DNA of 34,423 nt, taken from positions 1 to 34,423 of the forward strand of contig CAINHL010000039.1 of NCBI GenBank assembly GCA_903848885.1. Direction: 5' to 3'. How positions within the stretch are numbered: position 1 is the first letter of the stretch; the number at the start of each line of letters is the position of its first letter. Made by a program: the position numbers and the translations under genes. This DNA is from an uncultured Actinomycetes bacterium (GTDB taxonomy: Bacteria > Actinomycetota > Acidimicrobiia > Acidimicrobiales > RAAP-2). Below the pieces are notes generated by a model. It saw only the letters and a list, made by a program, of their open reading frames with translations. It was not told the origin of the DNA and did no database searches. Shown here piece by piece: positions 1 through 34,423 of the stretch.

Positions 1-242
1 GCCTCGCCGTCGAGGTGTTGGGTGGCAAAGGCTCTAAAGGTGACATCTCTCTGAACGACCAATGGGGCGTTATCACGGTCATTGAGCAGTTGACGACGAA
101 TCTTCTGCGCCTCAGTTTTAGAACGGGCTGTGCGCCGTACATAGCGAGTCTTGCCGTTCGGTAATTTCCCCACGGGGACACGGGCGTAGTAGCAACCCTT
201 TCCTTTGTCGTAGCCAACCGTGCCTTCACCGTGAATGCCCAT
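1..242 (-). CDS. Tyrosine recombinase/phage-type integrase, N-terminal fragment
   Basis: Reading leftward from ATG at 242, the frame stays open to the window edge (80 codons, no stop). It encodes a GY-KGKGCYYARVPVGKL-type arm-binding N-terminus followed by a basic NGKTRYVRRTA stretch. A KTEAQKIRRQLL helix and a TFRAFATQHL segment come next and look like the start of the SAM-like core-binding domain. This order (AP2-like arm-binding domain, then core-binding domain) is that of actinophage and ICE integrases. The catalytic R-H-R-Y domain lies outside the window. An AGGTGG ribosome-binding site sits 7 nt before the ATG, which supports this start. The gene reads away from the tRNA remnant, into the element. 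Family assignment is by pattern only; whether the gene is intact cannot be seen. Confidence 0.75.
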   Translation of the reverse strand, partial: MGIHGEGTVGYDKGKGCYYARVPVGKLPNGKTRYVRRTARSKTEAQKIRRQLLNDRDNAPLVVQRDVTFRAFATQHLDGE

Positions 243-331
243 CAGCGAACCACCTGGGGTGTAGTTGCGAAGACAAAAAGACTCCAATTCGTTCTCCGTG
301 CGTTTGGTAGTGTCTGTTTGAACATGGAAAA

Positions 332-347
332 GCCCTTCGTTTAGGGC
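332..347. repeat. Small inverted repeat between integrase and att site
   Basis: GCCCT, a 6-nt loop, then AGGGC: a 5-bp perfect hairpin in the 120-base gap between the integrase start and the tRNA remnant. It could be an integrase or excisionase binding site or a chance hairpin. Nothing else recognisable is seen in 243-361. Confidence 0.35.
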
Positions 348-361
348 AATTCCGAACACTG

Positions 362-424
362 CAGTCGGGTAGAGCGGTTGTTTTGTAAACAACTGGTCGG
401 GGGTTCGAATCCCTCCACCGGCTC
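362..424 (+). pseudogene. 3' remnant of tRNA-Thr(TGT), probable att core
   Basis: The segment matches a tRNA from the D-loop onward. It has the AGTCGG D-loop and GAGC D-stem 3' arm, an anticodon stem GTTGT/ACAAC with loop TTTGTAA (anticodon TGT, Thr), the T-arm GGGGG-TTCGAAT-CCCTC, and the acceptor 3' strand CACCGGC plus discriminator T. The matching 5' acceptor strand (GCCGGTG) and the 5' D-stem (GCTC) are absent upstream, where the sequence reads CCGAACACTGC. It therefore cannot fold into a full tRNA and is best read as the duplicated 3' part left by site-specific integration. Similarity covers about 63 bases. Confidence 0.8.
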
Positions 425-479
425 TCAATTCGCAACAAAGTAGCAGGGAACTTTCGCAGGTACCGCACTAGATTTTGGT

Positions 480-1658
480 GTGCTCCTCTCCGATTCCTCG
501 GCAACCTCCACTCCCTTTCGTCCTGACGTGCAGGCTCTGCGCGCCCTCGCGGTGGGCTTAGTTGTTCTCTATCACTTTGGTTTTTCGTGGGTGCACGCCG
601 GATTCTTAGGAGTCGACGTCTTCTTCGTAATCTCCGGTTTCGTTATCACGCAAGTTTTGCTGCGCGAATACGAGACCACCGCGAGCACCTCACTTCTCAA
701 TTTCTACGGCCGACGTATTCGCCGCATCCTGCCGGCCGCCACCGCCGTCATCATCGCCACCGTTTTTCTCACGTATCACTACCTGGCCTTTGTCACTGGT
801 GCTTCCGTGGCCACCGACGCTAAGTGGGTCGCGGCCTTCTGGGGGAACTTTCACTTCTCCGCCGTGGGCACCAATTACTTTGCCCAGGGACAGCCGCCGT
901 CGACCTTGCAACAGTTCTGGTCCCTGGCCGTCGAAGAGCAGTTTTATCTGGTGTGGCCAATTTTGTTTTTCGCCCTCAGTCGGCTCTTCCCCGCGGTCGC
1001 CTCGCGAGTCAAGCTCACCGTGGGACTCACGCTTATTATCGCCATCTCCCTTGGTCTGTGCGTGACCCAATCGCTGAGTCCCGCGGGATCGGCCTACTTC
1101 TCACCTCTGACCCGCGCCTGGGAACTGGCCGCGGGCGCCGTGGTTGCGGTCCTCGCGCCGTGGATGGCGGGACGTTGGCGCGCCGTGGGTCCTTGGCTGT
1201 CGCTGGGGGGGCTCATGATGATTTTGTTCGCCACGTGGCACTTCTCGGCACAAACGGTGTGGCCCGGTGCGGCCGCCATCATTCCCATTGTCGGCACGGT
1301 GGCGATTCTGATGGGTGGCACCATGCATCAGGGCTCGAACAGCCGCATCTACCACGTGATTTCCAGTTTTCCGCCACTGCAGTGGATCGGCGCCATTTCC
1401 TTTTCGCTCTATCTGGTGCACTGGCCGATCATCACCCTGGCGCAGCAATACGCCCTGGCTCCACTCCCGCGGCATTCGGTCTACGAACTCCTCGCACTAT
1501 CGATTGGCGTTTCGGTGGCTCTCTACTTTCTGGTGGAGCAGCCCGTGCGCACATCCTCTCTCCTGGTGAAGAAACGTGCGCTGACCTTCGCGCTCGGGGC
1601 CGTTCTTATTGGCGCCACCTATGCGGCCATCTACTGGCACCTTCACAACTTCGGTTAA
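480..1658 (+). CDS. Acyltransferase-3 family membrane protein (OafA/YrhL-like)
   Basis: 392 aa, polytopic (about 10 hydrophobic segments). It has the hallmark N-terminus RPDVQALRALAV, then YHFG (the His of TM1) and GVDVFFVISGFVIT. It also has FYGRRIRRILPA in the first loop, QFWSLAVEEQFYLVWP, and late FSLYLVHWPII. These are signatures of acyltransferase 3 proteins that move acetyl or other acyl groups across the membrane onto surface glycans or peptidoglycan. Many relatives continue into a C-terminal periplasmic SGNH domain; this one stops after the last membrane segment. A separate SGNH protein lies immediately downstream on the opposite strand, the two stop codons interlocking in TTAA. The GTG start at 480 has only a weak Shine-Dalgarno, but the conserved N-terminus begins about 13 residues in, so little could be missing. 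The substrate is unknown. Confidence 0.88.
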   Translation: MLLSDSSATSTPFRPDVQALRALAVGLVVLYHFGFSWVHAGFLGVDVFFVISGFVITQVLLREYETTASTSLLNFYGRRIRRILPAATAVIIATVFLTYHYLAFVTGASVATDAKWVAAFWGNFHFSAVGTNYFAQGQPPSTLQQFWSLAVEEQFYLVWPILFFALSRLFPAVASRVKLTVGLTLIIAISLGLCVTQSLSPAGSAYFSPLTRAWELAAGAVVAVLAPWMAGRWRAVGPWLSLGGLMMILFATWHFSAQTVWPGAAAIIPIVGTVAILMGGTMHQGSNSRIYHVISSFPPLQWIGAISFSLYLVHWPIITLAQQYALAPLPRHSVYELLALSIGVSVALYFLVEQPVRTSSLLVKKRALTFALGAVLIGATYAAIYWHLHNFG

Positions 1659-2683
1659 GACCTATTTTCAGACCTTGGAAGTAGAACTCGCGTGATCGAA
1701 CCACCCATCACCCCGGACAGCCACGCGGCGTAGGGGGCGGAAACGTGGCTCTCGTCGTAGTACGTCACGATGTCATTAATAATCGGCTCTACTCCGGGAC
1801 CCGCTGTGGTGCAGAACCACTGCGTGGTGGGGATCAAGCCCGTCGACGTCGTCCGAGCGGCCGCTCGTTCCGCCGATTGCTGGCCGAGCAGCGACGCACC
1901 GGCGGCGTTCAGATTGGTGTTCGGGCAGGGCACCACGCAACCCTGTACCGATTTGAGATGTCGCGAAAGGCAGTTTCCGGGTGACCGTCCCACGTAGGGG
2001 ATGTCCTCCACGAGCACCACTCGCGGGGATGCTGCGTGCAACGACGCCAAGGTGACCGAAAGATTTCGTGACCAGATCGACGAAGGGAACAGGTTGCGCC
2101 CCGTGGCTGATGCCCCCATCACCACGTTGGCCGTACGCTCAGCGACCATAACGAGATTCGGGTGCAGACTCGAAATCGCTTGCATCGCGGACGTGCGAAA
2201 TATCGCGCACGCACTTTCGCTCGTCGGTCCCGCCGATCCGTTGTAACCAATCACGGTGTACGCACCGGGCAGGGCGATGATGGGACAGGCACCGAGCCAC
2301 AGCAGCACGAGTCGGAGATGGTTGTGGGTCGCGTAGGGGACCACGGCCGGCAACCACATCATCGCGTGCGAGTCACCGTAGAGAACCATGGTGCGTGAGG
2401 CATTTAGGTCGCCGAAGACGCAGGCGGTAACCGTCAGGCAGTCCTTCTTCACCACCGGGTAGCCAGCCGAAGTTCGCAGGGACATCGGGCTCGTGAGTTC
2501 GCCGAGAACTATCGCGCTCACCGTGGTGACCTTCGCGGATGCCGCGACCGCGGCGGCAACCTGGGCCGACGTTCCCGTCACCGCCCCGGCCCCCGCGGTC
2601 ACCGGGAGCAACAGCATCGCAGCAGCGATCACGGTTGACGTCGCGCGACGACGATGATGCGAATTCAACCGAGGCCACCCCAT
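1655..2683 (-). CDS. Secreted SGNH-hydrolase domain protein
   Basis: 342 aa with a basic N-terminus (HHRRR) and a hydrophobic segment at about residues 15-34, a signal peptide or membrane anchor. The SGNH block I motif is VLYGDSHAMMW (Ser nucleophile in GDSH). The block V Asp-His pair is in YYDESHVSAPYA near the C-terminus. Several Cys (TACVFG, GACPI, GNCLSRH, GCVVPCP, WFCTT) suggest disulfides in an exported protein. The layout matches the SGNH domain normally fused to the C-terminus of acyltransferase-3 proteins. Here it is a free protein encoded convergently with such a membrane protein, so the two probably act together in O-acylation or deacylation of a surface polymer (inference). The ATG start at 2683 lacks a clear Shine-Dalgarno. 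Confidence 0.8.
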   Translation of the reverse strand: MGWPRLNSHHRRRATSTVIAAAMLLLPVTAGAGAVTGTSAQVAAAVAASAKVTTVSAIVLGELTSPMSLRTSAGYPVVKKDCLTVTACVFGDLNASRTMVLYGDSHAMMWLPAVVPYATHNHLRLVLLWLGACPIIALPGAYTVIGYNGSAGPTSESACAIFRTSAMQAISSLHPNLVMVAERTANVVMGASATGRNLFPSSIWSRNLSVTLASLHAASPRVVLVEDIPYVGRSPGNCLSRHLKSVQGCVVPCPNTNLNAAGASLLGQQSAERAAARTTSTGLIPTTQWFCTTAGPGVEPIINDIVTYYDESHVSAPYAAWLSGVMGGSITRVLLPRSENRS

Positions 2684-2744
2684 ACACGCTTACCCTAAAC
2701 GAGAGAGTTCTGAGAATCGAACAACTCGGTTCTGGCCACGTGGT

Positions 2745-3707
2745 TTAGGTGGTTGCCGAGCCGTTGCGCGTGGCACTGCGCAACTGCGCTAGTCCGCCCT
2801 CCAGACCCATGCTCGGAGCCCACCGGAGGGCTCGTCGGGTTTCACCTTGATCGAACCAATGAGCCATCGAGAGTTGTTGGGCGGCGAAGGAGGTGATGGG
2901 TGGTTCACTGCCCCACCACGCACGATCCACGATTCCTCCGAGAAGCTTCACGAGTGGTGCGGGCCAAGAGCGGGGTGACGAGTTGATGTCCATGGCCGCA
3001 AGAAAAAGGCGGATTAATTCACCCAGCGGGCGCGGCTCACCACCCGTCACCACGTAGGCCTGACCCCACGTAGTGGAATCATCACCCGTTCGATCGAGAG
3101 CCGACACTAAGGACGCCGCCGCGTCGCTGACGTAGGTGGTATCCACCAGCGCTCGTCCCCCATCCGGCAACACCAGTCGACCCGCCCGCGCTCGTTCGGC
3201 CACGCGACCGAGTAGCTGCGTATCGCCTGGTCCCCAGACCAAGTGGGGTCGCACCACCACGGTGGCGCCGACGCCACTCCTGAGAGCCGCAATTTCCGCC
3301 AGGGCCTTGGTGCGGGTGTACACGTCACGACCGGTGTAGGTCGGTGGTAGTGCTCCCACGCCCACGGCGGGGGCGTGGGCGAAAGCCACCGACGGGCTGG
3401 ATACGTAGACCATGCGCCCCGCAGACCGAGCGGCGAGGGCGACATTGATGGTTCCGGTGACGTTGACGGCGTAGGCCTGGTCGTAACGGGGCTGGGGGGC
3501 CACCAGCGCGGCGAGATGAATCACCGCGTCGTGACCCTTCATCACCGCAGTGACCTGGTCCGCATCGCGAATATCTCCGAGCACTTCGGCACTTTCCACG
3601 GCGCTGGGGTGACGTTGAAAGCACGTGACCTCGTCACCACGAGCGAGTAATTGCTGCGCCACGTGACGCCCCAGCAAACTAGTGGCCCCCGTCACCAGAA
3701 CCTTCAC
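2745..3707 (-). CDS. oleD: OleD-like NAD(P)H-dependent 2-alkyl-3-ketoacyl reductase
   Basis: 320 aa extended SDR. The Rossmann start is VLVTGATSLLG (residues 4-13), in which the middle Gly of TGxxGxxG is Ser. IHLAA follows strand 4, VYVSSPS carries the catalytic Ser, and DVYTRTKALAE gives the Tyr130/Lys134 pair. In olefin synthesis OleD reduces the 2-alkyl-3-ketoacid made by OleA to the 2-alkyl-3-hydroxyacid used by OleC. The frame is open upstream to 3761, but the fold begins at the GTG at 3707, one base after the oleBC stop, so this start is chosen. It is the third gene of a tight oleA-oleBC-oleD operon. Without that context it would only be called a 3-beta-HSD/epimerase family member. Confidence 0.85.
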   Translation of the reverse strand: MKVLVTGATSLLGRHVAQQLLARGDEVTCFQRHPSAVESAEVLGDIRDADQVTAVMKGHDAVIHLAALVAPQPRYDQAYAVNVTGTINVALAARSAGRMVYVSSPSVAFAHAPAVGVGALPPTYTGRDVYTRTKALAEIAALRSGVGATVVVRPHLVWGPGDTQLLGRVAERARAGRLVLPDGGRALVDTTYVSDAAASLVSALDRTGDDSTTWGQAYVVTGGEPRPLGELIRLFLAAMDINSSPRSWPAPLVKLLGGIVDRAWWGSEPPITSFAAQQLSMAHWFDQGETRRALRWAPSMGLEGGLAQLRSATRNGSATT

Positions 3708-3708
3708 G

Positions 3709-6102
3709 TCAGCGACCCGCGAGAAAGTCGCTGACCGAACGCGACAAGCGCGTCCGGTCAATTTTTGATTGGTGGCGGTGATCTACGGGCAGAGGTGAGG
3801 TGACGACCGCAGCGATGCTCCGGGCGCTCGCGTGGCGAACCGCGTCCGTCATCGCCACGTCCGCCACACCCAGCGATGCGCCTTCCACCACCACGCAGAT
3901 CAGCTGTGCCCCGATGGGGCCGACCGCTACCGCCGCTACCCGTCGCCCGAGCGCCGCCGCCACGGGACCTTCCACTTCCACCGAGGCCACCGCACCGTGC
4001 GCGGTGGCAATGACGTGGGCTCGCCGACCCAGATGGAAGAGGAGGCCGCCATCGAGGTAGCCCACGTCTCCCGTGCGGTGGAAACGAACTCCGTCGACCC
4101 GCACAAAACTTCCCGCGAGCGACAGATCACGTCCGTCGTAGCCATCGCTCATCCAGGGAGCCGCGACCCAGATTTCGCCCCACTCTCCACTCGCGGTGAG
4201 GTCACGGTCATCAAGGAGCGCGGCAATGCGTAGTTGGACACCCGGCAGCACGCGGCCGGTGGACGTTCCTCCACGCGGGCCGACCACGGTAGGTAACGTG
4301 CCGTCGGTGATGGGAAGACACTCGGTCATGCCGTAGGGGGCCAGCACCTCTCCGCTCACGACGGAGCTCACCGCATTCGCGAGTTCCGCACTTATAGGAG
4401 CTCCGGCCAGCAACACGCGGTCCACGGGCAGTTTTCGACCCTGCGCCGTCGCGACCAGACGCTCAGCGGCGGCGGGTGACAGCCAGGCCGCTCGCACGCT
4501 CGCCAATGTCGTGGTGGCGAGGAGTTCGTCGAAGCCCAAGGTAGAAGGTTTGTCAATATCAATGTCCGGACGCACGCAGCTCACTCCCAACACGGGAGCC
4601 AAGAGGACGAAGGCGGCGAAGGAAGTGGTGAAGGCTTCGTGATCGCCGAGTTGCACCAGACCCTGAACGGCGGACCGTTGGGCGACGAGGGCGTCGTGGG
4701 TGTAGCGCACGGCTTTGGCCGGACCCGTCGCGCCCGAGGTGTGCACAATGGCCACCACGTCCGAACCGGACGTCGATGCGATTTCCTCGTTCGAAGGAAC
4801 CCCGCGATCCAATTGCGTCATCGAGAAACGCACGGGGGCCTTGGTCAAGCGACCCACGTAATTCGCCGCGAGGGTGCGGCGAGTTCCCACCACCGCGCAG
4901 CATCCGCTGGCCCGCAGTAGTCGACGTAATTGGCGCAGACCTCCCGAAGCATCGGCCACCACGGGGATGGCCCCACAGCGCCAGATAGCCACGGCCGTCA
5001 CCAGTAGATCAGCGGAGGGCGGCGTCAACACCGCCACGCGGTCACCGGGGCGAATTTTCGCGCTGCGCAGCGCGCCCGCAGCGCGCGCCGAGCGCAGCGC
5101 GAGTTCGCGCCAACTCACGGTGCCATCGGGGCCGACGTAGACCGACGACTCATCGCCGGCACGGTCAATAACGGGCTGAAGGAGCGACGCTCCTGGTGAG
5201 CTTGCTTCGCTGGTGGAGTTATCAGAATTGAGCCACTCTTCGAACCTGACGGCCCAGGCGTCATCGAGGGGGGCTAAATGTGCCGCATTCTCCAGGCGTT
5301 CCACGCGAGCCTCGGGGCGACGACGACGAAGATCACTGAGGAAACGGTGATGAAACACCAGGTCGCGACCACCCCAGAGCAAAACCGTCGGCACGCGAGA
5401 AGTATCGAAAACCGTCGCCACACCAACCAAACTCATGAAGGAAGGATCCGACGAACGCACGGGAATATCGGCCACGAAGTCTCGCACTGCGCGTCGACGG
5501 CGACTCCCCCGATACGGCGCTCGCAAGGCCGCACGGTGTTGTCGATTGGTCATGGCGGCGGCGCCCCACACGAATCCGGGGGTGAGTTGGCACACGACGC
5601 TGGAAAGACTTCGCGAGAAGGCGATCAACGGCGGAACGGCGACGTGCTCCGGCTTCGATACGGCCGTGTTGGAAAGTGCCAGCGCGTCCACGTCGAGTTG
5701 ACCCATGGCCCCCACCGCCACCGCGCCACCCCAGTCGTGCGCCGCGAGAACAAGATTCCCGCTGACTTCTTGTCGACAGAAGTTCACGAGATCGTCAATG
5801 CGTTCGCCGAGGCGACGTGGTCGACCACGTTCGGAGTAACCCATACCCGTTTGGTCCACCGCAATCACACGCCACTGCGACGACAAAGTGGTCAGGACGT
5901 TCTTCCACAAATATCCCCAGGTGGGATTGCCGTGTACGCAGACGACGGTGCCACGACTGGGGGCCATGGGCTCTCCAGTGTCGAGAAGGTGCCAGGTGAC
6001 CGGAGCCCCATCAGCGCTAGGAAAGGTAACGACGCGCGACCACTCTGGTCGCAGTCCCCAGGAAGTGAGTTGAGCGGGGCTCGGCGCCGTAGGCCGCGAC
6101 AC
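3709..6102 (-). CDS. oleBC: OleBC fusion: beta-lactone decarboxylase plus beta-lactone synthetase
   Basis: 797 aa with two domains. Residues about 25-295 are an alpha/beta hydrolase of haloalkane-dehalogenase type: HGNPTWG (His57, oxyanion region), AAHDWGGA (Asp123 as nucleophile), LLWGGRD (Asp247) and AAHLAPL (His275). This is the OleB domain, which decarboxylates the beta-lactone to the olefin. After a Ser-rich linker (about 295-305), residues 320-797 are an ANL adenylate-forming domain with HTSGATGPAKAV (454-465), YGMTE (590-594) and TGDVGYL (677-683). This is the OleC domain, which closes a 2-alkyl-3-hydroxyacid to a beta-lactone using ATP. The fusion is the actinobacterial form known from Micrococcus-type ole clusters. 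Start: the frame is open to 6354, but that part overlaps oleA. GTG at 6102, 5 bases after the oleA stop, is the likely start. Confidence 0.9.
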   Translation of the reverse strand: MSRPTAPSPAQLTSWGLRPEWSRVVTFPSADGAPVTWHLLDTGEPMAPSRGTVVCVHGNPTWGYLWKNVLTTLSSQWRVIAVDQTGMGYSERGRPRRLGERIDDLVNFCRQEVSGNLVLAAHDWGGAVAVGAMGQLDVDALALSNTAVSKPEHVAVPPLIAFSRSLSSVVCQLTPGFVWGAAAMTNRQHRAALRAPYRGSRRRRAVRDFVADIPVRSSDPSFMSLVGVATVFDTSRVPTVLLWGGRDLVFHHRFLSDLRRRRPEARVERLENAAHLAPLDDAWAVRFEEWLNSDNSTSEASSPGASLLQPVIDRAGDESSVYVGPDGTVSWRELALRSARAAGALRSAKIRPGDRVAVLTPPSADLLVTAVAIWRCGAIPVVADASGGLRQLRRLLRASGCCAVVGTRRTLAANYVGRLTKAPVRFSMTQLDRGVPSNEEIASTSGSDVVAIVHTSGATGPAKAVRYTHDALVAQRSAVQGLVQLGDHEAFTTSFAAFVLLAPVLGVSCVRPDIDIDKPSTLGFDELLATTTLASVRAAWLSPAAAERLVATAQGRKLPVDRVLLAGAPISAELANAVSSVVSGEVLAPYGMTECLPITDGTLPTVVGPRGGTSTGRVLPGVQLRIAALLDDRDLTASGEWGEIWVAAPWMSDGYDGRDLSLAGSFVRVDGVRFHRTGDVGYLDGGLLFHLGRRAHVIATAHGAVASVEVEGPVAAALGRRVAAVAVGPIGAQLICVVVEGASLGVADVAMTDAVRHASARSIAAVVTSPLPVDHRHQSKIDRTRLSRSVSDFLAGR

Positions 6103-6107
6103 ACGTC

Positions 6108-7118
6108 CTACCAACGAAGTTCGGCGGCCGCGCAGTTCAGGCCCGAACCAATGCCCATGAGCACAACCCGCTCGCCTTCGGAAATCTGATCGGCGATCGT
6201 CGACAAGGTGTAGGGGACGGCGGCTGGACCCATGTTGCCGAAGTGCGGGTAGGTCAAAGGAACGAGGTTGAGAGGAACCCCTAATTCTTCGCAGAGCCGG
6301 CTGGTGTGCACCTTGGATACCTGATGCATGACGTAACGGTCGCAGTTGGTCCACTCCCAGCCGAGGTCCAAGGCCGCCGCGAATGCTTCTTTGGCCAAGG
6401 TAAGTCCTTGCAGCAAGAGCACGGCGGTGTCGGTGCGCATGGTGTCGAGGTCGCCCACGCAGAGATCGTGATTAGCGGTGGCCGCCCGAGCGATGCCCCC
6501 GAGATATTGGTGCGCGCCCAATCGCGGCCCACCCATGACCACCGCGGCGGCGCCGGAGCCCAACGTCAAGGAAGCAAATTGATCAAACACGTCGGTCACC
6601 GTGGTGCTGTTGCGGCGCAGACGATCAATCGTGGCTTCTTGGGTAAAGCGGCTGCCTTCACCGTCAACGATCAACACCGTCCGCGCACGCCCCGTCTCAA
6701 TGGCCATGGCGGCGATGTCCATGGCATTCACGAAGCCCAGGCAGGCGTTACCGAGGTCAAAGTTCACGGCCGAGGTCGATAGTCCGAGGCGGTAGTGCAC
6801 CGCGCAGGCCACGCTGGGCTCGAGGTGGTGCTTGCAAACCGAGGTGGATATCAACATGTCGATGTCTTTGGCGGCGATACCGGCGGCGTCAATGGCACGC
6901 TGACCGGCGAGGGCGGCGGCCTCGTCGAAGGTCATCTCCTTGGGCCACCAACGGCGCTCGATGATCCCGGCGACGGATTCCAAAAGGCCCGGACGAATCT
7001 CGCACCGCTCGTAGGTTTCGCGCAATTGTTCGTCGATCCACGCCGAGGTGACAACCTCGGGGGCTTCGGCGTGAGCGACGCTCCAGAGAAAACTATTCGA
7101 GAACGTCGGCGCAGGCAT
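6108..7118 (-). CDS. oleA: OleA thiolase-superfamily acyl-CoA condensing enzyme
   Basis: 336 aa. OleA joins two long-chain acyl-CoAs head to head (non-decarboxylative Claisen) to a 2-alkyl-3-ketoacid. Residues seen: HLEPSVAC with Glu100 (the base characteristic of OleA and absent from FabH), NACLGF with the acylated Cys126, MHQVSKVH with His265, FGNMGPAAVP with Asn295, and the C-terminal GIGSGLNCAAAE. These align in spacing with Glu117, Cys143, His285 and Asn315 of the Xanthomonas enzyme as I remember it. First gene of the ole operon, divergent from mscL across 96 bases. AGAAGG directly abuts the ATG, so the ribosome site is unusual, but the N-terminal protein similarity supports the start. 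Confidence 0.92.
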   Translation of the reverse strand: MPAPTFSNSFLWSVAHAEAPEVVTSAWIDEQLRETYERCEIRPGLLESVAGIIERRWWPKEMTFDEAAALAGQRAIDAAGIAAKDIDMLISTSVCKHHLEPSVACAVHYRLGLSTSAVNFDLGNACLGFVNAMDIAAMAIETGRARTVLIVDGEGSRFTQEATIDRLRRNSTTVTDVFDQFASLTLGSGAAAVVMGGPRLGAHQYLGGIARAATANHDLCVGDLDTMRTDTAVLLLQGLTLAKEAFAAALDLGWEWTNCDRYVMHQVSKVHTSRLCEELGVPLNLVPLTYPHFGNMGPAAVPYTLSTIADQISEGERVVLMGIGSGLNCAAAELRW

Positions 7119-7179
7119 CCTTCTAGGTTAGGACTTTGTCGCCACATCTCCCATACGGACCTTTCGCGACCAAGGAACC

Positions 7180-7185
7180 TACAAT
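7180..7185 (+). promoter_or_regulatory. Possible -10 element for mscL
   Basis: TACAAT lies 29 bases before the mscL ATG in the 96-base gap shared with the divergent oleA. No convincing TTGACA-like -35 is seen at 16-18 bases, so this is a tentative call. Confidence 0.35.
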
Positions 7186-7214
7186 TCACTTAGCAAGCAC
7201 TGGCGAAAGAGACA

Positions 7215-7679
7215 ATGATGAAGTGGCGAACTAAAGTCAACGTGGACGGGGCCAAAACGACCCTGCAAGAGTTCCGCAGTTTCGCCCTCAAAGCCAACGC
7301 CGTCGATTTGGCCATTGGTGTGGCCATTGGTGCTGCCTTTAACGCAGTGGTTAACTCCATCGTGACCGGGCTCATGACCCCGATCATCGGAGCGGTGTTC
7401 GGTGAGAAGGACTTCGCCGGACTCTTTTTCTCGATAAGGGGAAGCCAATTCCACTACGGCTTGTTCATCAACGCCATCATCTCGATGTTCATCGTGGCTC
7501 TGGTGCTCTTCTTCTTCGTCGTCAAGCCACTCAACGCCCTGCGGCGTCGCACGGGTCAAGAATCGACGCCCACCACCGCGCCGTGTATCGCCTGCACCAC
7601 GGAAATTAGTCGATCGGCCACGCGCTGTCCGGCCTGCACCGAAGCGCTCGGTGCTGACTGGAGCGAAGCGAAGGACTAA
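7215..7679 (+). CDS. mscL: Large-conductance mechanosensitive channel MscL with zinc-ribbon tail
   Basis: 154 aa. The core is standard MscL: FRSFALKANAVDLAIGVAIGAAF (amphipathic N-helix and TM1, residues 20-42), GLMTPIIGAVFG, and TM2 at about 83-104 (INAIISMFIVALVLFFFVV). It opens under membrane tension to release solutes on osmotic downshock. The usual acidic C-terminal helix is replaced by two CxxC pairs (Cys124/127 and Cys138/141), a small zinc ribbon of the kind seen in several actinobacterial MscLs. The N-terminus is about 18 residues longer than in E. coli; ATG at 7218 is an equal alternative start. Its TAA interlocks with the convergent rlmB TAG in CTAA, a 4-base overlap. Confidence 0.95.
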   Translation: MMKWRTKVNVDGAKTTLQEFRSFALKANAVDLAIGVAIGAAFNAVVNSIVTGLMTPIIGAVFGEKDFAGLFFSIRGSQFHYGLFINAIISMFIVALVLFFFVVKPLNALRRRTGQESTPTTAPCIACTTEISRSATRCPACTEALGADWSEAKD

Positions 7680-8548
7680 CGGAGTTTGCGTTGACGTGCA
7701 GCTTCGAACATCGCTATCGACGACGCCACTCCGGCGTTCAGGGAAGAAATTTTTCCCAGCTGCGGAATCGAGACCACCGCGCCACAACGCTTGCGCGTGA
7801 GTGCCGATAGCCCGTCTTGTTCGCCACCGACCACCAGCGCAATGGGCGTGCTGGCGAGGTCGAGGTCGTACAGCGACATCTTGGATTCTCCCGCCAGGCC
7901 CACGGTCAAGAATCCGGCCTTGTTCAAACGATCAATGGCGCTCGGCACTCCGCCGACTTCGGCGAAGGTTAAGTACTCAATGGCCCCCACCGCCGTCTTG
8001 GTCACGGCGGGAGTAATGCGCGCGGTGCGGTGACGCGGCAACACGATGCCGCTGACCCCCGCGCCGTCGGCGCTGCGCAACATCGCTCCCAGGTTGCGAG
8101 GATCGGTCACGCCGTCGCAGACCAGCAAGAAGGGATCGGTTCCCGTCATCACGTCATCGAGAGCCACCGAGGGCAGCTTGTGGGCCAAGGCCATGACGCC
8201 CTGGTGGCCTTCGGTGCGCGCTTCCTTGTCCAAACGTGCCCAGGACACGAACTCCACGGGAATGCGACGCCCACGGGCGTAGTTCTCGATTTTGTCCAAA
8301 ATGTCGGCGGACTCCTGAGCTTCGGCAATAAGAATCTTGCGCGTCGTGCGACGATTGGCGGCCAGAAGCTCCAAGACGGCTTGACGCCCTTCGACCTGGT
8401 CGCCACCGAGGCCTTCGGGCGCGGCGCGGTGTTCCGGGCGAGTGCGTGCACCCGCCGGACGAGGAGGACGTGTCGAACGGGCGGCCCCACCGGGGCGACC
8501 GGGGCGAGAGGAACCAGACGAACGGGGGGCGGGGGGGCGGGGACTCAT
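7676..8548 (-). CDS. rlmB: SpoU/TrmH-family 23S rRNA (guanosine 2'-O) methyltransferase RlmB
   Basis: 290 aa. A Pro/Arg/Gly-rich disordered tail (about 1-48) precedes the substrate-binding domain (GRQAVLELLAANRRT). The SPOUT knot domain follows with its three motifs: VTDPRNLGAMLRSADG (motif 1, catalytic Arg in NLGAMLR), VVGGEQDGLS (motif 2), and IPQLGKISSLNAGVASSI (motif 3). It transfers methyl from SAM to a ribose 2'-OH in 23S rRNA. The frame extends upstream to 8812, but the ATG at 8548 overlaps the ispF stop as TAATG, which fits coupled translation. In mycobacteria cysS lies between ispF and this gene; it is missing here. RlmB rather than another TrmH relative is inferred from context. Confidence 0.9.
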   Translation of the reverse strand: MSPRPPAPRSSGSSRPGRPGGAARSTRPPRPAGARTRPEHRAAPEGLGGDQVEGRQAVLELLAANRRTTRKILIAEAQESADILDKIENYARGRRIPVEFVSWARLDKEARTEGHQGVMALAHKLPSVALDDVMTGTDPFLLVCDGVTDPRNLGAMLRSADGAGVSGIVLPRHRTARITPAVTKTAVGAIEYLTFAEVGGVPSAIDRLNKAGFLTVGLAGESKMSLYDLDLASTPIALVVGGEQDGLSALTRKRCGAVVSIPQLGKISSLNAGVASSIAMFEAARQRKLR

Positions 8549-9018
8549 TATTTCTCCTTCACGAGAGCTACTGCTACCGCGGCGAGACCCTCGCCGCTGC
8601 CGAGCGAACCCAATCCCTCGGCCGTGGTGGCCGAGAGAGAAACGGGCGCGCCGACGAGCGTGCTGAGAGCCGCACTCATCGATTCGAAATACGGAGCCAG
8701 CCGTGGCCGTTCGGCCACCACGGTCACGGTGGCGGACTCGGTAACGAATCCGGCGGCGGCCACTAACGACAGGACCCGTGTCAGGAGATCGGCGGAGTTC
8801 GCTCCGCGCCACGTCTCATCCGTGTCGGGAAAGTGTTGGCCGATGGTGCCGAGGTTGACGGCACTGAGCAGCGCGTCGCAGAGAGCGTGGGTCACCGCGT
8901 CGGCATCCGAGTGTCCGTCGAGTCCTGGTGAGTGAGAAATCTCCACCGTCCCGAGCCGCAGAGTACGGCGGGGGTCATCACTCCAGCGGTGGATGTCGAT
9001 ACCTTGACCAATTCTCAC
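8548..9018 (-). CDS. ispF: 2-C-methyl-D-erythritol 2,4-cyclodiphosphate synthase
   Basis: 156 aa, normal length. It catalyses the fifth step of the MEP isoprenoid pathway, cyclising CDP-ME 2-phosphate with loss of CMP. Metal ligands are seen as GIDIHRW (Asp8, His10) and GHSDADAVTH (His44). HFPDTDETWRGANS and SATTAEGLGSLGSGEGLA complete the active site; the latter departs slightly from the usual TTxEKLGFxGRxEG. The frame is open to 9048, but GTG at 9018 forms a GTGA overlap with the ispD stop and places the conserved RIGQG at residue 2. Confidence 0.95.
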   Translation of the reverse strand: MRIGQGIDIHRWSDDPRRTLRLGTVEISHSPGLDGHSDADAVTHALCDALLSAVNLGTIGQHFPDTDETWRGANSADLLTRVLSLVAAAGFVTESATVTVVAERPRLAPYFESMSAALSTLVGAPVSLSATTAEGLGSLGSGEGLAAVAVALVKEK

Positions 9019-9656
9019 GACCGACTCCCCTCGAACCAGATCGCCCATTCGTAATCGTCACGGGTAGTGATCTTGCGATTGCTGACTTCACCTTCGACGA
9101 TAGTGACCCGACCACCGGCGCGCTCGACTAACGCGGCGTCATCCGTGGCCTCCGCGTCGTGAGCGTGGGCCGCGACCAAAGTTGCGGTGCGAAAAGCCTG
9201 AGGGGTTTGCACGGCCACCAGCTCGTCGCGCTCCACCGTTCCGAGGGAAAATGACGGGAGCGACGAGGCGACGCGCTTGAGAGTGTCCACGACGGCGATG
9301 CCCGGAATAGCGGCGTCCGCGCCCGATTCCACGGCGCTCACCACGCGTGAAAAGAGCGCGGGGCTGGCAAAAGGACGTGCGGCGTCGTGGATCACCACGA
9401 TGTCGGCATCACCAATCTGTGAGAGACCCGAACGCACGGAAGCCGACCGGGTGGCGCCCCCGATACAAATCACGTCCGCACCTTCACCGTCACCGTCGTA
9501 GTCCGCGGGGACCACCACGACCACACGGTCAGCCACGCTGCGCGCGCGGGCGACGCTGTGACGGACGACGGTCTCGTTGCCGAGAGTCAAGAATTGTTTG
9601 AGCGAACCGAAACGTTCCGCTCGACCAGCGGCCACCACGACCGCGGTCACCGACAT
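9015..9656 (-). CDS. ispD: 2-C-methyl-D-erythritol 4-phosphate cytidylyltransferase
   Basis: 213 aa, slightly short for the family. It makes CDP-ME from MEP and CTP in the MEP pathway. Seen: VVVAAGRAERFGSLKQF (nucleotide-binding loop, with Leu where PKQ is usual), GGATRSASVRSGL, VVIHDAARPF, PGIAVVDTLKRV, and VQTPQAFRTATLVAAH with TDDAALVE. The ATG at 9656 is 2 bases after the carD stop and the gene overlaps ispF by 4 bases, so carD-ispD-ispF-rlmB form one operon as in other actinobacteria. Confidence 0.95.
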   Translation of the reverse strand: MSVTAVVVAAGRAERFGSLKQFLTLGNETVVRHSVARARSVADRVVVVVPADYDGDGEGADVICIGGATRSASVRSGLSQIGDADIVVIHDAARPFASPALFSRVVSAVESGADAAIPGIAVVDTLKRVASSLPSFSLGTVERDELVAVQTPQAFRTATLVAAHAHDAEATDDAALVERAGGRVTIVEGEVSNRKITTRDDYEWAIWFEGSRS

Positions 9657-9658
9657 GC

Positions 9659-10150
9659 TTAGGGCAGCGCCGAAGCGAGCTTCTCTTCGGCGGCCTTCTC
9701 ATCCACGTTCAGAGCGAAGGTGAGCTCTGAGACCAAAATCTGACGGGCGCGCGTCAGCATGCGCTTCTCACCGGCACTGAGTCCTTTGTCCTTGTCACGA
9801 ATCGACAAGTTCCGCACGACTTCGGCGACTTGGTAGATGTCACCACTACGGAGCTTCTCCGAGTGGTTCTTGAAACGGCGCGACCAGTTGGTCGGCATAC
9901 GCGCTTCTTTCTTGCGGAGAACGGCGAATACTTCTTCGACTTCCTCGTCGTTAATCACTTCGCGCAGGCCCACTTCTTCAATCTTGGCTACCGGAACCAT
10001 GAGCACCAGGTCGGTGTAGGCGACCTTGAGCTTCAGGTAGTCCTGCTTGGTGCCGAAAGCTTCTTTTTTCTCAATCTTCTCGACGGTGCAGGCACCGTGG
10101 TGGGGGTAGACCAAGCGGTCACCCTTCTTGTATTTGCGGGCAGCGGTCAT
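9659..10150 (-). CDS. carD: CarD-family RNA polymerase-binding transcription regulator
   Basis: 163 aa. N-terminal Tudor-like RNAP-interaction domain (KKGDRLVYPHHGACTVEKI, about 1-60), then a helical DNA-binding domain with MPTNWSRRFK. Trp89 there is in the place of the Trp that wedges into the minor groove at the upstream edge of the bubble. CarD stabilises open promoter complexes and is a global regulator in actinobacteria. First gene of the carD-ispD-ispF-rlmB operon. GAGGAG lies 11 bases before the ATG. Confidence 0.96.
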   Translation of the reverse strand: MTAARKYKKGDRLVYPHHGACTVEKIEKKEAFGTKQDYLKLKVAYTDLVLMVPVAKIEEVGLREVINDEEVEEVFAVLRKKEARMPTNWSRRFKNHSEKLRSGDIYQVAEVVRNLSIRDKDKGLSAGEKRMLTRARQILVSELTFALNVDEKAAEEKLASALP

Positions 10151-10197
10151 AAATGCGAGAACTCCTCAAGGGGCCCGTAGGGGCTAGGGGGTCATCT

Positions 10198-10203
10198 ATT
10201 GTA
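10198..10203 (-). promoter_or_regulatory. Possible -10 element for carD
   Basis: On the minus strand TACAAT lies about 50 bases upstream of the carD ATG in the clpC-carD gap. No good -35 is visible at normal spacing. CarD-dependent promoters often have poor -35 elements, but that is only suggestive. Confidence 0.4.
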
Positions 10204-10241
10204 CCGCACTTTTCCGCGGAACTTTCCATAACCGATATTTG

Positions 10242-10256
10242 GGGCGCGAAGCGCCC
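10242..10256 (-). terminator. Hairpin after clpC
   Basis: A perfect 6-bp stem, GGGCGC and GCGCCC around a 3-base loop, begins 12 bases past the clpC stop. On the minus strand it is followed by AAATATC rather than a T-run, so it may be a weak terminator or an RNA 3'-end stabiliser. Confidence 0.45.
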
Positions 10257-10267
10257 TGATAGCTGAC

Positions 10268-12769
10268 TTAGGCGCTCGGAGCAGAGTCTTCGAGATCCAC
10301 CGTGGGCGGGAGTCCATCAACAGCCTCGAAGGTCAACACGGTGCCGTCGGGACCATCGGTGGTGTCCACCACAATGGTCTGACCGGTCGTGAATTCCTTG
10401 AAGAGCAACTTCTCGCTCAGGGTGTCCTCGATGTATTGCTGGATGGCGCGACGCAGTGGGCGCGCACCCAACTCGGGGTCGTACCCCTTGTCCGCAATAA
10501 AGCTCTGCGCCGAGGCGGAGAGCTCGAGGCCCAGGCCCTGCAGCGTCAGTTGGTCGCGTAGACGAGTAATGAACAGGTCGGCGATTTCGATGACTTCGGG
10601 CTTGGTGAGCTCGTGGAAGACAATCACGTCGTCGATACGGTTCAAGAACTCCGGACGGAAGTGTGCCTTCAAAGCTGCGTGGACCTTGACCTTCATCTTC
10701 TCGTGGGTAGCTGCTTCGCCATCCTTCGCGAAACCAATGGACGCCCGACGAAGGTCGGCGGTTCCCAGGTTCGAGGTCATGATCAAAATGGTGTTCTTGA
10801 AGTCGACCACGCGACCCTGGGAGTCAGTCAAACGACCATCTTCCAGAATCTGCAACAAGGTGTTGAACACGTCGGGGTGCGCCTTTTCCACTTCGTCGAA
10901 AAGCACCACGGAGAAGGGCTTGCGACGAACGGCTTCGGTGAGCTGACCACCTTCGTCGTAACCGACATATCCCGGGGGTGCACCCACGAGACGACTGACG
11001 GTGTGCTTTTCCATGTACTCGGACATGTCGAGCTGAATGAGTGCGTCTTGGTCGTCGAAGAGAAACTCGGCCAAGGTCTTGGCCAGTTCGGTCTTACCGA
11101 CTCCGGTGGGGCCGAGGAAGATGAACGATCCACCGGGGCGCTTGGGGTCCTTCAGACCGGCACGGGTGCGACGAATCGCGCGTGACAGGGCGGTGACCGC
11201 TTCTTCTTGACCCACGATGCGCTTGTGGAGTTCTTCTTCCATCCGCAGCAACTTGGAGGTTTCCTCTTCGCTGATGCGGTAGACCGGAATACCGGTCCAG
11301 GCCGCCAGCACTTCGGCGATGGTGTCTTCGTCCACGATGTCGAAAGTCTGGCCGCCGGCCGCCTTAACGCTGGCGTCGACCTCGTCGAGACGTGACTGCG
11401 CCTCTCGCTCTTGCTCTTCAAGAGCCTTGGCCTGCTCGAGAGCGCCTTTTTCGAGGGCGGACTCTTTGTCGGCGCGCAGACGAGCGACTTCTTCTTCGAT
11501 CTTCTTCTGCGCGGGCGGAGCGTCCATGCGACGAATACGCAGACGGCTTCCGGCTTCGTCGATTAAGTCGATGGCCTTGTCCGGCAAGAATCTGTCGGCG
11601 ATGTAGCGATCGGCCATGTTGGCTGCCGCTACCAAGGCCTGATCGGTGATGGTGACGGCGTGGAACTCTTCGTAGACCTCGCGTAGTCCCTTGAGAATCT
11701 CAATGGTCATGGCCACCGACGGCTGGTCCACCTTGACCGGCTGAAAACGACGCTCCAAAGCGGCGTCCTTTTCGATGTATTTGCGGTACTCGTCCGTCGT
11801 AGTAGCTCCCACGGTCTGGAGTTCGCCACGAGCCAGCATGGGCTTCAAGATGGAAGCGGCGTCAATGGCACCTTCGGCGGCTCCGGCACCCACCAGGGTG
11901 TGGATTTCGTCGATGAACAAGATGATGTCGCCACGGGTGCGAATTTCCTTGAGAACTTTCTTCAAGCGCTCCTCGAAATCACCGCGGTAACGACTACCGG
12001 CCACCAAGGCACCGAGGTCGAGGGTGTAGATCTGCTTGTCGGCCAAAGTGGAGGGAACCTGGTGTGCGACGATGCGCTGTGCCAATCCTTCGACGATGGC
12101 GGTCTTGCCAACTCCGGGCTCACCGATGAGAACGGGGTTGTTCTTCGAACGACGCGAGAGCACCTGCATGACGCGCTCGATTTCCTTCTCGCGCCCCACC
12201 AAGGGGTCGAGTTTTCCGTCTCGAGCGAGTTGGGTGAGGTTACGACCGAACTGGTCGAGCACGGCCGAACCGCTGGAGGACTCACCGTCGCTCTTCGACG
12301 AGCTGGGTGCGGCAGACCCCTGATCCTTGCCGGGCTGGCCCGACATCATCTGAATGACCTGCTGGCGCACACGGGCCAAGTCGGCTCCGAGTTGAATCAA
12401 AACTTGGGCGGCGACACCGTCACCCTCGCGCACGAGACCGAGCAACATGTGCTCGGTGCCGATGTAGGAGTGACCGAGCTGCAGCGCTTCGCGCAGTGAG
12501 AGCTCGAGAACCTTCTTGGCGCGGGGCGTGAAGGGAGGTGATCCCGGGGTGGGGTTTCCGTTGGAGCCAATCGCTTCTTCGACCTTCTCGCGGACGGCCT
12601 CGAAGGTGACGCCCAACGAGTCCAGAGCCTTGGCGGCTACGCCTTCGCCCTCGCGAATCAAGCCTAAAAGGATGTGTTCCGTACCAATGAAGGAGTGATT
12701 GAGATCACGGGCTTCTTCTTGCGCTAGTACCAATACCCTGCGGGCACGGTCGGTAAAACGTTCGAACAT
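10268..12769 (-). CDS. clpC: ClpC ATP-dependent unfoldase (Hsp100)
   Basis: 833 aa. Two Clp-N repeats (about 1-65 and 80-143, [10 protein letters not shown] and [10 protein letters not shown]). Linker rich in Ser (150-168). First AAA+ module with Walker A GEPGVGKT (216-223) and Walker [12 protein letters not shown] mid-region UVR/coiled-coil segment ([12 protein letters not shown]). Second AAA+ with [19 protein letters not shown] and sensor-2 [10 protein letters not shown]. It unfolds substrates for ClpP. In mycobacteria clpC1 also lies downstream of lysS; here a polyprenyl synthase separates them. It is transcribed alone: a 150-base leader region upstream holds two interleaved inverted repeats, and a hairpin follows the stop. 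Confidence 0.97.
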
Positions 12770-12781
12770 TCCAACCTCCCA

Positions 12782-12811
12782 GTTAGTGACTACAGACTAA
12801 CGGAGGTCTGT
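12782..12811. promoter_or_regulatory. Two interleaved inverted repeats in the clpC leader
   Basis: GTTAGT (12782-12787) and ACTAAC (12796-12801) are exact inverse complements with an 8-base spacer. ACAGAC (12792-12797) and GTCTGT (12806-12811) form a second 6-base pair, also with an 8-base spacer. The two share bases 12796-12797 and so cannot both form as hairpins. They lie 13-42 bases upstream of the clpC ATG. They could be operators or alternative RNA structures. They do not match the HAIR/HspR or CIRCE boxes. Confidence 0.45.
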
Positions 12812-12922
12812 GACAGCGAAACTCGCGGCCCACGTGAAGAATTTCCCAATCAGCCGTGGCAATTTCGTGCCCGAATGTCGGCCTCGAACGCCCGTAAAGA
12901 ATGAACTTCTAAGGTGGTGGTT

Positions 12923-13900
12923 GTGAACCCCCTCCAGCGGCTTACGCTTCCCTTGCTCGAGTCAGATCTCGTCCGATTCGAAGGACTCCTGGCGGATTCG
13001 GTCATCATCGGTGACGAGTATCTCGACAGCGTCACCACCCACCTTATTTATGCCGGTGGCAAGCGCATCCGCCCACTCCTCGCCCTCGCCTCCGCCACGG
13101 CAGGACAGCGCGAAGCTTCGAAAGAAGATCTACTCGGAGGAATCTGTCTCGAGCTCATGCACTTGGCCTCGCTCTATCACGACGACGTGATGGACGAAGC
13201 CGATATTCGTCGCAACGTGGACAGCGTGAACGCTCGCTACGGCAACTTGATCGCCATCGTCGCGGGTGACTACCTCATGGCACGTTCGGCGAGCATCGCC
13301 GCTTCTTTGGGTGTCGAAATCGCGGCCCTCTTGGCCGACACGCTCGCCCTGCTGACGCGTGGTCAAGTGTCGGAAGTCAAAACCGCCTATTCGGTGGATC
13401 GCAGCGAGGCCGACTATTACGAAGCCATCGACGGGAAGACGGCTTCACTCATGGCCTCGAGTTGCCGCGTGGGTGCACTCACCGCTGGTCGTTCTGCTGC
13501 CGATGTCGAAACCCTTACCCGTTACGGACGCCACTTCGGTGTGGTGTACCAACTCCGCGACGACGTCATGGACTTCATCGCCACCGACGGTCAACTCGGC
13601 AAGCCCGCCGGGCAAGATCTCCAAGAAGGCATTTACAACATGCCCACCCTGATCGCTCTGCGCCACCCCGACATCGGCGACGAGTTGCGATCTCTCTTGG
13701 GTAAGCCGCTCACCGACGAGGAGCGCGAACACGCTCGCCAGTTAGTGGTGGCCAGTGGGGCTATTACCGAGACCCTCACGATCGCTCACCGTTACGCCAC
13801 CGAAGCCCTCGAAAATCTGCAGTCGCTCGGCGAACCCGACCTGGCCAAGGGCTTTGGCGTGATTATCGCCGACCTGCTCGACGATCTTCCCACGTATTAA
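12923..13900 (+). CDS. Polyprenyl diphosphate synthase (long-chain trans-isoprenyl)
   Basis: 325 aa, typical length. It extends allylic diphosphates with IPP to a long all-trans chain, probably the menaquinone side chain. Seen: GGKRIRPLLAL, ELMHLASLYHDDVMDEADIRR (first Asp-rich motif DDVMD), a GDYLMARS helix, KTASLMASS, and QLRDDVMDF (second Asp-rich motif). Three in-frame GTGs occur at 12914, 12917 and 12923. AAGGTGG at 12911-12917 is spaced correctly only for the last, so 12923 is chosen. It stands alone between the divergent clpC and the convergent lysS. The substrate comes from the MEP pathway partly encoded at 8.5-9.7 kb. Chain length cannot be read from the sequence with confidence. Confidence 0.92.
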   Translation: MNPLQRLTLPLLESDLVRFEGLLADSVIIGDEYLDSVTTHLIYAGGKRIRPLLALASATAGQREASKEDLLGGICLELMHLASLYHDDVMDEADIRRNVDSVNARYGNLIAIVAGDYLMARSASIAASLGVEIAALLADTLALLTRGQVSEVKTAYSVDRSEADYYEAIDGKTASLMASSCRVGALTAGRSAADVETLTRYGRHFGVVYQLRDDVMDFIATDGQLGKPAGQDLQEGIYNMPTLIALRHPDIGDELRSLLGKPLTDEEREHARQLVVASGAITETLTIAHRYATEALENLQSLGEPDLAKGFGVIIADLLDDLPTY

Positions 13901-13978
13901 ATTTTGACGAGCTCGACGACCCCCATCGGACGCCGCGGGCTTTTGATTCGATTACTGATCGAAAGTTAACCACTCACA

Positions 13979-13998
13979 ACTACGGCATTGCTCGTAGT
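13979..13998. repeat. Inverted repeat in the polyprenyl synthase-lysS gap
   Basis: ACTACG and CGTAGT around an 8-base spacer, in the 160-base convergent gap. No T-run follows on either strand. Nothing else is recognised in 13901-14041. Confidence 0.35.
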
Positions 13999-14041
13999 AC
14001 CCGCGCCCAGAGGTGTAATGGAAGCGACAAACGGACAACAC

Positions 14042-14065
14042 CCGCAGGGGGTTCTGCGGTTTATT
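14042..14065 (+). terminator. Rho-independent terminator for the polyprenyl synthase transcript
   Basis: CCGCAG and CTGCGG form a perfect 6-bp stem around GGGGTT, followed on the plus strand by TTTATTT. The T-tract contains the antisense of the lysS stop codon, so the two convergent transcription units meet here. Confidence 0.7.
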
Positions 14066-15464
14066 TGCCCAGCGGCTTCAGCGTCGGGAAGGCGATGACT
14101 TCCTTGATATTCGACGAGTCGGTTAACAACATGACTAAGCGGTCGATGCCAATTCCCAGTCCGGCCGTGGGAGGCAGTCCCCACTCGAGGGCCTTGATGT
14201 AATCCTCGTCAATGGCCATGGCCTCATCATCACCGGCCGCAGCGAGTCGTGCCTGGTCTTCGAAGCGGCGACGTTGCTCGACGGGGTCAATGAGTTCGGA
14301 GAAGCCATTCGATAGTTCGCGTCCCACGCAGTAGGACTCGAAGCGTTCGGTGACCTCGGGGTCACGCCGTGACTGCCGCGAGAGCGGCGATATCTCGACC
14401 GGATGCTCGGTGACGTAGATGGGATCCCAGAGGTTGGCTTCGCAGGTCTCTTCGAAGAGCTCCGACAAGCAGCGCCCGGCACCCCAACTGGCGTGAACTT
14501 CCACGCCCCGTTCACGCAGCAGCGATGCGAGGTGCTCGCGGTCCGTGTGCACGGAAACTTCTTCGCCCACGGCCTCACTGGCCAACTCCGCCATGGTGCG
14601 GCGGGGCCACGGGGCCTTCAACGAAATTTCGCGACCTTGGTAGGTGATCTCGGTGGTGCCCAGAATCTCTACGGCGATTTTCTCCACCATATTCTCGACC
14701 AGAACCATCATGTCCTCGTAATCCCAATAGGCGCTGTAGAGCTCCATCATGGTGAATTCGGGATTGTGTCGCGGACTAATGCCTTCGTTGCGGAACACCC
14801 GACCAATTTCGAAGACGCGTTCGAATCCACCGACTACCAAACGCTTCAGCCATAGTTCCGGCGCGATGCGCAAAAAGAACTTCGCGTCGAGCGCGTTGTG
14901 GTGCGTGGTGAAGGGGCGAGCAGCGGCCCCGGTGGCGATGGCGTTCAGCATCGGTGTTTCGACTTCTTTGAAGTTCATGTCCCAGAGGTACTGGCGAATC
15001 ACCCGAATGACGTCACTGCGCTTGGCCAGAGCGTCACGTGAGGCGGGGTTCGCCACCAAGTCCGCTTCGCGGTGACGATAACGAAGGTCAAAGTCCGAAA
15101 TGCCGGCCCACTTGTCACCGAAATTATTCAGAGCTTCGGCCAAGCGCACGAAACTTTCGACTTTGACGCTCAGTTCGCCACGCTTGGTGCGCACTACTTG
15201 TCCGGTGACCCCCACCCAGTCACCGAGGTGCAACTTCGTGAAGTTCTCAAAATCCGCGGCCACCGCGGAGAGGGCGAAGAGTTGAATCTCCCCGGTGGAA
15301 TCACGCAGGGTGGCGAAGGCCAACTTGCCCTGTTCGCGCATCAACATGATGCGCCCGGCCACGTTGACGACGACGCCCGACTCTTCGCCATCCGTCAGGG
15401 CGGCGTACGTGGACTGCAGGTCGCCGGCGTAGGCGTTATGAGCAAAGGAATACGGCGTGGTCAC
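14061..15464 (-). CDS. lysS: Lysyl-tRNA synthetase, class II
   Basis: 467 aa. N-terminal OB-fold anticodon-binding domain (VVVNVAGRIMLMREQGKLAFATLRD, about 30-140). Class II catalytic core follows: motif 1 around RQYLWDMNFKEVETPML, motif 2 FRNEGISPRHNPEFTMME, motif 3 GLGIGIDRLVMLLTDS. It charges tRNA-Lys. A GTG start at 15464 overlaps the coaX stop by 4 bases (GTGA). Last gene of the tilS-to-lysS run. It is a little shorter than the E. coli enzyme (505 aa), mainly at the N-terminus. Confidence 0.96.
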   Translation of the reverse strand: MTTPYSFAHNAYAGDLQSTYAALTDGEESGVVVNVAGRIMLMREQGKLAFATLRDSTGEIQLFALSAVAADFENFTKLHLGDWVGVTGQVVRTKRGELSVKVESFVRLAEALNNFGDKWAGISDFDLRYRHREADLVANPASRDALAKRSDVIRVIRQYLWDMNFKEVETPMLNAIATGAAARPFTTHHNALDAKFFLRIAPELWLKRLVVGGFERVFEIGRVFRNEGISPRHNPEFTMMELYSAYWDYEDMMVLVENMVEKIAVEILGTTEITYQGREISLKAPWPRRTMAELASEAVGEEVSVHTDREHLASLLRERGVEVHASWGAGRCLSELFEETCEANLWDPIYVTEHPVEISPLSRQSRRDPEVTERFESYCVGRELSNGFSELIDPVEQRRRFEDQARLAAAGDDEAMAIDEDYIKALEWGLPPTAGLGIGIDRLVMLLTDSSNIKEVIAFPTLKPLGK

Positions 15465-16291
15465 GAAGGGGCTCCCGAGTGGTTTCGCTCATGAACGATA
15501 CGCAGTCCGTGGAGGGTGAGCCAAGGCTCCACGTGTTCGATGGTCGTGGAATACGGAGCAATGAGCCCGGCCAGTCCGCCGGTGGCTATCACCGGGGCGG
15601 GCCCGAGCTCTTGGCGTACTCGTTCGCAGAGGCCGTCCACTTGGGCGGCAAAGCCGAAGAGTACGCCGCTTTGAATCGATTCCGCGGTGGTCTTGCCGAT
15701 CACCGACCGAGGCGTGACCAGTTCCACTGAACGCAGCGCGGCGGCGTGGGAGTAGAGGGCTTCGAGAGAAATGGCCACGCCCGGGCTGATCGATCCACCC
15801 AGGTACTCCCCGTCCTTAGAAATCACTTCGACGGTGGTGGCGGTGCCGAGGTCCACCACGATGCAGGGACCGCCGTAGAGGTCGTAGGCCCCCACCGAGT
15901 CGGCAATGCGGTCCGAACCCACGTCGCGAGGGTTGTCCACCAAAATCGACATGCCCGACTTGGTACCGGGCCCCATGACGGTCAGGGGAATGTCGTTAAA
16001 CCAACGAGCACACATGCGACGCAGTTGGGTATTCACGGCGGGCACGGACGAAGAAATGGCGATGCCGGTCACCGTGCCCCGTAGGGAAAGTCCTTCGAGC
16101 TCGAGTAACTGACTCAGGTTCATGGCGTGCTCGTCGGGGGTTCTCTCCGCCGAGGTCGACAATCGCCAGTGATAGGCGAGTCCGTGTTGTCCGTCGGCAC
16201 GAGCGAAGCCCGCCCCCTCGGCGCTCGAGGGAGGGTCGCCGAAGAGTCCGATGACCGTCTCGGTGTTTCCGACATCAATTGCGAGCAGCAC
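15461..16291 (-). CDS. coaX: Type III pantothenate kinase
   Basis: 276 aa. It phosphorylates pantothenate in the first step of CoA synthesis. ASKHA-fold motifs: LLAIDVGNTETVIGLF (phosphate 1 loop), a GPGTKSGM-I region, SDRIADSVGAY, CIVVDLGTATTVEVI and GGSISPG, and a late IATGGLAGLIAPYS. Start is GTG at 16291, inside the 3' end of panC (17-base overlap). In mycobacteria panD (aspartate decarboxylase) lies between panC and coaX; it is absent here, so beta-alanine must come from elsewhere in the genome. Confidence 0.95.
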   Translation of the reverse strand: MLLAIDVGNTETVIGLFGDPPSSAEGAGFARADGQHGLAYHWRLSTSAERTPDEHAMNLSQLLELEGLSLRGTVTGIAISSSVPAVNTQLRRMCARWFNDIPLTVMGPGTKSGMSILVDNPRDVGSDRIADSVGAYDLYGGPCIVVDLGTATTVEVISKDGEYLGGSISPGVAISLEALYSHAAALRSVELVTPRSVIGKTTAESIQSGVLFGFAAQVDGLCERVRQELGPAPVIATGGLAGLIAPYSTTIEHVEPWLTLHGLRIVHERNHSGAPS

Positions 16292-17138
16292 TCGTTCTCC
16301 CCTTCATTCCCAACGGTCCATTATCAATCACGCGGACCCCATCCACAGTTCCCGCTATCAATACTCTCCCGAATGGCACGGCAAAATCGGGAACCTCACT
16401 CCAGGACTCCTCGTCCACCACACTGACGTAGTGAACCACTACTCCCGCCGAACTCATCACTTCCGCGAGTGCGTGGCGTAATTCACCCACCGTGTCGAAG
16501 GTTGTGCTCGCGGCCAGGCGTAGCGCCACGGAGAGCGACAGGGCCTTGCGTCGACCTTCCGCGCTGAGTCGGACATTGCGACTCGACAATGCCAGACCGT
16601 CGGACTCGCGCACGATGGGGCATCCCACCAGAGTGACTGGTAGCTCGTGCGCGGCGATTAACTGACGCACGACGGCTAATTGTTGAAAGTCCTTCTCCCC
16701 AAAGAAGGCGCAGCAGGGGCCGGTGAGATCAAAGAGCTTGTCCACCACCGTGGCCACCCCGTCGAAATGGCCCGGCCGATCACGCCCTTCAAGCATGCGC
16801 GTGAGTTCCCCGTCCAGGGTGAGGGTGGCGTGGCCCACGGGCCACATCTCCTCTCGACGTGGGGTCACCACCACGTCCACTCCCGCGGCCTCACAGAGAG
16901 CCAGATCGGCTTCCAAAGTCTGAGGGTAATTCTCGAGGTCACGGGCGTCAGTGAACTGCAGGGGGTTGACGAAAATCGAGACCACGACAACGTCACACTG
17001 GGCCCGCGCCGCCGCCATCAAACTGCGATGTCCCGCGTGCAGGGCCCCCATGGTGGGCACCAGCCCGACACAGAGTTCGCGGTGGCGCGCGTCGTCACAT
17101 CTCTCTCGCCAACCGGCGAGATCACTCACTACTTCCAT
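16275..17138 (-). CDS. panC: Pantothenate synthetase (pantoate-beta-alanine ligase)
   Basis: 287 aa. It joins pantoate and beta-alanine with ATP. Seen: VGLVPTMGALHAGHRSLM (the HxGH nucleotidyl-transferase motif), VSIFVNPLQF, GRDRPGHFDGVATVVDKLF, FFGEKDFQQL (KD pair) and ESDGLALSSRN (KMSKS-like loop). The ATG at 17138 directly follows the stop of the upstream DUF2520 gene with no gap, so the two are translated together. Confidence 0.97.
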   Translation of the reverse strand: MEVVSDLAGWRERCDDARHRELCVGLVPTMGALHAGHRSLMAAARAQCDVVVVSIFVNPLQFTDARDLENYPQTLEADLALCEAAGVDVVVTPRREEMWPVGHATLTLDGELTRMLEGRDRPGHFDGVATVVDKLFDLTGPCCAFFGEKDFQQLAVVRQLIAAHELPVTLVGCPIVRESDGLALSSRNVRLSAEGRRKALSLSVALRLAASTTFDTVGELRHALAEVMSSAGVVVHYVSVVDEESWSEVPDFAVPFGRVLIAGTVDGVRVIDNGPLGMKGRTSAARN

Positions 17139-17855
17139 TTACTTGTGAGTAGATATGCGCTGTTGTTCCGCCAGCGACAAGGCAGCGTTCACCAGGGCCA
17201 CGTAGGTAGCGCGCTCGGATTCCGGGATCGCCGCCAAGTGCGCATCAATAGTGCTGAGATCCCCACGCGACGCTGGACCCGTGAGCGCGGCCACGGGTCC
17301 ACGCTCACGCACGTCTTCCAGAGCGCTGAAGGCCAGGGGGAGAAAGTCATCGAGCTTCATCCCGACCTTGTCGGCCAGAGTGCCGACGTGACCCATGAGA
17401 GCCACCAAGTGATTCGCGGCCACGCAGGCGGCCGCGTGATAGCCCGCACGGTGGGCGTCATCAATTCTGATGGCCACGCCACCGAGGGATTCGACTACTT
17501 CGAACAGTAAAGGGTCGCCCGCCACGCTGTAGGTGGCTCCCTGGAGACGACGAGCGCCAATCTCCGGTGAGGAAAGGGCCACCAAGGGATGTAGCGATCC
17601 CACGCGAGGGTGATCGCCCAAGACTTCCAGAGTGCGCGAGCCAGCGATGTGTGCGACGACTGCTTGGTCGTCGGCGGGCAGGTTGCGGGCCGCTTCGGCC
17701 ACGTGGTCGTCGGGCACGCAGAGGAGAATGAGGTCGCAGGGGGTCACGGTGGACAGGTGGTCGTGGGCGAAGATGCGTACCGAGTGACCCGCAGCCCGGA
17801 GGGCGAGTTCAAAAGAGGTGCCGGCGCGACCACGCCCCACGATGCTGATATTCAC
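17139..17855 (-). CDS. Rossmann/DUF2520 oxidoreductase, probable PanG-type ketopantoate reductase
   Basis: 238 aa. NAD(P)-binding N-terminus NISIVGRGRAGTSFELAL, then LILLCVPDDHVAEAA, VVAHIAGSRTLEVL, GSLHPL (the conserved HP motif) and GATYSVAGD. A helical C-terminal DUF2520 domain follows (YHAAACVAANHLVALMGH, ALTGPASRGD). It matches COG5495-type proteins, one of which (PanG of Francisella) was reported to be a ketopantoate reductase; that recollection and the zero-gap panC neighbour support the call. In mycobacteria the equivalent gene also precedes panC. GTG start at 17855 with AAGAAGG 4 bases upstream. Without an assay it remains a family-level assignment. Confidence 0.8.
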   Translation of the reverse strand: MNISIVGRGRAGTSFELALRAAGHSVRIFAHDHLSTVTPCDLILLCVPDDHVAEAARNLPADDQAVVAHIAGSRTLEVLGDHPRVGSLHPLVALSSPEIGARRLQGATYSVAGDPLLFEVVESLGGVAIRIDDAHRAGYHAAACVAANHLVALMGHVGTLADKVGMKLDDFLPLAFSALEDVRERGPVAALTGPASRGDLSTIDAHLAAIPESERATYVALVNAALSLAEQQRISTHK

Positions 17856-17909
17856 GATGCCTTCTTTCGGTTCCGGTCCCTGGCGGGTACCGGTCGTACT
17901 AGATGCTGC

Positions 17910-18368
17910 TTAGTTGAGTGTAGTTATCACGCGCACGTCACCGCTCGCCAGTGCGAGAACTTCTTCCGACACCAAGTCAGGACGCAATTCCGCCAGAGGG
18001 GCCAGGACAAAACGCCGCTGCCACATACGGGGATGCGGCACGATCAGCTCGGGATCATCGGACTCGTAGTCCCCCAGCAACAAGAGGTCGACGTCGAGGG
18101 TCCGCGGACCCCAACGGACATCACGCACCCTCTCAGCGGCAGCTTCGGCGGCGCGGCAGCGCGCCAGAAGTTCCACGGGAGTAGCCGTGGTCTCCACTTC
18201 GGCCACCACGTTCCAAAAATCATCTTGGCTCACTCCCCCGACCGGTTCGGTTTCGTACACCGAAGAGACCCGGAGGTTTTCGTGATCAGAAAGAAAAGTC
18301 AGTCCGAGTCGCAAGAAGGCTTCGCGGTCACCAAGATTGGAACCGAGGGAAAAGTAGGCGAGAGCCAT
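17910..18368 (-). CDS. folK: 6-hydroxymethyl-7,8-dihydropterin pyrophosphokinase (HPPK)
   Basis: 152 aa. It transfers pyrophosphate from ATP to the hydroxymethyl-dihydropterin made by FolB, giving the FolP substrate. Seen: YFSLGSNLGDRE, SSVYETEPVGGVSQDDFWNVV, and the catalytic RWGPRTLDVDLLLLGD with VPHPRMWQRRFVLAPL. Start ATG at 18368 overlaps the folB stop as TAATG. A 54-base gap then separates it from the panG-like gene, the largest gap in the run. Confidence 0.96.
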   Translation of the reverse strand: MALAYFSLGSNLGDREAFLRLGLTFLSDHENLRVSSVYETEPVGGVSQDDFWNVVAEVETTATPVELLARCRAAEAAAERVRDVRWGPRTLDVDLLLLGDYESDDPELIVPHPRMWQRRFVLAPLAELRPDLVSEEVLALASGDVRVITTLN

Positions 18369-18730
18369 TACCCGCGAGTGACGCGAGTGCTCACTCCGAC
18401 GGTGCCCACGTCTTGGGGAACCGGTGGACGCAGCTTGCGCACGCGCACCATCACTTCGGTAATCTCGCCGTCGAGGGCCAGAATCTTCTCCGCCACCCGG
18501 CTCACCAGGGTTTCGAGCAGCAGGAACTTGCCCTCCACTGTGAGGCGCGAGGTCAAAGTGATGACCGTGGCGTAGTTGGTGGTGCGACGCACGTCGTCGC
18601 TCGTCGCCGCGGCGGCGAAGGGGCGAGTGAAGTCAATATCAAAACTCAGTGGCTGTTCGCGGTCACGTTCTTCGGGCAACAGGCCCACGATGGCGCTGAC
18701 GCGCAGATCGCGAATCTCGACGACGTCCAC
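18368..18730 (-). CDS. folB: Dihydroneopterin aldolase
   Basis: 120 aa. It cleaves dihydroneopterin to 6-hydroxymethyl-dihydropterin and glycolaldehyde. Seen: IRDLRVSAIVGLLPEERDREQPLSF (the VG..PEER core with its active-site Glu), TTNYATVITLTSRLT and LLETLVSRVAEKIL, then VMVRVRKLRPPVPQDVGTVGV with the catalytic Lys. GTG start at 18730 directly abuts the stop of the upstream phosphatase-like gene. Confidence 0.95.
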   Translation of the reverse strand: MDVVEIRDLRVSAIVGLLPEERDREQPLSFDIDFTRPFAAAATSDDVRRTTNYATVITLTSRLTVEGKFLLLETLVSRVAEKILALDGEITEVMVRVRKLRPPVPQDVGTVGVSTRVTRG

Positions 18731-19228
18731 TTAGGCCTCACCACCGAGGTCGTTCAGCAGAGCACGGCCGTCGGGACCGATAGAACGCCGAAAGAGTCGC
18801 TCCGTCATGGTGATGGCCTGCGTGGTCGAGGTGCACCGTCCCGAGAAAATGAGGTAGCCGGCGATGACGCCGACCAGTCGGTCGCTGACTTCGTCGCCGT
18901 GCAACAGCACCACGTCCGTGCCCGTGAGGGCCTTGTGGAGATCTTCGTAACACGCGAGGAGGACTTGGTGCTGCTCGGGGCCTTGACGCAGGGCGTAGTG
19001 GCTGGCCTTGAGACCGTGCTCGGTGTAGGAGGAGAGGTTGGCCATCGCAGGGAGAATGGAAATAATGCGGGTAAAGCCCTGGTGCTTCAGCCACAGGAGT
19101 TCTTCGTCGCGGCGTACCTTGCGGTGGACCAGCGTGGAGCCGCCGGGACGTTCGGAAACGGCCAGCCGCTCGCGGAACACCCAGGTGAAATTACGTGGCT
19201 CGATGCCCGCTGCCCACTTACCCCTCAC
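18731..19228 (-). CDS. Phosphatase-fold protein with degenerate P-loop (pseudophosphatase candidate) in the folate operon
   Basis: 165 aa. The layout is that of a small dual-specificity/tyrosine phosphatase: RLAVSERPGG, then DEELLWLKHQGFTRIISILP (the GVxxVVSLLP strand), a mid-helix, and VVLLHGDEVSDRLVGVIAGYL, the usual position of the HCx5R signature. Here the loop is His110-Gly111-DEVSD-Arg117: the nucleophilic Cys is Gly while His and Arg remain, so thiol phosphatase chemistry should be impossible. It overlaps folP by 4 bases (GTGA) and abuts folB, so it is translated with folate enzymes. Other actinobacteria such as mycobacteria have folP-folB with no such gene between. A role in binding a pterin phosphate, or as a regulatory pseudoenzyme, is speculative; no sequence search was possible. 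Confidence 0.7.
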   Translation of the reverse strand: MRGKWAAGIEPRNFTWVFRERLAVSERPGGSTLVHRKVRRDEELLWLKHQGFTRIISILPAMANLSSYTEHGLKASHYALRQGPEQHQVLLACYEDLHKALTGTDVVLLHGDEVSDRLVGVIAGYLIFSGRCTSTTQAITMTERLFRRSIGPDGRALLNDLGGEA

Positions 19229-20025
19229 GCGATGACCTCCTCGGCCGGTCGTTCCAATAATTCACGCAATGCCACGGCAGCCGTCACGTCGTGCACACGA
19301 ACCATAGTCGCGCCTTCCATCATCGCGAAGGCGTTTGCGGCTAAAGATGCTTCATAACGCTCTTCCACTGGCAGACCACTTCCCGAGAGGTCACTGAGGA
19401 AGCGCTTGCGACTGGTGCCGATGAGCAGTCCCGCACCGTGGCGATCGGCCATCTCGCGCAGTTCGCTCGTGGCCGCCAACAGCGACACGTTGTGTTGGGT
19501 GGTCTTGCCAAAGCCAATACCCGGATCCAACCAGAGCTTCGTCACTCCCGCCGACCTGGCCCGAAGGGCGAGGTGATCGAGGAAGGCGGAAACCTCCGCC
19601 ACCACGTCGGTATAGGTGGGGTTTACTTGCATGGTGCGTGCGTCACCTTGGCGGTGCATGCCGACGTAACCAACGCCCAATTCTCCGGCAACTTCCGCCA
19701 AAGTAGCCGAGACGTCATTTATCACGGTCGCCCCCACAGCCACTGCGGCACGAGCGACGGCTTCTTTTTGGGTGTCAATGGAAACGGGTCCGAAGGCCGA
19801 TAGGGCCTGAACGACGGGAACAACTCGGGCGAGTTCTTCTGATTCCGACACGTCATCGGCACCCGGACGAGTGGACTCGCCGCCCACGTCCACGATGTCG
19901 ACTCCCGCTGCGAACATCGCCATCCCGGTGGTGAGCGCTTCTTCAATGGAAGCGACCCGCGACGCGGGGAAAAATGAATCCGAGGTCACGTTGATGATGC
20001 CCATCACCGATGGACCAGCGTTCAT
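19225..20025 (-). CDS. folP: Dihydropteroate synthase
   Basis: 266 aa TIM barrel. It condenses HPPK product with p-aminobenzoate and is the sulfonamide target. Seen: [71 protein letters not shown] and VRVHDV. The frame is open to 20154, but ATG at 20025 overlaps the folE stop (ATGA) and starts just before the conserved GIINVT, so it is chosen. Confidence 0.96.
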
Positions 20026-20597
20026 GCGCCCCGCCGTTGATGAATAAAGTTGAGAACTTCGGCGCGCGAGGCGGGGTCGGTACGGAATGTACCGCGCACC
20101 GCGGAGGTCACCGTGGTGGAACCGGCCTTCTTCACTCCGCGCATGCTCATGCAAAAGTGTTCCGCTTCAATCACCACGATGGAACCGCGCGGCTGGAGCT
20201 CGCGCTCCATGGCGTCCACGATTTGGGTGGTCATGCGCTCTTGGACTTGCAAGCGACGGGCGTAGCCCTCGACCAAGCGAGCCATTTTGGAAAGTCCGGT
20301 AATGCGACCGCTGTCGCCCGGGAGGTAGGCCACGTGGGCGTGGCCCATGAAGGGCACCAGGTGATGTTCGCAGAGCGAGGTAAAGGGGATGTCGCGCACC
20401 AGAATCATTTCGTCGTGACCTTGCTCGAACGTCACTTGCAAGTGCCGACCAGGGTCCTCGTCCATACCCCCGAAGAGTTCTTCGTACATGTCGGCCACGC
20501 GACGCGGAGTGTCGAGCAAGCCGTCGCGGTTCACGTCTTCGCCAATAGCGGCCAAGAGTTCGCGGATGGCCGCGGCGGCGCGGGGCTGGTCGATCAC
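20022..20597 (-). CDS. folE: GTP cyclohydrolase I
   Basis: 191 aa. First step of folate synthesis, GTP to dihydroneopterin triphosphate. Zinc ligands Cys76 and His79 in [10 protein letters not shown] and Cys149 in [10 protein letters not shown]. Also [33 protein letters not shown] and [13 protein letters not shown] start at 20597 overlaps the hpt stop (GTGA). In mycobacteria ftsH lies between hpt and folE; it is absent here. Confidence 0.97.
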
Positions 20598-21160
20598 GGG
20601 GTGCCCGTGAATTCGTAAATGCCGTCCAAGTTACGCAGTCGTTCGTTGACGTCGAGGCCGTAACCCACGACGAAATCCGGTTGAATGCGAAAGCCGGTGT
20701 AGCGAATGGTTTGCTCGACGCGTTGCTCGCCTTCTTTAAACAACAACGCGCAAACTTCCAGTGACGCCGGACTGCGAGCTCCGAGATACTGACGCAGATA
20801 GTTCAAGGTGAGTCCCGAATCCACGATGTCTTCCACCACGATGACGTGGCGTCCGGCGATCTCGGCGTCAAGGTCCTTGACGATGCGCACCACTCCCGAG
20901 GACTTGGTAGCCGCTCCGTAGGAGGACACGGCCATGAAGTCAATATCCACGGGGAGTTCGATGGTCTTCATGAGATCACTCATAAAGACCATCGCGCCTT
21001 TGAGCACTCCAATTAAGAGGGGTGGGCGACTGGCGTAGTCACGAGTAATTTCAGCTCCGAGCTGCGCGACGCGGGCGTGAAGTTCCTGTGGCGAAATGAT
21101 GACCCGGCCCAATTCGTGGGCGGCCCACTGCGGAATTTCGTCATCGCGGTGGTCGGTCAT
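20594..21160 (-). CDS. hpt: Hypoxanthine (guanine) phosphoribosyltransferase
   Basis: 188 aa from the preferred ATG at 21160; an upstream GTG at 21166 is the alternative. It salvages hypoxanthine or guanine with PRPP. Seen: [32 protein letters not shown], the PRPP loop [15 protein letters not shown], and [18 protein letters not shown]. Partner of tilS upstream, as in most Gram-positive bacteria. Overlaps folE by 4 bases. Confidence 0.95.
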
Positions 21161-21185
21161 TGGCACCCAGCGTAGTGGGTGGGCT

Positions 21186-22088
21186 TTAGCCCAGTTTCAG
21201 AAATTGCTCGTGTCGAGAGAGTCGTCGACCACCGGAAAGTTCGGTGGCCTGGCACTCGCCCCGGATCACTTCGATGGCCCGTTCCACCTCGGCCGCCGTG
21301 GGTGGGTGGGTGCCGTCGCCCATATCGGCGGTGGTCAAATGTGGTCGCAACCACGCCCGCAGCCGCGCCACCGGCCAGGTGGCCAGTTCACGGCAGTTCA
21401 ACTCGCCGAGACCGAATGCCGCGTCCGGGGACGCCACTTCTTCTAACCACTGACGCTCTCCCGCCATCAGTTCGGCTTGGCGGGCCAGAATCGGCACCAC
21501 GTCGCGGTCGGCCAGCTCGTTTAAAACGGGAACTAGTTGCGCCCGCACGGCGTTGCGTTTGAGTGCCAGGTCGTCGTTGGACTCATCGTGGGCGAAGGGA
21601 CGACCACTGGCTTCGACGTAGGCACGAAGCTCCGATCGGCGCACCCGAAGAAGGGGTTTGGTGGAATCTCCCACCATGGGTGACAGACCTGCCAGTCCGG
21701 CTCCCCGCATCAAGTTCAAGAGTTGGGTTTCGGCCAGATCATCCATGGTGTGACCGGTCAGGGCGTCGGGGGGCAGGACGCCACGACGAGCGGCGCGGGC
21801 CCGGGATTCAAAGTTCCCCTCCCCGTCGAGAACGACATCATGAACGGTGCAGGCCAGAGACAAATCGGCGGCTAAGTGCCGGACCAATTCGGCGTCATGG
21901 CCACTGCGGGGCCGCACGTGATGATCCACGTGGTGGAGGTGGGGAATGAGTCCGGCTTCCACGGCCAGCAGGGTCATTCCCACCGAGTCGGGACCGCCCG
22001 ACACCGCGAGGTTAACCAGACTCCCCGCAGGAGGGAAGAGACACTGAGATAAAAGGTCCGCCACATTGGATACGATACGCCGTGCCAC
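21186..22088 (-). CDS. tilS: tRNA(Ile)-lysidine synthetase
   Basis: 300 aa. PP-loop ATPase that converts C34 of the CAT-anticodon tRNA-Ile to lysidine. Seen: LAVSGGPDSVGM (PP-loop), HHVDHHVRPRSGHDAEL, ALTGHTMDDLAETQLLNLMRG, KPLLRVRRSELRAYVE and HDESNDDLALKRNAVR. A reduced C-terminal domain is usual in actinobacteria. GTG at 22088 has a G-rich AGGGGGC ribosome site about 7 bases upstream; GTG at 22064 is the alternative. First gene of the eleven-gene minus-strand run and divergent from pgeF. Confidence 0.93.
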   Translation of the reverse strand: MARRIVSNVADLLSQCLFPPAGSLVNLAVSGGPDSVGMTLLAVEAGLIPHLHHVDHHVRPRSGHDAELVRHLAADLSLACTVHDVVLDGEGNFESRARAARRGVLPPDALTGHTMDDLAETQLLNLMRGAGLAGLSPMVGDSTKPLLRVRRSELRAYVEASGRPFAHDESNDDLALKRNAVRAQLVPVLNELADRDVVPILARQAELMAGERQWLEEVASPDAAFGLGELNCRELATWPVARLRAWLRPHLTTADMGDGTHPPTAAEVERAIEVIRGECQATELSGGRRLSRHEQFLKLG

Positions 22089-22129
22089 CGACCAGCCCCC
22101 TGCGACACCAGAGTCGAGGATCTCTCGGG

Positions 22130-22837
22130 GTGTACGTCTTTGATGAGCTCACCGTTCCGGGTCTGGACGTGATTGTGACCGAACGCCTCGGCGGGGTCAG
22201 CTCCGGCCCCTACGACTCGCTCAATTTGGGTCTTCACGTCGGCGACGACGCGGAGAAAGTTCACGAAAACCGGAGCCGCGTGGCTGCGGCCTTGGGGGCG
22301 GAGGAGCTCTGCATCGTCCGACAAGTGCACGGATCGCGGATTCTGCTGGCCGCCGCAACCGATGCCAGTGACCAAGCCGACGCTCTCCTTATTACTAAGG
22401 GTGGACCGGCAGCGGCCATCTTGGTGGCCGACTGCGTTCCCCTCATCGTGATTGATCCCGTCGAACAACGAGCAGTCCTGGTGCACGCCGGTTGGAAGGG
22501 TTTAGCCGCGGGGATTGTGGAGTCCGCTATTCGAGAACTCGGGAACCCCGAACGACTGTTAGTGGCCGTGGGTCCTTCCATTTCCGGTGAGGCCTACCAA
22601 GTCGGACCCGACGTCATTGACGCCCAGGTCCTCTTTCGCGCGTGCGCCACTCCCGATATCGGTGATCGCTGGCGACTGGATCTTCGCCGCGCCACGCTGG
22701 CCATCGTGACGGAGGCGGGAGTGCCTGAAGGGCGAGTGACGATGAGCGCCCAGGTCACCGACGGGGGAGAAAGCTTTTTTTCCGACCGGGCACTACGGCC
22801 ATGTGGTCGCTTCGCTCTCGCGGCACGCTGGACCTAG
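22130..22837 (+). CDS. pgeF: Peptidoglycan editing factor PgeF (YfiH/laccase-domain)
   Basis: 235 aa. PgeF/YfiH proteins act on wrongly built UDP-MurNAc-L-Ser precursors; many also have purine nucleoside phosphorylase activity. The metal-site triad is His67 (VRQVHGSRI), Cys102 (VADCVPLIVID) and His119 (LVHAGWKGLAAGIV). GVSSGPYDSLNLGLHVGD and ISGEAYQVGPDV are also typical. GTG at 22130 has GAGGA 8 bases upstream and is chosen. The frame also offers GTG at 22082, which would overlap the tilS start on the other strand. In many actinobacteria pgeF sits beside ftsZ; here it heads pgeF-murL-murD2. Confidence 0.9.
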   Translation: MYVFDELTVPGLDVIVTERLGGVSSGPYDSLNLGLHVGDDAEKVHENRSRVAAALGAEELCIVRQVHGSRILLAAATDASDQADALLITKGGPAAAILVADCVPLIVIDPVEQRAVLVHAGWKGLAAGIVESAIRELGNPERLLVAVGPSISGEAYQVGPDVIDAQVLFRACATPDIGDRWRLDLRRATLAIVTEAGVPEGRVTMSAQVTDGGESFFSDRALRPCGRFALAARWT

Positions 22838-22867
22838 GCTGAGTACCACTATGGGAGTGGTTCACTA

Positions 22868-24154
22868 ATGCCGAAGCGCGCCGACCTCTTCTCCTACCGC
22901 GAACTGGAAATCAGCGCCGACCGCATGATCGGGCACTACGAACTTGACGGGCGGCGATTCCGCGAGGAAATCATTTTTTCCCTTGACGGTTCCCTCGATA
23001 CCGCAGCTGGCCGGCTGCTGGCCGAACTCTGGTTCCTTCTGGCCGGACTCTCCTATTACAAGGCCGGAGCCGCGTACGTCATTGATTTTGGAGACCACCA
23101 GGTCGGCCCCGCGGCGCGGGCCCTCATGGAAGCGGCCGTGGTCGATGGTCTCGGAGAATTCGCCTTTCGCAACCAGCTCGATCTCCGTGATGTTCTCTAC
23201 ACCGGTGGAACCTCCGGCTCACACGCCCACCCCCACCTCGACCCCACCAAAGTCCTCACCCCGTTTGGTGGAGGGATCGACTCCATCGTGACCGTGGAGT
23301 CCCTTCCCGCAAATATCGGTCAACGACTCTTCGTGGTGAGCCCCGCCAGTGGGAGCTTCGCTCCCCTCGAGGCGGCTGCGGCCGTGACCGGTCGTGGCGT
23401 GGCGCGAGCCACGCGGCAACTCGATCCCGAAATTCTCAAAAAGGACGAAAAAGTTTTCAACGGCCACGTCCCCGTCACCGCCATGGTGACCTTGTTGGCG
23501 GTAATTGCCGCGGTCGCGGAGGGTTGTGGTGGAGTGGTGATGAGTAACGAGCACTCAGCCTCTATCCCCAACGTGGTGCACGAGGGTGGGTCGGTGAATC
23601 ACCAATGGAGCAAGTCGGACGTCGCCGAGCTACTCATTGCCGACGCCGTGGCCGAGAGAATCGGTGCGGAATTCATAGTGGCCAGTGCCCTGCGTGATCG
23701 CAGCGAGTTATGGGTCGCCCAGCGCTTCGCCGCGCTCGGGCAGTATCACGAAAGTTTTCGTTCGTGCAACAAGGCCTTCGCGCAGGAAGTTTCGAACCGC
23801 GCTTCCCATTGGTGCGGGGTATGTGACAAGTGTCTCTTCATTGCGCTGGTGCTCGCACCCTTTATTGAGCGTTCGTCTCTCCGTGAATTTTTAGGATGTG
23901 AGCCCTTGAGCGATCCCCAACTGGTGGGTTCGCTACGCACCCTGGTAGGACTCGGCCACGAGAAGAAGCCTTTCGAATGCGTCGGCGACCCTGACGAATG
24001 CGGAGTGGCTCTGCGGGAAGTGGCCACCATGTCGGAATGGTCAGACGTCCCCGCGCTGGCTGAAATTGCCCATCAACTTCCACGCCACCCCACTCTCGAT
24101 GATGCCTTGACCACCCAAGGAGCCAGCCGTGTCCCGGCCACGTGGATTTTCTGA
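22868..24154 (+). CDS. murL: MurL: UDP-MurNAc-L-Ala-L-Glu epimerase
   Basis: 428 aa, matching the length and motif set I recall for MurL, first shown in Xanthomonas. MurL needs ATP and Mg and inverts the terminal L-Glu of UDP-MurNAc-L-Ala-L-Glu to D-Glu, bypassing MurI. Seen: a PP-loop-like FGGGIDSIVTVESL (GGGIDS 134-139), GVVMSNEHSASIPN (225-234), VNHQWSKSDVAELL (243-256), SCNKAF with Cys300, and WCGVCDKC (Cys316, 319, 322), a possible metal site. The neighbour murD2 overlaps by 26 bases, the expected partner. ATG at 22868 with GGGAGTGG upstream, 30 bases after pgeF. Otherwise it would be called an uncharacterised alpha-hydrolase/PP-loop protein. The pairing with murD2 makes the call strong. 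Confidence 0.88.
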   Translation: MPKRADLFSYRELEISADRMIGHYELDGRRFREEIIFSLDGSLDTAAGRLLAELWFLLAGLSYYKAGAAYVIDFGDHQVGPAARALMEAAVVDGLGEFAFRNQLDLRDVLYTGGTSGSHAHPHLDPTKVLTPFGGGIDSIVTVESLPANIGQRLFVVSPASGSFAPLEAAAAVTGRGVARATRQLDPEILKKDEKVFNGHVPVTAMVTLLAVIAAVAEGCGGVVMSNEHSASIPNVVHEGGSVNHQWSKSDVAELLIADAVAERIGAEFIVASALRDRSELWVAQRFAALGQYHESFRSCNKAFAQEVSNRASHWCGVCDKCLFIALVLAPFIERSSLREFLGCEPLSDPQLVGSLRTLVGLGHEKKPFECVGDPDECGVALREVATMSEWSDVPALAEIAHQLPRHPTLDDALTTQGASRVPATWIF

Positions 24155-25439
24155 TCTCGCCGGACAGCGAGTCGGCATTTGGGGACTCGGGATAGAAGGC
24201 CGCGCCGCCCAGCGAGCCCTGCTCGCGGTCGGTGTCACGCCCGTTCTGGTTGATGACGCTCGCTTAGATGACCCCGACGTCCTCGTGACCACCGAGGGTG
24301 GGCTCGAGGCTCTCGCGACCTGTCAGGTGGTACTCAAGAGCCCCGGTATTTCGAAGTATCGAGATGATGTCGAACAGCTGCGTCACGCAGGAGTGAATGT
24401 CACCTCGGCCCTCGCGGTGTGGCTCGCCGGAACGGACCGATCACGAGTGATTGCGGTGACGGGGACCAAGGGGAAAAGCACGACCACCTCTCTTATTACC
24501 TTCATGCTCGGTACCATCGGTATTCCCGCAGTGAGCGCCGGGAACATCGGCGTGCCCCCGTATGACCCCGACGCTGACCTAGGCGCTCAAATGATCGTTC
24601 TCGAAGTCTCGAGTTTTCAGGCCTGCGACATTCGTGACTCGCCCGCCATCGTCGCAATTACTTCACTCGGCGAGGACCACATCGACTGGCACGGTTCACG
24701 GGAGAATTACCACCGCGACAAACTGTCGCTGACGCACGCTGAGGGCGAACACACGACCCTCCTTGCCAATTCGGCAGAACTGACGCAACGAGAATCTGAA
24801 TTCGGCGGCGAGGTAAGGATTTCCGGTTCGGATGAAGCCAAGCTCGCTACATCGCTCGGTCTCCTCGGAGAACACAACGCCCGGAACGTGAGTCTTGCAC
24901 TTGCCGTGACCTCTCACGTATCGCGCCACAATCTAGAAACTACGCGAGCCGCCGTCGAAGAGAATTGCACTTCCTACTCAGCCCTTCCTGGGAGATTCAG
25001 CCTCGTCTGCGAACGTGACGGTGTGAGCTTCATCGACGATGGCCTGGCGACTAGTCCGCTACCAGTGATTGCGGCACTGCAAATCTGCGGGGACTCACCG
25101 GTTTCGCTCTTGGTCGGTGGTTTTGATCGTGGTGTTGACTACCAAGGGCTTGTCGATGCGATATCGAATCGTTCGGCGAAAACTCAAATTTTTACGTTCG
25201 GGCCAGCGGGAAAAAGAATCGCTGAACTCTGCGAAAGCGGGGACTCATTGAGTTTTGATACCTTCGAAGAAGCCGTGAGAGCCGCATGCGCACGTACCAG
25301 TAGTGGTTTCGTTCTCTTTTCACCTGCCGCACCAAGCTTCGACGAGTACAAAAACTGGTTACAGCGTTCACTACATTTTCGAGATGTGGTATGGAGCCCC
25401 GGGACGGAATTGAACCGTCGACCTGCTCATTACGAGTGA
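24129..25439 (+). CDS. murD2: MurD2: UDP-MurNAc-L-Ala L-glutamate ligase
   Basis: 436 aa Mur ligase of MurD type. N-terminal Rossmann GIWGLGIEG (16-24), P-loop GTKGKST (112-118), GNIG, EVSSFQ, GEDHIDWHGSRENYHRDK (Asp183, His184, and Lys198 in the place of the carbamylated Lys), GEHNARN, and SPAAPSFDEYKNW near the end. It lies beside murL rather than in a dcw cluster, so it is read as MurD2, which adds L-Glu for MurL to epimerise. AAGGAG 6 bases before the GTG supports the start, inside murL. The last 14 residues (423-436) are encoded by the antisense of the tRNA-Thr gene; MurD homology ends just before. The 3' third is visibly more AT-rich (about 45-53% GC in 60-base lines near 25.2 kb) than its neighbours. 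Confidence 0.9.
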   Translation: MSRPRGFSDLAGQRVGIWGLGIEGRAAQRALLAVGVTPVLVDDARLDDPDVLVTTEGGLEALATCQVVLKSPGISKYRDDVEQLRHAGVNVTSALAVWLAGTDRSRVIAVTGTKGKSTTTSLITFMLGTIGIPAVSAGNIGVPPYDPDADLGAQMIVLEVSSFQACDIRDSPAIVAITSLGEDHIDWHGSRENYHRDKLSLTHAEGEHTTLLANSAELTQRESEFGGEVRISGSDEAKLATSLGLLGEHNARNVSLALAVTSHVSRHNLETTRAAVEENCTSYSALPGRFSLVCERDGVSFIDDGLATSPLPVIAALQICGDSPVSLLVGGFDRGVDYQGLVDAISNRSAKTQIFTFGPAGKRIAELCESGDSLSFDTFEEAVRAACARTSSGFVLFSPAAPSFDEYKNWLQRSLHFRDVVWSPGTELNRRPAHYE

Positions 25440-25466
25440 GCTGCTCTGCCGCTGAGCTACCGGGGC
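25395..25466 (-). tRNA. tRNA-Thr(CGT)
   Basis: 72 bases fold as a full cloverleaf: acceptor GCCCCGG/CCGGGGC, D-arm GCTC/GAGC, anticodon stem GCTCA/TGAGC with loop CTCGTAA (anticodon CGT, reading ACG), and T-arm GACGG-TTCAATT-CCGTC. The discriminator is T. CCA is not encoded. Its 3' half lies antisense to the last codons of murD2. Confidence 0.96.
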
Positions 25467-25508
25467 GTAGCGCTACAGGCTAACCGAAAAGGGCTGCTCG
25501 CCCCCACA

Positions 25509-26579
25509 TCAGACGTTGGCGAGGTGGACGATGAGATTGGTAAGGAGAAGTTCCTCGTTCACCACCGACAGTCTCTGCGAGGTATCACTAATCAGTTCGA
25601 TGGCCGTCACTGCGGCCTGGGTTTGACTGGTGGCGCGCGGGTCCTTGTCCCCCATTCCTTCTAAGCCGGCAATGAGGCGTTGGTGATAGACGTCGGCGAG
25701 GGAACGTAGTCCGAAGCGCAGGTCGTCAATGCGAAAGCGACGTACTTCTCGCTTGTGACGGGTTTCGATGTCCTTGCGCCCCGTCACCGTGCGCAGGCCC
25801 ACGGACTTGGCGTTGTCGATCAGGCGCTGGAGTTCTTCCTTTTGAATTTCCTCCAGTGGCTCCACCGCCACGTCGAGAGCTTCGAAGATCTCCTTGACCA
25901 CTCGCGCACTCGTGGCGTGGGTGCCGTTCAGGGTGTCGGGGAGAGATTGCCACAGGTGGACGCGGTCCGAGAAGGCTCGGTCTCTCACCAAGACCCGAGC
26001 ACGCCGCAAATCGCCCGCCGCAGCGGCCGCGGCCGCCCGGGCGGCCAGCGTGGCGTAGCCATCGCGCACTAAATAATCCACGATGGCTTCTTCACTCAGC
26101 GCCACGAAAGGAACTTCAACGCAACGCGAGACCACCGTGACCAAAGATTCCGGCAAATTCTCGGCGGTCAAAATGAAGATGGCGTTCGTCGGTGGTTCTT
26201 CGAGAATCTTGAGAAGTTTTCCGGTTTGACCATCAGAGAGTTGAATGTCTTCGAGAATCACAATCTGGAAACGAGCGAGTGGACGACGCCGTGAAATACG
26301 TTCCGCTTCGGCAAATTCGCTCACCGACCAGTTCAGGCCGTGTCGAGTCACCCAGGTGACGTCACTTTCCGAATCGCTGAGTACGCGCCGGCAAGAATCA
26401 CATTCCCCACAACCCTGATTCGCACACAGGAGTGCGGCGGCGAAAGCCCGTGCACCTTCAGCGGTTCCTGAACCAGTGGGCCCCACAAAGAGATAGGCGT
26501 GCACGGGGTGGGCGGCGTGGTGTCGCAGCAGCCCGACGGCGTGTTCTTGGCCTACTACCGCCGAAAAGACGTCGCTCAT
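25509..26579 (-). CDS. holB: DNA polymerase III delta' subunit (clamp loader)
   Basis: 356 aa. Clamp-loader AAA+ protein: FSAVVGQEHAVGLL, YLFVGPTGSGTAEGARAF (Walker A lacking the GKT Lys, usual for delta', which does not bind ATP), four Cys in the CANQGCGECDSC zinc module, VILEDIQLSDGQTGKLLKILEEPP, and SRCVEVPF (the SRC motif). The C-terminal helical collar is rich in Arg and Lys. ATG at 26579 overlaps the tmk stop (ATGA) and is preferred over the in-frame ATG at 26591. Third gene of topA-tmk-holB. Confidence 0.92.
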   Translation of the reverse strand: MSDVFSAVVGQEHAVGLLRHHAAHPVHAYLFVGPTGSGTAEGARAFAAALLCANQGCGECDSCRRVLSDSESDVTWVTRHGLNWSVSEFAEAERISRRRPLARFQIVILEDIQLSDGQTGKLLKILEEPPTNAIFILTAENLPESLVTVVSRCVEVPFVALSEEAIVDYLVRDGYATLAARAAAAAAAGDLRRARVLVRDRAFSDRVHLWQSLPDTLNGTHATSARVVKEIFEALDVAVEPLEEIQKEELQRLIDNAKSVGLRTVTGRKDIETRHKREVRRFRIDDLRFGLRSLADVYHQRLIAGLEGMGDKDPRATSQTQAAVTAIELISDTSQRLSVVNEELLLTNLIVHLANV

Positions 26580-27187
26580 AGCCCCGGCCATCCCACCTTC
26601 CGCAAATAACCATTGACCTGCTCGGTGACTGATTCCAGATCACCGTGAGCGTCCACAATCACCCAGTTGTCGGGGTGGCTGCGCGCTTGTTCCAAGAAAC
26701 CTTCGCGCACGCGTTCGTGAAAGTCACGGGCACTGGACTCGAAACGATCCGCACTGTCGGGATGGCGACGCGCATACGCCACCTCGACATCAACATCACA
26801 AAGAATTGTGATGTCTGGTCGGCACTGACCGATGGCTAATTCAGTGGCGTCGAGAAGTTGCCGTACATCCAAGCCCCGGCCAAAGCCTTGGTAGGCAATG
26901 GTGGAGGCGGCGAAACGATCACTCACCACGTGACGTCCACTCACCAGGGCTGGTTCAATAACGCTGCTGACGTGATGTGAACGATCAGCCAACATCAAGA
27001 GGGCTTCGGTTTCCGGCGACATGGGAGTACTGGCATCTAGCAGCCAGCGACGAAGCTCTGCCCCCAAGGGAGTATCGCCGGGCTCAAAGGTAAAGAGAGC
27101 CTCCGCCAGGGCGGCCACGCGACGAGCTTGGGTGCTCTTGCCGGAGGCGTCGATTCCCTCAAAGGCCACGAAGATACCGCGGGTCAC
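26576..27187 (-). CDS. tmk: Thymidylate kinase
   Basis: 203 aa. It phosphorylates dTMP to dTDP. P-loop FEGIDASGKSTQAR, SDRFAASTIAYQGFGRGLD (the DR motif), ELAIGQCRPDITILCDVD, and RFESSARDFHERVREGFLE (LID region). GTG start at 27187 overlaps the topA stop by 1 base (TAGTG). Confidence 0.96.
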   Translation of the reverse strand: MTRGIFVAFEGIDASGKSTQARRVAALAEALFTFEPGDTPLGAELRRWLLDASTPMSPETEALLMLADRSHHVSSVIEPALVSGRHVVSDRFAASTIAYQGFGRGLDVRQLLDATELAIGQCRPDITILCDVDVEVAYARRHPDSADRFESSARDFHERVREGFLEQARSHPDNWVIVDAHGDLESVTEQVNGYLRKVGWPGL

Positions 27188-29949
27188 TAGTCCTCCGAGC
27201 GAGTGGCTTGAGCGGCCAGGGCGGTGTTTTTGGCGGCACCCTTCTTCACGGCCGCTTTCTTGGTGACTCCAGGTGACTTCTTGGTCGCTGCCTTCTTGGT
27301 GACTTTCTTAGTGACTTTCTTGGCTGCCTTCTTCACGCCCTTGCGGGGTCGTGACGACGGATCGGCGTTGCGACGTTCGGCCAGGAGTTCATTAGCGCGG
27401 TCCAAGGTGAGGTTTTCTACCGTGTCCGCGTTGCGCAGAGTGGCGTTGACTTCCCCGTCGGTGACGTAGTCCCCGAACTTTCCCGTCTTGACCAGAATGT
27501 GCTTCTTGGTCATCTCGTCGATGCCCAAATCCTTCAGAGGGCCCGCGGGGGTGCGGCGTCCGCGTTGCTTGGGTTGGGCCAACAGCGCCAGGGCTGCGTC
27601 CAAGTCCACCGTGAAGATGGAATCTTCGGATTCCAAGGAACGGGTTTCCTTACCCCAGGTGAGATAGGGGCCGTAGCGGCCGTTTTGGGCGAGTACCGGT
27701 TCGGAATCGTCGGGGTGTGGGCCCACGGTTCGTGGCAGGCTCAGAAGTTTCTGGGCTTCTTTGAGGGTCAACGATGCCAGGTCCATGGTGGAGAACAAGG
27801 AAGCCGTCTTGGGTTTGTTCTTGGGATCAACCATCTCTCCGAGTTGAACGTAGGGACCAAAACGTCCGGCCTTGGCGAAGATGGTGAGGCCCGTAGCCTC
27901 ATCGACGCCCAGCGGTCGGTCGTTGCTGGGGGCGGCCAGAAGTTCGAGGGCGCGTTCGACGGTGAGGGCGTCAGGTTCGGTGTCTTCGGGAATGGAGGCT
28001 CGTTCTTCTCCGTGCACGAGGTAGGGACCGTAGCGGCCGGAGCGAACGCTGACGGCATCGCCGTCGGGCGCGAGTCCCAGCGGCAGCGAGTTAATGGCCG
28101 CGAAGTCCAAGTCCAGTTGCTCGGTGGTGGCCTTGTGCAGCCCCATCTGGCGAAACGTGGTCTCGGCGGCGGCGTCACCGAAATAAAACTTTTGCAACCA
28201 GGGTTCAAGTTCCGCCTGGCCTTGGGCGATGAGGTCGAGCTCGTCTTCCATTTGGGCGGTGAACTGATAATCCACCAAGTCGCTGAAGTGCTTCTCCAAA
28301 AGGTTCACTACCGCGAAGGCCCGGAAGGCCGGCACCAAGGACTTACCCTTCTTCCAGACGTAACCACGGCGGTCAATGGTCTTCATCACCGAGGCGTAGG
28401 TGGAAGGACGACCGATACCAAGGTCTTCTAGTTTTTTGATCAAAGTGGCTTCGGAAAAACGGTCTGGTGGCTTGGTGTCGTGGCTCTTGGCGGCCGTTGA
28501 ATCCACCGTGGCCGTCGTGCCCTCGGTCAGACTCGGCAGGATGCGTTCTTGATCGGCCAGCTCCGCTTCGGGGTCATCGGAACCCTCGACGTAGGCCCGG
28601 CGAAAGCCGGCGAATTCAATCCGCAAACCGGTGGCGTTGAGCTCCACCTCGACGGGGCCGTCGTAGGTAGCAACGGCGGCCAGGGTGGTCGAAAGGCGGA
28701 CTCGATCCTGGGTCAAACGTGCGTCCACCATCTGCGAGGCGATGGTGCGCTTCCACACCAAGTCGTAGACGGCTAGCTCGTCGGCACTCAAGGCACGGTT
28801 CGCTTCGTCCAGAGTCTTAAACACTTCTCCGGCCGGCCGAATGGCTTCGTGGGCTTCTTGGGCGTTCTTGACCTTGCGGTCGTAACGGCGAGGACTGTCG
28901 GCCACGTAATCGTCGCCGAACATCTCGGCGGCCTGCGAACGAGCCGCCGAAATAGCTTCGTTCGACAAGGTGGTCGAGTCGGTGCGCATGTAAGTAATCC
29001 AGCCTTGTTCGTACAACCGCTGGGCGGCGCGCATCGTACGCTCCGGGTCGAATTTGAGTTTGCGACTGGCCTCGATCTGCAGCGACGAGGTCATAAAAGG
29101 CGCTTGGGGACGTTGCACCCGCGGGGTCGAGGTAATGGAATTAATGGACAAAGATGCACCCACGAGGGCGGTGGCCAGGGCTTCGGCGGAGGGCTGCAAC
29201 AGAATTTCCACCTTGCCGGAACCCTCTAAATGACCCGCGGCGTCGAAGTTCTTGCCCGACGCCAAAGCACCACCATTAATAAGGTCAACGGTGGCTTCAA
29301 AATTGCCCCCGGCCGCGTGGGCCTGGGCGACCACGTCATACCAATTGGCACTGGTAAAGGCCATTCGTTCACGCTCACGCTCGGTGACTAAACGCACCGC
29401 CACCGACTGCACGCGCCCCGCCGAACGAGCCTTGTCCACGGCGCGCCACAGGACCGGGGAGACTTCGTAGCCCACTAGACGGTCCAGAAAACGACGGCCC
29501 TCTTGGGCTTCGACCAAGTGAAGGTCTAAGTCCCGGGTGTCGTTAACGGCCTTTTCGATGGCCGCGGGGGTGATTTCGTGAAAGACCATCCGTTTGACGG
29601 GGACCTTGGGTTTGAGGACTTCTTGAAGGTGCCACGCGATGGCCTCTCCCTCGCGGTCTTCATCGGTGGCCAGATAGAGCTCGTCGACTTCTTTGAGGGC
29701 CGCTTTGAGCTCCGCCACGATCTTTTTGCGGTCCGTAGAGACCACGTATATAGGAGTGAAACCATTGTTCACGTCAATGCCCAGACGGGCCCACTTTTCC
29801 TTTTTCACCGCGGCGGGAATGTCGCTGGCGCTCTCGGGAAGGTCACGAATATGGCCGATGGAGGGCTTGACGATGTAGTCCTTGCCGAGCATGGCTTGAA
29901 TGCGGGTGGCCTTGGCGACCGACTCCACGATTACTAACGCGCGTGCCAT
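27187..29949 (-). CDS. topA: DNA topoisomerase I (type IA)
   Basis: 920 aa. TOPRIM domain at the N-terminus (ALVIVESVAKA with Glu9; the usual ESPAKA has Val for Pro; ATDEDREGEA with Asp96/Asp98). Active-site Tyr320 in GWITYMRTDSTTL. GIGRPSTYASVMKTI follows. Four C-terminal repeats of the GRFGPYVQLGE type follow in place of Cys4 zinc fingers. The tail from about residue 870 is a Lys/Ala/Thr-rich run of KKAAKKVTKK units, as in actinobacterial TopA, where it aids processivity. It relaxes negative supercoils. Strong ribosome site AAGGAGGA 7 bases before the ATG. Confidence 0.97.
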   Translation of the reverse strand: MARALVIVESVAKATRIQAMLGKDYIVKPSIGHIRDLPESASDIPAAVKKEKWARLGIDVNNGFTPIYVVSTDRKKIVAELKAALKEVDELYLATDEDREGEAIAWHLQEVLKPKVPVKRMVFHEITPAAIEKAVNDTRDLDLHLVEAQEGRRFLDRLVGYEVSPVLWRAVDKARSAGRVQSVAVRLVTERERERMAFTSANWYDVVAQAHAAGGNFEATVDLINGGALASGKNFDAAGHLEGSGKVEILLQPSAEALATALVGASLSINSITSTPRVQRPQAPFMTSSLQIEASRKLKFDPERTMRAAQRLYEQGWITYMRTDSTTLSNEAISAARSQAAEMFGDDYVADSPRRYDRKVKNAQEAHEAIRPAGEVFKTLDEANRALSADELAVYDLVWKRTIASQMVDARLTQDRVRLSTTLAAVATYDGPVEVELNATGLRIEFAGFRRAYVEGSDDPEAELADQERILPSLTEGTTATVDSTAAKSHDTKPPDRFSEATLIKKLEDLGIGRPSTYASVMKTIDRRGYVWKKGKSLVPAFRAFAVVNLLEKHFSDLVDYQFTAQMEDELDLIAQGQAELEPWLQKFYFGDAAAETTFRQMGLHKATTEQLDLDFAAINSLPLGLAPDGDAVSVRSGRYGPYLVHGEERASIPEDTEPDALTVERALELLAAPSNDRPLGVDEATGLTIFAKAGRFGPYVQLGEMVDPKNKPKTASLFSTMDLASLTLKEAQKLLSLPRTVGPHPDDSEPVLAQNGRYGPYLTWGKETRSLESEDSIFTVDLDAALALLAQPKQRGRRTPAGPLKDLGIDEMTKKHILVKTGKFGDYVTDGEVNATLRNADTVENLTLDRANELLAERRNADPSSRPRKGVKKAAKKVTKKVTKKAATKKSPGVTKKAAVKKGAAKNTALAAQATRSED

Positions 29950-29981
29950 TTCAATGTCCTCCTTTCGTGGTGATTACGGTT

Positions 29982-29999
29982 CCGTTGATAGCACAACGG
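29982..29999. promoter_or_regulatory. Inverted repeat upstream of topA
   Basis: CCGTTG and CAACGG, a perfect 6-bp pair around a 6-base spacer, 33-50 bases before the topA ATG. It could be an operator, or a terminator for the permease transcript. No T-run follows directly on the minus strand. Confidence 0.4.
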
Positions 30000-30055
30000 C
30001 CGAAGGCTTTCCCACCACGCCCGCGTTTCCTTAGGCGCAGACTGAAGAAAGCGGT

Positions 30056-32428
30056 CTATTCGTCAGTGGCCGGACCGGCCACAATTTCGTAGGTGGGATT
30101 CATAATGACCGCTTCGCGGTCGTGAGATTGCACGGTGCCGGTGATGAGCAAGCGGGTACCGCGCTCGATGCCGGGGATCATGCTGCGGCCCTGAAAGACC
30201 AGCGAAATAGAACCGGTGGCGTCGGCCACCACGCAGCGCAGCTGCTTGTTACCGTCTCCCGACAGCGTCATGGAACGCACGCGTCCGGCCACGGTCACCA
30301 CGTCACGAAACTTCAATTCTCCGATGGGTACCGTATCGGCGTTCGAGGCACGCTCCGCTAATTGCTCGTCGGCTTCTAAGTGAGAGTCTTCGCGCAGCGC
30401 GCCGCGGGTGACTTCGTCGCTGAGCACCTCGTGATCCGTTGCCAGATCGCTCAGAGCGCGCTGGGCCATACGGTACGGAATGATCGTGGCCGCGGTGCGC
30501 GGCACGTGCATGACGGCGTTGGCAATCGAGTCCGCGGTGCGGTCGTGCAGGAGCCGTTGGATGCGGGAGTTAAAGCCCCGGCGCGGCAAGATCACCATGG
30601 CGAAGACCTTGGGGTCACGCACCATGTCCGAGACCACGTCGAGAGCGGCACGGTCCACGCGACGGTCTTCACACTCCATGATCTCGAGCGGGATGGACGA
30701 CGAGGCCGAATCCTTTCGACCCCAACGCTCTTCGAGTTCCTTGGTAACGGCCGGGTCAATGTCAAAGTGAATTGCGCGAAAGGCTGACGAGTTAAGCGTC
30801 TTGCAATAGGCCAGCGCGCGTTCGGTGGCCAAGTCGTATTGATCGACGAAGACCACGATGCGGTTGTGCGAGGTGGTGAGAGAACCAGACGTGCTCCCCG
30901 ACTCGAAAGCATCTTCTTCTCGGCTGTAGAGCTTGTGGAGGTGTAAAAGACCCCAGAACATAAAGGGCGCGATGCAGACCACCATCCACGCACCTTCACC
31001 GAACTTCACCACACCGAAGATAAGGGCCACGATGGAACAGGTGGCGCAGGAAAGACCGTTAACCACCACACCCACGCGCCAACGTCCTTCGCGGCGGGTC
31101 CAGTGACGCTTCGCCATTCCAGCGCCCGCCATGGTGAAGGCGGTGAAGACTCCAATGGCGTAGAGGGAAATCAAACCGTTCACACTGGCGTTAAAGACGA
31201 AGATCAATACCAGTGCCATGGCGCCTAGCCAGATGATGCCGGTAGAAAAGGCCAGTCGGTGCCCCCGCTTGGTGAGCTGGCGGGGCAGGTACTTGTCGGT
31301 GGCGACAAAGTTTGCCAAGAAGGGGAAGCCGTTAAAGGCGGTGTTGGCACCGGTGTACAAAATAGCCACCGTGGCCAGCTGCACTAAGAGATAAATGATG
31401 TGGCCAAAGCCGTGGGCGCCGAAAACGGCGGAGACTTCTTGTGAGACCACGGTGGGCGAACCGGCTTCGTAGGGCAGGGCGTGCGTCCAGGTGGCCAACA
31501 AGGTCGTACCGATGAGCAGAAAGCTCAGGATGCTGGCCATGATGACCATGACCTTGCGCGCGTTTTGTGCCTCGGGCCGTTTGAAGCCCGACACGGAGTC
31601 CGAGATGGCCTCGAGTCCGGTCAATGATGAACCACCGTTGGCATACGCGCGCAGCAAGGTGAGAAAGGCCACACCGAACAAGAAGCCGTGGCCTTGCGTA
31701 CCCAGGTGCCCACCCACCAAGACATTGGCGGCCGGCTGTTGCACGACTTTGAGTGCACCCGAGATGTGCTTGACCAGACCCACGATGATGGTGAGCGACA
31801 TCATGGCGATGAAGAAATAGGAGGGGAAGGCGAAGTAGGCCCCCGCTTCTTTGAGACCACGGAGGTTTCCGTAAATCAAAAAAGCCACTACCCCCACGGT
31901 GATCCACAAGGTGTAGGGGAGAAGAGAAGGAAAGGCGCTGGTCATCGCTGCGGTGCCCGCTGAACTTTGCACCGCCACCGTCACGATGTAGTCAATGAGC
32001 AAGGCCACCGCGGTGACCTGGGCGGTCTTGGGACCGAAGTTGTCCCGGGTGACGATGTAACTGCCACCCTTAATTGAATACGCCCCGATGACGTCGAGGT
32101 AACTCAGGGTGACCAAAAACAACACGCCCAAGATGACGAACATGATGGGAACCAGCAGCGAGAAGGCCGCGAGACCAATGGCCGGGGTGAGCTGAGTGAG
32201 AATCTGCTCGGCGCCGTAGGACGAGGAGGAAATACAGTCCGGAGCCAAGACGCCCAATGCAATGGGGTTGTTGAGTCGTTCGCCGCGCAACTGTTCGGAG
32301 ACGTAGGGCTTGCCTAAGAAGATCCGCTTGAGTCGGTAGCCCAGAGTTTCGGGGTAGAAATTACGCGTATCCGCGTGTGAGGTGAGGACCGGCGAGACAC
32401 GTGCAATCTGTTCACCGGAATTATCCAC
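30056..32428 (-). CDS. APC-family permease (KimA-like potassium transporter) fused to an OB-fold domain
   Basis: 790 aa. Residues about 50-490 are an APC transporter with about 12 membrane segments: ALGVLAPDCISSSSYGAEQIL (TM1, substrate loop), SYLDVIGAYSIKGGSYIVTRDNFG, and LLRAYANGGSSLTGLEAISDSV. About 515-680 is a cytosolic domain of USP-like pattern (NRIVVFVDQYDLATERALAYCK, FAMVILPRRGFNSRIQRLLHDRT) like that of KimA potassium importers. Residues 696-790 (bases 30056-30343) are an OB-fold: KFRDVVTVAGRVRSM, LRCVVADATGSISLVFQGR, GTRLLITGTVQSH. In mycobacteria the permease and an OB-fold protein are separate genes near ceoB-ceoC; here they are one polypeptide. GTG start at 32428, divergent from trkA by 76 bases. 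Potassium as substrate is inferred from the TrkA neighbours. Confidence 0.85.
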   Translation of the reverse strand: MDNSGEQIARVSPVLTSHADTRNFYPETLGYRLKRIFLGKPYVSEQLRGERLNNPIALGVLAPDCISSSSYGAEQILTQLTPAIGLAAFSLLVPIMFVILGVLFLVTLSYLDVIGAYSIKGGSYIVTRDNFGPKTAQVTAVALLIDYIVTVAVQSSAGTAAMTSAFPSLLPYTLWITVGVVAFLIYGNLRGLKEAGAYFAFPSYFFIAMMSLTIIVGLVKHISGALKVVQQPAANVLVGGHLGTQGHGFLFGVAFLTLLRAYANGGSSLTGLEAISDSVSGFKRPEAQNARKVMVIMASILSFLLIGTTLLATWTHALPYEAGSPTVVSQEVSAVFGAHGFGHIIYLLVQLATVAILYTGANTAFNGFPFLANFVATDKYLPRQLTKRGHRLAFSTGIIWLGAMALVLIFVFNASVNGLISLYAIGVFTAFTMAGAGMAKRHWTRREGRWRVGVVVNGLSCATCSIVALIFGVVKFGEGAWMVVCIAPFMFWGLLHLHKLYSREEDAFESGSTSGSLTTSHNRIVVFVDQYDLATERALAYCKTLNSSAFRAIHFDIDPAVTKELEERWGRKDSASSSIPLEIMECEDRRVDRAALDVVSDMVRDPKVFAMVILPRRGFNSRIQRLLHDRTADSIANAVMHVPRTAATIIPYRMAQRALSDLATDHEVLSDEVTRGALREDSHLEADEQLAERASNADTVPIGELKFRDVVTVAGRVRSMTLSGDGNKQLRCVVADATGSISLVFQGRSMIPGIERGTRLLITGTVQSHDREAVIMNPTYEIVAGPATDE

Positions 32429-32504
32429 GTTCTACATCCTACGACTCGCTAAGAACTTTCCGAAGAAACTTGCGTTGCTCCTCTAAAGGTGGTCAGATAG
32501 GAAG

Positions 32505-33161
32505 GTGCACGTGGTCATTGTGGGTTGTGGAAGAGTCGGATCTGATTTGGCGACCCAACTCTCCGAAGCCGGACACTCCGTGTCAATCATCGACCAAAAG
32601 CGTGACGCCTTTCGCCGTCTCGGTCCGTCTTTTTCTGGAACCACCGTGGTGGGTTCCGGCTTTGACCGCGACACCTTACGCGACGCCGGACTTGCCCAGG
32701 CCGACGCTTTTGCCGCGGTAACTAGTGGGGATAACACCAACATTCTGTGTGCCCGCATCGCGCGCGAAAAGTACTCCATCTCCAACGTGGTGGCGCGTAT
32801 CTACGACCCCCGCCGTGCTTCCATCTACCAAAAGCTCGGCATTCCGACGGTGGCCACGGTGGCTTGGACCACGCAGCAGGTCAAAAGATGGCTCATTCCC
32901 GGAGATAACTCGTGGGTCTGGACCGACACCAACAACACCATCTTCTTAGTGCAGCGTGTTCTCCCCGACCACCTTGCGGGCAAGCACCTCCACGTTTTGA
33001 ACAACGGCCACGACGTGCGCGTCGTCGGTGTCACCCGGGCCGGCAAGGGCCGCCTCGACGTTGCCGAACTCATCGGTCAAGAAGACGACTTGGTCGCGCT
33101 CATGGTCACCGATCACGGCCTCAAGGAACTCGAACTCATGCTGCAAGGACCCCGCTCATGA
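32505..33161 (+). CDS. TrkA-type RCK potassium-uptake regulator, first copy
   Basis: 218 aa. RCK_N Rossmann domain (VVIVGCGRVGSDLA, SIIDQ acidic strand end, VVGSGFDRDTL, AAVTSGDNTN), then an RCK_C domain from about 140. It senses nucleotides or c-di-nucleotides and gates potassium transport. It corresponds to CeoB/TrkA of mycobacteria. GTG at 32505 matches the MHVVI start of relatives, while AGGAAG fits GTG at 32511 better; either is possible. Overlaps the second copy by 4 bases (ATGA). Confidence 0.92.
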   Translation: MHVVIVGCGRVGSDLATQLSEAGHSVSIIDQKRDAFRRLGPSFSGTTVVGSGFDRDTLRDAGLAQADAFAAVTSGDNTNILCARIAREKYSISNVVARIYDPRRASIYQKLGIPTVATVAWTTQQVKRWLIPGDNSWVWTDTNNTIFLVQRVLPDHLAGKHLHVLNNGHDVRVVGVTRAGKGRLDVAELIGQEDDLVALMVTDHGLKELELMLQGPRS

Positions 33162-33823
33162 AAATTGTGATTGCCGGAGGCGGTTCCGTAGGCGTGGCCA
33201 TCGCCCGTGACTTGCTGGAACGTCACCACGACGTCACCCTGCTCGAACAGCGCACGGACGTGGCCGACAAAGTACGTGGACAGATTCCCAACCTCAACGT
33301 GGTGACCTGTGATGCCTGCGAGGTGAGTTCCCTCGAACGGGCCGGTATGCGTAGCGCGGACGTGGTGATTGCCGCCACCGGCGATGACGAAGACAACTTG
33401 GTGCTCAGTTGGCTCTCCAAGCAGGAATTCGCAGTCCCTCGCGTCATTGCGCGGGTCAATAATTCACGCAATCAATGGCTCTTCGATGAGAGCTGGGGCG
33501 TCGACATGCACGTCTCCACCCCCGCACTCATTACCTCGCTGGTCGACGAAGTCGTTGAAGTGGGTTCGGTCATTAACTTGATGGACCTCGGCAGCAGCCA
33601 TACCAAGTTGGTGGAAGTCACCTTGGCGACTGACTCTCCCGCCGTGGGCGTGACCATTGAGGACTTGCACTTGCCCGACGGTGCGCGGGTCGTGGCCGTA
33701 GTCCGCGAAGATCAGCCGCTGAATCCCAATGCATCTTTGAAATTCATGGAGGGCGACCACGTGGTGATTATGGCGCGCCCCGACTCGGTCGAGTCCCTCA
33801 ACGGCACTTTGATCAAGGAATAA
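33158..33823 (+). CDS. TrkA-type RCK potassium-uptake regulator, second copy
   Basis: 221 aa. Same two-domain layout: KIVIAGGGSVGVAIARDL, DVTLLEQ, VVTCDACEVSSLERAG, VVIAATGDDEDNLVLSWL, and an RCK_C domain ending in GDHVVIMARPDSVESL. It corresponds to CeoC/TrkB. The frame runs open upstream to 32912 inside the first copy; ATG at 33158 (ATGA overlap) is the start, with the fold beginning at residue 2. The two probably form a hetero-oligomer acting on the divergent permease or on a TrkH elsewhere (inference). Confidence 0.93.
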   Translation: MKIVIAGGGSVGVAIARDLLERHHDVTLLEQRTDVADKVRGQIPNLNVVTCDACEVSSLERAGMRSADVVIAATGDDEDNLVLSWLSKQEFAVPRVIARVNNSRNQWLFDESWGVDMHVSTPALITSLVDEVVEVGSVINLMDLGSSHTKLVEVTLATDSPAVGVTIEDLHLPDGARVVAVVREDQPLNPNASLKFMEGDHVVIMARPDSVESLNGTLIKE

Positions 33824-33838
33824 GGGGTCGGCCGCGTA

Positions 33839-34423
33839 ATGAAGGCCGCCTTTTTCGATCTCGACAAAACACTGATAGCAAAGTCGTCGATCATTGCCCT
33901 CGGGCCCGAGTTACACGCCCGTGGATTTATTCACCGCTCCACCCTGGTCCGGAGCGTGGGACACCACTTGCTCTTCAATCTCTTTGGTGCTGACCAGCGC
34001 AAGATGGAAAAAATACGCACCACCGTGGGCAACCTCTCCGTGGGTTGGGACAGCAACGAAGTGCGTCGCATGGTGGAAGAAACCATCACTTCGGTGATTG
34101 AACCTTTGATCTACGCCGAAGCCCTCGAACTCATCGATCAGCACCAAGCCGCGGGTGACGAGGTCTGGGTGGTGAGTGCCTCACCCGAAGACATTGTCAT
34201 CCCCTTCGTTCACTTGCTCGGTCTCACGGGGGCGATCGCTACTCGTCCCGGAATCGATATGAAGGGTCGCTACACCGGCAAGATTGATTTCTATTGCCAG
34301 GGAGACCAGAAGGCCGAAGCTATTCGCGCCCTCGCGGCTGAACGAGGAATTAATCTCGCCGAGTCCAGTGCCTATTCCGATTCGGGAACCGATGTCCCCA
34401 TGCTCGAGTCGGTGGGGCTCCCA
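33839..34423 (+). CDS. HAD-IB (SerB/CicA-like) phosphatase, 3'-truncated by window edge
   Basis: 195 codons, open to the edge. Motif I FFDLDKTLIAKSS (Asp nucleophile and general acid; DxDKT form), motif II WVVSASPEDI (Ser), a GRYTGKIDFYCQGDQKAEAI segment with the motif III Lys, and motif IV AYSDSGTDVPML. These are HAD subfamily IB features shared by phosphoserine phosphatase-like and membrane-lipid phosphatase enzymes. The substrate is not evident. ATG at 33839, 15 bases after the second trkA gene, with GGGG upstream. Confidence 0.88.
   Translation, partial: MKAAFFDLDKTLIAKSSIIALGPELHARGFIHRSTLVRSVGHHLLFNLFGADQRKMEKIRTTVGNLSVGWDSNEVRRMVEETITSVIEPLIYAEALELIDQHQAAGDEVWVVSASPEDIVIPFVHLLGLTGAIATRPGIDMKGRYTGKIDFYCQGDQKAEAIRALAAERGINLAESSAYSDSGTDVPMLESVGLP

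Follow-up and report, generated by a model that had tools for sequence, protein, structure and literature searches.

A pgeF-murL-murD2 operon and the probable supply of D-glutamate for peptidoglycan in an uncultured actinobacterium

How does a bacterium in which no glutamate racemase can be recognised put D-Glu into its cell wall? The question is raised by three tightly packed plus-strand open reading frames, a pgeF, a murL homologue and the gene of a MurD-type ligase, in a 34,423-nucleotide stretch of DNA (the window), contig 39 in a draft assembly of 1.56 Mb (97% complete, 163 contigs). The answer offered here, to which as a whole we assign a probability of roughly 0.88, is that L-Glu would be attached to the nucleotide precursor by MurD2 and inverted there by MurL, with PgeF editing the precursors, and that the cell would have, in this operon, its only recognisable means of bringing D-Glu into peptidoglycan.

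The operon and its setting

A 30-nt gap separates pgeF from murL, and murL and murD2 overlap by 26 nt, just as the first-pass annotation of this DNA had described them (features are collected in Table 1). The pgeF frame is open from a GTG at 22082, and the GTG at 22130 is an equally possible start. On one side the operon is flanked by a divergent tilS and on the other by convergent tRNA-Thr and holB genes; a scan for promoters and terminators yielded no more matches than did shuffled sequences. The final 48 nt of murD2 lie within the tRNA-Thr(CGT) gene (25392-25466, minus strand), and the C-terminal end of the ligase, SPGTELNRRPAHYE, is translated from the antisense of this tRNA. A chance gene neighbourhood is excluded: the synteny comparison across actinobacteria that had been proposed finds the same order in 26 congeners; of the 79 MurL loci in named genomes, 59 include a pgeF, usually immediately upstream.

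Table 1. Coordinates of the operon's genes and of the residues discussed in the text
Feature	Position	Strand	Remarks
pgeF (YfiH-type precursor amidase, by family)	22130..22837	+	PF02578 E 6.6e-55; TIGR00726 117.7 bits (cut-off 141)
PgeF catalytic positions	22322..22486	+	alignment to E. coli YfiH; roles from PMC8844914
PgeF Q-x-H	22322-22330	+	
PgeF Asp	22379-22381	+	
PgeF Cys	22433-22435	+	
PgeF His	22484-22486	+	
FFSDRALRPCGRF, signature of the murL-linked PgeF group	22775..22813	+	Asp replaces E. coli Tyr227
murL	22868..24154	+	428 aa; NF041275 E 1.9e-80; QueC/QatC-like predicted fold
MurL PP-loop PFGGGIDS (QueC family: SGGxDS)	23261..23284	+	G134, G136, D138, S139 invariant in 47 sequences
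MurL C300-x15-C316-x2-C319-x2-C322, likely zinc site	23765..23833	+	four Cys invariant in 47 sequences
murD2, predicted L-Glu-adding MurD-type ligase	24129..25439	+	436 aa; TIGR01087 (murD) 276.6 bits (cut-off 212); single copy
MurD2 stereospecificity positions (E. coli numbering)	24675..25340	+	roles from PMC8788868
MurD2 D182 kept	24675-24677	+	
MurD2 K319L	25044-25046	+	
MurD2 K348R	25128-25130	+	
MurD2 A414P and L416F	25332-25340	+	

The pathway itself is already known. Xanthomonas oryzae likewise pairs a MurL homologue with a MurD-type ligase (XOO_1319/XOO_1320; PMC8788868) and has neither MurI nor a D-amino-acid transaminase; the enzymes have been assayed in Xanthomonas and in two actinobacteria, Micromonospora and Salinispora (PMC8788868). 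The window differs from the X. oryzae type in that murL ends inside murD2 and pgeF stands in front; it differs too from Salinispora, Micromonospora and Mangrovihabitans, in which murD2 lies on the opposite strand and pgeF does not adjoin. A further contrast is with other genera of the order, in which MurI makes free D-Glu and a canonical murD sits in the dcw cluster between mraY and ftsW. What is new here is the conserved pgeF-murL-murD2 cassette, the matching losses from dcw, the predicted fold of MurL and a group of Asp182-type MurD2 proteins that has apparently gone unassayed so far; we know of no assayed member.

D-Glu supply in this genome and its relatives

The genome yields no match to MurI (TIGR00067) and none to the Asp/Glu racemase superfamily as a whole (PF01177, detected in 10 of 14 control genomes); nor was a D-amino-acid transaminase found, the sole Aminotran_4 (PF01063) protein in the genome being IlvE. 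Its one murD is that of the window, and neither a second murD nor a second pgeF was found. The gene order of dcw, which lies on contig 78, is ftsI-murE-mraY-ftsW-murG-murC-murB-ftsQ-ftsZ-yggS-sepF: the cluster is without murD (mraY runs into ftsW) and without pgeF (ftsZ runs into yggS). MurC, MurE, MurF, Ddl and a MurT-like protein are all present. The first-pass annotation had placed the ligase outside any dcw cluster and had reasoned that, were murI missing, the operon would be the only route to D-Glu for the cell wall: dcw does lie on a different contig, and murI, a D-amino-acid transaminase and a dcw murD, which it had proposed to look for, are absent by these searches. (Gene absences, in this and the other genomes, are results of profile searches on draft assemblies, and absence is not proof. 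The MurT-like protein, L047:3-875 on contig 93 of this genome, G000, is cut by the contig end and reaches 83 bits where the cut-off is 800; its presence hints at possible amidation of stem-peptide D-Glu in this organism.)

The MurL of the window has counterparts, among 100 relatives, in 57 of the 60 congeners and in four further genera; TIGR00067 matches nothing in any of the 61 genomes that represent the genus. Counted by genera, MurI is present in 32/35 that are MurL-negative and in 0/5 that are MurL-positive (Fisher p 8.5e-5). In 296 genomes of the class, MurI rises above its cut-off in none of the 30 with MurL and in 167 of the 266 lacking it (Fisher p 1.8e-12, uncorrected for relatedness among genomes), and it is also absent from 30 further MurL genomes reached through named loci. 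Each of the families f7, f16, f18, f20, f23 and f31 contains both MurL-type and MurI-type genera, so that replacement of murI and dcw murD has probably occurred repeatedly. Three MurL-positive genera outside the family of this organism have dcw clusters that lack murD only; seven dcw loci with a canonical MurD retain mraY-murD-ftsW, and most of these genera have ftsZ-pgeF-yggS.

(Some single genomes depart from the pattern. G094, a 98%-complete relative with its dcw in L144, has a canonical dcw murD and, by these profiles, neither MurI nor MurL. G019, a 96%-complete congener with its dcw in L145, lacks MurL, MurI, PgeF and a full MurD, and its dcw is also without murD; its operon probably fell into an assembly gap. 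G258 combines MurL with a weak, sub-threshold MurI-like match (E 4.4e-7) that is taken to be another protein of the racemase superfamily. A swap of MurI and MurL within one genus, G398 versus G213 and G269, was seen but is given no weight because the G398 assembly is a draft and the contig that bears its MurL measures 4.1 kb.)

MurL and MurD2

Is the middle protein a MurL? Its match to the profile NF041275 covers residues 45-424 on profile positions 55-437 of 447 and scores 270.5 bits, below the curated equivalog cut-off of 700; the MurL proteins of Salinispora and Micromonospora, orthologues that have been assayed (PMC8788868), also reach just 398-403 bits, which implies that the cut-off fits Xanthomonadales only. 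The motifs that had drawn attention to the protein, GGGIDS, MSNEHSA, NHQWSKS and WCGVCDKC, are present, with most of their residues invariant in 47 relatives. Membership of the MurL family is supported by sequence comparison on three counts: profile, invariant residues and a partner from the MurD2 clade.

The AlphaFold2 model (pLDDT 95.6, from an input of 47 natural sequences) predicts a QueC/QatC-like fold with a PP-loop and a cysteine motif. In Foldseek the top match is QatC (E 6.3e-5), with Cap9 in third place; VIA-align gives Z 18.9 for QatC (312 residues), 13.7 for QueC, 13.3 for Cap9 and ~10 for argininosuccinate synthase. By hhalign, MurL aligns to E. coli QueC with E 0.0015 (controls MurD, TilS and YfiH, 0.12-0.31), pairing the cysteine motifs of both, which in QueC is C(x)8CxxCxxC (PMC13329287), and FSGGQDS of QueC with FGGGIDS of MurL, where the first PP-loop Ser of the QueC family is Gly. 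What is shared with QueC, Cap9 and QatC (PMC13329287, PMC13279940) is the predicted fold, the PP-loop and the C-xn-CxxCxxC motif, whereas identity is 12-15% and the substrate differs; none of the 47 MurL sequences has PF06508 among the families it matches, so MurL is a remote relative of QueC and, by the Pfam test, not a member. A sequence search of MurL against solved structures gave no match, and MurL goes unmentioned in the two recent QueC-family papers (PMC13329287, PMC13279940).

With QatC and Cap9 as its best solved-structure matches, might the middle protein be some other QueC/QatC-like enzyme, of defence or nucleobase conjugation for instance, and no epimerase? We judge this highly improbable: PADLOC, like Pfam, finds no match in the protein, whereas the MurL profile does so specifically, its partner is constantly a MurD-type ligase, and MurI is absent. 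QueC uses ATP to convert a carboxylate (PMC13329287), and the proposal in the literature for MurL is that the Glu alpha-carboxylate is adenylated and AMP released (PMC8788868, PMC5808125), an ATP-to-AMP chemistry that a QueC-like fold fits.

The ligase belongs to the MurL-linked MurD2 group, which includes the proteins of Salinispora and Micromonospora and is separate from canonical MurD, that of E. coli included (in a quick tree, one branch divides 41 rows from 9, with SH-aLRT 100). The Xanthomonas-like MurL/MurD2 arrangement claimed by the first-pass annotation is supported by the profiles and by this clade. Of the positions that have been mutated in the literature (PMC8788868), 319 is Leu or Ile throughout the MurL-linked rows, whereas the nine canonical rows all have Lys; position 348 is Arg in all MurL-linked rows except one, and is Arg in the window, which shares Arg 348, Pro 414 and Phe 416 with X. 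oryzae MurD2. Position 182 differs: it is Asp in the window and at most actinobacterial loci, whereas Micromonosporaceae, two loci from proteobacteria and a small number of others have Glu. X. oryzae MurD2 has Glu197 at the equivalent place, and E197D changed its stereospecificity (PMC8788868). With K319L and K348R present but Asp182 kept, the residues allow use of L-Glu to be inferred and do not make it certain; from its context, MurD2 here likely uses L-Glu.

The retained Asp182, as in canonical MurD, together with the effect of E197D in X. oryzae (PMC8788868), lends something to a different account, in which MurD2 works as an ordinary MurD or as a relaxed ligase of D-Glu and L-Glu, the cell obtains D-Glu through a racemase that has escaped recognition or from its surroundings, and the only task of MurL is to salvage occasional L-Glu adducts; G094 shows that a canonical murD can occur where MurI is not detectable. 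That account is unlikely in the face of the uniform loss of K319 and nearly uniform replacement of K348 in MurL-linked rows, and of the mutual exclusion of MurL and MurI in the samples.

If, as preferred here, the three proteins act like their characterised counterparts, the sequence of events would be as follows: 1) MurC would produce UDP-MurNAc-L-Ala. 2) PgeF would hydrolyse wrong UDP-MurNAc-aminoacyl precursors (L-Ser in place of L-Ala) before MurD2 commits them. 3) MurD2 would join L-Glu to UDP-MurNAc-L-Ala. 4) MurL, as a QueC/QatC-like PP-loop enzyme, would adenylate the alpha-carboxylate of the attached L-Glu, converting ATP to AMP; adenylation would acidify the alpha carbon, so that the Glu residue could be inverted. 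Both the adenylation-epimerisation steps and any functional coupling of PgeF with MurL are putative.

PgeF and the conserved cassette

PgeF is well over the cut-off of PF02578 and retains the equivalents of Q69, H71, D89, C107, H124, R228 and R235 in alignment with E. coli YfiH. It shares these catalytic residues with YfiH and differs in its murL-linked clade and in having Asp in place of Tyr227, which in the E. coli enzyme stacks on MurNAc (PMC8844914): the equivalent residue is Asp in 66 of 75 murL-linked rows and His, Trp, Phe or Tyr in 13 dcw rows. All murL-linked copies, with two unlinked ones from MurL genomes, form one clade of the PgeF tree (99/98), and 13 Acidimicrobiia-type dcw PgeF proteins form another (99/86). 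In 30 genomes examined there is at most one PgeF gene each (in one case in two pieces, at the ends of two contigs), and in three of them none was found; separate clades and a single PgeF per genome together indicate that the murL-linked PgeF replaced the dcw copy.

Does PgeF do more here than accompany its neighbours? YfiH cleaves UDP-MurNAc-L-Ser best and dipeptide precursors about a thousand-fold less well (PMC8844914), which makes ordinary L-Ser editing the default reading. The linkage occurs in Acidimicrobiia, Streptosporangiaceae, Nocardiopsaceae and Nocardioides, with variations (pgeF is downstream in Nocardioides lianchengensis and on the opposite strand in L119), and has changed at least five times on the MurL tree: it is clustered, neither universal nor fixed. 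In Salinispora mooreana (G127, L124) and Mangrovihabitans (G129, L127), MurL is present and no PgeF was detected genome-wide, so the pathway can do without PgeF. These changes, the MurL genomes without PgeF, and the many genomes, some of them MurL-positive, in which pgeF sits in dcw, would all be understood if pgeF had moved with murL and murD2 simply as a fellow gene of the cytoplasmic precursor pathway, with no coupling beyond L-Ser editing. We give this slightly better than an even chance; it is compatible with the main explanation, denying the coupling only. It sits less comfortably with the breadth of the linkage, and with a murL-linked PgeF that forms its own clade, has displaced the dcw copy and has changed a MurNAc-contact residue. 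From linkage, dedicated clade and intact YfiH catalytic residues we infer that PgeF and MurL may make up one functional unit. Of what the first-pass annotation made of PgeF, its position in front of murL and murD2 has stood, with conserved linkage added; the single unit that both makes and edits is a suggestion of that linkage. The literature searched holds no paper pairing MurL or MurD2 with PgeF or YfiH.

The predicted fold provides a testable catalytic mechanism for MurL, which publications of 2018 and 2021 describe as without known conserved domains, and the large Asp182 group of MurD2 proteins is a place to test the published stereospecificity residues. The association with pgeF suggests a shared evolutionary history for precursor editing and the L-Glu route. 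The MurL/MurD2 route is extended to a whole family of Acidimicrobiia-type actinobacteria, most of them uncultured, and further.
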